A DNA stretch of 64,000 nt from Actinomycetes bacterium (lineage in GTDB: Bacteria; Actinomycetota; CALGFH01): the NCBI GenBank assembly GCA_036000965.1, contig DASYUT010000124.1:1-64000 (forward strand). The letters run 5' to 3'. The translations under genes were made by a program, and so were the position numbers. Shown here piece after piece: positions 1 to 64,000 of this stretch (positions are counted from its first letter, which is position 1; every line of letters begins with the position of its first letter). The notes under the pieces were generated by a model. The model saw only the letters and a list, made by a program, of their open reading frames with translations, was not told the DNA's origin and ran no database searches.

Positions 1-277
1 GGCGGCGGACGATTTCCATCCCCAGCATGGTCTTGCCGGAGCCCGGCGGGGCAAGCACGTGGGTGGAGCGCCTGCCCGCCCGCCGATCACGTTCGAACGC
101 CTCCAGCGTAAGCTCCTGATAGCGCCGCCATCGGCCCTGGAAGGCCAGCGGCGGCAGTATGCCTTCCTTGGGCATCCCGGATGGAATCCGCGACCGCACC
201 ACCAGCAGACCACCCCGCCGAACCCAACGTCCGTCCACTGCCCCCATCTGGGCGCCGGTACGGAGATCCTGGAGCAC
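1..277 (-). CDS. DEAD/DEAH-box helicase family protein, N-terminal part (runs off the left edge)
   Basis: Reading the minus strand from a GTG at 275-277 gives an open frame to the window edge. It ends in a clear Walker A motif, APPGSGKT, preceded by a basic-aromatic stretch (FQGRWRRYQELTLEAFERD) typical of the Q-motif-like region before motif I of superfamily 2 helicases and type III restriction-type ATPases. The protein would bind ATP and translocate on or unwind nucleic acid; the remaining helicase motifs lie outside the window. The start is uncertain: GTG at 277 has a GGAAGG sequence about 10 nt upstream, and internal ATGs also exist. An in-frame stop further upstream limits the N-terminus. 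Confidence 0.7.
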   Translation of the reverse strand, partial: MLQDLRTGAQMGAVDGRWVRRGGLLVVRSRIPSGMPKEGILPPLAFQGRWRRYQELTLEAFERDRRAGRRSTHVLAPPGSGKTMLGMEIVRR

Positions 278-569
278 GATTCTGTCAAGCCTTCCGCCCG
301 TCGGCGAGGCGCTCGGTGATCGTCAGCCTGGGCGACGACCATTACAGAGCGATCCTCCCGTGCTGGCGACGCGGCACGGGACGACCCTCACGATGGCCGT
401 CCGCGCCCGCCCGGCAGACGACTTGGCTGCCCACAATTGTCCATTGCCGTGCCTACTCAAATGACGTGGTTGTGATGAGTCGGGAGTGCCGGTGGGTGTC
501 CTGTTCGACTACTTCCGTGCGCCGGATGCGTCGACCAGGGCTGCACTCCAGTGGCTGTCCGAGCGCACG

Positions 570-830
570 CATGTTGTGCCCAGCAAGTGGGCCCTGGGGA
601 TCCAAGCCCGCGTCCGCGCCCTGCTGAGCGAGGGCGACGTCGCCGAGCGCCTCTACCCCGAGTCGGTCGCGCGCCTGGGCCGTACCCGCCTCGGCGCGGA
701 GGTCGCCCGCACCCATCTGCTCTACTGCGAGTGGCTGCGCCGCGAGCGCCGCCGCGCTGACGCGCGCGAGCAGCTGCGCACCGCCCACCAGATGCTGGCC
801 ACTCGCACTGTGCCCTGGTGGATACGAGCG
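570..830 (+). pseudogene. LuxR-type regulator remnant (C-terminal helical-repeat segment)
   Basis: The frame reads ALLSEGDVAERLYPESVARL followed by a LLYCEWLRRERRRADAREQL-like helix pair. This is characteristic of the tetratricopeptide-like region just before the HTH of large LuxR/MalT-type actinobacterial regulators. There is no ATPase domain upstream and no HTH downstream, and the frame loses resemblance to the family after about 830. It is best read as a decayed internal fragment. A short unrelated open stretch, WLTDFRAFLLQHADDFGREG, ends at 1003 just before the next gene and is probably the tail of another lost gene. Confidence 0.5.
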
Positions 831-1019
831 CTGCCTCCGGACATGACATCGCGATGGACGCCGACTTCAGGTGGCGCGGCTGGAGCCGAAAGTGAAGGAG
901 GGGCCATGGGTCGTGTGTGGACACCTGGCTGACCGACTTCCGCGCCTTCCTCCTCCAGCACGCGGACGATTTCGGCCGCGAGGGCCTGAAGTTCCCGGGC
1001 TGACATGAAAGGAGCTCCG

Positions 1020-1871
1020 ATGACAACCCAACCTGCCCCGCTCACCTGGGATGTGTACGTGACGGCACTCGAGCCAACCGCCAGCGACGACCCGCCTCCC
1101 GGCGCACAGCAGTTCCTGTGGCAACCGATAGCGGCGACGCTCATCTCCGGCCAGGAGGACGCCGTCCTCGTCGACCCGCTCCTGACCGTCGGCCAGGCAC
1201 GCGACCTCGCCGACTGGGTCGCCGCCCACGGCAAGAACCTGACAGCGGTCTACATCACCCACGGCCACGGCGATCACTGGTTCGGCCTGCGCATGATCCT
1301 GGACCGCTTCCCCCAGGCACGAGCGCTCGCCGTGCCCGCGGTGATCGAGGCGATGCGGCAAGGCTCCACGCCGGACCTTCTCGCCTTCTGGAACGGGCTC
1401 TTGCCCGGCAAGATCCCAGACGACCTCGTCCTCGCCGATCCGCTGCCGGATCACACCATCGACCTGGAGGGCCACGACCTGGTCGCGGTTGAGCTCGGGC
1501 ACACCGACACCGACGAGACGACCTGCCTGCACGTCCCGGAGATCGGCCTGGTGGTCGCCGGCGACGCCGTCTACAACGACGTCCACCAGTACCTTCGTGA
1601 GTCCAGCCCGCAGGGCCGGCGCGCGTGGCTCGCCGCCCTCGACACCATCCAGTCCCTGGGCCCTCGGGCCGTGATCGCCGGGCATCAGCGCGCCGGCCGC
1701 CACGACGGCCCCGAGATCATCGAGGAGACCCGCCAGTACGTCCGCGACTTCGACCGGATCGTGGAGACGACGGAGACCGCGCGAGCGCTGTACGACCAGA
1801 TGCTCGCCATCTACCCCGAACGAGTCAACCCCGGCATGCTCTGGTGGTCGGCGCGCACACTCAAGCCCTAG
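1020..1871 (+). CDS. MBL-fold metallo-hydrolase
   Basis: This 283-residue protein carries the metallo-beta-lactamase signature HGHGDH at residues 81-86, preceded by the usual beta-strand VYIT. Later metal ligands are visible in GHTDTDE (about 163), AGDAVYND (about 188) and IAGHQ (about 225). Family members hydrolyse varied substrates with a dinuclear zinc site; the length and the GH-T-D-T-D-E segment fit the cytoplasmic glyoxalase II-like/SoxH-like hydrolases. No signal peptide is seen. The ATG at 1020 is preferred over the in-frame ATG at 1005 because GGAG at 1011-1014 lies 5 nt upstream. The substrate cannot be inferred. Confidence 0.85.
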   Translation: MTTQPAPLTWDVYVTALEPTASDDPPPGAQQFLWQPIAATLISGQEDAVLVDPLLTVGQARDLADWVAAHGKNLTAVYITHGHGDHWFGLRMILDRFPQARALAVPAVIEAMRQGSTPDLLAFWNGLLPGKIPDDLVLADPLPDHTIDLEGHDLVAVELGHTDTDETTCLHVPEIGLVVAGDAVYNDVHQYLRESSPQGRRAWLAALDTIQSLGPRAVIAGHQRAGRHDGPEIIEETRQYVRDFDRIVETTETARALYDQMLAIYPERVNPGMLWWSARTLKP

Positions 1872-1883
1872 CGGCCGCAGTCC

Positions 1884-2108
1884 CGCAGCGCGGGTTTGTC
1901 GCCGACCACCTGCTGGCCAGGGGCAACCCGCCCGACGCCCTCCAACTGCTCCCGGCGGTGCGCCGCGTCGCCGCCATCCGGGGCCGGCCACCCGCCACCG
2001 TGGTCGCCGACCGCGGCTTCGGGGTCGCCGCCAACGACCGCGCCCTGGCCGGCCTTGGCGTGCGGCGGATCGGGCTGCAGCGCACCGGCACCCCCAGCAG
2101 GATTCTTA
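1884..2108 (+). pseudogene. Transposase fragment (IS5/ISNCY-like)
   Basis: Immediately after the MBL gene the frame reads LLARGNPPDALQLLPAVRRV, then TVVADRGFGVAANDRALAGL. The ADRG[FY]G block is the conserved region around the second catalytic aspartate of DDE transposases of this type. Only about 75 residues remain. The stretch that should follow with the catalytic glutamate and C-terminus is absent; the frame ends in TPSRILTR-like decay. This is a relic of an insertion sequence, not a working transposase. Confidence 0.6.
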
Positions 2109-2783
2109 CAAGGGTGTTGCTCAAGGGACGCGCCGCATCTTGCTGCCAGTCCCCGGGTGCTCGGGAGCCCTGGGCGACGGCCAGGGTCTCCCCGCTCCCG
2201 GACCAGAGCCTGCCAGCGCGCCGAGAGGGCACATCCTGCCTGGTGGGATGAATCAGGGCGGCGTCAGAAACCCTCCTCGGGGTCCAGGCCGAAGGGTCCT
2301 TCGGCGAGCGCCCAGTTGACGAACTGCGCCCCGCCCTCGCCGACATGGTCGTTCACGAAGGCGAAGGCACCCACGCTATCGGCTGGCGATGACTGTCCAG
2401 GAGACGGGCTCTGGTAGTCGGGCTCGGCCCGCCGACGCGCTCGCCTAGATCCGTCATCCCAGGGTGAAGGCGGGCTTGTCTACTCCCCGGGGGGCGAGGC
2501 CCTACTCCCTGGGGCGACGCGAACTTCAGCCCGCCGGCCGACACAAACTGTCACCCGCCGGCCGACGACGAACCCGGCCCCGGTCCGTATCGTCGAGCGT
2601 GGCTAGCCCGCTCGGCCAGCAGGCCACAAAGGGAGCGCACTCGCACCGTCGCGCAGCGCCCTGCTGAGGCTGAGTCGGTCGAGCGGTGCGGCAGCAGGAC
2701 CAGACCATCGTCAATCCTCACCCACGAGCCCGATCGCGACCACCGACGCCATCGACGAGTTGGCCACGGCAAAGGAGACCTCC
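2109..2783. other. Intergenic region with possible decayed coding remnant
   Basis: No intact gene was found. On the minus strand an open stretch without a start codon ends at about 2266 and reads AFAFVNDHVGEGGAQFVNWA then LAEGPFGLDPEEGF. It looks like a real protein C-terminus, but I do not recognise the family. The remaining sequence to the serine hydrolase gene shows no supported gene. Confidence 0.3.
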
Positions 2784-4400
2784 ATGAACGCCAGCATCCC
2801 AAGGACCAGTACCTGGATCCGATCGTTGCCGGCTGGCGCAGCGCAACGGGCCACCGTGGTGGCGCTGGCTGCCATGCTGGCGTTGCTCGCGTTTGGCGGG
2901 ATGCGCCCGCCGACGGCAGCCGCGGCCAGCACACCGGGCACAAGCACACCAGATCTTGCCGCCATCGACCGCTACGTCCAGGCACAGCGGCGCGCCACGC
3001 GTCTGCCCGGCCTGGCGCTTGGCATCGTGCACGGCGACCAGGTCGTGCACTTGCGCGGCTTCGGCCACGCCGACCCGTCCGGGCGGCCGGTCACCCCCCA
3101 GACCCCCTTCCTGCTCGCCTCCACGACCAAGTCGTTCACCGCCCTGGCGGTCATGCAGCTGGTCGAGGCCGGCAAGGTCGACCTGGACGCCCCGGTGCAG
3201 CGCTACCTGCCCTGGTTCCGGCTGGCCGACCCCGCCGCCTCCGCGCGCATCACCGTCCGGCACCTGCTGACCCAGACCAGCGGGCTGGCCGACCCGTCCG
3301 ACTCCCTCACCAAGGCCGACAGCAGCGACGCCGCCTTGGACAACGCTGTGCGCGCACTCGCCACGGTGCAGCCCACCCACCCGCCCGGCCAGGGCTTTGG
3401 GTACAGCAACATGAACTACGTCACCCTCGGGCTGATCATCCAGACCGTCGCCGGGCAGTCCTACGAGGACTACATAGGCCAGCACGTGCTCGCGCCGCTG
3501 GGCATGACCAACTCCTACCTGTCACCGGTGGACGCCCGCCGGCATGGCCTGGCCACCGGGCACCGCTACTGGTTCGGCCATCCGGTCGCCTTCCAGCAGC
3601 CCTACAACCGCGCCGGGGTGCCCGCCGGCTACATCAGCGCCAGCGCCGAGGCGATGAGCCACTACCTGCTCGCCCACCTCAACGCCGGCCGCTACCAGAC
3701 CGCGCGGGTGCTGTCGCCGGCCGGGGTCGCCCAGCTGCACCGGCCCGCCGTCAAGCTCAGCGGCGCCGACCGCGACGTCGCCTACGCCATGGGCTGGTAC
3801 GTCGAACAGGCCAACGGCGTATCGATGCTGTGGCATCCAGGCAACGCCCCCAACTTCCACGCCGACATCATGCTCGCCCCACAGGACCACTGGGGCGTGG
3901 TGCTGCTGACCAACGGCCACAACGCGCTGTCGCCGGACCGCGAGACCGCGATCGCCCGCGGGGTGCTGGGCCTGCTGGTCGGCCGCCAGCTCACCACCCC
4001 ACCCGTCACCAACGCCAACCAGGTCCTGTTCCTCGTCCTGCTGGGGGCGGGGGTGCTGCAGGTGCTCGGGATCGCCCGCTCGATCGTGCTGCTGCGGCGC
4101 TGGCGCGCCCAGCCGGCGCGCCGCCCCCGCGGCCTGGTCAGGGTGACGGGACGGATCGTCGTGCCGCTGGTGGTGGGCCTTGCCTGGGCGCTGGTGTGCC
4201 TGGTCGGCCTGCCGTTGTTCCTGGGGGGGTCCCTGTCGGTCCTGCTGCTCACGATCCCCGACTTCGCCGTGGTGCTGGTCGGTAGCGGGATCGTCGCAGC
4301 GGCCTGGGGTGTCTGCAGGGCCGTCCTGGCCGTCCGCACGCTCCACCGGCACCGCGCCGAACCCGCTGTCCCACCCAAGGTGAAGGCTGTCAGCGCGTAA
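2784..4400 (+). CDS. Class C beta-lactamase-like serine hydrolase with C-terminal membrane domain
   Basis: This 538-residue protein has an N-terminal hydrophobic segment (about 23-48) consistent with export. It is followed by an S12 peptidase/beta-lactamase domain: S-x-x-K as STTK at 113-116, Y-x-N as YSN near residue 210, and HPG (about 350) where classical enzymes have KTG. The C-terminal 130 residues contain about four hydrophobic helices (from about 412), so the catalytic domain should be anchored outside the membrane. Such proteins act on D-amino-acid peptides, esters or beta-lactams; the substrate here is unknown. The ATG at 2784 is chosen because AAAGGAG at 2771-2777 lies 6 nt upstream. 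A strong hairpin follows the gene. Confidence 0.8.
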   Translation: MNASIPRTSTWIRSLPAGAAQRATVVALAAMLALLAFGGMRPPTAAAASTPGTSTPDLAAIDRYVQAQRRATRLPGLALGIVHGDQVVHLRGFGHADPSGRPVTPQTPFLLASTTKSFTALAVMQLVEAGKVDLDAPVQRYLPWFRLADPAASARITVRHLLTQTSGLADPSDSLTKADSSDAALDNAVRALATVQPTHPPGQGFGYSNMNYVTLGLIIQTVAGQSYEDYIGQHVLAPLGMTNSYLSPVDARRHGLATGHRYWFGHPVAFQQPYNRAGVPAGYISASAEAMSHYLLAHLNAGRYQTARVLSPAGVAQLHRPAVKLSGADRDVAYAMGWYVEQANGVSMLWHPGNAPNFHADIMLAPQDHWGVVLLTNGHNALSPDRETAIARGVLGLLVGRQLTTPPVTNANQVLFLVLLGAGVLQVLGIARSIVLLRRWRAQPARRPRGLVRVTGRIVVPLVVGLAWALVCLVGLPLFLGGSLSVLLLTIPDFAVVLVGSGIVAAAWGVCRAVLAVRTLHRHRAEPAVPPKVKAVSA

Positions 4401-4414
4401 ACCTCCACGCGTCC

Positions 4415-4455
4415 AACGCCCGAAACGGCCCGTCGCGCGGGCCGTTTCGGGCGTT
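4415..4455 (+). terminator. Perfect 18-bp hairpin terminator
   Basis: AACGCCCGAAACGGCCCG (4415-4432) and its exact reverse complement (4438-4455) flank a 5-nt loop, 15 nt after the serine hydrolase stop codon. No T-run follows, as is usual for actinobacterial terminators. Confidence 0.75.
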
Positions 4456-4609
4456 GCGGCGGCAGCTCACGCATGAACCATCGCGGGTACGGCGGTGAGC
4501 TGGCGTACCTCGTGACCAACAGGTGAGCGGGGTGCGGTCGCAACGCGTGACTTGGCGGGGAAGCATCAGCTGGCGCCGCGGTGCCGTCGAGCACTCCTCC
4601 GGGTAGCCC

Positions 4610-5780
4610 TCACAGGCGCTGTGCAGACGACGGTTCTGCGTATGGCGTTCATGGGCGCGCTTCCTTTCGCTCGGGTGCTTTGGGTGGGGTGCAGTACTGG
4701 ATATGGCCGGCAGCCCGAAGGGTCGCGCGGGTCTGCCCGGACCCGTAGCCGGTGTCGCCCAGCACCTCCAAGCCGGGCTTCTCTCGGCGAGCAGCTCGAC
4801 CCCGGTGGGCCCGTCAGGGCGGTGGCGGCGGTCAGCGCGCACGCGGTCACCAGCCCAGAGGCAGGCTCGGCGGCAAGGTGGGCCTTGGAGCCGTCGCGCT
4901 TGTGGGCGCTGGTCTTGCGGGGATGGCGGGCTTGGGGGTCGACGGTGGAGAGCACCCGATCGGGGGCGACCCGCCGGGCGATCCGCCAGGTCCCTGGCCG
5001 CTCGCCTGGCTCGACGTCTTGGCCTGCCACCAGCGCCAGCAGCGCGACCGCCTCGGCCTGCTCGGGGTCGTGCTCCAGGTCGGCGACCGCGTCGAGTGTG
5101 GCCAGCGCGTCGTTGACCAGCCCCGACAGCAGCGCCTGGGTGGCCTGCGGATCATCCCAGGCACAGTCGGGCTTGCCTGGGCGGGCATCGTCAGGGGCGA
5201 CCAGCTCGACCCCGCGTGCCTGTGGCACCAGGCGGCGGACCCGGCGGATCACCGCGACCAGCTGGGTCACGGTGTCCTGGGTCGCGACCGCATCGGCCAG
5301 GATGGTGGCGTCCAGCAGCCGTCGGCGTCGCCCTCGCAGCACACCGGTCGCCTCCACCACTTGGCCGACTGCGTCAAAGATCCGCCGTGGCCTGGGCCAG
5401 GCCCGCAGGCGGTTGCGCCAGGACACCAGCACCGTGGGATGCAACCCCTCGTCGTCCAGCCGCAACCCGCAGGCGACCTTCCAGGCGAGATCGCGCCGCA
5501 ACGCGCCGATGGCCTCGCGGTCCGACAGGCCTTCCAGGGCCTGCAGCACCAGCACCGTGGCGACCACCTCGGCGGGCACCGAGGGGTGCCCGCCACCCTG
5601 GCGGGCACGATCGGCGAACAGCTCCGGCGGGAACAGCTGGTGACGGTGGTCGGCAAGCAAGGCGTACACCGACCCCTGGGGGACCAGGTGACGACACCAC
5701 CTCGCCGCGTCCAGCTGGTCATCGGCTGGGTGGACCTGGGGCTCATGCACGGCAGTCTGCCTGGTCACAGCCACCCAGCG
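4610..5780 (-). pseudogene. IS1182-type transposase, frameshifted and truncated
   Basis: The N-terminal part is well preserved: CRHLVPQGSVYALLADHRHQ, LFPPELFADRARQGGGHPSV, LQALEGLSDREAIGALRRDL. It also has the DATILADAVATQDTV block and SAHKRDGSKAHLAAEPASG, all typical of IS1182-family transposases. Near 4811 the frame shifts (ALTG, then in another frame PTGVELLAE) and near 4785 it shifts again to PGLEVLGDTGYGSGQTR. The protein then stops near 4651 without the usual C-terminal 100 or more residues. No terminal inverted repeats could be assigned. Inactive insertion-sequence relic. Confidence 0.75.
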
Positions 5781-5834
5781 CGGACCCTTCCGGACCTGAC
5801 GCAATGCCAGAGCGTGTCCAGGGCCTGCCGCGGC

Positions 5835-6407
5835 TCATTCGCTTGGTGACCGGCCTTCGGTCGCGGAGGACGATCCGCCGCCTGTGGTTGGAGCTTGGCG
5901 CGGCGCGATGCGCCACCGTGCCCCCCACAGCGCCACCCCGACCAGGCCGAGACCGATCGGGCCGCCGAGCATGAGCACGATCCCGCCGCCGATGTTGGCG
6001 CCGCTGACGGCGGCGGTCATGACCCGCCACCCAGAGCCGCACCCCGCCCCTACCAGGCTCAGCACCCCCAGCACCCCCCACCAGCCCACGTGCAAGCGGC
6101 CGGTCAGCGAGGCAAGGGTCAGCACGATGACCGCGGCCACCACCAGCACGACGGCGACGACCCCGACCGCCCGTTCCGTTGCGGGCGCGATGTCGAAGGG
6201 CCGGAACATGTAGTCCGGGTCCAGGCCCGCTCGGATGGCTGGGTCCCCGTCTGCCTGCAGGCGCCGCTTGAAGTCTGGGTCGGTCTGATCGCCGACCAGC
6301 CACCACGTCGCTACCGGCATCGCGACGACCAGCGCCACAGCGGCCGCCGCCGCCCACAAAGGGGGGCGTCTCCCGGCCGCCTGCTGGGTTCCAACCCCTG
6401 CTGCCAT
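5835..6407 (-). CDS. Hypothetical membrane protein
   Basis: A 190-residue protein with an N-terminal hydrophobic helix (about 16-38), a polar 50-residue external segment (LVGDQTDPDFKRRLQADGDP) and three further hydrophobic segments between about 78 and 165. It ends in a short polar tail. No family recognised. Codon use fits the neighbouring genes. The ATG at 6407 has AGGTGAG about 8 nt upstream. It faces away from the IS relic and has no obvious operon partner. Confidence 0.6.
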   Translation of the reverse strand: MAAGVGTQQAAGRRPPLWAAAAAVALVVAMPVATWWLVGDQTDPDFKRRLQADGDPAIRAGLDPDYMFRPFDIAPATERAVGVVAVVLVVAAVIVLTLASLTGRLHVGWWGVLGVLSLVGAGCGSGWRVMTAAVSGANIGGGIVLMLGGPIGLGLVGVALWGARWRIAPRQAPTTGGGSSSATEGRSPSE

Positions 6408-6909
6408 ACCGCTCACCTGCTTGTCACCATCACCGCCGGTCATGCAGGTCGCGTCGGGCTGGGCGTCTGGTGGGAGCGCCCAGCATCCTGGTGGGGCTCC
6501 CCTGACTGCCCACCCTGACGCGAGGCTTGCTCATGCCGGCCGCCTCGGTCAGGTCAGCACCGAGGAGATCATTCCGGCGGCCAGCAGATCCATGCGCGAT
6601 CAACCTCATCTGCCACCGACGTTCTGCCCAGCTCAAGGTGGGTACTTCCGGCAACGCCGGTTATCGGTTCACGTGGTAGGGAGGCGAGGGCCAAAACTCG
6701 CGGTAGAGCCAATCGATCGAATCGCGCCTAACCAGCAGGCTCCTAGGCCGTCGTCCTCCATCGCTTGACCGGACTCCACCGCGCGTAGCGGCGCTCCATC
6801 TCGTCATGGGTCTGGCAGATGACCGCGACCGTGGGCTCGATGCAGTCGCGACGATCTGTACGTTCGGCCACACCCGCAGCGCCATGAACTCGATCCTGGC
6901 CGGCACGAG
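6408..6909. other. Intergenic region, no supported gene
   Basis: No intact gene is supported. A minus-strand open stretch ending at about 6743 (EPTVAVICQTHDEMERRYAR) looks like a protein C-terminus, but it is short, lacks a start and is not recognised. Confidence 0.3.
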
Positions 6910-7533
6910 TCATTCGTCGCGGCTGACCACCTCGTAGCGCAGCAGCAGGTTGTCCGAGCCATCCCGGCGCCGGGTGTTCACCAGCCGCAGCGGCGGGACC
7001 GGCCCGCCGCCGAAGGTCGGCGTACCCCCGCCGAGCACGGTGGCGCCGACCATCAGGTGCAGCTCGTCGACGAGCCCGGCGACCAGCAGGTCGTTCCAGA
7101 GTGTCCGGCTCCCGAACATCAGGATGTCCTTGCCCGGCTGGTCCTTTAGCTCGGCAACCGCCTGTCGCGCGTCCGCCCTTCGCACGATGGTCGTGGTTTC
7201 GGTCCACGGCGCGGTGTCGTCCGCGGTGAGTGAGTCGGACACCACGACCTTTTGGATCTCGTTGTTGCGCAGGCCGGTCTCTCGGTGGATGTCGGCCACG
7301 TCGGGGTTGGCGGCCACCGCCGGGGACACCTCGGGGTTGGCGGCCACCGCCGGCCAGTACCCTTTTAGCCCTGTGTACGTCGTGGCGCCGAGCAGCAGCG
7401 TGTCAGCGGCCCGTAGCCGCTCGAGGTTGTGCTCGTCGAAGAACCCGTCCATCGGCAGGGCCATGACGTTCCCGCCTGGGCCCTCGAAGTAGCCGTCAAG
7501 CGACATGATGTTGCAGACGATGAGCTTGCGCAT
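6910..7533 (-). CDS. Dihydrofolate-reductase-like / RibD C-terminal domain protein
   Basis: A 207-residue protein beginning MRKLIVCNIMSLDGYFEGPG, the standard opening of the RibD_C/DHFR-fold family, with LLLGATTYTG, DILMFGSRTLWNDLLVAGLV (the GS-x-x-L region) and DELHLMVGATVLGGG. These NADPH-dependent reductase-fold proteins are usually uncharacterised; the bona fide folate substrate site is not conserved. Residues about 61-82 contain an in-frame tandem duplication (PAVAANPEVS/PAVAANPDVA) encoded by a 30-bp direct repeat. The insertion is in a loop, so the protein could still fold. Monocistronic. Confidence 0.85.
   Translation of the reverse strand: MRKLIVCNIMSLDGYFEGPGGNVMALPMDGFFDEHNLERLRAADTLLLGATTYTGLKGYWPAVAANPEVSPAVAANPDVADIHRETGLRNNEIQKVVVSDSLTADDTAPWTETTTIVRRADARQAVAELKDQPGKDILMFGSRTLWNDLLVAGLVDELHLMVGATVLGGGTPTFGGGPVPPLRLVNTRRRDGSDNLLLRYEVVSRDE
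7301..7353. repeat. 30-bp-period tandem duplication inside a coding region
   Basis: A 23-bp sequence starting TCGGGGTTGGCGGCCACC occurs identically at 7301-7323 and 7331-7353, a period of 30 bp. It keeps the reading frame of the RibD-like gene and adds ten residues. Confidence 0.9.
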
Positions 7534-7564
7534 GGTGCACCTCTCAAGGTTGGTGTTCGAGCTG

Positions 7565-7960
7565 TCATCGGGTGAGAGACACCGTCGACGCCTGATTCAT
7601 CGGTCCGGCGGAGAAAATTCCAGGGAGACGGAAGTGGCGGTGCACCTGGGGGTCGACGAAACCGGCGATCCAGGAGATCTGGCCGTCCCGCAGGCTCAGC
7701 ACGTTGACCGCGCCCAGCCGGAACCGCTCCCCGTCCTACTGGTGCACGCGAACGTCGGCTGCCCGTTCGCCGCGATCGGCACCAGCCGCCACGGCGTGGC
7801 GAACACCCGCTGAGCCAGGAACCGGCCGACGTCCTCGGGACCCTCGAACCACGCGGGCAGAGGCGGCGTCGTGAACCGGGCGTCCTCGGCCAGCAGGTCG
7901 AGCAGGGCCGGGACGTCGGCCCACCGGGGCTGTCTGCCCGGACACTGCGGACACAAACGG
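7565..7960 (-). pseudogene. ECF sigma factor remnant (C-terminal SnoaL-like domain), frameshifted
   Basis: On the minus strand one frame reads LLDLLAEDARFTTPPLPAWF then GPEDVGRFLAQRVFATPWRL. After a frame change near 7740 another reads AVNVLSLRDGQISWIAGFVD then PQVHRHFRLPGIF. This is the SnoaL-like C-terminal domain found on SigJ/SigG-type extracytoplasmic-function sigma factors. The sigma-2 and sigma-4 regions are missing, and upstream sequence comes from a TetR gene instead. A broken fragment with an indel. Confidence 0.6.
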
Positions 7961-7989
7961 CCGGACACGGCGGAGCTGGACGGCTGGAC

Positions 7990-8137
7990 ACGGCGTCGGG
8001 GGCGCCGGCGGCGCGGCCGGCCTGCAGGACGCGGGTGTTGGCGGCGGCGAGGATGGCGTCGCGGTTGCGCTGGGCGTCGCGGCGCAGCGGCCTGGCGGGT
8101 CGTGGGGGGTCGCTGGGGCGGTCTGCGGTCGCCATGA
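7990..8137 (-). pseudogene. TetR-type regulator, N-terminal fragment
   Basis: From the ATG at 8137 the frame reads RPLRRDAQRNRDAILAAANT, the start of a TetR HTH domain. It then loses resemblance after about 45 residues and runs into the sigma-factor relic. Helix-turn-helix residues proper are absent. Fusion of two unrelated gene pieces. Confidence 0.45.
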
Positions 8138-8226
8138 CGGCAGTGTACCGGGAATACGGAGGGCTGCCTCCGCCTTGTGTCACAGTGACAGAGGTTGCTC
8201 GGCAACCGGAAGAGGAGACGGGGACG

Positions 8227-9045
8227 ATGCAACAGCAAGTTGAGGAAACGGCGCGAGACGCGATCCTTGTGGAGGACGCGGCGCGGATCCGGGTCATGGG
8301 GATCCCGATCCTGGAGGCGCTGCCTTCCCGCGGTGCCCCCTACGACCAGGTCGACCCGTTCATCCTTGTCCACGAAGGTCGCGTCCGACTGTCGGATGTC
8401 GCGAACGTCGACACCAAGCATCCGCACCGAGGGTTCGACAACCTGTGGTACATCCTCGAGGGGTCGGTCAGCACGGGCCACAGCACCGGCCCGGGCGGCG
8501 CCATGGAACGGGCGCGACTCTCCGAGGGCGCGCTCCTGGCGCTCAGGACGGGGCGAGGGGCATGGCACGCCGAAGCGCTGGGGGCAGATGAGCTCGAGGG
8601 GGGCCAAGCCGACACCGAGTTCCGCGGCGTGCTGTTCTGGGTCAACCTGGCCCGCAAGGACAAGCAGCTCGAGCCGAGCGCGCAGGTGGTCCAGCCGGAG
8701 CAGATCCCGGTGCGGCACGAGGGCGACGCGATCGTTAGGGTGCTGGTCGGCGAGGGCTCTCCGGTGCGTCTGGGGACGCCCGCGCTGATCCTCGACGTCG
8801 AGCTGCCCACAGGCGGGCAGGTCACGACCTCCGTGCCGCCCGGGTTCCAGGGCTTCGCCTACGTGCTCGACGGCGAGGCCGCCTTCGGGGCCAACCTGCG
8901 CCCGGCCAGGCCTCCCCAACTCGTCCTGCTGGGTCCCGGAGAGGGGTTCACGGTCACCGACGCCGCCCCCGGCACGCGGTTCCTGCTCATGACGGGGCGG
9001 CCCTACGGGGAAGTCCCGGTGTTCAACGGGCCGTTCGTGGACTAG
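8227..9045 (+). CDS. Pirin family protein
   Basis: A 272-residue protein with two cupin halves. The first carries the pirin metal-site segment HPHRGFDNLWYILEGSV (about 75-91); the second (about 180-272) reads GGQVTTSVPPGFQGFAYVLD. Pirins bind Fe(II) and include quercetin 2,3-dioxygenases and transcription cofactors; which applies here is unknown. The start ATG at 8227 follows GAGGAG at 8212-8217 with about 9 nt spacing. It is followed after 54 bp by the DsbA/zinc-finger pair on the same strand. Confidence 0.85.
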   Translation: MQQQVEETARDAILVEDAARIRVMGIPILEALPSRGAPYDQVDPFILVHEGRVRLSDVANVDTKHPHRGFDNLWYILEGSVSTGHSTGPGGAMERARLSEGALLALRTGRGAWHAEALGADELEGGQADTEFRGVLFWVNLARKDKQLEPSAQVVQPEQIPVRHEGDAIVRVLVGEGSPVRLGTPALILDVELPTGGQVTTSVPPGFQGFAYVLDGEAAFGANLRPARPPQLVLLGPGEGFTVTDAAPGTRFLLMTGRPYGEVPVFNGPFVD

Positions 9046-9099
9046 CCCGCTCCCTAGCTTTGGCCTGAATTCACCCGATGCGGGACGGGAAGTGATGCG

Positions 9100-9645
9100 A
9101 TGCGCCCGATCGTCGAGGACCTCACGCCGCCGGTGGACCCCGACCGCGACCACTGGCGCGGCGGTGCGCGGGCCGCGGTCACCCTGGTCGAGTACGGCGA
9201 CTACCAGTGCCCCTACAGCCGCATGGCCTTCCGCGCCGTCCAGCGGCTGGAGCAGCAACTCGGCGGCCAGCTGCGGTTCGTGTTCCGCCACCTCCCCCTC
9301 ACCGGGATCCATCCCCACGCGCTCGCGGCCGCGCACCTGGCCGAGGCGGCCGCGCTCCAGGGCCGCTTCTGGCCCATGCACGAGCTGCTGTTCGGCCACC
9401 AGCAGGCCCTGGCCGATCCCGACCTGTGGGGTTATGCCGACCAGCTCGGGCTGGACCGCCGACGCCTGGGCGTCGACCTGGACGGCCCGGCGGTGTCCCA
9501 GCGCGTCCAGGTCGACGTCGACAGCGCCCTGGCCAGCGGCGCCCGCGGCACCCCGACCCTGTTCATCAACGGCCAGCTGCACCTCGCCGGCTACGACCAG
9601 GCGACCCTGGGCGCGGCCTTGGCCACCGCGATCAAGGAGCGATGA
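9100..9645 (+). CDS. DsbA-family thioredoxin-fold protein with CPYS active site
   Basis: This 181-residue thioredoxin-fold protein (Thioredoxin_4/DsbA type) has EYGDYQCPYS at 31-40, the conserved H-L-P-L segment, and the cis-proline loop GTPTLFINGQ near 153. The active site is C37-P-Y-S40: the resolving cysteine is serine, so a monothiol mechanism (glutathione/mycothiol reduction or a binding role) is more likely than disulphide exchange. No signal peptide, so it is probably cytoplasmic. It is closely similar in layout to the DsbA domain fused to NhaA at 11963-13846, which keeps CPYC. Translationally coupled to the next gene (ATGA overlap). Confidence 0.85.
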   Translation: MRPIVEDLTPPVDPDRDHWRGGARAAVTLVEYGDYQCPYSRMAFRAVQRLEQQLGGQLRFVFRHLPLTGIHPHALAAAHLAEAAALQGRFWPMHELLFGHQQALADPDLWGYADQLGLDRRRLGVDLDGPAVSQRVQVDVDSALASGARGTPTLFINGQLHLAGYDQATLGAALATAIKER

Positions 9646-9926
9646 CGATGGCTGTCTGCACCCACCTGGACCAGATCAAGCTCACCGAGCCGCCTGGACC
9701 GGTCGCCGGTTGCGAGGAGTGCCTTGAGACCGGCAGCTGGTGGGTCCACCTGCGGATGTGCGAGACCTGCGGCAAGGTCGGCTGCTGCGACTCCTCCCCC
9801 AACCGCCACGCCAGCCGCCACGCCCGCCACGACCACCACCCCGTGGTCCGCTCGCTTGAGCCCGGCGAGGACTGGAGCTGGTGCTTCGTCGACCAGGTCG
9901 CCTTCGTCCTCGACACCCGCGACTGA
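9642..9926 (+). CDS. UBP-type zinc finger protein
   Basis: A 94-residue protein consisting of a ZnF-UBP domain. It has CTHLDQIKL near the N-terminus, then GCEECLETGSWWVHLRMCET, CGKVGCCDSSPNRHASRHAR, HDHHPVVRSLEPGEDW and WCFVD. Cys and His pairs are positioned as in bacterial UBP fingers, which bind zinc and resemble the ubiquitin C-terminus-binding finger; their bacterial role is unclear. The start ATG at 9642 overlaps the stop of the DsbA gene and AAGGAG lies just upstream; an alternative ATG is at 9648. The co-transcription suggests a thiol/metal-linked function (inference). Confidence 0.85.
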   Translation: MTMAVCTHLDQIKLTEPPGPVAGCEECLETGSWWVHLRMCETCGKVGCCDSSPNRHASRHARHDHHPVVRSLEPGEDWSWCFVDQVAFVLDTRD

Positions 9927-10030
9927 GCACCAGGAGGTCTCCCCGGCCTGCCCGACCAGCCGCTGCACCTCGCAGCCGCCGCCCGGCTCCGGGCGCCCAA
10001 CGGGTTGAAGCGCAGAGCAGCGCCGGCGAC

Positions 10031-10189
10031 CTCGACGTCATCGCCGGCGCCCTGGGCGGCGACGACGGGCACACGCTGTTCCGCTGCGTGCCCCTTGACT
10101 TCAGGCTCATGCCGGACGAGGCGGCCAAGGTCCGGTCGGCGCGCATCCTCACCTGCCGTGTGAACGTCCCGCACGCGGGCCGTCCCTGA
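10031..10189 (+). pseudogene. SMP-30/gluconolactonase-family C-terminal fragment
   Basis: The frame reads GALGGDDGHTLFRCV, PDEAAKVRSARILTCRVNVP and HAGRP. This is the typical last blade of SMP-30/gluconolactonase-like proteins (L-G-G-x-D-x-x-T-L-F-x-C then R-I-L-T-x-x-V-x-V-P-x-A-G-x-P). The five upstream blades are missing and the upstream sequence is the zinc-finger gene. A 3' relic. Confidence 0.6.
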
Positions 10190-10195
10190 CGGGGT

Positions 10196-10211
10196 ATGGT
10201 GGATCCACCAT
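10196..10211. promoter_or_regulatory. 16-bp perfect palindrome over a start codon
   Basis: ATGGTGGATCCACCAT is a perfect inverted repeat whose last two bases are the first two of the DUF1801 gene start codon (10210). It could be an operator or an mRNA hairpin limiting translation; no ribosome-binding site is evident. Confidence 0.4.
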
Positions 10212-10605
10212 GACCTACGCCGCCGACCCGCGCGTTGACTCGTACATCGGTGCCCTGCCCGATTGGCAGCAGGCCATCTGCCGCGAGGTCCGCGATCTGG
10301 TCCACGCCGCCGACCGGGACGTTACCGAAACCATCAAGCGCACCAACCGTCCGTACTTCGTCCTGCAGGGCAACATCTGCGCCCTGTTGGCGGCGAAGGA
10401 CCATGTCAACGTCTTTCTCTACGACGGCGGCATCGTGCCTGATCCCGAGGGAGTCATCACCGCCGGCCACGAAAATAAGACCGCCCGCACCGTGGCCGTC
10501 CGCCAGGGCGAAACGATCAACGCGCCCGCCCTCACCGCCATGTTCAAGCACATCATTGCCAACAACCGCGCCGGCGGCTGGCGCAAGTTGAAGCGGGAAA
10601 GCTGA
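10210..10605 (+). CDS. DUF1801 (YdhG-like) domain protein
   Basis: A 131-residue protein with the DUF1801 layout. An N-terminal helix (DSYIGALPDWQQAICREVRD) is followed by ETIKRTNRPYFVLQGNICAL, an FLYDGG strand and a C-terminal helix. The fold is a small alpha/beta domain of unknown biochemical role, found as stand-alone stress-associated proteins. The ATG at 10210 is inside a 16-bp palindrome. Monocistronic. Confidence 0.8.
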   Translation: MTYAADPRVDSYIGALPDWQQAICREVRDLVHAADRDVTETIKRTNRPYFVLQGNICALLAAKDHVNVFLYDGGIVPDPEGVITAGHENKTARTVAVRQGETINAPALTAMFKHIIANNRAGGWRKLKRES

Positions 10606-10876
10606 GTCACGGTTATTGAGCCACGCGGGGCGAACGGGCACTTTCGTGATGCACGGCTTTCATAATAGGTTCCGCATCTCATAGGACGATCCCTTGTGAA
10701 CGGGTGGGCACCAGCGAGTGTGCACGAGATCCCTATCGCCCTATCGGCCGATCCGTGACGGACCGCGATGCTCCGAGCCGAGGCTCGATTGCCGAGCGCA
10801 GAGGTCACAACGAGGGAATGACTTCGCGGCAGCAGGGCGGCTCGACACCTGCGGCGTCGACGACCAGACTGCACCC

Positions 10877-11605
10877 ATGGATCGCTCGCGGTACCTGGAT
10901 CTGTTGGACGCCGACGGGCAGCTGCTGCGCCGGGCCGCGGCGCAGGGGTTGCAGGCCGCGGTGCCGCCGTGCCCGGGGTGGACGGTGGGTGACGCGGTGG
11001 AGCACACCGCGACCGTCTACGAGCACAAGATCGCATGCATCCGGCTGCGGGGGGAGCGCCCGGATCCCTGGCCGCCGTCCTGGCCGGCCGGCCGCGACCC
11101 GCTGGCATGGTTCGCGGACGCGCACGGCCGGCTCCTGGAGGTGCTGGGGGGCACCGACCCGGGCGCCCCGTCTTGGACGTGGTGGCCGCCGGACCAGACG
11201 GCCGGTTTCTGGGTGCGGCGCATGGCCCAGGAGACGGCCGTGCACCGGGCCGACGTGCAGAGCGCGTTCGGTGCGGTGACACCGGTCGACGCCGAACTGG
11301 CCGTCGACGGGGTCGAGGAGGTGCTGGTGATGATGCTCGCCGGCGACTGGAGCGACGACGTCCAGCCGGCATCGACCGGCACGATCGTGGTGGCGGCCGG
11401 CGACAAGGCCTGGCAGGTCGGGATGGCCCCCGACCGGGTTTCGGTCGGCGATGCCACCGGCGACGCCGAGGCGCGGGTGACCGGGGAGCCCTCCGACGTG
11501 CTGCTGTGGCTGTGGGGGCGAGGGCCAGCGTCGGCGCTGCAGGTCACCGGCGACCGTGCCGTGGCACGCCGACTGCGGGAGCGCCTCGCGCTGGCGACCC
11601 AGTAG
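10877..11605 (+). CDS. Maleylpyruvate isomerase family mycothiol-dependent enzyme
   Basis: A 242-residue protein with an N-terminal DinB-like helical domain. It carries CPGWTVGDAVEHTATVYEHK (the P-G-W-x-V-x-D-x-x-x-H metal-site helix) and, later, MAQETAVHRADVQ with the third ligand region. The C-terminal MDMPI domain reads DVLLWLWGRGP. Family enzymes use mycothiol, the actinobacterial thiol, for isomerisation or thiol transfer with a divalent metal. The product is consistent with an actinomycete host. Start at ATG 10877 gives the standard family length; the upstream in-frame extension is not conserved in character. Confidence 0.85.
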   Translation: MDRSRYLDLLDADGQLLRRAAAQGLQAAVPPCPGWTVGDAVEHTATVYEHKIACIRLRGERPDPWPPSWPAGRDPLAWFADAHGRLLEVLGGTDPGAPSWTWWPPDQTAGFWVRRMAQETAVHRADVQSAFGAVTPVDAELAVDGVEEVLVMMLAGDWSDDVQPASTGTIVVAAGDKAWQVGMAPDRVSVGDATGDAEARVTGEPSDVLLWLWGRGPASALQVTGDRAVARRLRERLALATQ

Positions 11606-11950
11606 CCAGCCCCGCTGAGCGGCGCGGCTCTCGTATACCCGCGCATCGTTCGGTTGGCCGCCATCCCGCCGGGGCGGCCGGGCACGATTGGATCGTAGCG
11701 TCACTTGCCCACTCGCGTGACTCCGCAGACTGTGAGGCCAGCGAAGTCATGAGAACCTTTCCATGACTCTCAACGCCGGCCCTGCGGCGGCCACCCGTAC
11801 CCGTCAGGGTCGGCAAAGTGCGGGAATGTCTGGTTCATGGGGTTGTGATGCCGAGGAAGACTGATGTCCTCCTTGCTCGTGGTCCCAGTGGACCAGCTTT
11901 GGAAGCCTCCGAGAAACCGGGGCGAAGCTCAATACGCCGACGCCTTTGGA
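11606..11950. other. Intergenic region, no supported gene
   Basis: About 345 bp with no recognisable coding sequence, strong hairpin terminator or repeat. Lower GC patches near 11740-11760 are the only feature seen. Confidence 0.3.
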
Positions 11951-11962
11951 TAGACTGCGGGT
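11951..11962 (+). promoter_or_regulatory. -10 box of a leaderless promoter
   Basis: TAGACT at 11951-11956 ends 6 nt before the ATG at 11963, the spacing expected when transcription starts at or next to the start codon. No Shine-Dalgarno sequence precedes the gene, consistent with a leaderless mRNA. No clear -35 is visible. Confidence 0.5.
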
Positions 11963-13846
11963 ATGGTCGGGCCGCAAGCATCGCGGTTGTCCGGGCGGAC
12001 GGCGTGGACACGCACTCTCGAGACGCCGCTGCGGAGGTTTCTCCGCACCGAGGCGGGGAGCGCCACCGTCTTGCTCGCCGCCACGCTGGCGGCGCTGGTC
12101 TGGGTCAACGTCGATGCGTCCTCCTACGAGCGCGTCTGGCGGACCAAGCTGGAGATCCGGATCGGCGGCTGGGGCGTGTCGCAGGATCTCCGCAGCTGGG
12201 TGAACAGCGGCCTGATGGCGTTGTTCTTCTTTGTGGTCGGCCTGGAGGCGCGCCGGGAGTTCGACGTTGGAGAGCTTCGCGAGCGGCGCAGGGTTGCGTT
12301 GCCGCTGCTCGCCGGCATCGGCGGGATGGTAGCGGCTGTCGCGGTCTACCTGGCGGTGAACGCCGGCCGCCCGTCGGCGCACGGCTGGGGTGTGGCGATG
12401 TCGACCGACACCGCCTTCGCGCTCGGGGTGCTTGCGCTGGTGGGGTCGCGTTTCCCTGAGCGGCTGCGCGCGTTCATGCTCACCGTGGTCGTCGTGGACG
12501 ATGTCATCGCGCTCGTGGTGATCGCGACGGTCTATACGAGCGAGCTCGCGTTCGGGGCGTTGGTCGTCGCCTTGGCGCTGTTCGCCGTGGTCCCCGTCGC
12601 GATCAGGCTGGGCGTCCGCTACGGGCCGGTGTACGCGACGCTCGCGGCGGCCGCCTGGGTCGCCCTGCTGGAGTCGGGCATCGACCCGGTGGTCATCGGC
12701 CTCGCGATGGGCCTGCTGACCTGGGCGACCCCGTCCGCGCGCGTGGACCTGGAGCGCGCCACGGACCTCTTCCGGCGCTTCCGGGAGCAGCCGACGTCGG
12801 AGCTCGCACGGTCGGCCCGCGTCGGGCTCGAGTCGGCGGTCTCACCGAACGAGCGGCTCCAGCAGCTCTACCACCCGTGGACGAGCTACCTGGTCGTGCC
12901 GCTGTTCGCGCTCGCCAACGCCGGTATCGCGATCAACGGAGCGTTCCTTACCCGAGCCTACGGTTCTCCCATCACGCGCGGGATCGTGTTCGGCTATGTC
13001 GTTGGCAAGCCCGTCGGTGTCCTCGGTACCTCCTGGCTCGTGACGAGGTTGAGCCGCGGCCGGCTGCGGCCACCGGTCGGGTGGGCCGCGGTCGCCGGCG
13101 GCGGCGCCATCGCCGGGATCGGCTTCACGGTCTCGCTGCTGATCGCGTCGCTTGCCTTCCGCGGGCCGCAACTGGAGGAGGCAAAGCTCGGCATCCTGAC
13201 GGCTGCGCTTTGCGCGGCGCTGTTGACCTGGGTCGTAGCACGTGCCGCGGCGCTGCTGCCGAAACGCCTGCGCATCCGCGCGCTGCTCGGGACCGCGGAG
13301 GACATCGTGGACCTCGCTGACCCGGTCGATCTGGAGCGCGACCACTGGCGCGGGCCAGCGGATGCGCCCGTGACGCTCGTGGAGTACGGCGACTTCGAAT
13401 GTCCCTACTGCGGACAGGCTGAGCCGGTCGTCCGCGAGCTGCTCGCGGAGGTCGGGGACGTCCGCTACGTCTGGCGGCACCTGCCGCTCAACGACGTCCA
13501 CCCGCGCGCGCAGCTCGCGGCAGAGGCGGCCGAGGCTGCCGCTGCGCACGATGCGTTCTGGGAGATGCACGACCTGCTGCTCGACCACCAGGACGCGCTG
13601 CGCCCAACCGACCTCATCGGCTACGCGGAGCGGCTCGGGCTCGACGTCGAGCGGTTCACCAAAGATCTGCGCAAGCACACCGGCGCCGCGCGGATCGCAC
13701 AGGACGTCGACAGCGCCGACATGAGCGGCGTCTCCGGCACCCCCACCTTCTTCATCAACGGCCGCCGCCACTTCGGCGCCTACGACATCGAGACACTCTC
13801 GGCGGCGGTCAAGGCCGCCCGCGCCCGCGCGGCCCTCGCCTCGTAG
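11963..13846 (+). CDS. nhaA: NhaA Na+/H+ antiporter fused to a C-terminal DsbA domain
   Basis: A 627-residue fusion. Residues about 25-430 form an NhaA antiporter: [20 protein letters not shown], the TM4 motif [15 protein letters not shown] with its aspartate, the TM5 pair D179-D180 ([11 protein letters not shown]) and [15 protein letters not shown]. Residues about 440-627 form a thioredoxin-fold DsbA domain with C480-P-Y-C483, H-L-P-L-N and the cis-Pro loop [17 protein letters not shown]. NhaA exchanges protons for Na+/Li+ across the inner membrane; the DsbA part follows the last helix and may sense or act on thiol redox state. Both domains look catalytically complete. Probably leaderless. 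Confidence 0.9.
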
Positions 13847-14173
13847 AGCAGGTTCCCGGGGTGCAGGACGCAGCGGTCAGCGACCCCGCGGTCGCCAGCG
13901 TCGAGCCACAGCTCCCAGCTGCCCTCGCTACGGACGAGTGTCGGGGCCTGCCTGGCCGGCGGCTGACGGAGAGGCGGAGGAGCGTCGGGGTCACGGGTCT
14001 CATGGTCGATGGCGACGATCGCGCCCCCGCGCTCGGGCCGATCGGGGCGTTGCGCGATCCCCCGGTGGTGGTCGTCTCGGCTTCGTCTGGACTTGGTCGT
14101 TGCCCGCGGCCGAGAGGGCGGGGGACCACCCTGCTGGACGTCGACGTCGTCGGCGGCGGGATGGTTGTCGCGC
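13847..14173. other. Intergenic region, no supported gene
   Basis: Open frames exist on both strands because of GC bias, but none resembles a known family. A minus-strand stretch reading SWELWLDAGDRGVADRC is protein-like but unassigned. Confidence 0.25.
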
Positions 14174-14698
14174 TCATCGCCGGAGCAGGGCGATCGACGT
14201 GGTGGCGTGGCCGACGAGCTCGCTGTTGCCGTCGCGGGCGTGCGCCTCGGCGAAGGCGACTCGCCGGCCGACACGGAGCGCCTGCCCGTGGACTTCGATC
14301 TCGCCCACGTCAGCCCGTAGGACCTTGAGGAAGCTGACCTTGATCTCGATCGAGGAGAATCCGACCCCTGCGGGCAGGAGCGTGTGTATGGCGCAACCCG
14401 CCGCTGTGTCGAGCAGCGTGCACAGCAGTCCGCCGTGGACCATGCCGATCGGGTTGTAGGTGGATTCGTCGGGCGTGCAGCGGAACAGCGCCTCACCGTC
14501 GCCGACGGAGACGAGTCGAGCGCCAACGAGGTTTGCGATCGGTGGTGGCGGCAACCGACCCTCGACGATCGCCCGCAGGAACTGGCGGCCGGGTAGCTCG
14601 GCGCCCGCGGCGGCGGGGATCGCCGGGTCGTACCAGGTGACGGTCCTGCTCCGTGGCGTTCCCCATCTGTCGTGAAGCTGTGGAGTGCCGGTGCTCAT
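14174..14698 (-). CDS. PaaI-family hotdog thioesterase
   Basis: A 174-residue hotdog-fold protein with the PaaI signature GMVHGGLLCTLLDTAAGCAI (catalytic/substrate-binding H-G-G then D). It continues with SSIEIKVSFLKVLRADVGEI and GRRVAFAEAHARDG. Such enzymes hydrolyse acyl-CoA thioesters, often aromatic or branched intermediates. The ATG at 14698 overlaps the stop of an upstream 81-codon ORF, and the pair lies divergently from an HxlR regulator, which probably controls it through the operator between them. Confidence 0.85.
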   Translation of the reverse strand: MSTGTPQLHDRWGTPRSRTVTWYDPAIPAAAGAELPGRQFLRAIVEGRLPPPPIANLVGARLVSVGDGEALFRCTPDESTYNPIGMVHGGLLCTLLDTAAGCAIHTLLPAGVGFSSIEIKVSFLKVLRADVGEIEVHGQALRVGRRVAFAEAHARDGNSELVGHATTSIALLRR

Positions 14699-14940
14699 GT
14701 CGTGGCCTCGATGTTCTGCAGGCGAACCTGGCCGCGGGCGATGAGCTTGTCGTCTTCGGGCCGGCGGATGTCGACTCGCGCAGGCCGGCCGGGCGCCCTC
14801 GCCAGCGACCCGTTGCTCACGGCCCGGGCCACGTGACCGGCGGCGCCGGCGCGTGCGGTCGCGCCGGCCTGCGCCGGCCTGGTGCGGGCCAGCGTCCGCT
14901 CGGTGTGCTGTCTCGGCAGGCCAGGAGAGGTGACGGACAT
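14695..14940 (-). CDS. Small ORF upstream of the thioesterase (possibly a shortened hotdog protein)
   Basis: An 81-residue frame from ATG 14940 (AGGA about 6 nt upstream) to a TGA overlapping the thioesterase start. The C-terminus VDIRRPEDDKLIARGQVRLQ resembles the last strand of PaaI-like hotdog proteins; the N-terminal part is low-complexity Ala/Arg and is not recognised. It may be a remnant of a second thioesterase retained for translational coupling, or simply a leader ORF. Confidence 0.4.
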   Translation of the reverse strand: MSVTSPGLPRQHTERTLARTRPAQAGATARAGAAGHVARAVSNGSLARAPGRPARVDIRRPEDDKLIARGQVRLQNIEATT

Positions 14941-14961
14941 GGGTTCCTCGGATCATTAGTG

Positions 14962-15015
14962 AGTCGCTTGATCGAACTGACTGAGGTACGGTATCATAAG
15001 TTCGATGAAGCGACT
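14962..15015. promoter_or_regulatory. Divergent promoter with 16-bp inverted-repeat operator
   Basis: A near-perfect inverted repeat, AGTCGCTTGATCGAAC (14962-14977) and GTTCGATGAAGCGACT (15000-15015), one mismatch in 16, is separated by 22 bp. Between and overlapping the arms is a sigma-70-like promoter facing the HxlR gene: TTGATC at 14968-14973, 18 bp, TATCAT at 14992-14997. The arrangement predicts autoregulation by the adjacent HxlR protein and control of the divergent thioesterase operon. Confidence 0.65.
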
Positions 15016-15042
15016 AACAAGTTCCCGATCGGCCGACGCCCG

Positions 15043-15516
15043 ATGCTGAAGCGCGACTACGAAACCCAGACGTGCTCGATCGCCCGCTCGCTCGAGGTGG
15101 TCGGCGAGCGCTGGTCGCTGCTGATCCTGCGCAGCGTGTTCCTCGGCGTGCACCGCTTCGACGACCTGCTCAACGAGCTGGGGATACCACGCAGCGTCCT
15201 GGCCGCTCGGCTGCAGCGCCTCGTCGACGAGGGGGTGCTGGAGCGCGTCCCCTACCAGCAGCGCCCCACGCGCTACGAGTACCGCGCGACCGCCAAGGGC
15301 CACGAGCTCTGGCCGGTCGTCCTGCATCTGCTGCGCTGGGGCGACGCTCACTACCCCGAGCCCGCCGGCGTCCCGCGCGTGGTCGAGCACGCCGGCTGCG
15401 GCGGGCGACCCGACGACCACCTCCTGTGCGATCGCTGCGGCGAGGCGCTGACCTACTTCAACACCACGGCGCGTCCCGGGCCCGGGCTGATCGCGGCGGG
15501 CAAGGCCGCTGAGTAG
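15043..15516 (+). CDS. HxlR-family transcriptional regulator
   Basis: A 157-residue winged-helix protein. QTCSIARSLEVVGERWSLLI then LRSVFLGVHRFDDLLNELGI is the classic HxlR opening, followed by recognition-helix segment RSVLAARLQRLVDEGVLERV and the wing RPTRYEYRATAKGHEL. The C-terminal tail contains C-x3-C-x-x-C (LLCDRCGEAL) and could bind a metal. HxlR proteins respond to aldehydes, hypochlorite or aromatic compounds; a thioesterase target suggests an acyl-CoA degradation signal (inference). ATG 15043 fits the family length. Confidence 0.85.
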   Translation: MLKRDYETQTCSIARSLEVVGERWSLLILRSVFLGVHRFDDLLNELGIPRSVLAARLQRLVDEGVLERVPYQQRPTRYEYRATAKGHELWPVVLHLLRWGDAHYPEPAGVPRVVEHAGCGGRPDDHLLCDRCGEALTYFNTTARPGPGLIAAGKAAE

Positions 15517-15739
15517 GGTCGCTCGGCCATCCGACACGCGACGCTCGGGTGGGACGTCAAGGGCCGCGCCCTGCCCCTCGACACGGCGCCGGCGCGTGCT
15601 CGACCACAGTGCCCGCGAGGTGCGCAAGCACGACGGCCACAGGGAGCTGAGCCTCAGGTGCGGCGGGCCGGGTCCACCCCAAAGCGCGCGCTTTGCTGAG
15701 CAGCCACCACACCACGCCGACCACGAGGCCGAGCAGAAA

Positions 15740-16510
15740 TGGGCCGAGACGGCGCCGCGCTCGGCCGCGGGGATGATGTGGTCGGCGGTCCCGATCACGT
15801 CCCAGGACGGGATCGTCTTCCAGGCCGGGACCCCGGACTGGTCGAACAGCGCGCTGGTCGCCAGCGGCCGCTGGGTGGCGGCCAGCACCGCGCCGTCGCG
15901 GGCCGGCAGGCCGTTGGCGAAGCATCCGGGGAACACGCGCTGCTTGATGTAGGCGTCGGCGACGCCAGCGGGGGCGCCGGGGAAGGGCACGAAGTCGAAG
16001 ACGGTGGCCAGGTCTGCCACGGCGAAGCACGACCCGGCGCCGGTGAGCTTGACCAGGTTCTCGCCCTGCGCCGGCACATAGGCGTCGACGTAGACCAGCG
16101 CCTTCATGTGGCTGTCGCCGGCGGCGGCGTTGGTGATGACCGCCCCGCCGTAGGAGTGGCCGACCAGGACGACGGGGCCGCTGATGGTGTGCAGGAAGGC
16201 GGCGATGGTGGCGGTGTCGTGGGGCAGGCCCCGCAGCGGGTTGGGCGGGGCGTAGACGGTGTAGCCGGCACCCTGAGGCGCCCGATGACGCCGTCCCAGC
16301 TGCCGGAGTCGGCCCACGCGCCGTGCACGAGCACGATCGTGGGCTTGGGCGAGCTGGCCTGCGGTGTCGCGCTGGCGTGGGTGGTGGGTGCTGTCGTGGC
16401 GTGGGGGAGCCGACCTGGCCCGCGGCGGCGGTGAGCAGCCCGGCGACGGCCAGGACCGCCGCCATGACGACGCGCGGCCTGGCAGGGCGCGCGGCGAGGT
16501 TGACCGACAT
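15740..16510 (-). pseudogene. Secreted alpha/beta hydrolase, frameshifted and truncated
   Basis: A signal peptide starts at 16510 (RVVMAAVLAVAGLLTAAAG). The mature part continues in a second frame as KPTIVLVHGAWADSGSWDGV and in a third as GAGYTVYAPPNPLRGLPHDT and VVLVGHSYGGAVITNAAAGD, with the nucleophile Ser in GHSYGG. Two frame changes (near 16420 and 16275) break it, and the C-terminus with the catalytic His is lost after DHIIPAAERG. Downstream minus-strand sequence encodes an unrelated hydrophobic stretch. Haloperoxidase/esterase-like family; not functional as sequenced. Confidence 0.65.
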
Positions 16511-16600
16511 CGTGGGTTCCTTTCCTGGGATGTGACGTGCCCGCCACAGGTGCCGAGCAGGCTCCGGGTTACCGCCCTGTCGTCTTCCCCGGGCGGGCTG

Positions 16601-16945
16601 CTAGTGGAGGAAGCCGAGGAGGGCCTGGTTGACCTGGTCGGTGTGGGTCCAGGCGATGGCGTGCGGACCGCCGTCGACGACGACCAGCTCGATGTCGTTG
16701 GCCAGGCCCGGCAGGCGCTTGCCGGTATTGGGGAAGGGCAGGATCCGGTCGGCGTCGCCCTGCACGACCAGCACCGGCACGTCGAGCTTGGGCAGGTCGT
16801 CGCGGAAGTCGGTCTCCCACGTCGGGATGCACGCCACCGCCGCCGTGGCCGACGCCGTGGCCGCGATGTTCCAGCTGGCCTGGAACGCCTGGTCGCTGAC
16901 CAGGGTGCCGCCGAGCACGTCGGTGTTGTAGAAGTTTGTCGAGAA
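16601..16945 (-). pseudogene. Alpha/beta hydrolase C-terminal fragment
   Basis: From about 16945 to the stop at 16601 the frame reads NFYNTDVLGGTLVSDQAFQA, VLVVQGDADRILPFPNTGKR and the catalytic-histidine segment GGPHAIAWTHTDQVNQALLG of non-heme haloperoxidase-type hydrolases. The N-terminal half with the nucleophile elbow is missing, replaced at about 16950 by an oppositely oriented gene remnant. Together with the neighbouring hydrolase relic it suggests two hydrolase genes collapsed here. Confidence 0.6.
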
Positions 16946-16956
16946 AGCCCTTCTTC

Positions 16957-17405
16957 CAGGCCGCGCCGCGGCTGCGCGACGAGAAGGTGAGCCTGCTGCT
17001 GAAGCGGCTGGCGCGGCGCGCCGGCCTCGAGGAAGCCGCCGTGCCCGCGGTCGCGGCGCTGGGCCTGCTGTATGGCGACTCAGCGCAGCGGATGGAGGCA
17101 AGGTTGCTCTGGGCCGCCTGGTGCCGCGACCGGGGCCAGATCAATCATGCGATCAGGCAGATGAACAAGGCGCTGCACGACGCCGGCCCGGACGTCGAGG
17201 ACAGCGAGCTGGCAGGGGTGCACATCATGAAGGGCACCTTGCTCGGCCGTCGCGGCGACACTGAGGCCGCGCCGACGCGTTCGCAACGGCACTGGACCTC
17301 GCCGAGTCTGGCGACTACCCAACCGGCCAAATTCGCCACGCGCTCGCCGAATGCCTCCGTACGCTGGGCAGGCGGCGAGACGCCATCGCCCGCGAGCTTG
17401 GCTGA
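16957..17405 (+). pseudogene. Helical-repeat (TPR-like) protein remnant, frameshifted
   Basis: One frame reads LLYGDSAQRMEARLLWAAWC, then DRGQINHAIRQMNKALHDAG and LAGVHIMKGTLLGRRGDTEA. After a shift near 17270 another continues DAFATALDLAESGDYPTGQI then HALAECLRTLGRRRDAIARE and stops at about 17405. The regular alternation of helices with A and G at packing positions is TPR-like. The N-terminus joins abruptly to the hydrolase relic. Probably the C-terminal repeat region of a lost regulator. Confidence 0.45.
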
Positions 17406-17534
17406 CAAAGCCCCGACGAGCACGAGGAGGCGTACACCGGCAAGGCTTCTGGCACATGGCTGCACCTGCCGGCGCCAGATAACCGACCGTCCGACAAGCG
17501 GGGAAGCTCACTTCGGCTGGGTGGTCAGGTCCGG

Positions 17535-18253
17535 TCAGGCTGCTTCCAACCTGGCGCTGAGCTTGGCCACGAGCGCCTGCTCAAGGGCGGGGTCAAAGGG
17601 CCGTCCCAAATTCGAGAAGCTTGCCGTCAGCTCGACGCGTCCCTTTCCGAGCAAGACGGCGTCCTGGTAGACACTCGCGGGCTGGCCCTGGAGCAAAAGC
17701 TTGATGGTCGCCCGGAACCCTGTCGAGAACTCGCCGTAGCGGGCGACCGGAAGGCGCACAACGGCGACGGATTGCAGCGATGCTCCTGCTGGGAGCTGCC
17801 GTGGAAGGAACTTGGTCAGGCCACTTCTGACACACGGCGCGTACTTGGGACCCCTGACGGCGGCGACGTCGGCGTTGAAGTCCTCGACGGTCCTGACGAG
17901 TTGGGCCTGCGAGCTCACTTCGGCGTTGCCCATGCTGAAGTCCGGGCTGTCGGCGCTTGCCGTGGTGTAGGTGGACGGGCTGGGCCTGCCCACGCAAGCC
18001 GCGAGCTGGTCATCGAACGCCTTGTCGGCAGGGTCCTTTTGGTCCGGCGTGGCCTTCCACCCGGGGAGGTCGGACGACCTGAGAAGGAGCGTCGCTGCCT
18101 GGGCCTGTCGGCAGCAACGTTGACAGCGGTGGTTGTGGTGGCGGCAGCGGCAGTCGTCGTGGAGGCAGTAGCTGCGGGCTCGGTCTTCTCATTACCGCCG
18201 CCGCAGGCGGCCAGCACCAAGGCCGATGCGACGAGAACGACAATTCGTCTCAC
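17535..18253 (-). pseudogene. Lipoprotein with one internal frameshift
   Basis: From GTG 18253 (GAGGAG 7 nt upstream) the frame encodes a lipoprotein signal ending in the lipobox LAAC, then a Thr/Ala-rich linker. Around 18112 the frame must shift by one base to continue as LLLRSSDLPGWKATPDQKDP, DDQLAACVGRPSPS and a conserved-looking C-terminal domain ending LEQALVAKLSARLEAA at 17535. The 719-nt span is not a multiple of three. If the indel is a sequencing error this is an intact 239-residue surface lipoprotein of unknown function. Confidence 0.55.
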
Positions 18254-18870
18254 GGTACGCTCCTCACCGGGTGATCTCTGTCGATGCACAGCTAGGACAC
18301 ACGGCGATGGAGAATAAGTCATCGCTGTTGGTGATGTCGCGCGACGGTCGCGTCAATCAAGGGCAGTGCCCTCGTTGCCATGATCGCCGCAATTGTGTGG
18401 CCGAGCTTCCTGCCGCCGCCGGGATGCAGCCAGCGCAGGAACAGCTCCTGGACGTGCGCCTGCACGCGGGCGCGCAGCTCCCCGCGCACGATGGTCATGG
18501 AACGCCGTGCCACCGACTTGGACTGGCTCAGGCCACATTCCGTGACGTTGCGCTGAGCATGTCATGCTGCTGCCGGACGGGACCGGCACCTCCCTCCCCG
18601 GGGCAGCACCCGGTCCGTAGCGCCCCGGTCGGAGTTGTCGCCGGCGAAGGCGAATCGGATGTGATCGAGCCCGATGAGATAGCGCACAACCTCAAATCCA
18701 TGGGAGCTGTCTAGATGCAGTCGCTGAGTCTGGCACCGTCGCGCTCGCGGTGCCGGCCCGGCCGCTGACGCCTTCGGGGTGGTCGCGCGGTTGTCCTGAT
18801 CGGGTCGCCGCACGAGCAGCCCACGGTGGGCGCACCTTCCGGGCTCGGCCGGGTGGGGTAGTGGAGTCGG
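18254..18870. other. Intergenic region, no supported gene
   Basis: About 617 bp. Short open stretches (minus strand VRGELRARVQAHVQELFLRW ending 18319; minus strand GFEVVRYLIGLDHIRFAFAG near 18650) look protein-like but are not recognised and lack starts. No strong hairpin or repeat was seen. Confidence 0.3.
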
Positions 18871-20037
18871 TCACGAGTTACTCAGGCTCGTGTCGACCTC
18901 GGCGATCCAGGCACGGTCGCCGTCCACACCCAGGTGCATCACTGGTGTCATGGTCCCGCCGAAGTGGCGGCGAACGCTTGCTTCCCCCTCAGCCTCCAGG
19001 TCGTCGGGGTGGTGACCATGAAGGGCATAAGCATCGACGAAGGCGACCGTGCGGAGGTCGTTCAGGACGAGCCAGGAATACGCCTGGAACGGCTCCTCAG
19101 GCGGATTCCGAAGCACCAGGCCCGAGCCGTTGAGCGGTTCGTACGGTCCGAGCACGGTCCGGCCGACGAAGCCGTACAGCCCGGTGGGAGCGGAGACGTC
19201 GGGGTGGAAGGTGCGCTGCTGGGTCGAGAAGAACAGGTAGTACCGGCCGTCGCGAAACACGACGTGGGGTCGCTCGAGCTCGTTGTTGACCGCGTCCGCC
19301 GTGATCAGAGGGTCCAGCAGCTCCCACTCGCTGGTGTCGGCCGCGCGCGCTCGGGCGATCCCGATGCATCCGTTGAAGTCCGTCGTCGAGTCCTGCAGGG
19401 ACGCCGTGATGAGCAGGTAGGCCTGCTGCGTGGCCGGGTCGCTGAAGTAGAAGGGATCCCGAAAGGCCTTGATGAAGCCTGGTTCGCCGATGGCCTGGAC
19501 GGCGGGTAGATAGCGGATGCCGTCCGCCACCACGAGCTCCCGGTGCATGCTCCAGCCGGTGATCTCCGGGCGCCCGGAGACGCAGCGCAGGACAGCGGTG
19601 GCACCCATGATCCGTTGGCGGAACGTCGGTGTTGGCTCCCCGCGCTCGCCGGCGGCCGTGTAGTACGCCCAGAGCGTCCCCGTCCCGGGTTGCAGCACCA
19701 GGCAGCCCGCCCATTCGCGGCTCCCCGGGCAAGCGCCCTGGGGGAGCAGGGGCCCAAGATCTGCCCATCCATCCCGGTCGAGCATAACCAGACGGATCCG
19801 GGCCACAGCGTGGCGGCTGCCCGGGTGGCCCACCGCCGGGGCGGACAGGCCGGCCCAGATCTGGGCGCCGCATGGTGCCGCGACCGTACCGTCCGGCTCA
19901 CGGATCGGCCACAGGTCCCAGAAATCGGTGTCGGGGAGTATCCGGGCGGGGGCAGCATCACCGATCACCGGCGTGTACGTGGACGGGTCGTCGACGATGG
20001 CGGTCAGGTGTCCTCTCGTCCAGCGGGTGGTCGCCAT
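18871..20037 (-). CDS. Glycoside hydrolase family 68 protein (levansucrase/inulosucrase-like)
   Basis: A 388-residue five-bladed propeller enzyme with the three GH68 catalytic blocks: nucleophile D41 in FWDLWPI, transition-state stabiliser R193-D194-P195 in KAFRDPFYF, and acid/base E255 in NNELERPHVVF. GH68 enzymes cleave sucrose and transfer fructose to water or fructan. Known members are exported, but here the N-terminus (MATTRWTRGHLTAIVDD) has no signal peptide and the length is only the catalytic core, so cytoplasmic action on imported sucrose or fructosides is suggested. It is second in an operon, 16 bp after the GH32-like gene. Confidence 0.85.
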   Translation of the reverse strand: MATTRWTRGHLTAIVDDPSTYTPVIGDAAPARILPDTDFWDLWPIREPDGTVAAPCGAQIWAGLSAPAVGHPGSRHAVARIRLVMLDRDGWADLGPLLPQGACPGSREWAGCLVLQPGTGTLWAYYTAAGERGEPTPTFRQRIMGATAVLRCVSGRPEITGWSMHRELVVADGIRYLPAVQAIGEPGFIKAFRDPFYFSDPATQQAYLLITASLQDSTTDFNGCIGIARARAADTSEWELLDPLITADAVNNELERPHVVFRDGRYYLFFSTQQRTFHPDVSAPTGLYGFVGRTVLGPYEPLNGSGLVLRNPPEEPFQAYSWLVLNDLRTVAFVDAYALHGHHPDDLEAEGEASVRRHFGGTMTPVMHLGVDGDRAWIAEVDTSLSNS

Positions 20038-20053
20038 GGGCTGTCCGGGAGGT

Positions 20054-21004
20054 TCAGCGGATTCGGAGAGCGCCGTCGGGAAGGACCTCGACGGGCCTCG
20101 GGTCGGTCAGCGCGCCGTGGAAGTCGCCGCCGGGCCGTCTGCGGTGCCAGGCCAGAAACACCACCGTCCCGTCGGTCGTCTCGTGCAACTTGCCGGCGTA
20201 GGTCGAGCCGTTCCGGTCTGCCGCGAGGGCACCGTCGCCGATCATGCGGAACGGTCCGGTCGGCGCTTCGCCGACGAGGTAGAAGGTGCCCGTGCCGGGG
20301 CCCGTGTCGCGCCATCGGGCACCCTGGGTCTCGATGTCGCTGCAGAACAGCAGGTACCAGCGTCCGTCCAGGTGCACCAGCTGCGGCACCTCCATCTGGC
20401 CGAAGCCCATCGGGTCAGTCACCGGTGACAGGACCTCCCAGGTGCGCAGATCCTGGGAGCGGGCGTGGCCCACGACACCGCGCCCCGTCGGTTCCCCGGC
20501 GCGGGCCCGGGCCGTGACCAGGACGTGGAAATGCCCGTCGTCAGGATGCATGAAGACCCAAGGGTCCCGCCACGCCTGGTCGTGCCAAGCCCGGCAGTCG
20601 AGGGTCTCGTACCAAGTTGGATCGGCCTCGAGGACCGGGTGCTCGTGTCTGCGCCAGCGAACCAGGTTGTCCGACTCGGCCAGCCCGATCCGCTGCACCA
20701 GCCTGCCGTCGGCGCTGCTTGTGCCTGTGTACAGCAGGAACCAGCGACCGTCCTGGGCGATGACGCTGCCGGTCCAGGTGCTTGCATCATCCCAGGTTCC
20801 GCAAGGCCCGGGCGACAACGCATCGGGGAGGGTCTCCCACTGCATGAGATCACGCGAGACGGCGTGGCCTATCGAGGCGTTCCAGTGGCGCTCGTCCGGG
20901 TGGCCGATGTTGGTGGAGGCCTGCAGGTAGAACAGGTGATGGTCGGCGCCGTCGCGGAGCAGCCAGAAGTCCCAGATCCACCGATCCTCGAATGCCAGGC
21001 CCAT
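20054..21004 (-). CDS. GH32-like five-bladed propeller glycosidase
   Basis: A 316-residue protein with the same fold and catalytic triad as GH32/GH68: D12 in WIWDFWLL, R146-D147-P148 in AWRDPWVF and E205 in GQMEVPQLV. The C-terminal beta-sandwich of classical GH32 invertases is missing, so it is propeller only, and no signal peptide is present. It probably hydrolyses a fructoside or a related furanoside; exact specificity is unknown. First gene of a two-gene operon with the GH68 protein. Confidence 0.75.
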   Translation of the reverse strand: MGLAFEDRWIWDFWLLRDGADHHLFYLQASTNIGHPDERHWNASIGHAVSRDLMQWETLPDALSPGPCGTWDDASTWTGSVIAQDGRWFLLYTGTSSADGRLVQRIGLAESDNLVRWRRHEHPVLEADPTWYETLDCRAWHDQAWRDPWVFMHPDDGHFHVLVTARARAGEPTGRGVVGHARSQDLRTWEVLSPVTDPMGFGQMEVPQLVHLDGRWYLLFCSDIETQGARWRDTGPGTGTFYLVGEAPTGPFRMIGDGALAADRNGSTYAGKLHETTDGTVVFLAWHRRRPGGDFHGALTDPRPVEVLPDGALRIR

Positions 21005-21173
21005 AGCCGCACCACCTTATCGTGCGCCCGTGGTCCTTATAGCGCTGGTCTTGGCGGCGTTCATCAGACAGCCCAGCCACGTCCTGGAGAGGAGCCGGGA
21101 CTTGACGTCTGGAGGCAGAATCCGAGGTGTCGGCGCTGCGTGGGAGCTGACCGGGTGAGGGGAGCTGACGGCG

Positions 21174-22304
21174 ATGTTCGGAACATCCTGGCGCGTGGGC
21201 AGGATCGCCGGCGTCGAGGTTCGCATCGACAGCTCCTGGGTGGTGATCGCCCTGCTCATCACCTACAGCATGTACCTGCGGGCCTCCATCGTGTACGAGA
21301 GCCTCTCAACCGGGGGAGCGGTCGGGCTTGCCATCCTGGCGGCGGTGCTGTTCTTCGGCTCGGTCCTGGTCCACGAGCTGGCCCACGCGCTGGTCTCCCA
21401 GGCCCGGGGGATCCGGGTCCAGGACATCACCCTGTTCCTGTTCGGCGGGGCGACACGGGCCAGGGTGGAGTCCCGCGGCCCCGGCGACGAGTTCCTGATC
21501 GCGGTGGTGGGGCCGCTCACCAGCGCGGTCCTCGCCGGGCTGTTCGGGCTTGTTGCCGGCGTCGGCGGTGGCGCCCTGCCCAGACCGCTGGCCGGGACGT
21601 TCGGCTACCTGGCGTGGGTGAACCTGCTGCTGGCCGGGTTCAACCTGGTCCCGGGGTTCCCGCTGGACGGCGGGCGGCTGCTGCGCTCGGTGGTCTGGCA
21701 GGCCACCGGCAGCCTCCGCCGCGCCACCCGGGTCGCCTCCCTGGCCGGCCAGGCCGTGGGCTGGCTGCTGGTCGCCGCAGGGGTGGCCTCCCTGCTGGCC
21801 GGGAACCTCGCCGGCGGCATCTGGTTCGCCTTCATCGGGTGGTTCCTGGTCCAGGCCGCCCGGGCCTCCTACCAGGAGCTGCAGCTGCGGGACCTGCTCC
21901 GCGGCGTGGAGGCCCAGGACGTGATGGCCGGCGACCTGCTGCGGGTCCCGCCGGAGCTGTCGCTGCAGGACGCCGTGGACGACTACTTCATGCGCTATGA
22001 CCACGGCGCGTTCCCGGTCGACGAGCAGGGGCGCACCATCGGCCTGCTGACCCTGCGGGGGGTGCGGCGGGTGCCGAGGGAGCAGTGGCCCACCCGTCGG
22101 GTGCGCGAGCTCATGGTCCCGCTCGGCGACCAGGTCGTGGTGGCGCCGGACGCCCGGATGGACGGCGTGCTGGGCAAGCTCGAGGACGGCGAGGCCGGGC
22201 GGGTGCTGGTGGTCGAAGATGGCGAGGTGGTGGGGATCATCACCCCCTCGGATCTGACCCGCTGGCTGCGCCGGTGGCGGGCCTTGGACGGTCGAGCGCG
22301 CTGA
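21174..22304 (+). CDS. Site-2 protease (M50) with tandem CBS domains
   Basis: A 376-residue membrane metalloprotease. HELAH in VLVHELAHALVSQARG (about 67) is the zinc-binding helix and NLVPGFPLDGGRLLRS (about 156) supplies the third ligand aspartate. About six hydrophobic segments occur up to residue 235, followed by two CBS domains (RDLLRGVEAQDVMAGDLLRV and RRVRELMVPLGDQVVV regions). S2Ps cut membrane-embedded anti-sigma factors or other substrates; CBS domains usually sense adenine nucleotides. GGGGAG about 10 nt before ATG 21174. Stand-alone gene. Confidence 0.9.
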   Translation: MFGTSWRVGRIAGVEVRIDSSWVVIALLITYSMYLRASIVYESLSTGGAVGLAILAAVLFFGSVLVHELAHALVSQARGIRVQDITLFLFGGATRARVESRGPGDEFLIAVVGPLTSAVLAGLFGLVAGVGGGALPRPLAGTFGYLAWVNLLLAGFNLVPGFPLDGGRLLRSVVWQATGSLRRATRVASLAGQAVGWLLVAAGVASLLAGNLAGGIWFAFIGWFLVQAARASYQELQLRDLLRGVEAQDVMAGDLLRVPPELSLQDAVDDYFMRYDHGAFPVDEQGRTIGLLTLRGVRRVPREQWPTRRVRELMVPLGDQVVVAPDARMDGVLGKLEDGEAGRVLVVEDGEVVGIITPSDLTRWLRRWRALDGRAR

Positions 22305-22358
22305 GCGGAACGCTTCGCCGCGACTGGTAGGAGCCGGCGTGTGGGGTGGGCGTGCGTC

Positions 22359-23228
22359 TCAACTGCGTTGGCTGACGACGTGCTGGGTTTCGTGGGGCGC
22401 ATCGTGCTGGGCGGCTGGTGGTCGTGGGGTGGTCGTGGTCGGGCGCCCTCCGAGTGCCCGGCGGCCCGCCGCGTGGCGCGCGCGCTCGAGTCCGTCGACG
22501 AGGACGTCGAGGCCGGCGGTGAAGCGCTCGTCGCGGTTGTCGAGCCAGACGTGCTCGCCGAGGGCGACCAGGGCGGGGAAGCGGTCGGGGGGCAGGGTGC
22601 GGAAGAACTCGTGGAGCTGGGTTCTGGTCGCTGCGTCCTGGACGCGCTGCTCGTTGACGGAGGTGCGGGTGCTGCTGACCGCGAAGCCGATGGTGTAGTC
22701 GACGACGAGGAAGAAGGCGAGGCCGGCGTCGCGGTTGGGGAACCCGGCGGTGTGCAGGGGGGCCAGGAACGCCTCGGCCAGGGCCAGGGAGTGGGGCCCG
22801 AGCGGGTCGCGGGTCTTCAGCAGCGCGGCGACGCCGGGGTGGTCGTCGAGGACCGCCCGCAGCCGCTGGGCGAGGGTCTTGAGCTGCTCGGTCCAGGCCA
22901 TGGCGGGGTCGACGTCACTGTCGACCTCGGCCAGGACGCCGTCCAGGACCAGGTCGTGGAGCTGCTCTTTGTTGCGGACGTGGCGGTAGAGCGCGCCGGG
23001 GACCACCCCCAGGCGCGCGGCGAGGGTGCGCATGGTGAGTGCCTCGACGCCCTCTTGGGCGATGAAGGTGAGTGCCTCGGTGACCACGCGCTGGCGGGTG
23101 AGCGGGGGGCGGCGGTCCTTGTCGGCCGTGGGGGCGTGGCGGTCGCTGTCGGGAGCGGTGAACCACAGCGAGCGCGATGCCCAGTCGGTCGTGCGCTCGC
23201 CGGGCGGTGCGGTCGGTCGCTTCTCCAC
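22359..23228 (-). CDS. TetR/AcrR-family regulator (TetR_C type)
   Basis: A regulator of 289 residues from the proposed GTG. The N-terminal HTH reads LTRQRVVTEALTFIAQEGVE, ALTMRTLAARLGVVPGALYR, HVRNKEQLHDLV; the all-helical C-terminal domain resembles tetracycline-repressor type. An extended N-terminal tail precedes the HTH. The start GTG at 23228 is preferred because GGAGGAG (23235-23241) lies 6 nt upstream, while the longer ATG at 23267 falls inside the operator cluster and ATG 23234 abuts the ribosome-binding site. Divergent from hsp20, with tandem palindromes between. Confidence 0.8.
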   Translation of the reverse strand: MEKRPTAPPGERTTDWASRSLWFTAPDSDRHAPTADKDRRPPLTRQRVVTEALTFIAQEGVEALTMRTLAARLGVVPGALYRHVRNKEQLHDLVLDGVLAEVDSDVDPAMAWTEQLKTLAQRLRAVLDDHPGVAALLKTRDPLGPHSLALAEAFLAPLHTAGFPNRDAGLAFFLVVDYTIGFAVSSTRTSVNEQRVQDAATRTQLHEFFRTLPPDRFPALVALGEHVWLDNRDERFTAGLDVLVDGLERARHAAGRRALGGRPTTTTPRPPAAQHDAPHETQHVVSQRS

Positions 23229-23253
23229 CTGCATCTCCTCCGGTACGGTAGCC

Positions 23254-23291
23254 TTGACAGTAAACACTGTTTATAATACTGTGAACACAGT
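23254..23291. promoter_or_regulatory. Promoter with two tandem palindromic operators
   Basis: TAAACACTGTTTA (23261-23273, arms TAAACA/TGTTTA) and ACTGTGAACACAGT (23278-23291, arms ACTGTG/CACAGT) lie one after the other. They overlap a promoter facing hsp20: TTGACA at 23254-23259, 17 bp, TACTGT at 23277-23282. The low-GC patch stands out from its surroundings. Binding by the adjacent TetR protein would block both directions. Confidence 0.65.
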
Positions 23292-23381
23292 ACCTCGGCA
23301 AGTGAATCTCGTTCACGGACCTGGACCTGCATTCTCCCCGAGCCGCCGGGCCGAGACGGCCCCATGAACGAGGGAGACCAG

Positions 23382-23891
23382 ATGGCCACCATGACGCGAT
23401 GGGACCCGTTCCAGGACCTGCGCAACGCGCAGGACGAGCTGAACCCGATGCACCACCAGATGAACAGCCTGTTTGCCCAGGCGCTCGGCCGGCGGCAGGC
23501 CGCCGCTGCCAGCAGTGCTCCGGCCTGGGCGCCCGCGCTCGACATCTCCGAGCGCAAGGACGCCTACCTGGTGACCGTCGAGCTCCCCGGGGTCAAGCTC
23601 GACGACCTCGAGATCACCCTCGAGGACGGCCTGCTCACCATCCAGGGCGAGCGCCACTTCGCCCACGACTCCTCCGAGCAGCAGTTCCACCGGGTCGAGC
23701 GCTGCTACGGCGCCTTCCGCCGGTCGATCACCCTGCCCGCCCACGTGCAGGCCGACGCGGTCGAGGCCACGGTCGAGGACGGCGTGCTGCAGATCGTGGT
23801 GCCCAAGGCCGAGGAGGCCAAGCCCAAGCGCATCCAGGTGCGTCCCGGTCAGATGGCTGAGGCCAGCGCAGGCACCACGCCCGCCAGCTGA
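23382..23891 (+). CDS. hsp20: Hsp20/alpha-crystallin family small heat-shock protein
   Basis: A 169-residue ATP-independent chaperone. The alpha-crystallin domain spans about residues 50-150: PALDISERKDAYLVTVELPG, VKLDDLEITLEDGLLTIQGE, and the FRRSITLPAHVQADAVEATV / EDGVLQIVVPKAEEAKPKRI end. The N-terminal arm is short and the C-terminal tail lacks a clear I-x-I motif. ATG 23382 has GGGAG 5 nt upstream; an earlier in-frame ATG at 23364 is less likely. Its promoter carries two palindromes next to a divergent TetR gene, so control by a ligand-responsive repressor instead of HrcA/HspR is suggested. Confidence 0.9.
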   Translation: MATMTRWDPFQDLRNAQDELNPMHHQMNSLFAQALGRRQAAAASSAPAWAPALDISERKDAYLVTVELPGVKLDDLEITLEDGLLTIQGERHFAHDSSEQQFHRVERCYGAFRRSITLPAHVQADAVEATVEDGVLQIVVPKAEEAKPKRIQVRPGQMAEASAGTTPAS

Positions 23892-23900
23892 CAGCAACAA

Positions 23901-23949
23901 GGGGTCGCTCGGGGAGGAGAGCCATGCCAGTCCTCCCCGCTGCGACCCC
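23901..23949 (+). terminator. Long hairpin after hsp20
   Basis: GGGGTCGC and GGGGAGGA pair with TCCTCCCC and GCGACCCC across a 12-nt loop (16 bp of stem with one small internal bulge), starting 9 nt after the hsp20 stop codon. No T-run. Confidence 0.65.
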
Positions 23950-24136
23950 GCAGCTCCACGGCATGGCGACTGGGATCCCGCCGGGAGCAACCCGGCTGCC
24001 GGCTTCGCTGCTGGCCCATCTGAGCCGGAAGAGGGAACGGGCCCAGGAGGCCTCCACCCGGGCGCCGCCGCCGTTCGGCGGTGCTGGAGACGTCGAGCGC
24101 CAGGCGAGTCCGCCCAACCCGAGAGAGGAACACCGC

Positions 24137-24370
24137 GTGACGCAGTTCGATGACCAGACCTGGAGTGGGGCAATGCGGCACGCCCATGCAGCGCTCGTCG
24201 CGTCGGAGTGCCTGTATGAGGAGATCAACCCGCCAGAAGGACGCTCCAACGTCGACATCGAGAAGCACCTGCGGCGATCGGAAGTGAAAGCCGCCCACGC
24301 TCAGGCCTGGGTGGCGCTGGCTCGGGAGCTCGCCACCGAAGGCAACCGGTACGGTCATCCAGGGGCGTGA
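24137..24370 (+). CDS. Small hypothetical protein
   Basis: A 77-residue, probably all-helical protein starting VTQFDDQTWSGAMRHAHAAL and containing VDIEKHLRRSEVKAAHAQAW. It is rich in Ala, His and charged residues, with no cysteine-rich or transmembrane segment. GTG 24137 is chosen because AGAGGAA lies about 8 nt upstream; the longer in-frame ATG at 23924 would include the terminator hairpin of hsp20. No family recognised. Confidence 0.55.
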   Translation: MTQFDDQTWSGAMRHAHAALVASECLYEEINPPEGRSNVDIEKHLRRSEVKAAHAQAWVALARELATEGNRYGHPGA

Positions 24371-24549
24371 CCCGCCTTGTTCGAGCGGCCAGCGGCGCTC
24401 ATCGCGCACCACAGAGCCGGCGCGGGCTCGACGAGGGCGCGCTGGCCGCTGCGGTGCGGCCACCGCCTGAGGAAGGACCTCGAGGCTGTGGCCGCGGCGG
24501 TTAGGGCTTGGCTTCCCGGCGTCGTCGCTCAGGCGGCGCCGGCCGCGGG

Positions 24550-25143
24550 TCAGTTGGAGTCCGACGCTTTCGCTTCCTCGCCCGCCGGCTTGTAGATGAG
24601 GATGGCGATGCCGTCACCGACCGTCTTGGAGTCCGCGAGCCGCAGGCGCTTCTTGCCGCTCGTGTCGCCGAGGAGGCGCTTGCCGGTCCCGAGGACGACC
24701 GGGAAGACCATCAGGCGCAACTCGTCGACGAGGTCGTGCTCGACCAGCGTCTGCACGAGCTGGGCGCTGCCGTGGACCACGATGTCGCCATCCGCCCCCT
24801 GCCTCAGCTTCGAGACCTCCTCCACCACGTCGCCCTTGAGCAGCGTCGAGTTGTTCCACTCGGGCTCCCGGAGGGTCGAGGAGACGACGTACTTGGGCAT
24901 GCTGTTGAACTTGTCGGCGAATTCGCCGTCCCTGGATGGCCAGGACTCGGCAAAGCCCTCGTAGGTCACCCGCCCCAGCAGCAGCGCCTCGCTCTCGAGG
25001 GCCTCGTCGAGCTTGAACTTGTCGCCCTCCTCTCCGCGGTTGGTCTCGAAGACCCAACCTCCGTGCTCGAAGTCCTCCGATCCGCCCGGGTCCTCCATGA
25101 CGCCGTCCAGTGAGACGAACTCGGTTACGACGATCCTTCCCAT
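24550..25143 (-). CDS. Dihydrofolate-reductase-like / RibD C-terminal domain protein
   Basis: A 197-residue protein opening MGRIVVTEFVSLDGVMEDPG, with LLLGRVTYEGFAESWPSRDG, KYVVSSTL, DIVVHGSAQLVQTLVEHDLV and DELRLMVFPVVLGTGKRLLG, all standard blocks of this NADPH-binding fold. AGGAGGAG sits 5 nt before ATG 25143. It is divergent from an ArsR-SRPBCC pair; these three families frequently neighbour one another in actinobacteria, and the shared intergenic palindrome suggests the ArsR protein controls both directions. Biochemical role unknown. Confidence 0.85.
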   Translation of the reverse strand: MGRIVVTEFVSLDGVMEDPGGSEDFEHGGWVFETNRGEEGDKFKLDEALESEALLLGRVTYEGFAESWPSRDGEFADKFNSMPKYVVSSTLREPEWNNSTLLKGDVVEEVSKLRQGADGDIVVHGSAQLVQTLVEHDLVDELRLMVFPVVLGTGKRLLGDTSGKKRLRLADSKTVGDGIAILIYKPAGEEAKASDSN

Positions 25144-25190
25144 TTGCTCCTCCTTCGCGTTGGTGCTTGCCGGTCCATCCGCATGCCCGG

Positions 25191-25238
25191 TATCATAACC
25201 CAACCAGATGGTTGCTAAACAGTGTGGTTGGATAAGAG
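25191..25238. promoter_or_regulatory. ArsR-type operator in a divergent promoter
   Basis: CAACCAGATGGTTG (25201-25214) is a palindrome with 6-bp arms and a 2-bp centre; GGTTGG recurs at 25226-25231. On the minus strand the -10-like TATGAT (25196-25191) lies just beyond it, with TTTAGC 16 bp upstream, so the palindrome sits between -35 and -10 of the RibD-like gene and about 25 bp before the arsR start. Confidence 0.5.
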
Positions 25239-25577
25239 ATGGCAGTCGACCAGCTGACGAGAACGTTCGCGGCCCTCGCCGACCCCACGCGCCGCGCGAT
25301 CCTCGGGCGTCTTGCGGAGGGTGAGGCCACGGTGAACGAGCTGGCCGAGCCGTTCCCGATCAGCGTGCAGGCAGTCTCCAAGCACCTCAAGGTGCTCGAG
25401 CGCGCCGGGCTGATCACGCGGGGTCGCACGGCGCAGCTTCGGCCCTCGCGGCTGCAGGCTGCGCCGCTCAAGGACGCCGTCGACTGGCTCGAGGAGTACC
25501 GTCGGTTCTGGGAAGGCAGCTTCGACCGCCTCGAGGCGCGCCTGCAGGCGACCGAGAAGGGGCCCGCGAATGGCTGA
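25239..25577 (+). CDS. ArsR-family winged-helix regulator
   Basis: A 112-residue repressor. RTFAALADPTRRAILGRLAE, VNELAEPFPISVQAVSKHLK and VLERAGLITRGRTAQLRPSR are the helix-turn-helix and wing of the ArsR subgroup paired with SRPBCC proteins. No metal-binding cysteines are present, so it is likely to respond to something other than a thiophilic metal. Its stop overlaps the start of the SRPBCC gene by 8 bp, indicating tight co-translation. Confidence 0.9.
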   Translation: MAVDQLTRTFAALADPTRRAILGRLAEGEATVNELAEPFPISVQAVSKHLKVLERAGLITRGRTAQLRPSRLQAAPLKDAVDWLEEYRRFWEGSFDRLEARLQATEKGPANG

Positions 25578-26040
25578 GCCACCGACTCCCGGCGCCGCGG
25601 CCGAGCAGGGGATCACGATCACCCGCGTCTTCGACGCGCCGCGCGAGCGCGTGTGGAGGGAGTGGACCGAGCCCGAGCGCTTCGCGGACTGGTTCGGCGG
25701 CAGCGAGGCCGAGGTGCCCGTGTCCACGGTCTCGATGGAGGTCAGGGAGGGGGGCGCGTGGCGGGCGACGATGTTCGCCGGCCCCGGCCGCCGCGAGATC
25801 CAATGGAAGGGCGAATACCGCGAGGTGGTCGCGCCCAAGCGGCTCGTCTTCACCCTCTCCGACCGGCCCGGCGAGGACCAGTACGAGCTGGTGACCGTCG
25901 TCCTCACCGACCTCGGCGACGGCCGCACCGAGATGCTCTTCCAGCAGCGTGGCCGCCTGTCGGCCAAGCAGTACGAGCGTTCCGGGGAAGGGTGGTCGTC
26001 CTTCTTCGATCGCATGGCGGAGCACCTGGCCGACGCCTGA
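25570..26040 (+). CDS. SRPBCC (AHSA1-like) domain protein
   Basis: A 156-residue START/Bet v 1-like hydrophobic-pocket protein. ITITRVFDAPRERVWREWTE then PERFADWFGG is the conserved beginning, followed by GGAWRATMFAGPGRREIQWK and the C-terminal helix GWSSFFDRMAEHLADA. Such proteins bind lipophilic ligands and often accompany an ArsR repressor in the same operon, as here. Ligand unknown. Confidence 0.9.
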   Translation: MAEPPTPGAAAEQGITITRVFDAPRERVWREWTEPERFADWFGGSEAEVPVSTVSMEVREGGAWRATMFAGPGRREIQWKGEYREVVAPKRLVFTLSDRPGEDQYELVTVVLTDLGDGRTEMLFQQRGRLSAKQYERSGEGWSSFFDRMAEHLADA

Positions 26041-26240
26041 CCCCGCGGCGCGGCTGCCTGTCACGCCCACAGGCCACGCGCGGGCAGCTGGCCTCACTGG
26101 GATGGTGTGCCGCAAGGACGCTACCTCAAGGACCCTCGCTGCATGCCGCGGAGGTTCGCCTGCAAGCCCGCAGCGTCCCGAGGGGCCGAGCCGGAGGGCC
26201 TCCTTCGCTGTCGTCGACGCGCAGCGGGACGGGCGCGGCC

Positions 26241-27320
26241 TCACCGGATGGTGCGCTGGGGCAGTGGATACGAAAGCGGTCGCTCCGCCAGCTCCGGAGG
26301 CCAGACGACGCGGCGGCTCCCGTCCTGCCACTGCACCGTGAGCACCTCGTGGCCGACCTGCAGGCCGGTCACGGGGTCGAGGCGGAAGCCTCCGTACAGC
26401 GTCCGGCACGACAGCCGCGTGGCCGCGGCGAGCTGCGCGGCGTCATCGGCGGTCCCTGCTTCTCGCAGGCACCGCGCGCTCAGCACACCGGCGGCGAACG
26501 CCTGCACCGCCGGGTACCCGGGCTCCTCGCCTGTTGCGCGGCGGAACGCGTCGACGAACCATGCGGCATCGGGTCCCTCGTCGGGCTCGGGGGCGGCCGC
26601 GGCCGCCCACTGCGCGGGGCCCAGCAGCCCATCGCGCTCGGCTCCGAGCGGGGCGAGCACCTCCTCCACCCCCGCGGCCACGAACGCCGCCGCCCGCCAC
26701 CCGCGTCCCAGCAGCACCCTCGCCGCGGCGATCTCATCGTCGAAGCCCCCGACGACCAGCAAGACCTCCGCGTCGGGAAGCCGGGCCGCGGCGTCGAGCG
26801 CCTGTCCGGGGGGGAACCCGACGGGGCGCACCTCGAATGCCAGCGCGGTGGCCGCCGCCCGCGCACCGCCGGCGACGTCGCGGGCAAATCCGGTCTCGCC
26901 GTGCAGGAGCGCGACCGTGCGCGAGTCGGGGTCGACCGCCCGCACGAGCTGCAACGTCCCGCGAAAGTAGGCCGACGCCGGGGAGGGGACGTTCACCACG
27001 CGCGGGAAGCGCGCGCGGGCAAGCTCGGAGGTCGCGCCGCCGTGGTTCCACACGAGCCGGTCCGTCGCGGCGGCCGCGGTCACCGCCGGGCTGCTGCCGT
27101 ACGGTCCGAAGACGACGTCGGGATGGGATGCCGTCGAGGCGCGCATCGCCCGCGCCGGGTCGGGATGGGCGTCGTGGATCTCGAGCGTCACGCCCCGCCA
27201 ACCGGCCGGGAGCCGTGCCCCCTGCCGCGCCCACACGTCCAGAGCCGCCGCGCCCGCGCGTCCAAAGCGCGCCAGCGGTCCGGTCAGCGGGGTGACAAGC
27301 GCGACGCGCAACGTGGCCAT
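26241..27320 (-). CDS. Periplasmic-binding-fold (branched-chain amino acid/amide type) ligand-binding protein without signal peptide
   Basis: A 359-residue type I periplasmic-binding fold of the Peripla_BP_6 class: RVALVTPLTGPLARFGRAGA, then LDVWARQGARLPAGWRGVTL, VVFGPYGSSPAVTAAAATDR and TVALLHGETGFARDVAGGAR. The start ATG 27320 has GGAGG 4 nt upstream and gives MATLRVALVTPL directly, so there is no signal peptide or lipobox. No ABC permease or ATPase is nearby. It could be a cytoplasmic ligand sensor (compare AmiC-type amide sensors) or an orphaned binding protein. Confidence 0.75.
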   Translation of the reverse strand: MATLRVALVTPLTGPLARFGRAGAAALDVWARQGARLPAGWRGVTLEIHDAHPDPARAMRASTASHPDVVFGPYGSSPAVTAAAATDRLVWNHGGATSELARARFPRVVNVPSPASAYFRGTLQLVRAVDPDSRTVALLHGETGFARDVAGGARAAATALAFEVRPVGFPPGQALDAAARLPDAEVLLVVGGFDDEIAAARVLLGRGWRAAAFVAAGVEEVLAPLGAERDGLLGPAQWAAAAAPEPDEGPDAAWFVDAFRRATGEEPGYPAVQAFAAGVLSARCLREAGTADDAAQLAAATRLSCRTLYGGFRLDPVTGLQVGHEVLTVQWQDGSRRVVWPPELAERPLSYPLPQRTIR

Positions 27321-27724
27321 GGAGCCTCCGTGGCGATTCCTTCGCCCGATTGTGACCCACGTCGACCAGACCGACGGGACGTACGCCTGGCCCCCAGCCC
27401 AGGTGCGCAAGATGCGTTCATGTTGCCTGCCGGTCCTCAGGAGGAGAGCGTTCGCGTGGGCAGTCGCGGCATGGCGGCGGCCGGCGACCACGGCGGGTCG
27501 CCGCCTTCCATGGCCTCGATGGGTGCTGACCAGTTCGGTGACGTTCCCGTCGTGACAGGGGACTGCTCGAACGCCGGATGCGTGCTGCTCCCGCGGCTCG
27601 GCTCGTCCAGCCCTTTGCCGCGCCAGGGGACGGCTGGCTGGCCGCGGACTCGGCGGCTTTACGGTCCTGGGTGTTGGCCTGACGGAGCCGAGATCGAGTT
27701 GGAACCGCGAAGCGGTAGAAAACC
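27321..27724. other. Intergenic region, no supported gene
   Basis: About 400 bp between two genes on the same strand. Open frames are present on the plus strand but have no recognisable motif, start signal or domain. Confidence 0.3.
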
Positions 27725-28420
27725 TCAGCGGGCGGTGGCCGGGCCCGGCCGGCGGCGCAGGACGACCGCGGCGGTGCCGGCGACCAGCAGCAGGAGGGCG
27801 CCGCCGACCAAGACCCGCGGCCAGACAGCCGGCGCGTCGGCCGCCGCCGGCCGGGCCGGCGCGGGGCTCGCGTTCGCGCCGCCCGCCGGGTTCGCGGCCG
27901 ACCCGCCGCCGCTCGCGGCGGCCAAGGGCGCCTTGTTGGGCAGGCCGAGCGAGATCAGGTGCTGGCGCAGGCTGTCTGACGCTTTGTACCAGCCGCCCCT
28001 GGTGGTCTGGTCGAACACCGGCTGGCCGGGACTGGTGTAGGTGACCGGCCCGCCGGCCGCATACGGGTAGACACCCTGGCGGATCTTCTTTGCCGTGCCG
28101 CTGCCGTCGGGGATCGTCCAGGTGATGGTGTAGCGGGGGCCGAGCCGCTTGGTCGGTGCGGCGTCGAGCATGGGGTCGGGCGACTGCCCGAACATGGCCG
28201 GGAACAGCCCGGACAGGTCGGCCAGGGTGCCGAGGTCGGTGCCGCTGCCCGGCTCGCCGTTGCCGCCCAGGGTGATGGGGCCGTTCGGGCCGTTGCCCGG
28301 GCCGCCTGGCCCGCTTCCGTCGATGGTGGCGGCCGAGGCCCCCTTGGCCAAGGCAGCCGTGGGTGCCAGCAGCGTGAGGGCGGCCGCCAGGGCGGCCATG
28401 ACCAGGATGCGGGGCTTCAT
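27725..28420 (-). CDS. Cell-surface protein with signal peptide and C-terminal anchor
   Basis: A 231-residue protein with a signal peptide (MKPRILVMAALAAALTLLAP, cleavage near ALA-KG at 25), a Gly/Pro/Asn-rich segment and a compact domain containing YTITWTIPDGSGTAKKIRQG and YPYAAGGPVTYTSPGQPVFD. An Ala/Pro-rich linker, a hydrophobic helix (ALLLLVAGTAAVVL) and a basic tail (RRRPG) follow. It should be exported and anchored in the membrane with a short cytoplasmic tail. Function unknown. GGAG lies upstream of ATG 28420. Confidence 0.7.
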   Translation of the reverse strand: MKPRILVMAALAAALTLLAPTAALAKGASAATIDGSGPGGPGNGPNGPITLGGNGEPGSGTDLGTLADLSGLFPAMFGQSPDPMLDAAPTKRLGPRYTITWTIPDGSGTAKKIRQGVYPYAAGGPVTYTSPGQPVFDQTTRGGWYKASDSLRQHLISLGLPNKAPLAAASGGGSAANPAGGANASPAPARPAAADAPAVWPRVLVGGALLLLVAGTAAVVLRRRPGPATAR

Positions 28421-28539
28421 CTCCGGCTCCTTCTGGTGGCCTGGGAGCGATATCGCATCTGGTACACCAGCCCGGCCGTTCGGGTTCCCGCCGGGCACCT
28501 CAGTGAGGGCTTCGCTTCCGCCCCGAGCGCCCGGCCGTC

Positions 28540-28775
28540 CATAACGGGCACGCCGCACCGGCGGTCGGGGATGCGCTGGCGGTGGCAGCCAAGGGTATGG
28601 TGGACCGGGCGGGTGGGCAGCAGCGCGGCGAACTGGCCCCAGAGGGGTTCCAGGATGCAGGATGGGATCGCAGCACGAGACCTCCGCACGCTGGCTCGCT
28701 GGATCGACACCAACGGATACCGCTCCGCTGGTTGTAACCGAGAGCTCTATCTGGTTGTAACCGAGAGCTCTATAT
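28540..28775 (+). pseudogene. GyrI-like effector-binding domain remnant (tentative)
   Basis: A plus-strand frame reads TLARWIDTNGYRSAGCNREL near 28690-28750. This matches the A-R-W-[IV]-x-x-[NH]-G-Y-R-x-x-G-x-x-R-E pattern close to the C-terminus of GyrI-like domains found on MerR regulators. Upstream sequence does not maintain the fold and no HTH is present. The 3' end runs into a 23-bp tandem repeat. Confidence 0.35.
28728..28773. repeat. Perfect 23-bp tandem repeat upstream of the amidase gene
   Basis: CTGGTTGTAACCGAGAGCTC plus TAT occurs twice without a gap (28728-28750, 28751-28773). Each copy contains the palindrome AGAGCTCT. It lies 80-125 bp before the amidase start, where regulatory sites would be expected, and is lower in GC than its surroundings. 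Confidence 0.85.
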
Positions 28776-28852
28776 CGAGTGCGGCGAGGACAGGGATGCG
28801 TGGGTGACAGAGCTCCAAGAACCGATCGCCACGAGCTGACGGGAGCCGGCAC

Positions 28853-30235
28853 ATGAACGAGACCCTGTTCCAGTCAGCCACCGATGCGGCGCAGATGCTG
28901 CGGCGCCAGGAGATCTCCTCTCGCGAGCTGACCGAGATGCTGCTCGCGCGGATCGATGCCGTCGATCCCGCCCTGAACGCGGTTGTCGAGTTCCGGCGGG
29001 AGGCGGCATTGCGGGAGGCGGCCGCAGCCGACGAAGCGATCACCCGTGGTGGCGAGTTGGGACCGCTGCACGGCGTACCCATGACGATCAAGGAGAGTTT
29101 CAACGTTGCCGGACTGCGAACCACCTGGGGCAATCCTGCCTTCAAGGATTTCGTGGCGGACTGGGATGCAACGGTGGTACGGCGGCTCGAGCAGGCTGGC
29201 GCGATCATCGTCGGGAAGACCAACCTACCCTTCATGCTGGCCGACTTCGGGCAGACAGCAAACGACCTGTACGGCGTCACCAACAATCCGTGGGACACAA
29301 CGCGCACGCCGGGCGGCTCCTCCGGCGGAGCGGCCGCGGCACTGTCTGCTGGGATGACGTTCCTCGAATACGGATCGGACCTGGTGGGCTCCATTCGCAT
29401 CCCGGCGAGCTTCTGCGGTGTCTACGGACTGAAGCCGAGTGTCGAGATCGTCCCGTTGACCGGGTTCCAGCCACCCGGTCCCCCGCCGGGTCCGAGCGAC
29501 ATGATGTACATGTCCGCGGTGGGCCCGCTCGGCCGGTCCGCACGCGATCTGCGGACGGCGCTGAGTGTCACCGGCGGGCCCGAGGGCCAGGCTGCGAAGG
29601 CCTACTCCTGGGCGCTGTCGCCATCGCGCCACACCCGGCTGGAGGACTTTCGCGTCGGTGTCGTGTTCGACCACGACCACGCCCCCGTCTCCAGCGAGGT
29701 CACCGCACTGCTGTCCAACGCCGTGGACGCACTCGCCCGGGCCGGTGCGACGGTTGTTGCAGGCTGGCCCGATGGCGTGGACCCCGTGCAGCACTACGAA
29801 TCGTTCGGGTTCCACGTGCAGCTGTTCTTCGCCTTCCAGCAACCCGGTGAGGACTTCGCGACGCTCTCGGAGGTCATCGACCACGAAACCCGGCGCATGG
29901 CGGCCCGTGCCGCCTGGAGCCGCTACTTCACCGACATCGATGTGTTCGTGTGCCCGGCGAACTTCACTCCAGCCTTCCCACACGACACCAGACCCTTCGA
30001 AGAACGCACGATCACAACACCCGAAGGCGAGCGGCCCTACGACAAGCAGGCCTTCTGGATTTCGCACGCGACGCTGACCGGTTTGCCCGCCGTGGTCGCA
30101 CCGATCGGGAGAACACCCCACGGCCTACCCGTCGGCACACAGCTTGTTGGTCCGCTCTACGAAGACGACACGGCGCTCACCTTTGCCGAACTGCTCGGTG
30201 CTGTGATTGGTGGATACGAGTCCCCGCCCATCTAA
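28853..30235 (+). CDS. Amidase (amidase-signature family)
   Basis: A 460-residue amidase-signature hydrolase. Catalytic Lys80 is in TIKESFNVAG; the Gly/Ser-rich signature is GGSSGGAAAALSAG with the cis-serine; the nucleophile serine lies in DLVGSIRIPASFCG (usual form D-x-G-G-S). The glycine-to-valine change next to the nucleophile is unusual but occurs at a variable position. The family hydrolyses carboxamides such as aryl- or fatty-acid amides. No signal peptide. The ATG at 28853 lies 20-odd bp after GGGAGC. Monocistronic. Confidence 0.85.
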   Translation: MNETLFQSATDAAQMLRRQEISSRELTEMLLARIDAVDPALNAVVEFRREAALREAAAADEAITRGGELGPLHGVPMTIKESFNVAGLRTTWGNPAFKDFVADWDATVVRRLEQAGAIIVGKTNLPFMLADFGQTANDLYGVTNNPWDTTRTPGGSSGGAAAALSAGMTFLEYGSDLVGSIRIPASFCGVYGLKPSVEIVPLTGFQPPGPPPGPSDMMYMSAVGPLGRSARDLRTALSVTGGPEGQAAKAYSWALSPSRHTRLEDFRVGVVFDHDHAPVSSEVTALLSNAVDALARAGATVVAGWPDGVDPVQHYESFGFHVQLFFAFQQPGEDFATLSEVIDHETRRMAARAAWSRYFTDIDVFVCPANFTPAFPHDTRPFEERTITTPEGERPYDKQAFWISHATLTGLPAVVAPIGRTPHGLPVGTQLVGPLYEDDTALTFAELLGAVIGGYESPPI

Positions 30236-30277
30236 GGGCTCGCCGCTCAGCAACATTGGCATTCGAGAAGGAGCATC

Positions 30278-31063
30278 CTACGATCCGGGACCGTGCGCCT
30301 CGGGGTCGCGCGCGAGCACCGACCGCCCGCCGTCGACGGGGATGGTTGCGCCGGTGATGAAGCTCGCATCGTCCGAGAGCAGGTGGGCAACGGCAGCGGC
30401 GACCTCCGCGGGGCGCCCCACCCGGCCGATCGGATGCAGCAGGCGCATCTCTTCCTCGGTCCGCGCGGCCGCCGCAGGTTCTTGCTGGCCGAGAAACGCC
30501 TGGTAGCGCTCGGTGTGGATCGAGCCCAGCGCAACGGCGTTGACCCGGATGCCGCGCGGCCCGTAGTCGACGGCCAGCGCGCGGGTCAGCCCTTCGATGG
30601 CTGCCTTGGCCGTCACGTACGGCAGGGCGCCCGGAACCGCCCGGCGCGCCTGGTGGGAGGAGAGGTTGACGATCGCCCCGCCCGTGCCCGCCGCGAGGAA
30701 CCGGCGGATCGCGGTCGCGCACCCGACCACGGCAGGGTTGAGGTTCAGCGCGATGAGGTCCAGCACCGCACGCGTGGAGGCCGAGTGGATCGAGGCGTCC
30801 CGGAACACGGCGGCGTTGTTGACCCAGCCGGCGAGCGTGCCCGCGGCCTGCGCGAGATCGGCGGCCTGCTCGGTGACGGCCTCGTCGGCGGCATCGCCGA
30901 CCACGGCGAGCACGCGGGGACCGGCGGGATGGCTGTCGGTCCCCGCCAGCGCGGCCGGGTCGAGCTCGATCGCGACCACGTTGTCGTCGCAGCCGAGGAG
31001 CCGCTCCACCAGCGCGCGGCCGATGCCGCGGCCTCCTCCCGTCACCACAAAGGAACGGCTCAT
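30278..31063 (-). CDS. Short-chain dehydrogenase/reductase (classical SDR)
   Basis: A 261-residue Rossmann-fold oxidoreductase. The cofactor motif is TGGGRGIG at 8-15, NNAAVF supports the central sheet, and the active site reads [21 protein letters not shown] with Ser, Tyr and Lys in place. The C-terminal [12 protein letters not shown] is characteristic. An acidic residue after the second beta strand (AIELDP) suggests preference for NAD+. AGGAGG is 6 nt before ATG 31063. Substrate unknown. A 40-bp piece of this gene recurs inverted at 31326-31366. Confidence 0.85.
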
Positions 31064-31206
31064 GCTCGCCTCCTGTCGAGATGGAACCAAAGCGCCGCTC
31101 GAATCGCTGCGTCAATCGGTCTGGCGTGGGCTTGAGTAGCGGCCGACGCGGTAGTGGCGGACCAGGGCGTCGACACTCCAGCGCGTCGATCGACACAACG
31201 GGGTGC

Positions 31207-31325
31207 TCAGCGCTCTTCGGGATCGGGGTCGGCAGCCCCGGGGTGGACCCCTTCGGCAAGCCCCTGCTCGGCGGCGAGCCGGTTGAGCAGCGTGATGAGC
31301 TGCTCGCGCTCGGCGGGCTGGCATG
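31207..31325 (-). pseudogene. MarR-type regulator C-terminal fragment
   Basis: The minus-strand frame reads PAEREQLITLLNRLAAEQGL then AEGVHPGAADPDPEER and stops. This is the L-[ST]-x-x-E-x-x-x-L-x-x-L-L-x-x-L helix with a short tail that ends many MarR proteins. The winged-helix part is absent. Upstream the sequence switches to an inverted copy of part of the neighbouring SDR gene. Confidence 0.45.
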
Positions 31326-31366
31326 GACCGACAGCCATCCCGCCGGCCCCGCGTGCTCGCCGTCAT
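31326..31366 (+). repeat. Inverted partial copy of the SDR gene
   Basis: About 40 bp including ACCGACAGCCATCCCGCCGG and GCGTGCTCGCCGT matches, with one indel, the reverse complement of about 30905-30946 inside the SDR gene (coding [13 protein letters not shown]). It marks a rearrangement junction next to the MarR relic. Confidence 0.6.
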
Positions 31367-31613
31367 CGTCTGGGTCGGTGGCGTCCTCACTGCAGCGGCG
31401 GGCGGCGACCCTGTACGGTATCAACCTGCTTCTGCTGCTCTCGGTGGTGTGGGCAATGGAATTCAAGCCGGTCCTGTGACCGCGGCGCCGGTCACCAGGC
31501 GATCAGCAGTCGGACACCACCGCGCGAGTTCGCATGCGGGCCGTCCCCGCGCCGAAGGAGGTCCGCGATCACCACCATCCCGAGCCCCAAGCTGATAGCG
31601 CCAGAGGAGAGCC

Positions 31614-32000
31614 ATGGACGCCTACGAGGCGGCAAGGCGGTGGTCGCGGGAGTGGGAGGCCGGGTGGCGCGACCGCGACGCCGAGTCGATCGGGAAGCTG
31701 TACGCCAAGCACGCCCAGCATCACCCCACCCCGTTCCGCCCGGCCATCGCCATGGTCGACTACGTCGTCAGCGCGCTCGAGGGCGAGAGCGACGCCGACC
31801 CGGTGTTCGGCACCCCCGTGGTCCAGGGCGACCGGGCGGTGGTGGAGTACTGGGCCACCCTGCTGGAGGGGGGCGAGCCGGTCACGATCGCGGGTTGCAG
31901 CTTCCTCCGGTTCGACGCCGACGGCCTGGTGACCGAGCAGCGCGACTACTGGCACCAGCGGGACGGCCACCAGCAGCCCTGGCCCGGCTGGGGCGAGTAG
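31614..32000 (+). CDS. SnoaL-like (NTF2-fold) protein
   Basis: A 128-residue NTF2-like protein: AARRWSREWEAGWRDRDAES is the first helix lining the pocket, then DPVFGTPVVQGDRAVVEYWA and the terminal strand FLRFDADGLVTEQRDYWHQR. These small alpha+beta barrels act as isomerases, hydrolases or ligand-binding proteins. GAGGAG lies about 6 nt before ATG 31614. No operon partner. Confidence 0.85.
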   Translation: MDAYEAARRWSREWEAGWRDRDAESIGKLYAKHAQHHPTPFRPAIAMVDYVVSALEGESDADPVFGTPVVQGDRAVVEYWATLLEGGEPVTIAGCSFLRFDADGLVTEQRDYWHQRDGHQQPWPGWGE

Positions 32001-32173
32001 GCGGGCACCTCAGCGGGCGACGTTCCTCAGCGCCTCCCGGCGGGAGAGGCCGCTGAGGGCGGCCTCGTGCGAGCGGACGTAGCGGACCACCTCGTCCGGG
32101 TCGGTCCAGGCGGCACGCTGCCACTGGCTGGCGCCACGAGCGCGGACCCCCGATCGGCCCCGCCCGGCCCGCG

Positions 32174-32434
32174 TCAGGTCATGCGGGCGCGCACCTCGGG
32201 GCGGCGCAGGGGCGGGACGGTCTTCGGGGGCTGGCGTCGCGGCGGCAGGTCGCGCAGCACTTCGGCGGTCACGCGGGTGATCGTGGCGACCGCCTGTTCG
32301 AACGCCTCGCCGGTCGCGGCGGTCGGGCGGGTGATGCCGCTGACCTTGCGGACGTACTGGCGAGCGGCGGCCTCGATCTCTTCGGTGGTGGCGGGCGGCT
32401 CGAGGCCCCGGAGGGTGGTGATGTTGCGGCACAT
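32174..32434 (-). CDS. DUF2277 domain protein
   Basis: An 86-residue protein opening MCRNITTLRGLEPPATTEEI then AAARQYVRKVSGITRPTAA, which is the diagnostic start of DUF2277 (M-C-R-N-I, E-P-P-A-T, R-K-[LVI]-S-G). The C-terminal tail is Arg/Pro-rich and longer than usual. The family has no assigned function. ATG 32434 is the only start compatible with the conserved N-terminus. Confidence 0.85.
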   Translation of the reverse strand: MCRNITTLRGLEPPATTEEIEAAARQYVRKVSGITRPTAATGEAFEQAVATITRVTAEVLRDLPPRRQPPKTVPPLRRPEVRARMT

Positions 32435-32762
32435 GCTCGCGATCTTCGACCACGGCGGGGGCGAGGGCAAGCGCGCCCTCCCTCGGCGCGCCTCGTGGCG
32501 CAGGCATCGTGGCGCCGGACCGCACGTCGCCCGATTCAGCAACAGGATGAGACGCGGCCTTGCCGCTCGCGACGGTCGAAGCTGCGGTGACGGCCCGTTC
32601 CGGAGGCGGAGTTGGCAACCCTCATCACGCCTTGCCGTCGAACCGAGTCGCGGCTGAGTTCGGCCAGCGGGGCAGAGCGCCCGCGCCCGCCGGCGGGGAC
32701 AGGGTTTCCGGCGGTCGCGCTCCGACGTAAGCTGGCCTCGCCATGCAGCGGGAAGCCATGCC
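32435..32762. other. Intergenic region, no supported gene
   Basis: About 330 bp separating divergent genes. No recognisable gene, strong hairpin or repeat was seen. Confidence 0.3.
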
Positions 32763-33182
32763 GTGACGACTCGGCTCCTCAAGGCACGAACGCTGGCCGT
32801 GTCCATCGGCTGCGCGCCGGGCCGGGTCTACGACTTCGTTTCCGATCCGCGGAACCTGCCTCGGTGGTCGTTCTTCCGATCCGTTACGAGGTCCGGTGAC
32901 CAGTGGGTCGTGGACACGCCGGACGGTCCGGTGGGGCTCCGCTTCGTCGAGGCGAATGAGCTCGGCGTCCTCGATCACTACGTGAAGCTCGGATCAGGCG
33001 TGGAGATCGACGTGCCGATGCGCGTGATCCCGAACGGCGAAGGCAGCGAGGTGCTCTTCACGCTGTTTCAAGCGCCGGACATGTCGGATGAGAGGTTCGC
33101 GGAAGACGCGAAGCAGGTGGAGCACGATCTGGCCACGCTGAAGGCCGTGCTGGAGGACGCTGGCGCGGGCCATTGCACCTGA
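32763..33182 (+). CDS. SRPBCC-family protein
   Basis: A 139-residue Bet v 1-like protein: LAVSIGCAPGRVYDFVSDPR then NLPRWSFFRSVTRSG is the standard N-terminal strand-helix of polyketide-cyclase/SRPBCC proteins, with a C-terminal helix KQVEHDLATLKAVLEDAG. A hydrophobic ligand is likely but unknown. The start is a GTG at 32763; no convincing ribosome-binding site is seen. The 3' end abuts a relic of a dienelactone hydrolase on the opposite strand. Confidence 0.75.
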   Translation: MTTRLLKARTLAVSIGCAPGRVYDFVSDPRNLPRWSFFRSVTRSGDQWVVDTPDGPVGLRFVEANELGVLDHYVKLGSGVEIDVPMRVIPNGEGSEVLFTLFQAPDMSDERFAEDAKQVEHDLATLKAVLEDAGAGHCT

Positions 33183-33183
33183 A

Positions 33184-33395
33184 GCATCAAGGGGCGAGCG
33201 ACGCCGGCAGCGGTGAGGGCGGTTTCGAAGGCCTCCACCTCGGACAGGGGGATTCCCTCCTCGGCGCCGCCCATCAGGGCCAGCACCGGCGCGGTGAGCT
33301 GGTCGGCGAGCTGCGTCGGGCCGGGGTCGCGGTACGGGCCGGCGATGCCGGGAGCACCGTAGAAGCCGATCACGCCGGCCACGAAACGGTTGTCA
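33184..33395 (-). pseudogene. Dienelactone hydrolase fragment
   Basis: A minus-strand frame reads VAGVIGFYGAPGIAGPYRDP then TQLADQLTAPVLALMGGAEE and VEAFETALTAAGVARPLML. This is the middle of a dienelactone-hydrolase-type alpha/beta hydrolase, including the strand before the catalytic aspartate loop. The nucleophile region upstream and the catalytic histidine region downstream are both missing. An internal relic between two intact genes. Confidence 0.55.
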
Positions 33396-33479
33396 GGGGT
33401 AGTGCCTGTGCGTTTTGATTGGGCCCGCGGCGCTGCCCCGTCGTCGAGGCGCCGTACCAACGACCTCCCTGGAGGAAGC

Positions 33480-35291
33480 ATGCGACGATCCGTCTTCCTT
33501 GCCACGGTTGGGCTGCTGGTTGTCGGCCTCGCCTCCGTGGCGCAGCCCTCCGCGGCAGCTCCCGAGCCCGACGACCGGGTGACGCCCGCGGCCGCCTACG
33601 TACGGCACGACGGGGGCACCGACCGGGCCATCCAGCACTGCTCGGACACGTCGACGAGCACCGCACCAGACATCCCGGGTGACGGTGACGCTGACTCGAA
33701 CGACGGTGGTGCCTTCCGCCAGGGCAACGAGCCCACGGTCGCGATCGACCCGACGAACCCGGACCTCGTCGTGGCCAGCTGGAACGACTACTGCGACGCG
33801 GACCTGGGTGGCGGCTGGATGGGCCTTGCGTTCTCCGGTGACCGTGGTGAGAGCTGGACGCCGTCGAAGATCCCCGGCTACCCGAGCGACACCTCGGCCG
33901 AGGGCGTGGCGTCGCCGCTGCACAACCGGCAGGCCGAGGCCGGCGACCCGCTGCTCGCCTTCGACAACGACGGCAACCTGTTCGCCGGTGGCATCGCGTT
34001 CAACCGGGTCAACCCGCAGAACGGCGACGTGTGGGTGGCCACCTACGCGAACCGCCCGCACCCCAGCGGCTACCCCAAGGACTACCTGCGCACGGTCGTG
34101 GTCGGCCAGGGCACGCCCGGGCTGAACGGCATCTTCGAGGACAAGCCGGAGCTGGACGTCGACCGCACCGGCGGGCGCAACGACGGCAACGTCTACATCT
34201 GCTGGTCGCGCTTTGTCGGCTTCAACGGCCGGACGCAGATCTCCTTCAGCCGGTCAACCGACTCGGGGCAGACGTTCTCGCGTCCGACCCTGCTGTCCTA
34301 CGGCAAAGACGTGCAAGGCTGCGACATCGCCATCGAGCACGACGGCGACGTGTACGTGACCTGGGGCACCCGGAACACCCCGTCGGCGATCGACGCGCAG
34401 GGCCTTGCCATCGCCCGGTCCGCCAACGGCGGCGCGACGTTCGAGCCGGCCCACCAGACCGCGACCTTCACCCGGTACTTCCCGTCCGACGGCGCGCGCG
34501 ACTGCGGCGACGGCGCGGCGGCCTGCCCGAGCCGGTTCGTGTTCTTCCGGGTGCCGCTGGAGCCGCGGATCACCGCTGACCAGAGCGGCCTCCTGCCCGG
34601 CGTCTATGCCACCTACAACGCGGTCGACCCGGCCACCGTGGTCCGGAGCACCACGTCCTACAGTTCGGCGGGGGCGAACTCCGGCTTCGTCGGCCGGTCC
34701 GTGGTCAACGTCATCCGCTCGGTGGACAACGGCCAGACCTGGTCCGCACCGGTCCCGGTGGACCCCGCGGGCGGCCGTGGCCACCAGTACTTCTCCGACG
34801 TGGACGCGCTGGGCGGCAAGCTCGTCGCGGTCTGGCAGGACAACCGCACCGACGACGCGTACAGCGTGCAGCTGCCGATCGGCAACACGCTCGACGCGCA
34901 GGGCCGGCCGGTTTCGTCTGGCACCGACGTGGCCGGCACCTACGCCGCGGTATCCGACGACGGCACCACGTTCACCCCGCTGGGCATGGTCTCGTCGACG
35001 ACGCACCAGCCCTCGTACGAGATGTTCGGCAACCGCTCGGTGCCGTTCCAGGGCGACTACAACTGGGTCGCGCTCGCCTTCGACGGCGCGAGCTCGCTCT
35101 TCGGCTACATGAGCTGGACGGACAACAGGGACGTCCTTGCGGGTGTGGACATTCGGGAGACCGACTACGTCGACGGCTTCGACGTGTTCCAGTGCCGCAC
35201 GGCCGCGGCGCTCGAGCCGGATCGGTGCCCGAACGCGCACGGGCTGGACCAGAACATCTACGGCCAGTCGATCACGCTGCCCGTCGGCTGA
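33480..35291 (+). CDS. Secreted sialidase-fold (BNR-repeat) protein
   Basis: A 603-residue protein with a signal peptide (SVFLATVGLLVVGLASVAQP, cleavage near AAA at 26). It then has a propeller domain carrying Asp-box (BNR) motifs: SGDRGESWTPSK, SRSTDSGQTFSRP, and SVDNGQTWSAPV. It resembles exo-alpha-sialidase/WD40-like glycosidases that act outside the cell on glycans. The three Arg of true sialidases cannot be confirmed by eye, so sugar specificity is open. GGAGGAA is about 5 nt before ATG 33480. A hairpin follows 32 bp downstream. Confidence 0.8.
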   Translation: MRRSVFLATVGLLVVGLASVAQPSAAAPEPDDRVTPAAAYVRHDGGTDRAIQHCSDTSTSTAPDIPGDGDADSNDGGAFRQGNEPTVAIDPTNPDLVVASWNDYCDADLGGGWMGLAFSGDRGESWTPSKIPGYPSDTSAEGVASPLHNRQAEAGDPLLAFDNDGNLFAGGIAFNRVNPQNGDVWVATYANRPHPSGYPKDYLRTVVVGQGTPGLNGIFEDKPELDVDRTGGRNDGNVYICWSRFVGFNGRTQISFSRSTDSGQTFSRPTLLSYGKDVQGCDIAIEHDGDVYVTWGTRNTPSAIDAQGLAIARSANGGATFEPAHQTATFTRYFPSDGARDCGDGAAACPSRFVFFRVPLEPRITADQSGLLPGVYATYNAVDPATVVRSTTSYSSAGANSGFVGRSVVNVIRSVDNGQTWSAPVPVDPAGGRGHQYFSDVDALGGKLVAVWQDNRTDDAYSVQLPIGNTLDAQGRPVSSGTDVAGTYAAVSDDGTTFTPLGMVSSTTHQPSYEMFGNRSVPFQGDYNWVALAFDGASSLFGYMSWTDNRDVLAGVDIRETDYVDGFDVFQCRTAAALEPDRCPNAHGLDQNIYGQSITLPVG

Positions 35292-35323
35292 ACAAGCCGA
35301 GCCGAGCGAGTCAGCCGATCCGA

Positions 35324-35366
35324 GCCGGCGGTGGGGCCACCTGATCTGCCGCACCCCACCGCCGGC
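35324..35366 (+). terminator. 13-bp hairpin after the sialidase-like gene
   Basis: GCCGGCGGTGGGG (35324-35336) pairs perfectly with CCCCACCGCCGGC (35354-35366) over a 17-nt loop, 32 nt after the stop codon. No T-run. Confidence 0.65.
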
Positions 35367-35472
35367 CGCGGCCGTGCGGAAGTTCCTCGTCGAGGAGCCG
35401 GCGGTCTGCCTCCTAGACGTCGTCGGCGGCCGCATCGTCGGTGAGCGCAAGACGCAACAGCCCGCGGTGCAC

Positions 35473-35485
35473 TACCGTTACGCGG
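35473..35485 (+). promoter_or_regulatory. -10 box of a probable leaderless promoter
   Basis: TACCGT at 35473-35478 ends 7 nt before the ATG of the PEBP lipoprotein gene (35486), and there is no ribosome-binding site, as for other leaderless genes in this window. Confidence 0.4.
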
Positions 35486-36019
35486 ATGCGGCGCTGGATC
35501 GTGCTCGTGCTCGGCCTCTGCCTGGCCGCCTGTGGGCAAGGCGGCTCGCCAGGGGTCCAGGCCGCCCTGCCCGACACCATCGGCGTGACCAGCTCGGCGT
35601 TTGCCGAAGGGGCGCCGATCCCGCGCCGGTTCACCTGTGCGGGCCAGGACACCGCCCCGCCGCTGGCGTGGTCGGGCGTGCCCCGGGACGCCACCCAGCT
35701 GGCGCTGGTGGTCGACGACCCGGATGCGCCTGGGGGCACCTACGTGCACTGGGTCCTGTTCCGCCTCGACCCCGGGCTGTCCGGCCTGGACCAGGGCCGG
35801 CTGCCGCCCGGCGCCCGCCAGGCGCGCAACAGCGCCGGCGAGGCCGGCTACACCGGTCCGTGCCCGCCAGGCGGTCCGGCTCACCACTACCGGTTCACCC
35901 TCTACGCGCTCAGCCAGCAGCTCGACCTGTCCGACGGGGCCCGGCTCGACGCCGCGTTGGAGGCCATCGGGCAGGCGGCCATCGCGCAGGGCCGCCTGAC
36001 CGGTGTCTTCGCCAGGTGA
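35486..36019 (+). CDS. PEBP (YbhB/YbcL, Raf kinase inhibitor-like) lipoprotein
   Basis: A 177-residue protein. MRRWIVLVLGLCLAAC is a lipoprotein signal with lipobox LAAC, so the mature protein is membrane-anchored on the outside. The PEBP fold shows in ALVVDDPDAPGGTYVHWVLF (the D-P-D-x-P and H-W blocks) and GPCPPGGPAHHYRFTLYAL. PEBP proteins bind phosphate-bearing ligands; bacterial roles are poorly known. ATG 35486 fits the signal peptide; a longer in-frame ATG at 35441 would bury it. Confidence 0.9.
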   Translation: MRRWIVLVLGLCLAACGQGGSPGVQAALPDTIGVTSSAFAEGAPIPRRFTCAGQDTAPPLAWSGVPRDATQLALVVDDPDAPGGTYVHWVLFRLDPGLSGLDQGRLPPGARQARNSAGEAGYTGPCPPGGPAHHYRFTLYALSQQLDLSDGARLDAALEAIGQAAIAQGRLTGVFAR

Positions 36020-36159
36020 CGGGCGCCCCGAGGGGTTTGGCAACCCCCGCGAACCACGTCACCACGTCATCGCCCGGCCCACGTGCCTGGAGGTCGCATG
36101 CGGATCACCCCGACGTCTCACCTTCATCGTGTGGTGGACGCCTGCAGCGGGTGGCGACC

Positions 36160-37017
36160 ATGACCGACGCGCACGGCCTTCGAGTGCCGGACCGCCTGTA
36201 CACGGCATACGCGTTCGACCTCGACGGCACGATCTACCTCGGCGACCAGCTGCTGCCGGGTGCCAGGCGGCTGGTCGAGCACCTGCGGGCGCGGGGCCTG
36301 GCGGTGCGCTTCCTGTCCAACAACCCGACCAAAGACCCCGAGCAGTACGCCGCCAAGCTCGAGCGGCTGGGGCTGCCAACCCCGGTCGGGGAGATCGTCA
36401 ACACCGTGGTGACCATGACCCGGTGGCTGCTGGACCACGCCCCCGACGCGGTGGTCTTCCCGATCAGCGAGCCGCCGCTGGTCCGGGCGCTGGACAAGGC
36501 GGGCATCCGCATGTCCAGCGACCCCGCCGAGATCGACATCGTGGTCGCCAGCTACGACCGGACCTTCACCTACGACAAGCTGCAGACCGCCTTCGACGCC
36601 ATCTGGTTCCACAAGCGGGCCCGGCTGGTGGCGACCAACCCCGACCGCTTCTGCCCGTTTCCCGGGGGGCGTGGGGAGCCCGACTGCGCGGCGATCATCG
36701 CCGCGGTCGAGGCGTGCACCGGTGCCAGGTGTGAGGCGAACGCGGGCAAGCCGGACCCGGCGATGCTGCACGCGGCGCTGGCGGGGCTGGACGTCGTCCC
36801 GGCCGAGTGCGTGATGGTGGGTGACCGGCTGTCGACCGACATCCGCATGGCGCTTGACACCGGGCTGGCCGCCGCGCTCGTGCTGACCGGTGAGACCAGG
36901 GCCGAGGACCTGCGGGGGCTGGCCCCGTCTGACACGCCCGACTTCGTGCTCGACCGCGTCGACCGGTTGCTGCCCCCAGGCATCTGGGAGGAGCTGCACT
37001 GGAAGGAGGAGCCGTAG
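36160..37017 (+). CDS. HAD-IIA phosphatase (NagD-like)
   Basis: A 285-residue cytoplasmic phosphatase. Motif I AFDLDGTIYLGD has the nucleophile D20; motif II is FLSNNPTKDP; the KPDPAMLHAAL segment and GDRLSTDIRMALDTG complete the active site. The C2 cap between motifs II and III is of the NagD/AraL type. Such enzymes dephosphorylate nucleotide or sugar phosphates, including 2-phosphoglycolate-like damage products. ATG 36160 gives the normal family N-terminus. The next gene, on the other strand, also contains a HAD domain. Confidence 0.9.
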   Translation: MTDAHGLRVPDRLYTAYAFDLDGTIYLGDQLLPGARRLVEHLRARGLAVRFLSNNPTKDPEQYAAKLERLGLPTPVGEIVNTVVTMTRWLLDHAPDAVVFPISEPPLVRALDKAGIRMSSDPAEIDIVVASYDRTFTYDKLQTAFDAIWFHKRARLVATNPDRFCPFPGGRGEPDCAAIIAAVEACTGARCEANAGKPDPAMLHAALAGLDVVPAECVMVGDRLSTDIRMALDTGLAAALVLTGETRAEDLRGLAPSDTPDFVLDRVDRLLPPGIWEELHWKEEP

Positions 37018-37101
37018 GCATCCGGCCCGCCGCCGGCCAATGAGTTCGCCGGTTCTCGCTCGGCAAGGTCAGCGCCGGGTGGAGGGACACCTCCTGCTCC
37101 C

Positions 37102-38682
37102 TCACCGCTCCGAGGGCGCCCTCCCCGCGAGCTCGTAGCGGTGGTAGGCGCGATGCTGTCCCGACCCTCGCCCGAAGTAGTGCCAGTCGGGGAAGTTGAA
37201 GTCTGCCGTCACCGATCTGGGGAGCAGGAGCGAGGCCTCCAGGAACGCCTCGAGGTCGGGGACGCCGTAGACGTTGACCTCCCATCCCCGCTCCTCGAGG
37301 CGATCGATCAGCTCCCTGATTCCCGGCGCCCGCCAGTCCAGCGACCAGCGGTTCACCCCCCAGGACCGCAGGGTGTCCAGGACCTCTCCGGCCAGGTCGG
37401 GAGCCGCGAGGAGCAGCGGGCCGAGGAAGTCGACGGGGACGGAGATGGTCGCCTGCGGGTGGGCCTCGGCCAGGCGTCGGATCCCGGGCTCGCGCAGGTC
37501 CTCGATGGAGCCGTTGAACCAGAGGGAGCCGTCGTCGATGCCCATGGTGGCGACCACGCCAAGCACCCGGTCGATGACCTCCCCACCTTCCTTCAGGTCC
37601 AGAGCGACCGAGCGGTCCTGCTCACGGAGCGCCTGCAGGCAGGCTTCCAGCCGGAACGGGTGCTCGGCGCGACGCCACGGGGTCTGCTCGAAGGAGTCAT
37701 GACGCAGCACCAGCCGGTCCAGGGGATCCCGCCGGATGTCGCACTCCGCCCAGTGGACGCCGGAAGCAAGGAACTGCCGGAGGTTGGCCTCGTCGTTCAC
37801 GCCGTGCCAGACGAACTGCACCCGTCGGCGCAGCTCCTCCTCGGAGACCAGCTCCGCGAGGTCGTAGGTGGTGCCCCGGACCGTGCGCGGCGTCACGACC
37901 CGCTGGGACTCGAAGATGGTGTCGGCGTGCAGGAACAAGATCTCGTGGGTCGGGTCGGCCGCGGCCATCGCCTCGATGGCGGCCGGCTCGTTGTCCACCA
38001 CCGCCACCACCCGCAGCCCCTGCTCCTGCAGCCACCGGATGCAGGCTGTCTTGGACTCGGCGACGCGCCGCCCCCATCCGTAGGGGTTCATGCACAGCAG
38101 GTCCGACCGGAACGTCACCCGGTAGGCCTTCCCCAGAGCGTTCAGGGCCTGCAGCGTGACGTCGCGGATCTCTTCGGGCCGTCCGGTGTTGAGCGCCACG
38201 CAGGTCGCCGGCTGCAGCTGGAACCACCGGATCACGCCCAGGACCCCCCGGTAGGGCTGGTTCGCGGCGAGGATCGCCGCAGGGCTCCAGAGGTGCTTGG
38301 CGTACCAGGCGAGGACGTCGGCACGGACGGGCGCGGGGAGGGCCAGGTTCCCCAGGAACTCGTCGATGCGGTTCTCGTGAACCGTGATGTCCTCGGCGCG
38401 CAGCCCCTGGAAGTACTCGGTGCCGTGCTCCCGGTCGTAGGCCAGCAGGGCGTGCGCCACCAGGTACCGGACGTCCAGGATCGTCCCGTCGATGTCGAAC
38501 ACGATGCAGAGCTCCTGGTCGGGATAGGCCCGGCGCATGCGCTCGTAGTGCAGCGCGAGCTCCCACATCCAGTCGGCGCTTGGTGGCTCCACCGGGCCGT
38601 CAGCGCGGTCCCGGTCCCCTGCAGCCAGGGAGCGGCCGCCCGGCTCGCGGGACTCGAGGTTCTCGCCGCCCTGAGCCGTCAT
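37102..38682 (-). CDS. Two-domain protein: HAD-like phosphatase plus menorin/GDPD-like TIM-barrel domain
   Basis: A 526-residue fusion. Residues about 55-260 are HAD-like: CIVFDIDGTILDVRYLV (D63-x-D65), ALNTGRPEEIRDVTLQ and a late VVAVVDNEPAAIEAM. Residues about 288-526 begin VWHGVNDEANLRQFLASGVH then WAECDIRRD and LVLRHDSFEQTPW, the W-x-H-x-V-N-[DS] plus E-x-D pattern of FAM151/menorin-like domains related to glycerophosphodiester phosphodiesterases. It continues with SVALDLKEGG and NGSIEDLREPGI. No signal peptide. A phosphodiesterase-phosphomonoesterase tandem is plausible. ATG 38682 has GGGGG 5 nt upstream. Confidence 0.75.
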   Translation of the reverse strand: MTAQGGENLESREPGGRSLAAGDRDRADGPVEPPSADWMWELALHYERMRRAYPDQELCIVFDIDGTILDVRYLVAHALLAYDREHGTEYFQGLRAEDITVHENRIDEFLGNLALPAPVRADVLAWYAKHLWSPAAILAANQPYRGVLGVIRWFQLQPATCVALNTGRPEEIRDVTLQALNALGKAYRVTFRSDLLCMNPYGWGRRVAESKTACIRWLQEQGLRVVAVVDNEPAAIEAMAAADPTHEILFLHADTIFESQRVVTPRTVRGTTYDLAELVSEEELRRRVQFVWHGVNDEANLRQFLASGVHWAECDIRRDPLDRLVLRHDSFEQTPWRRAEHPFRLEACLQALREQDRSVALDLKEGGEVIDRVLGVVATMGIDDGSLWFNGSIEDLREPGIRRLAEAHPQATISVPVDFLGPLLLAAPDLAGEVLDTLRSWGVNRWSLDWRAPGIRELIDRLEERGWEVNVYGVPDLEAFLEASLLLPRSVTADFNFPDWHYFGRGSGQHRAYHRYELAGRAPSER

Positions 38683-38843
38683 GCCACCCCCTTGCAGATC
38701 GAAGCTCTCCACGATGCTAGTCCAGATTGCTGTCCGCAGCTCCAACACGGCCCGGCTCCCTCCCCTTGCCTGGGCGGGCGCCACCGGCGATCCTTGCAAT
38801 GTTCCCGCGGAGTTCACCTTCGTGCCGCGAGGCCGGATGGCAT

Positions 38844-39035
38844 ATGGCTGAGGCACCGCAGCTTCCTCCGCATCTGTTCGAGGCGGCCCCCCGGCGGGCG
38901 GGCGCGGCCCGGCGTACCCCGCCACCAGCGCTGCTGCCACGGGTGGGTGTGGTGCTGGCCGCCGGCCGGTCCGAGCGGCTCGAACGGCTCACCCGGGGCG
39001 GCTCCAGGGCCCTGCTGCGGCTCGACAACAAGTAG
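38844..39035 (+). pseudogene. Nucleotidyltransferase N-terminal fragment
   Basis: From ATG 38844 the frame reads RVGVVLAAGRSERLERLTRG then SRALLRLDNK and stops. L-A-A-G-x-S-x-R-L-x-x-x-T-x-G-x-x-K/R-x-L-L is the nucleotide-binding loop of NTP_transferase proteins. Only about 60 residues remain of an expected 230 or more, so the gene is truncated. Confidence 0.5.
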
Positions 39036-39089
39036 CCTCACCGGCAGCGGTTACCTGAACCGCAGGCACGCATCACGAAAGGCGGCGCC

Positions 39090-39281
39090 ATGGCCCAGAC
39101 CCGCAAGCTGTACCGCAGCCGAACCGATCGCAAGCTGGCTGGCGTGTGTGGCGGCTTGGCCCGGTTCTTCAACACGGACACGACGCTGATCCGGGTGCTC
39201 TTCGTTGCCCTGGCCGTGCTCGGAGGCTCCGGTGCCGTGATCTACCTGGCGATGTGGATCATCGTCCCCAACGAGCCGTAG
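39090..39281 (+). CDS. PspC-domain membrane protein
   Basis: A 63-residue protein: KLYRSRTDRKLAGVCGGLAR then FFNTDTTLIRVLFVALAVLG is the PspC domain, with one transmembrane helix ending YLAMWIIVPNEP. PspC proteins take part in envelope-stress signalling in proteobacteria; in actinobacteria short stand-alone forms are common and their partner is unclear. GAAAGG lies about 10 nt before ATG 39090. Confidence 0.9.
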   Translation: MAQTRKLYRSRTDRKLAGVCGGLARFFNTDTTLIRVLFVALAVLGGSGAVIYLAMWIIVPNEP

Positions 39282-39375
39282 GGCGTGCTATGACCGGCCG
39301 GCCCCGCCGTACCGACGACACAGGGCTGGGCCCGGTCCAGGTCGGGTCGGCCAAGGTCCAGGCCTGACACCAGGA

Positions 39376-39402
39376 CGCCCGCCCCCGGTCAGGGGGCGGG
39401 CG
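39376..39402. terminator. Hairpin overlapping the end of the 5'-nucleotidase gene
   Basis: CGCCCGCCCCC (39376-39386) pairs perfectly with GGGGGCGGGCG (39392-39402) over a 5-nt loop. The stop codon of the minus-strand nucleotidase gene lies in the loop, so the stem includes its last codons. It lies between convergent genes and could stop both. Confidence 0.6.
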
Positions 39403-41272
39403 CGACGATCCGGTTCAGGGGCGGCACCGGGATGCCGGCCGGCTCGGCCGCGGCGAAGGCAGCCACCAGGGCGTCGATGTCCTGGGCGCCGCCGAGGGCG
39501 TCGGTGCCCTCGTTGAACACCGTGAACCCGTCGCCGCCGGCTGCGAGGAAGCTGTTCATCGTCACCCGGAACGAGTCGGTCGGCGCCACCTCGACCCCGG
39601 CGACCCGGATCCGGCCGATGCGGCCCTCACAGGTCAGGGCCGCCGGCTCCTGCTCGTACCCGAATGTGTTCGAGACCTGCAGGACCCGCTTCGTGGTCTG
39701 GCCGCCGCATCCGGGGAACTGCTGCTGGAGCAGTCGGCGGATCATGTCGCCGGTCATCGTCTTCGTGACGAGGCTGTTGCCGAACGGCTGGACCGTGAAC
39801 GCCTCGCCGTAGGTGACCTCACCCGGTGCCTCCCCGCCCGAGGAGACGTCGGCGACCCGAAGGTCGGCGCGGATGCCTCCCGGGTTCATGAAGGCGAGCC
39901 GGGCACCGCCGAGCCCCGCCGGCTGCGTGGCCGCCAGCTGCGCGTCGGCGATCACGTCGCCGAGCGCCGACTCCCCGAGCGGCGACGCCGTTCGGGTGAG
40001 GTCGCCCTGGATGCGGCCGATGACGACGTTGGCCAGCGGTGCCGCCGCGGCGACGTACTGCTGGACGACCGCCTGGACCCGCGGGTCCTCCTTCGACGGA
40101 TCAGGGATGCGGGTGACACCCGGGCCCGGGGTGTTGAGGGCGTTCTCGACGATCACGTTCTCGGCGCTCGACTGCAGCAGCTTCCCGGTCGTGTCGTCGA
40201 CCGTGAGCGTGATGTCGGTGAGGATCCGCCCGAACGACGAGGCGCTGGTGATCAGACGGGTCACGCCGTTGCTGCTGATCGTGCAGCGGTACTCGGCGTG
40301 CGTGTGGGCCGAGACGATCACCTTGATGGCCGGGTCGAGCCGGCTGGCGATGTCGGCGATCGCGCTGCCGGCCAGATTGCCGGCGCACCCGTTGAGGGCG
40401 GCGCCGGCCGCCTGGAAGCCCCCCTCGTGGATCACCAGCACCGACGTCTTCACGCCCATGTCCTTGAGCTTCTTCACGGCGCGGTTCGCGGCGTCCGCCT
40501 CGTCCTGGAAGGTCAGACCGGCCACCCCGGTCGGAGTGACGATGGTCGGGGTTGCCTCGAGCACCTCGCCGATGAAACCGACCTCGAGCTTCTTTCCGCT
40601 GTCGCTCGTGAACTCCTTGGTGCCGAAGGCGGGGAACAGCGTCTTGCCGGTGGCGTCGACGACCACGTTGGCGGACAGGTACTGGAAGTCGGCGCCCGGG
40701 TAGACGTTGGTGCTCGTGCCGTCGGCCAGCGCGTAGGGGGCCGCGGTGCACCCTCCAGCTGGGTGGCAGCCACCGTTCTGGATGCGGAGCAGCTCGTCCT
40801 TGCCCTTGTCGAACTCGTGGTTGCCGACCGACCCGAAGTCGACGTTCATCAGGTTGGTGGCGATGGTGACGGGCTCCTCGAAGAACAGCCCGTTGGCCAG
40901 GGGGCTGGCGCCGATGTTGTCGCCTGCGAGCAGGGTCGCCTGCAGGTCGCCGTACCGGGCCTGGCGGTCCTTCACCGCCTTGGCCAGGTACGCGGCACCA
41001 CCGGCGAACTTGCCGTAGAGGTTGAGCCCGCCCGCTTCGAGGTTGCCGTGCAGGTCGTTGAACGCGAGGAGATGTACGTCGGTGGAGCGCTGTTTGACCG
41101 GCTTGCTGTAGCTCACCAGGACCTGGTCCGAGAGCGACCGGGCGCCGGAGATGCTCACGGCGCCCGCCGTCGCCCGGTTCGGCGCCGCGAGAGGTGCGGC
41201 GAGCACCACACCGACCGCGACCCCCGCCACCATCACCTGGGCTGCCCAGCTCCGTAGCGAGGTTCGCTTCAT
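39389..41272 (-). CDS. Secreted 5'-nucleotidase / bifunctional metallophosphatase
   Basis: A 627-residue exported protein with a Tat/Sec-like signal (RTSLRSWAAQVMVAGVAVGV). The N-terminal calcineurin-like phosphoesterase domain has LLAFNDLHGNLE, LLAGDNIGASPLANG, GSVGNHEFDKGKDEL and VIVSAHTHAEYRC; the C-terminal 5'-nucleotidase domain has FMNPGGIRADLRV, EAFTVQPFGNSLV and MNSFLAAGGDGFTVF. The enzyme uses two metal ions to release phosphate from nucleotides outside the cell. Full-length and intact. It diverges from a COG0701 permease across a 24-bp tandem repeat. Confidence 0.92.
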   Translation of the reverse strand: MKRTSLRSWAAQVMVAGVAVGVVLAAPLAAPNRATAGAVSISGARSLSDQVLVSYSKPVKQRSTDVHLLAFNDLHGNLEAGGLNLYGKFAGGAAYLAKAVKDRQARYGDLQATLLAGDNIGASPLANGLFFEEPVTIATNLMNVDFGSVGNHEFDKGKDELLRIQNGGCHPAGGCTAAPYALADGTSTNVYPGADFQYLSANVVVDATGKTLFPAFGTKEFTSDSGKKLEVGFIGEVLEATPTIVTPTGVAGLTFQDEADAANRAVKKLKDMGVKTSVLVIHEGGFQAAGAALNGCAGNLAGSAIADIASRLDPAIKVIVSAHTHAEYRCTISSNGVTRLITSASSFGRILTDITLTVDDTTGKLLQSSAENVIVENALNTPGPGVTRIPDPSKEDPRVQAVVQQYVAAAAPLANVVIGRIQGDLTRTASPLGESALGDVIADAQLAATQPAGLGGARLAFMNPGGIRADLRVADVSSGGEAPGEVTYGEAFTVQPFGNSLVTKTMTGDMIRRLLQQQFPGCGGQTTKRVLQVSNTFGYEQEPAALTCEGRIGRIRVAGVEVAPTDSFRVTMNSFLAAGGDGFTVFNEGTDALGGAQDIDALVAAFAAAEPAGIPVPPLNRIVAPAP

Positions 41273-41314
41273 CCCGTCCTCCCGCGCTCGACCGTCCGCC
41301 TACGAGAACGCCTC

Positions 41315-41362
41315 ATGGTTCCATATCTGGGAGAAGCGATGGTTACATATCTGGGAAAAGCA
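41315..41362. repeat. 24-bp imperfect tandem repeat in a divergent intergenic region
   Basis: ATGGTTCCATATCTGGGAGA plus AGCG (41315-41338) is followed directly by ATGGTTACATATCTGGGAAA plus AGCA (41339-41362), identical at 21 of 24 positions. It is AT-rich relative to the surroundings and lies between the 5'-nucleotidase start (41272) and the permease start (41448), so it may hold two binding sites for a regulator. Confidence 0.8.
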
Positions 41363-41447
41363 TGCGCAGGGGGTGAACAGGGCGACATCCGCAGGCCGTG
41401 ACCCTCACCGCCAACCCCTTCGCGACCGCTGGCCGCACTCCCCGCCC

Positions 41448-42473
41448 ATGGTGGGAGCGGTCGGCGACGACGTTGCCGCGGGAGGGGAGCTCCCGGGCGA
41501 GCAGCAGGATCGCCGCCGCACCCGTCCGGTCGACGCCGGCGTCGCCGGCGTCGCCCTGGTGGTCGTGGCAGCCGCCGTGCTCCGCCCGTTCCTCGAACGT
41601 CTCCTCGACCGGCCCGCCGTCGCCCACTGGGCCACCGTCTTCGTCGCGATCGCCGTGCAAGCGATGCCGTTCCTGGTGCTGGGCGTGATGCTCAGCGCCG
41701 CGGTCGCCGCCCTCGTCCCCGCCGGGCTCCTCCCCCGGGTCCTTCCTCGCAGGCCGGCGCTGGCGGTCCCTGTGGCGGCCGCGGCGGGGGCCGCGCTCCC
41801 AGGGTGCGAGTGCGGGTCCGTGCCGATCGCCGGGCGGCTGGTGGCCCGTGGCGCGCCGCCCGCCGCCGCTCTGGCGTTCCTGCTCTCGGCGCCCGCCATC
41901 AATCCCGTCGTGCTGGTGGCGACGGCGGTGGCGTTTCCGGGCCGACCCGAGGTCGTCGTCGCCCGTCTTCTCGCCAGCCTTCTCGCCGCGACCGTCGTCG
42001 GTCTGGTGTGGGCCCGCACCGGCCGTGACGAGTTGCTCGAGCGGGTCCACCGGCGGCGCAGCGATGCGGGGCCACCGCTGGCCGTGCTCGCGGCCACCGC
42101 GCAGCACGACCTGCTTCACGCCGGTGGATTCCTCATCGTCGGGGCGGCGACCGCCGCCACCTTGCAGACGGTTGTGCCCCGGAGCGTCCTCGACACCGTG
42201 GCCGGCGCCGGCCCGCTGGCTTTCTTGGCGCTGGCCGGCCTCGCGGTGGTGATGGCAATCTGCTCCGAGGCCGACGCCTTCGTGGCCGCCAGCCTCACCC
42301 AGTTCTCGCTGAGCGCCCGCCTGGCGTTCATGGTCGTCGGCCCCATGGTCGACGTGAAGCTCATCGCCCTGCAGGCGGGCACGTTCGGGCGCGGCTTCGC
42401 GCTGCGGTTCGCACCGCTCACGCTCGTCGTCGCGCTGGCGTCGAGCGCCGTCATCGGGTGGTGGCTGCTGTGA
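41448..42473 (+). CDS. COG0701-family permease (UPF0718/YraQ/ArsP-like)
   Basis: A 341-residue membrane protein with about eight helices. GAALPGCECGSVPIAGRLVA contains the G-C-x-C-G-x-x-P motif typical of this permease family, and a second motif SEADAFVAASLTQFS occurs in the C-terminal half. Members are implicated in efflux or uptake of metals or organoarsenicals. It is followed by a TIGR03943 protein in a translationally coupled pair, an arrangement seen in zinc-responsive loci (compare B. subtilis ycgR-ycgQ), suggesting metal homeostasis. The ATG at 41448 is chosen as the first start after the repeat region; no strong ribosome-binding site. Confidence 0.8.
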   Translation: MVGAVGDDVAAGGELPGEQQDRRRTRPVDAGVAGVALVVVAAAVLRPFLERLLDRPAVAHWATVFVAIAVQAMPFLVLGVMLSAAVAALVPAGLLPRVLPRRPALAVPVAAAAGAALPGCECGSVPIAGRLVARGAPPAAALAFLLSAPAINPVVLVATAVAFPGRPEVVVARLLASLLAATVVGLVWARTGRDELLERVHRRRSDAGPPLAVLAATAQHDLLHAGGFLIVGAATAATLQTVVPRSVLDTVAGAGPLAFLALAGLAVVMAICSEADAFVAASLTQFSLSARLAFMVVGPMVDVKLIALQAGTFGRGFALRFAPLTLVVALASSAVIGWWLL

Positions 42474-43156
42474 CCGCAGCCGGTGGGCTGATCAGCGTGC
42501 TCGTCGGCACCGTGTTGCTGCGACTCACGCTCACAGGCACCTACGGTCGCTACGTCCGCCTGGGGATGGGTCCGTGGCTGGCCGTCGCAGGTGTCGTGGC
42601 GATCGTCCTCGGGTTGGTGACCTTGGTCCACGCGCTCCGTCACACCCACCCCGCCGACGCCCACGATCATCGTCGTGGCGGAGGCGACCGGGTGGGATGG
42701 CTGCTCCTGGCGCCGGTCGCCGCCCTCCTGCTCGTGGCGCCTCCCACGCTCGGCAGCTACGGCGTCGGCCGGGGCGCCGAGGTCGACATCCGCTCCGGTG
42801 GCGGCGTCCTCGACCCGCTCGTGCCTGGCGCCGAACCCGTCCCCATGACCCTGCTCGAGTTCGGCCAGCGCGCCTTCGACCGCGGCGGCGCCAGCTTCAA
42901 CGGTGCCGCGGTCCAGCTCACCGGCTTCGTGGCGGGCGCCGAGGAGGACGGGTTCAGGCTCGCCCGCTACCAGATCGCGTGTTGCGCGGCCGACGCGGCT
43001 CCGGTGGTGCTGCGGGTCGTCGGTGTCCACGGCGGCCCTGCGCGCGACCAGTGGGTGACCGTGACCGGGGTGTTCCAACCGGGAGGCGACGAGGTGCCCG
43101 AGCTGGCGGCCACGAGCGTCGTCGAGATCCCCGCGCCCGACGACCCCTACGAGTGA
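42470..43156 (+). CDS. TIGR03943-family membrane protein
   Basis: A 228-residue protein with two N-terminal helices and a short His/Asp-rich loop between them and a third helix (RHTHPADAHDHRRGGGD). A third hydrophobic segment (VGWLLLAPVAALLLVAPPTL) and a soluble C-terminal domain with VQLTGFVAGAEEDGFRLARY and IACCAADAAPV follow. The histidine cluster is compatible with metal binding. GTG 42470 overlaps the permease stop (GTGA); an earlier GTG at 42458 is also possible. The gene ends inside a 23-bp direct repeat, so the stop codon itself is duplicated downstream. Confidence 0.75.
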   Translation: MTAAGGLISVLVGTVLLRLTLTGTYGRYVRLGMGPWLAVAGVVAIVLGLVTLVHALRHTHPADAHDHRRGGGDRVGWLLLAPVAALLLVAPPTLGSYGVGRGAEVDIRSGGGVLDPLVPGAEPVPMTLLEFGQRAFDRGGASFNGAAVQLTGFVAGAEEDGFRLARYQIACCAADAAPVVLRVVGVHGGPARDQWVTVTGVFQPGGDEVPELAATSVVEIPAPDDPYE

Positions 43157-43216
43157 GACCAGGCGCACCGCCCGAGTGAGACCAGGCGCACCGCCCAAAC
43201 CTCAGGCGCACCGCCC
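43151..43216. repeat. 23-bp tandem repeat spanning a stop codon, with a third partial copy
   Basis: GAGTGAGACCAGGCGCACCG plus CCC occurs at 43151-43173 and again at 43174-43196. A 14-bp part, CAGGCGCACCGCCC, recurs at 43203-43216. The first copy contains the TGA stop of the TIGR03943 gene. Confidence 0.9.
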
Positions 43217-43254
43217 AAAACTAGGGAGTCAGCCGACCGGCCGTTCGAGCTCGC

Positions 43255-43773
43255 TCAGGCGGGACCGTCGCCGGGGTCTGCGCCCAGCACTCGGGGATCG
43301 TGGTGGGCAAGGGCTCGCAGCAGCAGGCGGCGAAGCTGCTCGCGTTCCTCCGGGCAGAGCGGGGCGAACAGCTCCTCGTTGAGGCGTTCTGCCTCCTCGT
43401 CCCGCTGCCGGAGGGCCCGGCGGCCGGTGGCGGTGAGCTGAAGCGCGTACCGGCGCCGATCCCGCTCGTCGCGCCTGCGGACGACGAATCCTGCACGCTC
43501 GAGGAAGTCGACGAACGCGACCAGGTCGCTCGCGTCGAAGCGGAGGCGGTCGCTGACCTCCTTCTGCGACGCCGGGCCGAACTCGTCGAGGCAGGCAAGG
43601 AGGGCGAAGTGGGGAAAGCGCATCGCCTCCGCGGGGGAGGCGCCCGCGCGCTGCGCCCGCCGCTGGCCCAGCCGGAAGGCCTCGCGCATGACCAGGAACA
43701 GCACCGCGCTTGGGTGCCGCAGCAGCCGTCCCGGCAGCGGCGGCGAATCGGGCCGCACCTCGCTCATGCGCAT
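43255..43773 (-). CDS. MarR-family transcriptional regulator
   Basis: A 172-residue winged-helix protein. HFALLACLDEFGPASQKEVS then DRLRFDASDLVAFVDFLERA and GFVVRRRDERDRRRYALQLT are the MarR DNA-binding helices and wing; the C-terminal dimerisation helix is PEEREQLRRLLLRALAHHD. It diverges from a DrrAB-type exporter, and the intergenic region carries two inverted repeats, so it is probably a ligand-released repressor of drug or lipid export. ATG 43773 is chosen; longer in-frame starts up to 43953 would overlap the exporter gene. Confidence 0.85.
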   Translation of the reverse strand: MRMSEVRPDSPPLPGRLLRHPSAVLFLVMREAFRLGQRRAQRAGASPAEAMRFPHFALLACLDEFGPASQKEVSDRLRFDASDLVAFVDFLERAGFVVRRRDERDRRRYALQLTATGRRALRQRDEEAERLNEELFAPLCPEEREQLRRLLLRALAHHDPRVLGADPGDGPA

Positions 43774-43867
43774 ACGTCGCCCCACGCGCCGGTCCACGCG
43801 CGAAGCCTTGACCTCGCCGGTCGCTCGCCGGGCATCGTCTGCGCGCTGCCCGCCGCCCGCGCCTGCC

Positions 43868-43913
43868 TTGACAGTCACTGGGGTGACTCCTATCGTGGGG
43901 ACGCCCCATGATA
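43868..43913. promoter_or_regulatory. Promoter and MarR-type operators overlapping a leaderless start codon
   Basis: A near-consensus promoter faces the exporter: TTGACA (43868-43873), 17 bp, TATCGT (43891-43896). The palindrome AGTCAC-TGGG-GTGACT fills the spacer (43873-43888). A second inverted repeat, TATCGTGGGG/CCCCATGATA (43891-43900 and 43904-43913, one mismatch), covers the -10 box and the ATG at 43908. With 11 nt between -10 and ATG, the mRNA should be almost leaderless. Confidence 0.75.
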
Positions 43914-44972
43914 AACCACAGCCAGCCCCCTGGCACCACCCGCAGCGCGCCACTTGACGAGCGGCCGCTCGACCCGGCAGCAGGCTCCGCCGCCGCGGGC
44001 AACGACCCGATCGTCTGCGTCAACGGCCTGGTCAAGCGCTACGGCGAGATCGAGGCTGTCACGGGTATCGACTTCGAGGTTGGCCGCGGGGAGACGTTCG
44101 GGTTCCTCGGGCCCAACGGCGCGGGCAAGTCGACCACCATCAAGATGCTGTGCACGCTCGCCACGCCCACGGCGGGGTCGGCCACGGTGGCCGGCTACGA
44201 CGTCGTGGGCGAGCGCGACGACGTCCGCCGCAACATCGGGCTCGTGTTCCAGGACACGACGCTGGACGGCTATCTGACTGCCGAGCGGAACCTGCGCTTC
44301 CACGCCGAGCTGTACGGCGTGCCGCGCCCGGTGGTCGGCGACCGGCTCCGCCAGGTGCTCGAGATAGTCGGCCTGTGGGAGCGGCGCACGAGCCTGGTGC
44401 AGACGTTCTCCGGCGGCATGATGCGGCGGCTGGAGATCGCCCGCGGGCTGCTGCACTCCCCACGCGTGCTGTTCCTGGACGAGCCGACGGTCGGGCTCGA
44501 CCCCCAGACCCGCGCCTCGATCTGGGGCTACATCGAGGAGCTGAAGCGCCTGGAGGACATCACGATCTTCCTCACCACCCACTACATGGACGAGGCCGAG
44601 CACTGCGACCGGATCGCCATCATCGACCACGGCAAGATCGTGGTCCTCGACACCCCCGAGGTCCTCAAGGCCAGCGTCGGCAAGGATCGCGTGCAGATCC
44701 AGACCCCCGACGACGAGGCCGCCATCGCCGCGCTCCGGGAGCGGTTCGACCTGGAGGGGGGCGTCCACGAGGGCGCGGTGACGTTCTTCGTCGCCGACGG
44801 CGAGCAGTTCGTCCCGCGCCTGTTCGCCGAGCTGGGCGTGCCCATCCGGTCGGTGAGCGTGACGCGGCCAACGCTTGACGACGTGTTCATGTCCTACACC
44901 GGCAAGACCATCCGCGACGCGGAGGCCGCCAACCCGCTGCGGGCGATGGCGGCCGCGTTCAGGAGGAGGTGA
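43908..44972 (+). CDS. DrrA-type ABC transporter ATP-binding protein
   Basis: A 354-residue nucleotide-binding subunit: Walker A GPNGAGKST, Q-loop region GLVFQDTTLDGYLT, signature FSGGMMRRLEIARG, Walker B RVLFLDEPTVGLD and H-loop TTHYMDEAEH. The C-terminal 80 residues form the DUF4162-like extension of daunorubicin-resistance ATPases (VTFFVADGEQFVPRLFAELG). A 35-residue Ser/Pro-rich N-terminal extension precedes the domain, consistent with translation from the leaderless ATG 43908. It works with the following DrrB-type permease to export hydrophobic drugs or lipids. Confidence 0.92.
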   Translation: MINHSQPPGTTRSAPLDERPLDPAAGSAAAGNDPIVCVNGLVKRYGEIEAVTGIDFEVGRGETFGFLGPNGAGKSTTIKMLCTLATPTAGSATVAGYDVVGERDDVRRNIGLVFQDTTLDGYLTAERNLRFHAELYGVPRPVVGDRLRQVLEIVGLWERRTSLVQTFSGGMMRRLEIARGLLHSPRVLFLDEPTVGLDPQTRASIWGYIEELKRLEDITIFLTTHYMDEAEHCDRIAIIDHGKIVVLDTPEVLKASVGKDRVQIQTPDDEAAIAALRERFDLEGGVHEGAVTFFVADGEQFVPRLFAELGVPIRSVSVTRPTLDDVFMSYTGKTIRDAEAANPLRAMAAAFRRR

Positions 44973-44982
44973 GACCAGGGCC

Positions 44983-45858
44983 ATGGCGACCGACACCGTA
45001 ACGCACCCCGGCGCTGTCGCCCCGGTCCGGCTGCCCGGGCGCACGATCCGCCACGACCTGCGGGCCGTGAAGATCGTGTGGCAGCGCGACCTGATCCGGT
45101 TCCTGCAGGACCGCCCCCGGATGGTGGTCTCGCTGGTGCAGCCGGTGCTGTTCCTGTTCGTGCTTGGCACGGGGCTGTCCACGCTCGCCTCGCGCGGCAC
45201 CGGCGGCCTGGACCTGCGCACGTTCATATTCCCGGGCGTGCTGGCGATGTCCACCATGTTCACCGCGATGTTCTCGGCCGCGTCGATCGTGTGGGACCGG
45301 GAGTTCGGGTTCCTGCGCGAGATGCTGGTGGCGCCGGTACGCCGCAGCGCGATCGTGATCGGCAAGTGCCTCGGCGGCGCGACGGTGGCCACCTTCCAGG
45401 GCGTGGTGATCTTGTCCCTGGCCGGGGCCGTCGGCGTGCCCTACTCCCCGGTGCTGCTGGGGACGCTGGTCGTCGAGCTGCTGCTGCTGTCGTTCACGCT
45501 GACGGCGCTCGGCGTGATGGCTGCGGCGCGCATCCGGCAGATCCAGTCCTTCATGGCGCTGACCCAGGCGCTCCTCATGCCGATGTTCTTCCTCTCCGGT
45601 GCGCTGTACCCGTTGGGCAACCTCCCGACGTGGCTGCACGTCCTCACCCGCATCGACCCGATGACCTACGCGGTCGACCCCATGCGCCAGGCGGTGTTCG
45701 CGCACCTGGACATCCCCGCGGCGGTGCGCGCCGAGCTCAGCCCCGGGGTGACGTGGGGAAGCTGGACCGTCCCGCCGCTGGTCGAGCTGACGGTCGTCGC
45801 GGTGGTCGGGTTGGCCATGCTCGGCGTGGCCATCGCCGAGTTCCGCCGGACCGAGTAG
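44983..45858 (+). CDS. DrrB-type ABC-2 permease
   Basis: A 291-residue integral membrane protein with six hydrophobic segments: VVSLVQPVLFLFVLGTGLST, FIFPGVLAMSTMFTAMFSAA, then IVWDREFGFLREMLVAPVRR (the conserved D-R-E-x-G-x-x-x-x-M-L-V-x-P block) and MPMFFLSGALYPLGNLPTWL. It forms the membrane channel for the DrrA-like ATPase 10 bp upstream. AGGAGGAGG lies about 13 nt before ATG 44983, slightly long but the only candidate. Intact. Confidence 0.92.
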   Translation: MATDTVTHPGAVAPVRLPGRTIRHDLRAVKIVWQRDLIRFLQDRPRMVVSLVQPVLFLFVLGTGLSTLASRGTGGLDLRTFIFPGVLAMSTMFTAMFSAASIVWDREFGFLREMLVAPVRRSAIVIGKCLGGATVATFQGVVILSLAGAVGVPYSPVLLGTLVVELLLLSFTLTALGVMAAARIRQIQSFMALTQALLMPMFFLSGALYPLGNLPTWLHVLTRIDPMTYAVDPMRQAVFAHLDIPAAVRAELSPGVTWGSWTVPPLVELTVVAVVGLAMLGVAIAEFRRTE

Positions 45859-45871
45859 GCGGCCGCGGCGC

Positions 45872-46432
45872 ACACCCGGTCCCCGCCTGGTCGAGCCCGA
45901 CCGGGCCGAGGACCCGCTCATGCCCGAGCTGCGCCACTCACCGGTGCCAGGGCCGGCGTGGCTGCCCGGCCCCGCGCTGCTGGGGGTGCTGGCCGGAGCC
46001 AGCATGTTCCGCGTGGCGGCGTTCCGGGAGGTGGGGGGGTTCTCCCCGCGGCTGTGGTTTGGCGGGGAGGAGGAGCTGCTGGCCATCGACCTGGCGGCAA
46101 GGGGCTGGTGGATGTGCTGGGCAGAGGACCTGGTCGTCTACCACGCGCCCTCGACCGCGCGTGAACCCCGCCGCCGACGCCAGCTGGGCATCCGCAACAC
46201 GCTGTGGACGACCTGGCTGCGCCGCCCGGCCACAAGCGCGCTGCGCCGCACGGGGGCGCTGCTGCGCTCGTTCCCGCCCGACCGGGCCAGCGTGGCAGCG
46301 GTCGCCGAGGCCGTGGCGGGCCTGCCTTGGGTGCTGCGGGAACGGCGGGTGGTCCCCCCACACGTCGAGGACGGGCTACGCCTGCTGGAAGAACCCCAGC
46401 GCCGCTTCACCGCCCGACGCTACGTGGGATGA
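45872..46432 (+). pseudogene. Glycosyltransferase family 2, C-terminal fragment
   Basis: Starting at about 45872, without a start codon, the frame reads GPRLVEPDRAEDP, LLGVLAGASMFRVAAFREVG, GFSPRLWFGGEEELLAIDLA and IRNTLWTTWLRRPATSALRR. This is the acceptor-side half of a GT2 enzyme, with the G-G-F-x-x-x-x-[FW]-x-G-x-E-E-x-[DE]-L block. The N-terminal nucleotide-sugar half (with D-x-D) is missing. An internal ATG at 45920 could start a 170-residue protein, but it would lack the donor site. Confidence 0.6.
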
Positions 46433-46609
46433 CCGCGGTCTACCCGTACGTCAAGCGGTCGCGGCGCTGTTCGTCACCCACGATCGCCGAGAGACGTTGA
46501 CCGGTTCGGACCACCCGGGCGTCTCGGACTTCTCTTGATTTTCCCCCCGTGCCGGTCCACCGTTCAGGATGCCTGTCTTGGTGGTGGGAGGTCTCCGAAG
46601 GAGGCGCAC

Positions 46610-46963
46610 GTGGCGCAGAGCAGCCCATCCCGTGGCCTCGCCCGCGAGGCCATCGGCCTCAGGGAGGTCCTGTTCCAGTCGATCACCCATATGGCCCCGG
46701 CCGCTGCGGTGGCCTTCTCGATCATCGTCGGGGCCAACTTCGCCGCCGGAGCCCTGCCCCTTTCGGTGGTCCTGGCCCTGGTCGGCTGCCTGCTGGTGGC
46801 GGTGTCGATCGGGCAGCTGGCCAGGTGGCTCCCGTCGGCCGGGGGCTTCTACACCTACGCCGCCCGCGGCCTGCACCCGGCCGTGGGCTTCCTGGTCGGC
46901 TGGGGCTACGCGTTCGTGGACGCAACCGTCGGTTTCCGCTCATCCGTCATGCCTGTGTCATAA
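46610..46963 (+). pseudogene. APC-family permease, N-terminal fragment
   Basis: From GTG 46610 (AAGGAGG 5 nt upstream) the frame reads GLREVLFQSITHMAPAAAVA and continues through three amino-acid-permease helices to LVGWGYAFVD. It then changes abruptly to ATVGFRSSVMPVS and stops. Resemblance to the APC superfamily ends at about 46922, about 100 residues into an expected 480-500. A complementary C-terminal part, starting with the same GYAFV, lies at 59660-60830. The signals for expression are intact, but the product would be a non-functional stub. Confidence 0.7.
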
Positions 46964-47136
46964 AGCCGACACATCAAGCAGCCTGACCATCGAGAATGTC
47001 GCCCGGCTCGCTGACATCACCGTCCGGCGCGTTGCGCTGAGCTCGGACAGAACCACGCGGGATACGTCCCGAAGGAACGCCGCTGCTATCGCGACGACCG
47101 TCTGGAGCGGTGCAGGTGCGATGGCTGGCTCACTGC

Positions 47137-47885
47137 CTAACCAAGGCGGGTCTCCTCGACGTCCAGGTCGTGGAGCACGCGGCGGAACACCTCTGAGCTG
47201 ATGCCGTGCTTGTCGCGCAGATGGAACAGTTCATCCCGCTCTGCTTCGAGGAGCTCACGGCGCACTTCTGCCAGGGTCTGGTCCAGCCGGTCGTAGTCGC
47301 CGCCAGCCCGATCGTCACCGCGCCGACCGCGGCCAGCAGGAAGCCGCCGGCGACCCGGACCGCCGAGAAGCTGCCGGTCACCACCGCGGCGACCGCCAGC
47401 CGGTAGGCGACCAGCGCGGTCGCGTCGTTGAACAGGCCTTCGGCCTCCAGGATGGTGACCAGGCGGCGCGGCAGGCCCAGCCGGTTGGCGATGGCGGTGG
47501 CCGCCACTGGGTCAGGCGGCGAGATGATCGCGCCGAGGGTGAAGCCGACCGGCCAGCTCACCCCGGGGATGGCGAGATGGGCGGTGACGGCCACCACCGC
47601 GATCGTGGCCAGGACCAGGCCGAAGGCGAGCAGGCTGATCGGCTGCAGGTTCTCCCGCAATTCCCGTACGGGCGTGGCGATTGCCGCCGCGTACAGCAGC
47701 GGGGGCAAGAACACCAGCAGCACCAGTTCGGGGTCGGGCTCCACCAGCGGCAGGCCCGGCACCAGCCCGATCGCCAGCCCGCCCAGCACCAGCAGGATCG
47801 GGTAGGGAACGTCGATGCGGCGCGCCAGGGTCGCGATGACCACCAGCAGCACGAACAGCCCGAAGATCGCTTCCAACTGGTCCAC
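47137..47885 (-). pseudogene. CPA1-type Na+/H+ antiporter with internal deletion
   Basis: From ATG 47885 the first 205 residues are a good CPA1 antiporter: LEAIFGLFVLLVVIATLARR, LVFLPPLLYAAAIATPVREL, GAIISPPDPVAATAIANRLG and ILEAEGLFNDATALVAYRLA, including the D-P-V-A and N-D-A ion-site residues. After VGAVTIGLAA the frame breaks. Another frame then gives only the cytoplasmic tail, LDQTLAEVRRELLEAERDEL then DLDVEETRLG, ending at 47137. About 250 residues with the remaining helices are deleted. Inactive. Confidence 0.7.
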
Positions 47886-48318
47886 GAACGCTCCTCAGGC
47901 TCCCTCGGCGTCCCGCCTCAAACCGTACGGTGCCAAGGGTAGGTCCTGGGCAGTGGGTTGCGGCGTTGCTCGGCCCTAAGGTAGCCGCACGCTGGGACGA
48001 TCGCTCAGGGGATCAATAGGTACCCGCGGAATACCAGGAAGTCTGGTCGGACCCGAACCTGTGCTGCTTGCCATCGGGATCGCGTGCCTCACCGTTTCGA
48101 TTTGCGGCTGCCGTCGTTTCTGCCCTACGAGGAGTACTCGGTCGACCAGCGTCAGGCACGGCAGCGCAGCGGTCATTGCTACCGTGCTTTGCTTTCTGGA
48201 CGCGTGGCTGGTCAGGACCGCCGGTCGCTGAGGTTGTTGCCGCTGGCGCCCTTGACGGTGTGCCTCCGAGGATGGCAACGCCGACCCGATACTGCTCGTG
48301 ACACGCTCGGGGGGTGTG
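47886..48318. other. Intergenic region, no supported gene
   Basis: About 430 bp. A 13-bp sequence GATCGCTCAGGGG at 47999-48011 recurs at 59649-59661, exactly at the edge of the APC permease C-terminal fragment; this may be chance. No gene recognised. Confidence 0.3.
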
Positions 48319-49269
48319 CTACTGCAGGACAATGAGAGGGAGGCTTATGGCGTACCCAGCTAGCAGCAGCCCGGCCTCCCAGCGGTCCAGGCGTGCCTGG
48401 TTGGCGAGCAGCAGCCATGCCCCCAGGCTCGTCACCACCATCACCACGACCTGTGTAGTGGGCACCACGGGTGCCCGTGCGCCGGCACCGGCCAGCCCGA
48501 TCACTGCCCCGACGGCAAGGCTGTTGAACAGGTTGCTGCCCAGCAGGTTGCCGACCAGCAGGTCCGGTTCGTTGTGGCGCTGCGCCTGGATCGCGGTGAC
48601 CAGCTCGGGCAGGGAGGTCCCCACCGCTACCAGGGTGAAGCCGATCACCTCCGGCGGCACACCGAGTCTGGAGGCCAGCCCGGCGGCGCCCCAGACCAGC
48701 AGCTGCGCCCCGGCGAGGGTGCCGACCAGCCCAATCCCGGTGCGGATCAGCTCGGCCCGCAACGAGTGCTGGATGGTGCCGTCCACGTACTCGCCGACCT
48801 CGCCGGCCAGCACGTCCACCTTGCCCGCTAGGGCCGCCCGCAGCAGCAGCCACAGCGCGGCCGCGAGCAGCCCAAGCAGTACCGCGCCCTCGGCGAGGCT
48901 GAGCCCGCCGGGGACGAGGGCGGCGAAGGCCAGCACGGCGCCAACGCTGAGCGGCGCCTCCCAGCGCAGCACTGCCGAACGCACCGGCACCACGGCCATC
49001 AGCCCGGCGATGCCCAGCACCAGGGTCATGTTGGCGGCATTGGAGCCGACCACGTTGCCGACGGCCAGCTCGGTGCTGCCCTGCGCGGCGGCCAACCCGG
49101 AGACCAGCAGCTCAGGCGCGCTGGTGCCGAACCCGATGACGGCCACACCGATGAACACCGGTGATACACGCAGCCTGGTGGCCAGCCGGGCCGAGCCGAC
49201 GACGAAGTAGTCGGAGGCCTTGGCGAGCAGCAGCAGCCCCACCCCGAAGCCGACGAGCAGCTGGATCAC
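48319..49269 (-). CDS. YrbG-like Na+/Ca2+ exchanger (CaCA family)
   Basis: A 316-residue membrane protein with two inverted repeats of five helices. The paired alpha motifs are VIGFGTSAPELLVSGLAA with VVGSNAANMTLVLG in the first half and LVAVGTSLPELVTAIQAQ with LLGSNLFNSLAVGA in the second; the Glu/Asn/Ser residues form the cation site. CaCA proteins exchange Ca2+ for Na+ or H+. The start is GTG 49269. About 66 nt upstream is a hairpin in the leader. Intact. Confidence 0.92.
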   Translation of the reverse strand: MIQLLVGFGVGLLLLAKASDYFVVGSARLATRLRVSPVFIGVAVIGFGTSAPELLVSGLAAAQGSTELAVGNVVGSNAANMTLVLGIAGLMAVVPVRSAVLRWEAPLSVGAVLAFAALVPGGLSLAEGAVLLGLLAAALWLLLRAALAGKVDVLAGEVGEYVDGTIQHSLRAELIRTGIGLVGTLAGAQLLVWGAAGLASRLGVPPEVIGFTLVAVGTSLPELVTAIQAQRHNEPDLLVGNLLGSNLFNSLAVGAVIGLAGAGARAPVVPTTQVVVMVVTSLGAWLLLANQARLDRWEAGLLLAGYAISLPLIVLQ

Positions 49270-49334
49270 CGGGCCGCGCCGGTTCGCCGGAGGTGGGCGT
49301 CGCGACAGTCAGCGAACAAGGGTTGCATCCGCAC

Positions 49335-49369
49335 GGTCGGCTCCCGAGTACACCAGTCACGTGCCGACC
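49335..49369 (-). promoter_or_regulatory. Hairpin in the leader of the Na+/Ca2+ exchanger gene
   Basis: GGTCGGC (49335-49341) and GCCGACC (49363-49369) form a perfect 7-bp stem with a 21-nt loop, on the minus strand containing GACTGGTGTACTCGGGAG. The loop shows a loose resemblance to the leader element shared by three neighbouring operons (GGTG then CGGGA), but the match is weak and no -10 box is correctly placed. Confidence 0.3.
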
Positions 49370-49434
49370 AGACTGCCGCTCGAGACCTGGTCAGCAGCAG
49401 GTCAGGCTCGTCGAGGAGGCTCCCGATGGGGCAG

Positions 49435-49740
49435 CTATCCGGGTAGCTTGGCCGCAAGGACATCGACCGGCTCGATCACCGGTGGCTGCGCCAGCAGCTC
49501 AGGGGCTTGCGCCATCAGGGTGGCTGCGACCCGGCCCGCCAGGTGTGCCTGCCGGCCCGCGTCGTCGGGAAAGGCATCGAAGATGCCGAACTCCGACGTG
49601 CCAAGTTGGATCGCAAACCACGCGATCGTTGCCGGTTCCTCGTCGACCAGCGACAGCCCTCCCTCCAGAAAGCTGGTCACCTCGGCCTCTTTCCCGGGCT
49701 TGGCGACTAGGCGAACAAGCAGCCCTACGGTGACCATCAT
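49435..49740 (-). CDS. Antibiotic biosynthesis monooxygenase (ABM) domain protein
   Basis: A 101-residue ferredoxin-like-fold protein: MVTVGLLVRLVAKPGKEAEV then FLEGGLSLVDEEPATIAWFA and IFDAFPDDAGRQAHLAGRVA are the standard ABM strands and helices, normally dimeric. Family members are cofactor-free monooxygenases or quinol/heme-interacting proteins. AAAGGA lies about 7 nt before ATG 49740 (a second ATG follows). It stands between the exchanger and the ABC exporter. Confidence 0.85.
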   Translation of the reverse strand: MMVTVGLLVRLVAKPGKEAEVTSFLEGGLSLVDEEPATIAWFAIQLGTSEFGIFDAFPDDAGRQAHLAGRVAATLMAQAPELLAQPPVIEPVDVLAAKLPG

Positions 49741-49970
49741 GGCTGTCCTTTCCGGTGGTGCGGCCTGGCACAGACCGCGATTGGGGCATCCTACTGGGGG
49801 TTGGGGTGCCGTCGAACTGCCGCCGCCCATACAGGTGGCGGCAGGCCGAGACGCCCGATGTGGGACGGTCGGCGGACAGGTCAGCAACGCCGTGGGAGGT
49901 TCGCGTCGGGTTCCCGAGCAGGAGCTCGGTGGTCGCGTCGGGTTCAGTGCGCGGCAGCCAAGCCGCCTGC

Positions 49971-50045
49971 TATGGTTCGGGTGGTGCGCCGGGAAGTCGG
50001 GTCGGCATCGCTGTTGTGGCTGACGATTGCGGCTGGAGGCGCCCG
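49971..50045 (+). ncRNA. Shared 5' leader element, copy A (ABC exporter)
   Basis: A -10 box TATGGT (49971-49976) is followed after 3 nt by a 28-nt element at 49980-50007 that begins GGTGGTGCGCCGGGAAG and ends GGTCGGCA. It matches copies B and C at 26 of 28 positions. GCCG and CGGC within it can pair over an 11-nt loop. The leader then runs 38 nt to the ATG at 50046, with GGAGG at 50035-50039. Position relative to -10 indicates that the element forms the 5' end of the transcript. Confidence 0.65.
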
Positions 50046-50939
50046 ATGCCGAGCGAGCCCGTGATCCGTATCCAGGGGCTGACCAAGCACTTCGGGTCGG
50101 TCCGTGCGCTGGAGGATCTCGATCTCGCCGTCGAGCAGGGCGAGGTGTTCGGCTATCTGGGGCCCAACGGCGCCGGCAAGACGACGACGATCCGGTTGTT
50201 GCTGGACTTCATCCGGCCGACACGAGGCCGCGCGGAGCTGCTCGGCGGCTCCGGGGCGGACCCGCGGGTGCGGGCCAGGATCGGCTACCTGCCCGCGGAG
50301 CTCTCCATCGACCCTCGCTACACCACCACCGATCTGCTCGATTTCTACGGCCGGCTGCGTGGCGGCCACGACTCGCGCTGGGTGGCGATGCTGCTGGAAC
50401 GCTTCGACCTGGACCCCACCCGACCGGTGGGCGAGCTCAGCACCGGCAACCGGCGCAAGGTCGGCATCGTGCAGGCGGTGGCCCACCGCCCGGAGCTGCT
50501 CGTGCTGGACGAGCCGTCCTCGGGCCTGGATCCCCTGCTGCAGCATCAGTTCCAGCTGCTGATCAGGGAGCTGGTGGGCGAGGGCGCCACGGTGTTCCTG
50601 TCCAGCCACGCGCTGCCCGAGGTGGAGGTGCTGGCCCGGCGGGTGGCGATCCTGCGGGCGGGCCGCCTGGTGACGGTCGCCGGGGTCCAGGAGCTGCGCC
50701 GGCAGGCCCGCCAGCGCATCGACCTGCACGTGGCCGGGCCGGCAGACCCGGCGGACTTCGTCGGTGTCCCTGGCGTGGTGGAGGTCCACGCCAGCGATGG
50801 GACCGTGCAGCTGGTGGTGGAGGGCTCGGTGGACCAGGTCATCAAGGCCGCCGCGCGGCTGGAGGTGGTCCGCGTCATCACCCACCACGCCGACTTGGAG
50901 GACGTCTTCTTGCGCTACTACCAGGGGGAGCAGCCGTGA
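50046..50939 (+). CDS. ABC-2 exporter ATP-binding protein
   Basis: A 297-residue ATPase: Walker A GPNGAGKTT, signature LSTGNRRKVGIVQAVAHRP (G-N instead of G-G), Walker B LLVLDEPSSGLDP and H-loop LSSHALPEVE. The S-T-G-N signature and the C-terminal domain resemble ATPases of the Na+ exporter (NatA)/antibiotic-efflux group. It is co-transcribed with the overlapping permease gene and preceded by the shared leader element that also precedes an nhaA operon, which favours an ion- or stress-related export role (inference). Confidence 0.88.
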   Translation: MPSEPVIRIQGLTKHFGSVRALEDLDLAVEQGEVFGYLGPNGAGKTTTIRLLLDFIRPTRGRAELLGGSGADPRVRARIGYLPAELSIDPRYTTTDLLDFYGRLRGGHDSRWVAMLLERFDLDPTRPVGELSTGNRRKVGIVQAVAHRPELLVLDEPSSGLDPLLQHQFQLLIRELVGEGATVFLSSHALPEVEVLARRVAILRAGRLVTVAGVQELRRQARQRIDLHVAGPADPADFVGVPGVVEVHASDGTVQLVVEGSVDQVIKAAARLEVVRVITHHADLEDVFLRYYQGEQP

Positions 50940-51738
50940 TCGTGGCCGCCCGGCTGCTCCGTGACCGCCGCCGGTCGACCCTGTGGTGGATCGGTGGGCT
51001 GCTGGCGCTGGTGCTGTTCACGGTCGCGTTGTACCCCTCGATCAAGGGCCAGGCGTCCTTCGACCAGGTGATCGCCGACCTACCCGCGAGGGCTTCAAGG
51101 ACGTGATCGGCTACGAAGCCGGGGTGCCGCTGACCTCCCCGCCCGGCTATCTGCACGCCCGGCTGTTCGCCAGCCTGGCACCGCTGGTGGTGTTGGTGTT
51201 CGGCATCGGCGCCGGCGCGCAGGCCATCGGCGGCAGCGAGGAGGCCGGCACGCTGGAGCCGCTGCTGGCCAACCCGGTCACCCGCCGCCGGGTCGCGGCC
51301 GAACGCTACCTGGCAATCGTGGCGCTGCTGGTCGTCCTTGTGGCGGCGTTCACCCTGGCCCTGGTCGCCTTCGGCGCGCCGTTCGAGGTGCTGGACGGCG
51401 TGTCGCTGACCGGCTTGCTGGGTGCCTGCGCCGGGGTCTTCGGCATCGCCCTGCTGCATGCCAGCGTCGCCTTTGCGGTGGGCGCCGCGACCGGCCGACG
51501 GGGACCCGCGATCGCGGTGGCCACTGCCGTGGCGGTCGGCGGCTACCTCGTCCAGAGCCTGCTCAGCCTCACCGGCGCCCTGGCGCCGCTGCGTGCCATC
51601 ACACCCTGGCACTGGTACCTGGACCGCAACATGCTCGCGGAAGGACCCGCGGTCGCCGCGATCGTCCTGCCAGTTGTGGTGTCGGTGCCGGTCGTGCTGA
51701 TCGGCTGGGCGGCCTTCCGCCGCCGCGACCTCCGCTGA
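50936..51738 (+). pseudogene. ABC-2 exporter permease with a 2-nt frameshift
   Basis: GTG 50936 overlaps the ATPase stop (GTGA). The frame gives one helix (STLWWIGGLLALVLFTVALY) and PSIKGQASFDQVIADLP, then stops at 51106. Near 51089-51095 a 2-nt excess (CCCGCGAG where CCCGAG would keep the frame) shifts to the frame that continues EGFKDVIGYEAGVPLTSPPG and five more helices to 51738. Removing two bases restores a 266-residue permease of the NatB/ABC-2 type. It is either recently inactivated or a sequencing indel. Confidence 0.7.
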
Positions 51739-51884
51739 GAGCCACCGTCACGGTCCCGCGCACCCCAAGCCGGCCACGCACGCCGGGCCGCGGCCCGGCG
51801 GATCGGCGACCGGTCAGCGGCGAACGGGACGGCCGAGGGACGTGGAAACCCGGTCACGAATGCCGGAAGGGGAGCGGCTATCGC

Positions 51885-52277
51885 TCATGAGCGGCCGGCC
51901 CGCTGGTTGGCTTCGATGGTGTGGCGGGCGGTCAGGTACTGGTGTCGGAGCAGCAGCGGTGCCACGCCGACGAGCAGGGTGAGCACGACCGCCCAGATCC
52001 AGCGGAAGGCGGCGGGCAGCCGCGCTGGTGGCAGGAGCATGGCGAGCCAGGTCAGGGTGAGCCCGACCTGGAGCGGCAGGATGATCAGCGCATGGCGAAG
52101 GAGCAAGCGTTGCTGTCGGTGGGCCAACCCGGCCGCAATGGCTGCCTCATGGGGATCGGGAAGGCTCTCCCCGGCGCTGACTGCTTGCAGTACCCGAGCC
52201 CGGGCGGCATGGTCGAGGCGATCGTGGAAGGCGAGCCGCCATTCCGGGTCGTGTCCTTGCCGGATCCTGTCGTCCAT
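51885..52277 (-). CDS. Small membrane protein with two helices
   Basis: A 130-residue protein. A soluble N-terminal part (PEWRLAFHDRLDHAARARVL) is followed by two transmembrane helices (ALIILPLQVGLTLTWLAMLL and WIWAVVLTLLVGVAPLLL) and a short basic tail. No family recognised. It lies 53 bp after the NhaD-like permease gene on the same strand, so it may be the last gene of the NhaA-CBS-NhaD operon. Confidence 0.55.
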   Translation of the reverse strand: MDDRIRQGHDPEWRLAFHDRLDHAARARVLQAVSAGESLPDPHEAAIAAGLAHRQQRLLLRHALIILPLQVGLTLTWLAMLLPPARLPAAFRWIWAVVLTLLVGVAPLLLRHQYLTARHTIEANQRAGRS

Positions 52278-52330
52278 CGGTGGATGCTCGCGCCGTCTCT
52301 TGGGGGTCGTTGGGATGGCCGGGTGCGGGT

Positions 52331-53623
52331 TCAGGTGAAGGCGAAGTAGCGCAGCCACAGGTAGGGCACGCAGGCCAGCGTGGTGGCGACCGCGACCACC
52401 ACGCCGTAGCGGGTGAACTCCAGGAAGCGGATGGGTTGGCCGGCGCGTTGGGCAAGGCCGAGGATGACCACGTTGGCGCTGGCGCCGATGGCGGTGGCGT
52501 TGCCGCCAAGGTCGGCACCCAGCGCCAGCGACCACCACAGCACCGTCGCATCCCCATCGCCCTGCAGGTCCTGGACGAGGGTGGCGGTGACCGGCGCCAT
52601 GGTGGCCACATAGGGGATGTTGTCCACGATCGCCGACAGCACCCCCGAGACCCACAGCAGCAGCATGCTGCCAACCCACAAACTCCCCCCGGTCGCGGCG
52701 GCGACGGCCTCGGCGAGCTGGGCGATCACGCCGGTCTTGATCAGCGCGCCGACCATCACGAACAAGCCCGCAAAGAACGCCAGGGTGGGCCATTCCACCT
52801 CACGCAGGAACGGCCCAGGATCACGCCGGGCGACCAGCAGCAGCAGCCCCGCACCCAGCAGCGCCACCACCGACGGCTCGTAATGCAGCACCCCATGCAG
52901 CGCGAACGCGACCGTGACCAGCGCTAGGACCAGCAGGGAGCGGATTAGCAGGGGCCGGTCGGTCAGCGCCTCCCGCTCCTCCAGCGTCATGAGCTCGCGG
53001 GCGCGTTCGGGCCGGTAGACCAGCGCGTTGCGGAACAGCCAGCGGCTCATGGCGACAAACAGCAGCATCAGCACCACCACCAGCGGCGCGAGGTGGACCA
53101 GGAAGTCGGTGTAGGACAGGTCGGCCTGGCTGGCGATGATGATGTTGGGCGGGTCGCCGATCAGGGTGGCGGTGCCGCCGATGTTGGAGGCCAACGCCTC
53201 GGCGATCAGGAACGGCGCCGCGGGGATGTCCAGGCGTTCGCAGATCAGGAAGGTGACCGGGGCGACCAGCAGCACGGTGGTGACGTTGTCCAGCAGCGCC
53301 GAGGCGACCGCGGTGATGGTGGTCAGGGTCACCAGGATGCGAAACGGCCGCCCGCCGGCGCGCTTGGCCGACCAGATCGCCAGGTAGTCGAACAGGCCGG
53401 TCTGCTTGATGACGCCGACGATGACCATCATGCCCAGCAGCAGGAAGATGACGTCCCACTCGATCCCGAACCGCTCGGAGTGGAACGCGTCGGCCGAGGA
53501 CAGCAGCCCCAGGGCCAGCATCAGCCCGGCGCCGCCCAGCGCCACCGCCACCCGGTTGACCTTCTCGCTGGCGATCAACGCGTAGGCGCCGAGGAAGACG
53601 CCGACCGCCAGCGTCGCGCTCAC
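52331..53623 (-). CDS. NhaD/ArsB-type (SLC13/IT superfamily) permease
   Basis: A 430-residue transporter with 11-12 helices. LLLGMMVIVGVIKQTGLFDY, SALLDNVTTVLLVAPVTFLI and IGGTATLIGDPPNIIIAS are hallmark blocks of the ion-transporter superfamily shared by ArsB and the Na+/H+ antiporter NhaD; the second half repeats SGVLSAIVDNIPYVATMAP and GADLGGNATAIGASANVV. Given coupling (GTGA overlap) to a CBS protein and nhaA, Na+/H+ exchange is more likely than arsenite export (inference). No ars genes are nearby. Confidence 0.85.
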   Translation of the reverse strand: MSATLAVGVFLGAYALIASEKVNRVAVALGGAGLMLALGLLSSADAFHSERFGIEWDVIFLLLGMMVIVGVIKQTGLFDYLAIWSAKRAGGRPFRILVTLTTITAVASALLDNVTTVLLVAPVTFLICERLDIPAAPFLIAEALASNIGGTATLIGDPPNIIIASQADLSYTDFLVHLAPLVVVLMLLFVAMSRWLFRNALVYRPERARELMTLEEREALTDRPLLIRSLLVLALVTVAFALHGVLHYEPSVVALLGAGLLLLVARRDPGPFLREVEWPTLAFFAGLFVMVGALIKTGVIAQLAEAVAAATGGSLWVGSMLLLWVSGVLSAIVDNIPYVATMAPVTATLVQDLQGDGDATVLWWSLALGADLGGNATAIGASANVVILGLAQRAGQPIRFLEFTRYGVVVAVATTLACVPYLWLRYFAFT

Positions 53624-54081
53624 CGCGCCCCCAGCAGCCGGGTGATGAGCCGGGAGGTGGTGATGCCGCCCAACAGCCGGCCATCACGGTCGCGGACCAC
53701 CACCAGGGAGGCGCCGCCGCGGACCAGCGTCGCAGCGACCTTGACCAGGGTGTCGTCGGCGTCGACCTCGGCCAACCCGGCCGATGAGGCCGGCAGCAGC
53801 TCCCGGACCGGTCGGCCGCGCAGCCGCTGCCACAACGCATCAGCGACGTCCTCGCCCAGCACCCCGACCAGCGCCCGGTCCTCGGCCAGATAGCGGGGCA
53901 GCAGGAACGCCAGCAGCGCCGTGTCCGACACCACCCCCTGCAGGCCGCCGTGCTGGTCTTGGACGAACACGCCCTCCACCGGCTCCTCGGCCAGCAGCCG
54001 GGCCGCCTCCTCCGCTGGGGCGTCCGGCGTCAGCGACGGATAGGTGATGGCAAGGTCACGCGCACGCACCGGCTGGCTCAC
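53620..54081 (-). CDS. CBS-domain protein
   Basis: A 153-residue soluble protein made of a CBS pair: VRARDLAITYPSLTPDAPAE then LLAEEPVEGVFVQDQHGGLQ in the first, and VDADDTLVKVAATLVRGGAS then LVVVRDRDGRLLGGITTSRL in the second. CBS pairs bind adenosine nucleotides or c-di-AMP and gate channels and transporters. Its GTG start overlaps the nhaA stop and its stop overlaps the NhaD-like start, so it is translationally locked between two antiporters and probably regulates one or both. Confidence 0.88.
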   Translation of the reverse strand: MSQPVRARDLAITYPSLTPDAPAEEAARLLAEEPVEGVFVQDQHGGLQGVVSDTALLAFLLPRYLAEDRALVGVLGEDVADALWQRLRGRPVRELLPASSAGLAEVDADDTLVKVAATLVRGGASLVVVRDRDGRLLGGITTSRLITRLLGAR

Positions 54082-55439
54082 CTCCCTGCCCCGCCAGCGC
54101 CGCCAGCTGGCGGGGCGCCGCCAACGTGCGGCCGGCGGCCGGAAGGACGAACTGGCATGCGGAACAGCAGCCAGCCGATCGTGGTGGCCGCCGCCGAGGC
54201 GACCAGGATCCCGACCTTGGCCTCCTCCTCGGCCACCCGATCCGTGAAGGCGAGGTCGGTGACGAACAACGCGACCGTGAAGCCAATGCCAGCCAGGGCG
54301 GCCGCAGCCGCCAGCTGCTGGCGAGTGACCAGCCGCGGTAGCGTTCCCAGCCCGACCCGGACCACCAGCAGCGAGGCGCCGACGATTCCCACCAGCTTGC
54401 CCACCACCAGCCCCGCGAGAACACCCAGCGTGATCGGCGACCCGACCGCCCGAGCCAGCATGTCGCGATCCAGCGCCACCCCGGCGTTGGCCAGCGCAAA
54501 CACCGGCACCACCAGGTAGCTGGACCAAGGATGCAACAGGTCCTGCAGCCGCTGGATCGGGTGGACCGCCTCACCGACACCCAACGGGGTTTCCCACAGC
54601 ATCGCCGGGGTCGGGTCCGGCTCGAACCAACGGCCGAACCGGACACCACGGAGCACCTCGGCTGGCACCGGCGGGTAGGCGGTGAGCACCACGCCCAGGA
54701 GCAGCCCGGCGATAGCCGGGTGGATTCCGGACGTCGAGGTCGCCACCCACAACGCGACCCCGACCACCAGGTAGGCGAAGGTGCGCAGCACCCGCAGCAG
54801 CCGCAGCACCGTGACCACCGCGAACAGCTCCAGCGCCACCGCCACCGCCAGAAGGTTCACCACCTCAGCGTTGAGCAGCGCGATCACCGCGATGGCGGCG
54901 ATGTCGCCGACGAGCACCAGCGTCAGCAGCAGCACGCGCAGCTGCGGGGGGCAGCGCGGCCCGACCAGGGCCAGCACGCCCAGCACCAGCGCGAGATCGC
55001 CCGCCAGCGCGATCGGCCAGCCGCGCGCGGCCGGGCCGCTGGGGTTGAAGGCCAGGTACAGCAGCGCCGGCACGACCACGCCACCCGCCGCGGCCACCGC
55101 GGGCATGGTCATGGCCCGCCAGTCGCGCAGCTCGCCCAGCTTCAGCTGGCGGCTGAGCTCCACGCCAACCACCAGGAAAAACAGCACCATCAGCCCGTCG
55201 TTGACCCAGTGGCGCAGGTCCTTGGCCAGCTCGGCCTCGCCCACCTGGACCGACAGCCTGGTCGACCACAGCGTCTCGTAGCTGGCCGCCCACGGCGAGT
55301 TCACCCACACCAGCGCGGCCACGGTCGCCACCAGCAGCAGCAGCGCGCCGCGCGCCTCAGTGCCCATAAACAGGTGGAGCGGGCGCGTCAGGACGAAGAC
55401 GACGCCACGAGCAAAGAATCCAGAGGGGATGGTGCTCAC
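54078..55439 (-). CDS. nhaA: NhaA-type Na+/H+ antiporter, divergent active site
   Basis: A 453-residue protein of NhaA layout: LRHWVNDGLMVLFFLVVGVE, FNPSGPAARGWPIALAGDLA, HPWSSYLVVPVFALANAGVA and LAGIGFTVALFVTDLAF. The TM4 aspartate (D148) is present, but TM5 reads LVLVGD instead of the canonical D-D: G178-D179, so the residue equivalent to E. coli Asp163 is glycine. Asp163 mutants of E. coli NhaA are known to be inactive or severely impaired, so ion selectivity or stoichiometry may differ. GTG 55439 is preceded by CAGGAG. First gene of an operon with CBS and NhaD-like genes, behind leader copy B. Confidence 0.85.
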   Translation of the reverse strand: MSTIPSGFFARGVVFVLTRPLHLFMGTEARGALLLLVATVAALVWVNSPWAASYETLWSTRLSVQVGEAELAKDLRHWVNDGLMVLFFLVVGVELSRQLKLGELRDWRAMTMPAVAAAGGVVVPALLYLAFNPSGPAARGWPIALAGDLALVLGVLALVGPRCPPQLRVLLLTLVLVGDIAAIAVIALLNAEVVNLLAVAVALELFAVVTVLRLLRVLRTFAYLVVGVALWVATSTSGIHPAIAGLLLGVVLTAYPPVPAEVLRGVRFGRWFEPDPTPAMLWETPLGVGEAVHPIQRLQDLLHPWSSYLVVPVFALANAGVALDRDMLARAVGSPITLGVLAGLVVGKLVGIVGASLLVVRVGLGTLPRLVTRQQLAAAAALAGIGFTVALFVTDLAFTDRVAEEEAKVGILVASAAATTIGWLLFRMPVRPSGRRPHVGGAPPAGGAGGAGR

Positions 55440-55507
55440 GCACGGCTCCTGGTCGACAGCGAGCAACGTCTGCCGACCAGGCTTCCCGGCGCACCACCAG
55501 CAGCATA
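55440..55507 (-). ncRNA. Shared 5' leader element, copy B (nhaA operon)
   Basis: On the minus strand TTGGCG (55530-55525), 17 bp, TATGCT (55507-55502) is a good promoter. After exactly 3 nt the 28-nt element runs 55498-55471, beginning GGTGGTGCGCCGGGAAG and ending CTGGTCGGCA, identical to copy C. GCCG/CGGC can pair around the loop. The leader continues through a possible GTCGAC-containing stem to CAGGAG and the GTG start at 55439. Confidence 0.7.
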
Positions 55508-55782
55508 ACAACCCGGCCGGAGGGCGCCAAGCCGACGTGGCACCGCCACGCTCGGCAGCAGTCTGGAACCGAGCCTGGGAAGGCCGGATCGCAGGCATAG
55601 CCCGCCCTGGTGCAACGACCTCCGTCGCCTTACGTCACCGTCGGCGATGCGGCAGGCGGACACCACCTCGACGAGGCGGTCGTCCATGTCTGCCTGCCGC
55701 CTTTGGGACCAGAGGCAAGCCGCAGATGCGCGACACCGGCCCAGGCCAGCGGCTGCCCACGCGGGCGCCGGCGGGTTGCTGC

Positions 55783-55850
55783 TAGACTTGCGGTGGTGCG
55801 CCGGGAAGCCTGGTCGGCAGTTGACATCGTCGACAGGTCAGGAGTGCACG
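55783..55850 (+). ncRNA. Shared 5' leader element, copy C (nfeD-slipin)
   Basis: TAGACT (55783-55788) is followed after 3 nt by the 28-nt element at 55792-55819, identical over its whole length to copy B although the genes are divergent and unrelated. Downstream, GTTGAC-ATC-GTCGAC (55820-55834, one G-U pair) can form a second stem just before CAGGAG and the GTG at 55851, positioned to affect translation initiation. Confidence 0.7.
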
Positions 55851-57206
55851 GTGGTTCGTGCGGCGGCATGGGTCGCCAGCGCAGCCGATGCCATGCCGGC
55901 CGAGCGCGGTCCGCGTCCCAGCCGGCTCGCGGCGGCGTTCCTGCTCGCCGCCGCCCTGGCCTGGTCGGTCGGCTTCCCCGGCGGGGCTACCGCTCAAGCA
56001 TCGACCGTGCTGGTGACCCGCGTCGACGGGACGATCACCCCAGTGATCGCCGATCACCTCGTGGACGGCGTCGCCGCTGCCGAGCGGGACAGGCATGCCG
56101 CCTACCTGGTCGAGCTGGACACCCCCGGTGGGCTGGACACCTCCATGCGGGAGATCATCAAAGCGTTCCTCGGCGCCGACGTCCCGGTGGTCGTCTACGT
56201 CACCCCATCGGGGGCGCGGGCCGCCTCGGCCGGGGCGCTGATCACCTTCGCGGCCAACCTCGCCGCCATGGCCCCAGGCACCACAATCGGCGCGGCCACC
56301 CCGGTCGACCTGCAGGGCGGCGAGATCTCCGACAAGGTGCTCAACGACGCCGCCGCCTTCGCCGAGACCGTCGCCGCCCAACGTGGCCGCAACAAACAGT
56401 TCGCCATCGACACCGTCCGCAAGGGCCGCGCGGTCACGGCCGAGGAGGCCGTGCGGCTGGACGCGGTCGACCTGCTCGCCGCCAGCCGCGCCGAGCTGCT
56501 CCAGGAGCTGGACGGCCGCAGCGTCCGGGTCGCCTCCGGGAACACCGTCACCCTGGAGACGGCCGGTGCCACCGTGGTCGAGCAGGGCTTCGGGGTGTTT
56601 CGCCGGTTGCTGCAGCTGCTGGCCGATCCCAACCTGGCGTTTCTGTTCCTGTCGCTTGGCACGCTGGCGATCATCTACGAGCTGGCCAACCCGGGAGTCG
56701 GCTTCGGCGGCATCGCCGGGGCGATCTTCCTGCTGCTTGGCTTCTTCGCGCTGTCGGTGCTGCCGATCAACCTGGTCGGGCTGCTGCTGCTGGCGCTGGC
56801 GGCCGCGCTGTTCGTCGCCGAGCTGTTCGTCCCCGGGGTGGGGGTGTTCGCCGCCGGCGGCACCGTCGCCCTGGTGCTTGGTGGGCTGTTCCTGTTCGAC
56901 GGCGCGGTCGGGATCGACCCGGCCGTGCTGGTCCCGGTGGCGCTGGTCGTCGGTGGCGGGTCGGTGCTGGCGGGCCGGCTGGCCTGGCGGGCGCGGCATG
57001 CCCCCAGCATCAGCGGCCGGGAAGCCCTGGTCGGCCGCCAGGTCACCGTGCGGACCGCTGAGGGTCCCACCGGGCAGGTGCTGCTGGACGGTGCCTGGTG
57101 GACCGTCCGCAGCCGCGGCGCCCCGCTGACACCGGGGCAAACCGTTCGGGTCGTTGACCTGGAGGGCCTGGAACTGATCGTCGACCCTGAGGAGGGAACC
57201 TCATGA
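55851..57206 (+). CDS. NfeD family membrane protease (long form with ClpP-like domain)
   Basis: A 451-residue protein. A signal sequence (about 20-45) is followed by a ClpP/crotonase-fold serine protease domain (about 50-235), with the catalytic Ser in [20 protein letters not shown] and Lys in [16 protein letters not shown]. Then come four to five hydrophobic helices ([20 protein letters not shown] region) and a C-terminal OB-fold NfeD domain ([20 protein letters not shown]). Long NfeD proteins cleave stomatin-like partners in the membrane; the slipin gene overlaps its stop codon. GTG 55851 has AGGAG about 7 nt upstream. Leader copy C precedes it. Confidence 0.9.
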
Positions 57207-58051
57207 GCGGCCTGACCATCGGCCTGGCACTGGCGCTTGCCGTCGTGCTGGTTCTGCTGGCGATGTCGGTGCGGATCGTCAACGAGTACGAACGCGGGGT
57301 GATCTTCCGGCTGGGCCGGGTGATCGGCGCCAAGGGCCCGGGGCTGTTCTTCATCATCCCGGTCGTGGACCGCATGGTGAAGGTCTCGCTGCGCACCGTG
57401 ACGATGGACATTCCACCCCAGGACGTCATCACCCGCGACAACGTCACCGTCAAGGTCAACGCCGTCACCTACTTCAACGTGGTCGACCCGGTCCGCTCGG
57501 TGGTCGCGATCGAGAACTACCTGTTCGGCACCTCCCAGATCGCCCAGACGACCCTGCGCAGCATCCTCGGCCAGGTCGACCTGGACGAGCTGCTGATCAA
57601 CCGCGACGAGATCAACCAGCGGCTGCAACAGATCATCGACCAGCTGACCGACGCCTGGGGGATCAAGGTCACCCTGGTCGAGGTCAAAGACGTCGAGCTG
57701 CCCGAGACCATGCGCCGGGCCATGGCCAGCCAGGCCGAGGCCGAACGCGACCGGCGCGCCAAGGTCATCCACGCCCTCGGCGAGCGCGAGGCCGCCGGCG
57801 CGCTCGGTGAGGCGGCCGTCGTGCTGGAGAACCACCCGGCGGCGATGCAGCTGCGGGTGCTGTCGACCATGGTCGAGGTGTCGGCCGAGCGGAACTCCAC
57901 CCTCATCTTCCCGCTGCCGGTCGAGCTCCTGCGGCTGGTCGACACCCTACGCGGCATCCCTCAGCCCGCCGTCGGCTCCCACCCCACAGCCGGAGGCGGC
58001 CAGGACCCAGCCACCAGCGCACCATCGGCGTCAGGAGACAAGGAAGAATGA
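57203..58051 (+). CDS. Slipin (stomatin-like SPFH protein)
   Basis: A 282-residue SPFH protein: one N-terminal membrane helix ([20 protein letters not shown]), then [52 protein letters not shown]-type strand [20 protein letters not shown], and the coiled [20 protein letters not shown]. It should oligomerise at the inner face of the membrane and be processed by NfeD, with which it shares an ATGA overlap. A Ser/Pro-rich tail ends the protein. Confidence 0.92.
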
Positions 58052-58254
58052 TCCGCCAGCCTCGCATGCTCGGCGCCTCCAGGAATCTGCGCCAGCCAGG
58101 CCAGGCCTGATCGCAGCAGAACGCCGCCCTTGCCGACCACGGGCCGGCACCAAGCACGTTCAGCGTCATGCGCGCGTACGGACTCTGGCCCGTGGGGCAT
58201 GGCTGCTGGCGGAGCGGCCTCAGGATCACCTCTTCCTAGCTTCACGGGGGCAAG

Positions 58255-59613
58255 ATGGATCCGGATGACGAGCGGAGCCTCTCGGCAGAGGAGAGGATCC
58301 GGGTGCCTTGGTCCGGCAGCGCCGGCCCGGTCCCACGCCTGGTCCTCCGACCCCTGCAGGCCTTCCTGCACACCGAGGAGGCCGGCGGCATCCTGCTGCT
58401 CGTGGCGGCCGTCACCGCCCTGATCTGGGCGAACTCCCCGTGGCGTGGCTCCTACGACGCCTTCTGGCACACCGAGCTCACCCTCCGACTTGGCGGCTGG
58501 TCGTTGTCGGAGGACCTGCGGCACTGGGTCAACGACGCGCTCATGACCCTGTTCTTCCTGGTGGTCGGCCTGGAGATCAAGCGGGAGCTACGCACAGGTG
58601 AGCTTCGCGAGCCCAGGGCGGCGGTCCTGCCCGCCATCGCCGCGCTGGGTGGCATGGTCGTCCCCGCCCTGCTGTACCTCGCCATCAACCCAAGCGGTGA
58701 GGCGGCACGCGGCTGGGGCATCCCGATGGCCACCGACATCGCCTTCGCCCTCGGCGTGCTGGCGATCGTCGGTCGGGGGCTGCCGGCGGCGCTCAGGTCG
58801 TACCTGCTCGCCCTGGCCATCGTCGACGACATCGGCGCGATCCTCGTCATCGCCGTCTTCTACGCCGGGACCATCGCGGTCGGAGCGCTGCTGGCGGCCG
58901 GCGGTCTGCTCGCGCTGATCCTCGTCCTCCAGCTGCTGCACGTGCGCTGGGCGGTGGTGTACGTGGCGCTCGGCGTGGGCGTGTGGCTGGCCACGCTCGA
59001 GTCGGGCATCCACGCGACCATCGCCGGAGTCGCGCTGGGCCTGGCGACGCCCGCGGTCGCCTTCCAGCGTCCGAAGGCGGTGAGCCTGGAGGCGCATCGG
59101 GTCGCCGATCAGACGGTGGACCACCCCGTCCCGCCCGACGCCGACGCCCACCACTGGCTCCACCTGGCACGCCTGTCGCGCGAGGCGGTCTCCCCCCTGG
59201 CACGGCTGGAGCAGCTGCTCCACCCGTGGACCAGCTACGCCGTCATCCCCGTCTTCGCCCTGGCCAACGCCGGCGTCGCCATCGGCGGGTCGAGCCTGGC
59301 CGATGCCGTCACCAGCGGCGTCACCCTGGGGATCGTGGCGGGCCTGGTCGTCGGGAAGACAGTCGGCGTCACCGTCTTCACCTGGATGGCGACCAGGATC
59401 GGGATCACCCTGCTCCCGGAGGGCGTCCGCTGGAGCCAGCTGATCGGGGTCGCCGCGCTCGCCGGGATCGGGTTCACGGTCTCGCTGTTCATCACCGGTC
59501 TCGCGTTCCAGACCGAGTCGGGCCAGGAGGCGGCCAAGGTCGGTATTCTCGCGGCATCGCTGCTGGCAGGCCTGCTCGGCGCGCTGCTCCTCGCTCGTAC
59601 CCAGCGCCGATAG
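58255..59613 (+). CDS. nhaA: NhaA Na+/H+ antiporter, canonical
   Basis: A 452-residue antiporter with all key residues: TM4 [16 protein letters not shown] (D161), TM5 LALAIVDDIGAILVIAVFY (D191-D192), LVVGKTVGVTVF with the TM10 lysine, and [18 protein letters not shown]. It exchanges Na+ or Li+ for protons to protect against salt and alkali. It is the third NhaA-type gene in the window and the only stand-alone one with the intact Asp pair. Unlike the neighbouring operons it is not preceded by the shared leader element. The ATG at 58255 follows GGGGGCAAG. Confidence 0.92.
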   Translation: MDPDDERSLSAEERIRVPWSGSAGPVPRLVLRPLQAFLHTEEAGGILLLVAAVTALIWANSPWRGSYDAFWHTELTLRLGGWSLSEDLRHWVNDALMTLFFLVVGLEIKRELRTGELREPRAAVLPAIAALGGMVVPALLYLAINPSGEAARGWGIPMATDIAFALGVLAIVGRGLPAALRSYLLALAIVDDIGAILVIAVFYAGTIAVGALLAAGGLLALILVLQLLHVRWAVVYVALGVGVWLATLESGIHATIAGVALGLATPAVAFQRPKAVSLEAHRVADQTVDHPVPPDADAHHWLHLARLSREAVSPLARLEQLLHPWTSYAVIPVFALANAGVAIGGSSLADAVTSGVTLGIVAGLVVGKTVGVTVFTWMATRIGITLLPEGVRWSQLIGVAALAGIGFTVSLFITGLAFQTESGQEAAKVGILAASLLAGLLGALLLARTQRR

Positions 59614-59659
59614 CAGTCGAGGCGGGGTAATCCCGCATGCTCACGGCGGATCGCTCAGG

Positions 59660-60830
59660 GGCTATGCCTTCGTCGAGCCGCTGGTCGCGCCCCTGCTGTT
59701 CCTGATCTTCGGGAACGTGGTCGCCAGCACCCTCAACCAGGAGCTCGGCTGGAGCTACGACACCTGCGTGGGTGGTGGCGGCCCTTGCCGCCGCCGTGGT
59801 GGTGTTCGTCCTCGGGTACTTCGGGATCCGCCTGAGCACCGGCGCGGGCACGGTCCTCGGCCTGTTCGAGATCCTGGTGTTCGCGGCCCTCGCCGTCACC
59901 CTGATCGTCAAGGCGGGCGACGCCAACACCCTGCGGGTGTTCGGCACCGACTTCGCCAACGCCGAGGGCTTCGAGGGCCTGTCGGGCGTGATCGCCGGCT
60001 CGGTCTACACCATCCTGGCCTTCATCGGCTTCGAGGCCGCGGCACCGCTGGCCGAGGAGGCCAAGGACCCGCAGCGCACCATCCGGCTCGCCGTCGTCTA
60101 CTCGTGCCTGTCGATCGGGCTGTTCTACGTCCTCACCACCTATGCGGCCACGGTGTTCTTCGGCCCGGAGAAGTTCGCCGGGTTTCCCAAGGCAGGCAGC
60201 GGCAACCCATGGGACTTCCTGGCCCGCAGCGCCTGGGGCGCCGGCTGGGTGCTGGTGTTCCTGGCCATCGCCAACTCGGCCATCGCCAACGCCAACGCGG
60301 CTACCCGCACCTGGTTCGCCATGGGCCGGATCCGGCTGCTGCCGCGGCCCCTCGAGCACGTCAACCCGCACTGGCGGTCCCCCGACGTCGCCGTCGTCGT
60401 CCAGTTCGTGGTCGGGGTGGGCGTGGCCCTGTGGCTGGGGTTGCAGTACGACCCGCTGACCGCCTTCGCGATCGTCGGCACGATCGTCACCGCGGTGATC
60501 ATCGCCATCTACATGGTGGTGAACCTGGCGTGCCTGGTCTTCTACCTGCGCGAGCGGCGGGCCGAGTTCAACCCCCTGCTCCACGGCCTGGTCCCGGTCC
60601 TCGGCATCGCCGCCTTCCTGCCCGCCTTCCTGACCGCGGTGGGAATCGAGGCGTTCGACTTCGTCAGCGCCCTGCCGTACCCGATCAGCCTGGTCGGGCC
60701 CGTGGTCGGCGTCTGGTACGCGATCGGCCTCGTCTACCTGGTGGTGCTCGTCACCAGGCGGCCGGAGCGGCTGCGCGAGACCGGCAGGGTGTTCGTCGAG
60801 GAGCCCGCCGCCGCGACCACGCCCGTGTGA
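59660..60830 (+). pseudogene. APC-family permease, C-terminal part, frameshifted
   Basis: With no start codon the frame begins GYAFVEPLVAPLLFLIFGNV then ASTLNQELGWSYDT. Near 59768 it shifts by one base to WVVAALAAAVVVFVLGYFGI and continues through nine helices (YTILAFIGFEAAAPLAEEAK, IANSAIANANAATRTWFAMG) to RVFVEEPAAATTPV. It covers what is missing from the fragment at 46610-46963. A GTG at 59772 could start a 352-residue protein lacking the substrate-binding first helices. An acetamidase gene follows after 16 bp, a common permease-amidohydrolase pairing. Confidence 0.75.
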
Positions 60831-60846
60831 GTGCGAAGGAGGCCGC

Positions 60847-61861
60847 ATGGAGGTGCTCACCTACCGGCCGGAGCCGGCCGAGTTCGCCTGGACGTTCGGC
60901 GGCGTGCCGCCGGTCCGCAGGGTCAGGCCCGGCACCGTCCTGGAGCTGTGGACCGAGGACTGCTTTGCCGGCCGGGTGCGGGGCCCCGACGACCTCGTCT
61001 CCCGGGTGGTCGAGTTCCCCTTCGTGAACCCGCAGACCGGGCCCTTCTACGTGGAGGGGGCCGAGCCCGGGGACACGCTCGCCCTCCACTTCGTGTCCAT
61101 CGAGCCGTCCAGGGACTGGGCCGCCTCCACCACCGTGCCGCTGTTCGGGGCGCTGACCGGCACCCACGCCACCGCCCTGCTCGCCGAGCCGCTGCCCGAG
61201 GTGGTCTGGATCTACGAGGTGGACCCGCAAGCGGCGCACGGTCACCTTCCGGGCCCGGCGCGGCGACCTCGCCGTCGAGCTGCCGCTCGACCCGATGCAC
61301 GGGACGGTCGGGGTCGCCCCGGCCTCCTTCGAGGCCCGCTCGTCGCTGGTGCCCGACGCCCACGGCGGCAACATGGACACGCCCGAGATGCGGGCCGGCA
61401 CGACCTGCTACCTGGGCGTGAACGTGGAGGGGGCGCTGTTCTCGATCGGCGACGGCCACTGCCGGCAGGGCGAGGGCGAGAGCTGTGGGGTGGCGGTCGA
61501 GGCGGCCATGGACACGGTGGTCGCCGTCGACCTGGTCAAGGGGGCGGCCACGCCCTGGCCCCGGCTGGAGAGCGACAGCCACCTGATGAGCACGGGGTCG
61601 GCCCGTCCCCTGGAGGACGCCTTCCGGATCTCCCAGGTCGATCTCGTGCAGTGGCTCGGCCAGGCCTGGGGCCTGGACCAGCTCGACGCCTACCAGCTCA
61701 TCACCCAGGCCGTGGAGGCGCCGGTGGCCAACGTGGTCGACCCCAACTACACGTTCGTGTCCAAGCTCCGCAAGGACCTGCTGCCGGTCCGGGAGGTCTA
61801 CGGCGGTGCCCACCGGCGCCTGCGCGAGCTGGGCCGGGCCTACCTGGCCGAGCGGCGCTGA
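60847..61861 (+). pseudogene. Acetamidase/formamidase family protein with one frameshift
   Basis: From ATG 60847 (AAGGAGG upstream) the frame reads VRPGTVLELWTEDCFAGRVR, FPFVNPQTGPFYVEGAEPGD and IEPSRDWAASTTVPLFGALT. Near 61232 one base is missing, and the protein continues in another frame as FRARRGDLAVELPLDPMHGT, HGGNMDTPEMRAGTTCYLGV and GDGHCRQGEGESCGVAVEAA to the stop at 61861. These are the conserved blocks of FmdA/AmdA-type metal-dependent amidases, which release ammonia from formamide or acetamide. Restoring the base gives a normal ~338-residue enzyme. Confidence 0.75.
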
Positions 61862-61949
61862 CACGTCGGCCCAGTCGTTGACCGTCGGCCCTGGTGGTCC
61901 GTCTCCATGATCATTCGCCGTTCCACAGGGGCCTGAGCAGGGAGAACGG

Positions 61950-62054
61950 TCAGCGGCGGCGGGCGAGCCAGTCCTCGAGCCAGAAGCTCAGCGCGAGGAT
62001 GCCGAACATGCAGGCGGGGACGAGCGCGACCGTGGCGATGATGAGTGCTGACAT
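61950..62054 (-). CDS. Small single-helix membrane peptide
   Basis: A 34-residue ORF: MSALIIATVALVPACMFGIL then ALSFWLEDWLARRR. It has one hydrophobic helix (4-26) followed by an amphipathic, positively charged end, giving a topology with the C-terminus in the cytoplasm. It lies directly after a small membrane protein gene on the same strand and may be co-transcribed. No family is recognised and no strong ribosome-binding site is seen, but composition and context are convincing for a small membrane protein. Confidence 0.5.
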   Translation of the reverse strand: MSALIIATVALVPACMFGILALSFWLEDWLARRR

Positions 62055-62082
62055 GGCGGGAAGCCTTCAAGGATCATCCGGC

Positions 62083-62379
62083 TTACGGTCGGTCCTCCCT
62101 GCCCACGCGGACGGCGCTCGCCGCGACCCCGGAGACCAGCGACCCGATCGCGGCGCCGATGGCGAGGTAGATCGCCGCGGTGGCGATCTTCGTGCCGGTG
62201 CGGGCACCGGTCGTGAAGGGCAGGAGCACTGCGGCGAGCGTCGCCAGCGACATGATCCAGGTGAAGAACTGCCACGGACGGGGGATGAAGAGCAGCAGCA
62301 GGTGCATCAGTCCCGTTGCGACCAGGGCGGCGCCAGCTGCCACCCCGGCCAGCCTGGCCGTGTTCGCATTGCCAAGCAT
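62083..62379 (-). CDS. Four-helix small membrane protein (DUF6069-like)
   Basis: A 98-residue protein with four hydrophobic segments: LAGVAAGAALVATGLMHLLL, PWQFFTWIMSLATLAAVLLP, KIATAAIYLAIGAAIGSLVS and the terminal GVAASAV. The layout resembles the DUF6069 family of actinobacterial membrane proteins with no known function. It is 28 bp after the hrpA stop on the same strand. Confidence 0.65.
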   Translation of the reverse strand: MLGNANTARLAGVAAGAALVATGLMHLLLLFIPRPWQFFTWIMSLATLAAVLLPFTTGARTGTKIATAAIYLAIGAAIGSLVSGVAASAVRVGREDRP

Positions 62380-62407
62380 GCCCTCCTCTGGCAGGCGGGC
62401 GAGCGGG

Positions 62408-64000
62408 TCAGCGGCTCGACTCCATCGCCCGGCGGATCCGCTTGTCGGACACCGGGTACGGGGTCCCCAGCGTCTGGGCGAAGTAGCTCACCCGCAGCTC
62501 TTCGAGCATCCAGCGGATGTGCTGCAGCGGCTCCCCGGCAGGCCTGTCGATCGGCAGCTCGTCCAGCAGCCGCTCGTAGGCCTGCTGCAGCTGCCGGACG
62601 CGCAGCATCTGCTCCCGGTCGCGGTGGGGGTCGTGCGGCAGCTTCTCGAGACGGTGGCCGGCGGCGCGCAGGTAGCGCAGCACGTCCGGCAGCCGCCGGC
62701 GTCCGGTTGCGGTCACGAAGCCCGGGTAGACCAGCTCCGACAGCTGCGCCCTGACATCGGCCAGGGCCGGCGTCAGCGCGGGGCTGGCCGTGCCCTTCAG
62801 CCGCTCGTCGACGTCGTCGGCGACGGCGAGGATGCGCTCGACGTCGGTGACGACGTCGAGGGTGGTGTCGGCCAACTCGGCGCGGACCTTGTCGTGCAGC
62901 GTGGCGAACCCGTCCTCGTCCCAGGCCGGCCCGCCGCACTCGGCCGTCAACGCGTCGACGGCGCAGCTGACGCAGTCATCGAACAGCTCCGCCGGGCTCC
63001 CGTGCGGGTACTGGCTGAGGGTCAGCTTGGCCCTGCCGGACAGGCGTCCCAGGACGAACCTGACCGGGGAGGGGACCTGCAACAGCAGCAGGCGGCGCGT
63101 GCCCTGCCACATGGCGCGCTGCTGCTCGGCCTCGCTCTCGAGCATGCGGACGGCGACGCTGCCTCCCTCGTCCACCAGCGCCGGGTAGGCCCGCACCACC
63201 CGGCCGCCGCGCCGCTGCTCGACCGACCGCGGCAGCCTGCCAAGGCTCCAGGTGCGCAGCCCCTGCTGTTCGATGCCGTCCACGGCCACGGCGAGCGCGG
63301 CCCGGAGCTTCTCCCTCAGCCGCAGCTTCAATCCCTCCAGGTCCTTGCCTTCGGCAAGGGTGCGGTGCCGCTCGTCCACCACCCGGAACGTGACCTTCAG
63401 GTGATCCGGCACCCGGTCCAGCTGCCAGCTGCCCGGCGGCACGGCCACGCCGCTCATGCGTTCGAGCTCGCGCGCCAGCACGTCCAGCAGGGGTCCTTCC
63501 CGCGGCGCCACCCGCTGAAGGACCGCCCTGGCGTAGTCGGGCGCCGGCACGAAGTTGCGGCGCACCGGCTTGGGGAGCGACCTGATCAGGGCGGTCAGCA
63601 GCTCCTCGCGCAGGCCCGGGACCTGCCAGTCGAAGCCGTCGCCGGTCACCTGGTTCAGGACCGGCAGGGGGACGTGCACGGTCACCCCGTCGGCGTCGGC
63701 ACCCGGTTCGAACTGGTAGGAGAGCCGCAGCGCAAGGCCGCCCTGCTGCCAGGCGTCCGGGTAGTCGCGCTCGTCGACGCCGTCCGCCCCCTGCTTGATC
63801 AGCATCGACTTCTCGAAGCTGAGCAGGTCCGGCTGGGTCGCGCGGGCCTTCTTCCACCAGCTGTCGAAGTGGCGGGCGGAGACCACGTCCCGGCCGACGC
63901 GCCGGTCGTAGAAGTCGAACAACGTCTGGTCGTCGACCAGGATGTCGCGCCGGCGCGCCCGGTGCTCCAGCTCCTCGACCTCCTCCAGCAGCTCGCGGTT
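62408..64000 (-). CDS. hrpA: ATP-dependent RNA helicase HrpA, C-terminal part (5' end beyond the right edge)
   Basis: The 530-residue visible part lies in the DUF3418 region unique to HrpA-type DEAH helicases: DILVDDQTLFDFYDRRVG, SARHFDSWWKKARATQPDLL, SYQFEPGADADGVTVHVPLP, ALIRSLPKPVRRNFVPAPDY and the C-terminal YLRAAGHRLEKLPHDPHRD. The helicase core (Walker A, DEAH) lies outside the window. HrpA unwinds RNA and in E. coli acts on collided ribosomes and fimbrial mRNA. The C-terminus is complete. Confidence 0.92.
   Translation of the reverse strand, partial: NRELLEEVEELEHRARRRDILVDDQTLFDFYDRRVGRDVVSARHFDSWWKKARATQPDLLSFEKSMLIKQGADGVDERDYPDAWQQGGLALRLSYQFEPGADADGVTVHVPLPVLNQVTGDGFDWQVPGLREELLTALIRSLPKPVRRNFVPAPDYARAVLQRVAPREGPLLDVLARELERMSGVAVPPGSWQLDRVPDHLKVTFRVVDERHRTLAEGKDLEGLKLRLREKLRAALAVAVDGIEQQGLRTWSLGRLPRSVEQRRGGRVVRAYPALVDEGGSVAVRMLESEAEQQRAMWQGTRRLLLLQVPSPVRFVLGRLSGRAKLTLSQYPHGSPAELFDDCVSCAVDALTAECGGPAWDEDGFATLHDKVRAELADTTLDVVTDVERILAVADDVDERLKGTASPALTPALADVRAQLSELVYPGFVTATGRRRLPDVLRYLRAAGHRLEKLPHDPHRDREQMLRVRQLQQAYERLLDELPIDRPAGEPLQHIRWMLEELRVSYFAQTLGTPYPVSDKRIRRAMESSR

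Follow-up and report, generated by a model that had tools for sequence, protein, structure and literature searches.

A probable small RNA switch at the 5′ end of Na+/H+ antiporter and related membrane-protein mRNAs in Actinomycetota and Chloroflexota

Three copies of a short element begin neighboring operons

The window, by which we mean the whole 64,000-nucleotide stretch of actinomycete DNA analyzed here, contains a 28-nt element at 49980-50007 on the forward strand (2 mismatches), at 55471-55498 on the reverse strand (0 mismatches), and at 55792-55819 on the forward strand (0 mismatches). Each copy begins exactly 3 nt past a -10-like box and the 28-mer had 0 matches in 100 dinucleotide-preserving shuffles, which bears out the original prediction of three near-identical copies at constant -10 spacing. 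The leading GGT of the 28-mer is common only to these three copies; the core of the wider family is 25 nt long and begins 3 nt later at the second GGTG, at 49983, 55495, and 55795.

The genes behind the three copies are those first described. Copy 1 follows a -10 box TATGGT (49971-49976, +), assigned from its sequence and the family-wide spacing, and its core GGTGC GCCG GGAAGTCGGGT CGGC A (49983-50007, +; model match 40.5 bits, E 3e-7) carries a T11 to G change in the loop. It precedes a GGAGG Shine-Dalgarno (SD) sequence (50035-50039, +) and an operon of a DrrA-like ABC transporter ATPase (50046-50939, +; PF00005) and an ABC-2 permease (50983-51738, +; PF12679). Copy 3 lies behind the box TAGACT (55783-55788, +), has the core GGTGC GCCG GGAAGCCTGGT CGGC A (55795-55819, +; 43.8 bits), and heads an operon of NfeD (55851-57206, +; PF01957, PF24961) and a slipin/band 7 protein (57203-58051, +; PF01145). 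A second NhaA downstream of this pair (58255-59613, +; PF06965) has no element of its own, as no model match was obtained for it.

Copy 2, on the reverse strand, has the same core as copy 3 (55471-55495, -; 43.2 bits) behind the box TATGCT (55502-55507, -) and precedes the NhaA Na+/H+ antiporter (54078-55439, -; PF06965, E 1e-123), a CBS-domain ORF recognized from its translation alone, and an NhaD/CitMHS-type antiporter (52331-53623, -; PF03600). Its leader includes the SD with its upstream flank, CGACCAGGAG (55446-55455, -), in which CGACCAGG is complementary to CCUGGUCG of the element (55474-55481, -), a predicted alternative "OFF" helix. The leader of copy 2 folds at -38.5 kcal/mol (z -4.4 versus shuffles), and it is the only one of the three to fold better than shuffles (z -0.35 and -0.21 for copies 1 and 3). 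A further match in the same genome (G000:C52:314) is without GGNG and is probably due to chance.

Distribution, gene context, and position of the family

The three copies belong to a large family. Of 392 good Actinomycetota genomes, 106 carry the element, as do 21 of the 47 genomes from a single class of Chloroflexota, while it is absent from the 119 Pseudomonadota drawn as an outgroup. A Mesorhizobium match (L094) with no long ORF or antiporter start downstream was treated as chance or contamination, and core matches in IMG/VR (L204-L208), which are without GGNG context, were set aside. Among 124 downstream genes in an Actinomycetota-dominated sample, 72 encode NhaA, 12 CPA1-type exchangers, and 6 CBS proteins, with 2 CitMHS, 1 Na/Ca exchanger, and 1 TrkH as rarer members. 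The Chloroflexota genes (n = 34) comprise 16 CPA1 and 4 NhaA, together 20 of the 34, along with 2 Na/Ca exchangers and 1 CitMHS. This association with cation antiporter genes is the one expected of a Na+ or Li+ sensor. For some other element-associated genes (P450, PPDK-like, DUF2254), a connection with Na+ is not obvious.

A TANNNT box lies 4-9 nt upstream of the core at 134 of 188 sites, compared with 8.5 expected in shuffles, and at 87 of the 188 the distance is exactly 7 nt. Because this distance is fixed across the family, we infer that the element supplies the opening ~25 nt of the transcript, as originally proposed, with the transcription start sites placed by -10 spacing.

A covarying hairpin and its competing structures

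The family consensus, 25 nt in length, is GGNG-Y-GCCG-GGAAGNCUGGU-CGGC-R, that is, a 4-bp GCCG/CGGC stem closing an 11-nt loop, with GGNG on the 5′ side. Covariation searches, in which the stem was left free, returned 18 single-position stem variants, spread over three of the stem's four positions and each with the exact compensating change in its partner, and the stem of the original prediction is thereby confirmed. The three other stem-changed matches that were inspected in their genomic context fell in coding sequence and were rejected: L187 keeps CGGC and is uncompensated, and L280 and L294 lie inside coding sequence despite fully complementary stems with three changes. The flanking positions -1 and 19 also covary (n = 188), with U-G at 86 sites, C-A at 49, and C-G at only 3. 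The loop, first described as conserved and purine-rich, is indeed conserved, but is better described as a nearly invariant 11-nt sequence; it is so conserved that it yields no covariation of its own. The part of the element that is both conserved and covarying is a single 4-bp hairpin, and in this respect it has the general features of a riboswitch, a structured 5′-leader aptamer with covariation.

In the Chloroflexota, a terminator of at least 8 bp overlaps the element at 20 of 36 sites (2.0 expected), formed from the 5′ half of the element, GGAGUGCCGGG, with CCCGGCACUCC and a U-tract. At all 7 sites with A at position 0, U occupies both position 18 and the terminator partner. The Actinomycetota have no clear excess of U-tract terminators (7 sites of at least 8 bp versus 2.6 expected). 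What they have is pairing of element positions 12-19 with the spacer, at 0.54-0.68 compared with 0.21-0.34 for shuffled spacers, the partner lying mostly 1-8 nt before the SD. The probability of the hairpin is 0.002 in native Actinomycetota leaders versus 0.06 in shuffled ones (p 5e-23), CGACC is found in 59 of 164 leaders (24 expected), and covariation between position 9 and the alternative helix is only weak (p 0.04). Pairing of the Actinomycetota 5′ half (GGNG/GCCGGG) with the spacer is not in excess and is weaker than in shuffles.

Structures mutually exclusive with the hairpin are thus found in both phyla, as terminators in the Chloroflexota and as an SD-proximal helix in the Actinomycetota, SD accessibility itself being unchanged. 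Thermodynamic modeling indicates that formation of the hairpin does not free the SD on average, the accessibility change being 0.014 compared with 0.024 in shuffled leaders; a simple SD-accessibility model is not supported as a general rule, and the output step in the Actinomycetota is for this reason uncertain. With a covarying stem and an element that competes with terminators or SD-adjacent pairing, the original proposal of an RNA leader is well founded.

Interpretation and alternative explanations

We consider it likely that the element acts in cis as an RNA switch, most probably of a new minimal riboswitch class, at the 5′ end of mRNAs that encode Na+/H+ antiporters and related membrane proteins. 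Support for the switch architecture is good. The signal is probably sodium, another alkali cation, or pH; taking gene context alone as our guide, we would place intracellular Na+ first, followed by pH/H+ or Li+. Ion sensing, as first suggested, is made likely, rather than demonstrated, by gene context in two phyla. The chances seem to us about even for a more specific reading, in which an aptamer of ~25 nt, starting from the first transcribed nucleotide and belonging to an undescribed class, senses Na+ (or pH) directly and governs a cation antiporter regulon across the Actinomycetota and part of the Chloroflexota, acting through translation-type platforms in the former phylum and through terminators in the latter.

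If this is how the element works, the sensing form would be the GCCG/CGGC hairpin with its invariant loop and 5′ GGNG, and without the signal part of the element would be drawn into a competing structure. In the Chloroflexota, this OFF state would be the intrinsic terminator built from the 5′ half, while in the Actinomycetota the 3′ half, GGUCGG, would pair with CCGACC just upstream of the SD. Bound signal would hold the hairpin as the RNA leaves RNA polymerase and block the competing structure, turning the antiporter gene ON; both the ON direction and the co-transcriptional control are inferred.

An alternative that we think unlikely is that the hairpin has no small ligand of its own and is instead the binding site of a conserved RNA-binding protein, or of a trans-acting RNA, through which salt or pH stress is signaled. 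So small a hairpin, with its invariant loop of 11 nt, could serve equally well as the target of a protein or an antisense RNA, and the competition with terminators and the SD would work in the same way. We know of no candidate binding protein, however, and CsrA, which binds GGA loops, is to our knowledge not typical of Actinomycetota. The 5′ GGNG is also invariant, and the same element is joined to one expression platform in the Actinomycetota and to another in the Chloroflexota, a parallel with the metal riboswitches. Of these, Na+-I and Li+-I control translation and rarely use terminators (PMC9646797).

It is very improbable that the 5′ hairpin is constitutive and senses nothing, serving only to stabilize the mRNA or to set a basal level of translation. 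Hairpins at the 5′ terminus can stabilize mRNA, as for Mycobacterium gyrase (a study listed among the references of PMC3765725), but this would leave the invariant loop and narrow gene context unexplained, and native leaders disfavor the hairpin more than shuffled ones do and build terminators from it. A transcription factor acting on a conserved DNA operator at +1, originally seen as the main alternative, would account for the fixed -10 distance and strong conservation, but is scarcely credible, since at individual sites a change in one arm of the stem is matched in the other where duplex half-sites would be conserved without compensatory pairing, the U-G/C-A exchange at positions -1/19 is not dyad-symmetric, and the intrinsic terminators that include the element change their 3′ arms in step with it.

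Riboswitches for Na+ and Li+ have so far been described mainly from phyla other than Actinomycetota. For this phylum, which includes Streptomyces, Mycolicibacterium, Arthrobacter, and many others, a small RNA switch would offer a phylum-wide candidate sensor of sodium or alkaline stress, easily tested as an RNA of ~60 nt, and would tie DUF2254, NfeD-slipin, and certain ABC-2 exporters, all of unknown function, to cation homeostasis. Direct binding of Na+, if it occurs, would make the element an exceptionally compact aptamer for a metal ion, and ~25 nt would rank among the smallest known.

Comparison with known riboswitches

The smallest known aptamer is that of the preQ1-I riboswitch, at about 34 nt. 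It resembles the element in being a very small hairpin that competes with a terminator or the SD, but is unrelated in sequence and gene context.

A shared identity with the Na+ (DUF1646) or Li+ (nhaA-I/II) riboswitches, raised at the outset, is not upheld. A cmscan of the window and 20 element-bearing loci against all families of Rfam 15 gave no match, including to the covariance models of DUF1646/Na+-I, nhaA-I/Li+-I (RF03057), and nhaA-II/Li+-II, nor did a permissive scan of the window leaders up to E 10. Na+-I shares with the element a leader RNA before Na+ transport genes, leader-mediated expression control, and an ON switch (PMC9337991, PMC9646797), the ON direction being an expectation here. 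Reports of that motif come from Firmicutes, Proteobacteria, Acidobacteria, and Verrucomicrobia, and its two extended stems (P1 and P2) contrast with the element's single hairpin, a 4-bp stem closing an 11-nt loop. Li+-I and its Na+-II variants are likewise mostly upstream of nhaA, with rare terminator versions, but the Li+-I model is 55 nt with two stems (P1/P2) around a conserved linker, to which a single hairpin does not correspond. The strings GGUG and UGGUCGG are common to nhaA-I and the element, but in different places and a different fold, and a search of 61 related genomes found one with a true nhaA-I, whose locus is separate from that of the element. Li+-II also lies upstream of nhaA and has a different architecture according to the paper describing it. 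Literature searches, which covered sources other than the 224 RNAs of Weinberg et al. 2017, turned up no published description of the element, and beside these known systems it looks like a previously undescribed switch.

A conserved leader element in a sodium-homeostasis island

Three copies of GGTGGTGCGCCGGGAAGYCKGGTCGGCA lie in the window at 49980-50007 (+), 55471-55498 (-) and 55792-55819 (+), differing from the best copy at 2, 0 and 0 positions and each preceded at 3 nt by a -10 hexamer, as the original prediction had it. Shuffled windows gave no match to GGTGGTGCGCCGGGAAGYCKGGTCGGCA, and the rest of the genome searched held no further convincing copy. The downstream operons had also been read correctly, as ABC/ABC-2, NhaA-CBS-NhaD and NfeD-slipin; a second NhaA follows the last of these. 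The 12.5 kb at 47133-59613 form a sodium-homeostasis island of a CPA1-type exchanger fragment, a Na/Ca exchanger, the ABC-2 exporter, NhaA, CBS, NhaD, NfeD-slipin and the second NhaA.

An exact scan with the 25-nt core of the repeat (hereafter the element) found at least 119 stretches of genome contigs, and among the titles listed nearly all were Actinomycetota, with a few Chloroflexota. When the stem was left free, a relaxed pattern matched in 143 of 397 Actinomycetota genomes, with fewer matches for a reversed control. Covariance model R1 (E<=1e-4) placed the element, at up to 8 copies per genome, in 106 of the 392 good genomes from Actinomycetota. One large genome of 9.7 Mb carries 8 copies as two clusters and one single (G128:C1, 374571-378840 and 2552613-2594074). 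Across the phylum Chloroflexota the element occurs in 9/121 genomes, in one of its classes in 21/47, and in Pseudomonadota in 0/119 genomes searched.

Together, 188 non-redundant sites yield the consensus GG[T/A]G[Y/A]-GCCG-GGAAGNCUGGU-CGGC-R. TANNNT stands 4-9 nt upstream at 134 of these sites (8.5 expected) and at exactly 7 nt at 87, a constant spacing from which we infer the start sites and by which the element would form the 5' end of the RNA.

RNA hairpin or DNA operator

With the loop fixed and the stem left free, 26 single-position stem variants were seen, 18 of them with the exact compensating change (GTCG/CGAC, GCTG/CAGC, TCCG/CGGA, GGCG/CGCC and ACCG/CGGT), against a chance expectation of about 0.1. 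In the other 8 the 3' side is not complementary; three loci that were checked, L187 (one of these 8, with CGGC kept), L280 and L294, all lie inside coding sequence. Pair counts on a filtered alignment were modestly above shuffles because most sites do not vary, and since that alignment was assembled from complementary sites, the stem-free search is the fair test. Positions -1/19, next to hairpin pair 0/18, are U-G in 86, C-A in 49 and C-G in only 3 of the 188 sites, an exchange that fits a wobble-like contact; of these associations only C-A holds in Chloroflexota. Neither the compensation nor this exchange is expected of a protein-bound DNA operator near +1, the main alternative in the original prediction, and both speak against it. 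The GCCG/CGGC stem is thus upheld, and the proposed check for covarying pairs and gene context gave compensated variants and a context rich in NhaA and CPA1.

Structures competing with the hairpin

At 20 of 36 Chloroflexota sites (2.0 expected) the element can pair with downstream sequence over at least 8 bp, and a U-tract follows the helix, as in GGAGUGCCGGG...CCCGGCACUCC-UCUUUUCUUU (fold z -4.5). GCCGGG is common to hairpin and terminator, so the two are mutually exclusive. In 7/7 Chloroflexota sites with A-U at hairpin pair 0/18, position 0 faces a U in the terminator as well, and position -1 is likewise matched (T by A or G, C by G); since the partner search demands complementarity, the evidence here lies in the persistence of long terminators through changes at position 0.

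Actinomycetota leaders have no clear U-tract terminators. There the spacer is the pairing partner of the 3' half GGUCGG, mostly 1-8 nt before the Shine-Dalgarno (SD) sequence, with a probability of 0.54-0.68 versus 0.21-0.34 for shuffled spacers; the hairpin is disfavoured (0.002 versus 0.06 shuffled, p 5e-23), and CGACC is enriched (59/164 leaders versus 24 expected). The two states show no difference in mean SD accessibility, however, so that release of the SD is at most a possible output step in Actinomycetota. In the window, the copy at 55471-55498 has the best alternative helix, CCUGGUCG with CGACCAGG overlapping the SD (z -4.4); at the other two it is weak.

Downstream genes

An Actinomycetota-dominated sample of 124 downstream proteins, from genome-contig stretches plus the window, comprises 72 NhaA (PF06965), 12 CPA1 exchangers, 6 CBS proteins, 4 ABC ATPases, 2 CitMHS/NhaD and one each of Na/Ca exchanger, TrkH and NfeD. 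The 34 downstream genes in Chloroflexota include 16 CPA1, 4 NhaA, 2 Na/Ca exchangers, 1 CitMHS, 3 DUF2254 and 3 P450. Gene context in two phyla is strong independent evidence for a role in Na+/H+ homeostasis.

DUF2254-like or DUF2254-matching membrane proteins lie directly 3' of the element in both phyla (loci L239, L244, L245, L310, L049 and L149), a recurrence that suggests a role for DUF2254 in cation or pH homeostasis. At 3 of 124 sites scanned (L101, L113 (minus strand)) the element is followed by PPDK_N (pyruvate phosphate dikinase/PEP-synthase-like) genes, whose ionic role is not obvious. The cytochrome P450 genes lie 3' of it at L234, L237 and L242.

Proposed switch

Sequence comparison establishes the 5' position relative to the promoter, the hairpin, the competing structures and the context; the ligand, direction and kinetics of the switch we infer. 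The 25-nt hairpin would form first during transcription. If the signal is present, the hairpin would be held and the gene expressed; if it is absent, the terminator or SD-proximal pairing would win. Na+ (or alkaline pH or Li+) should turn on genes that export Na+, so an ON switch is expected. Given the compensated stem and competing structures, the RNA leader first proposed holds up, and the element is very likely a cis-acting RNA with competing structures. It probably binds a ligand directly. Na+ is a tentative choice of ligand, with chances approaching even, and pH and Li+ are the main alternatives.

Relation to known riboswitches

In literature other than a 2017 collection of 224 RNA candidates, no description of the element was found, and an earlier description may exist. 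The Na+-I (DUF1646), Li+-I (nhaA-I), Na+-II and Li+-II (nhaA-II) riboswitches have a comparable task, and the Li+ classes are thought to work mostly at the ribosome-binding site, terminator variants being rare (PMC9337991, PMC9646797). A genuine nhaA-I was found in 1 of 61 related genomes searched, in Actinomycetota (L203, 1501-1555 (-), 47 bits), at a locus separate from the element, even though reports of this class come mainly from other phyla. The suggested identity of the element with the DUF1646 or nhaA motifs was not borne out: no Rfam model matches it, and its single hairpin contrasts with the two stems of nhaA-I, so we reject membership in any of the four classes. The element is a real, phylum-wide RNA switch candidate and most probably a new riboswitch class.
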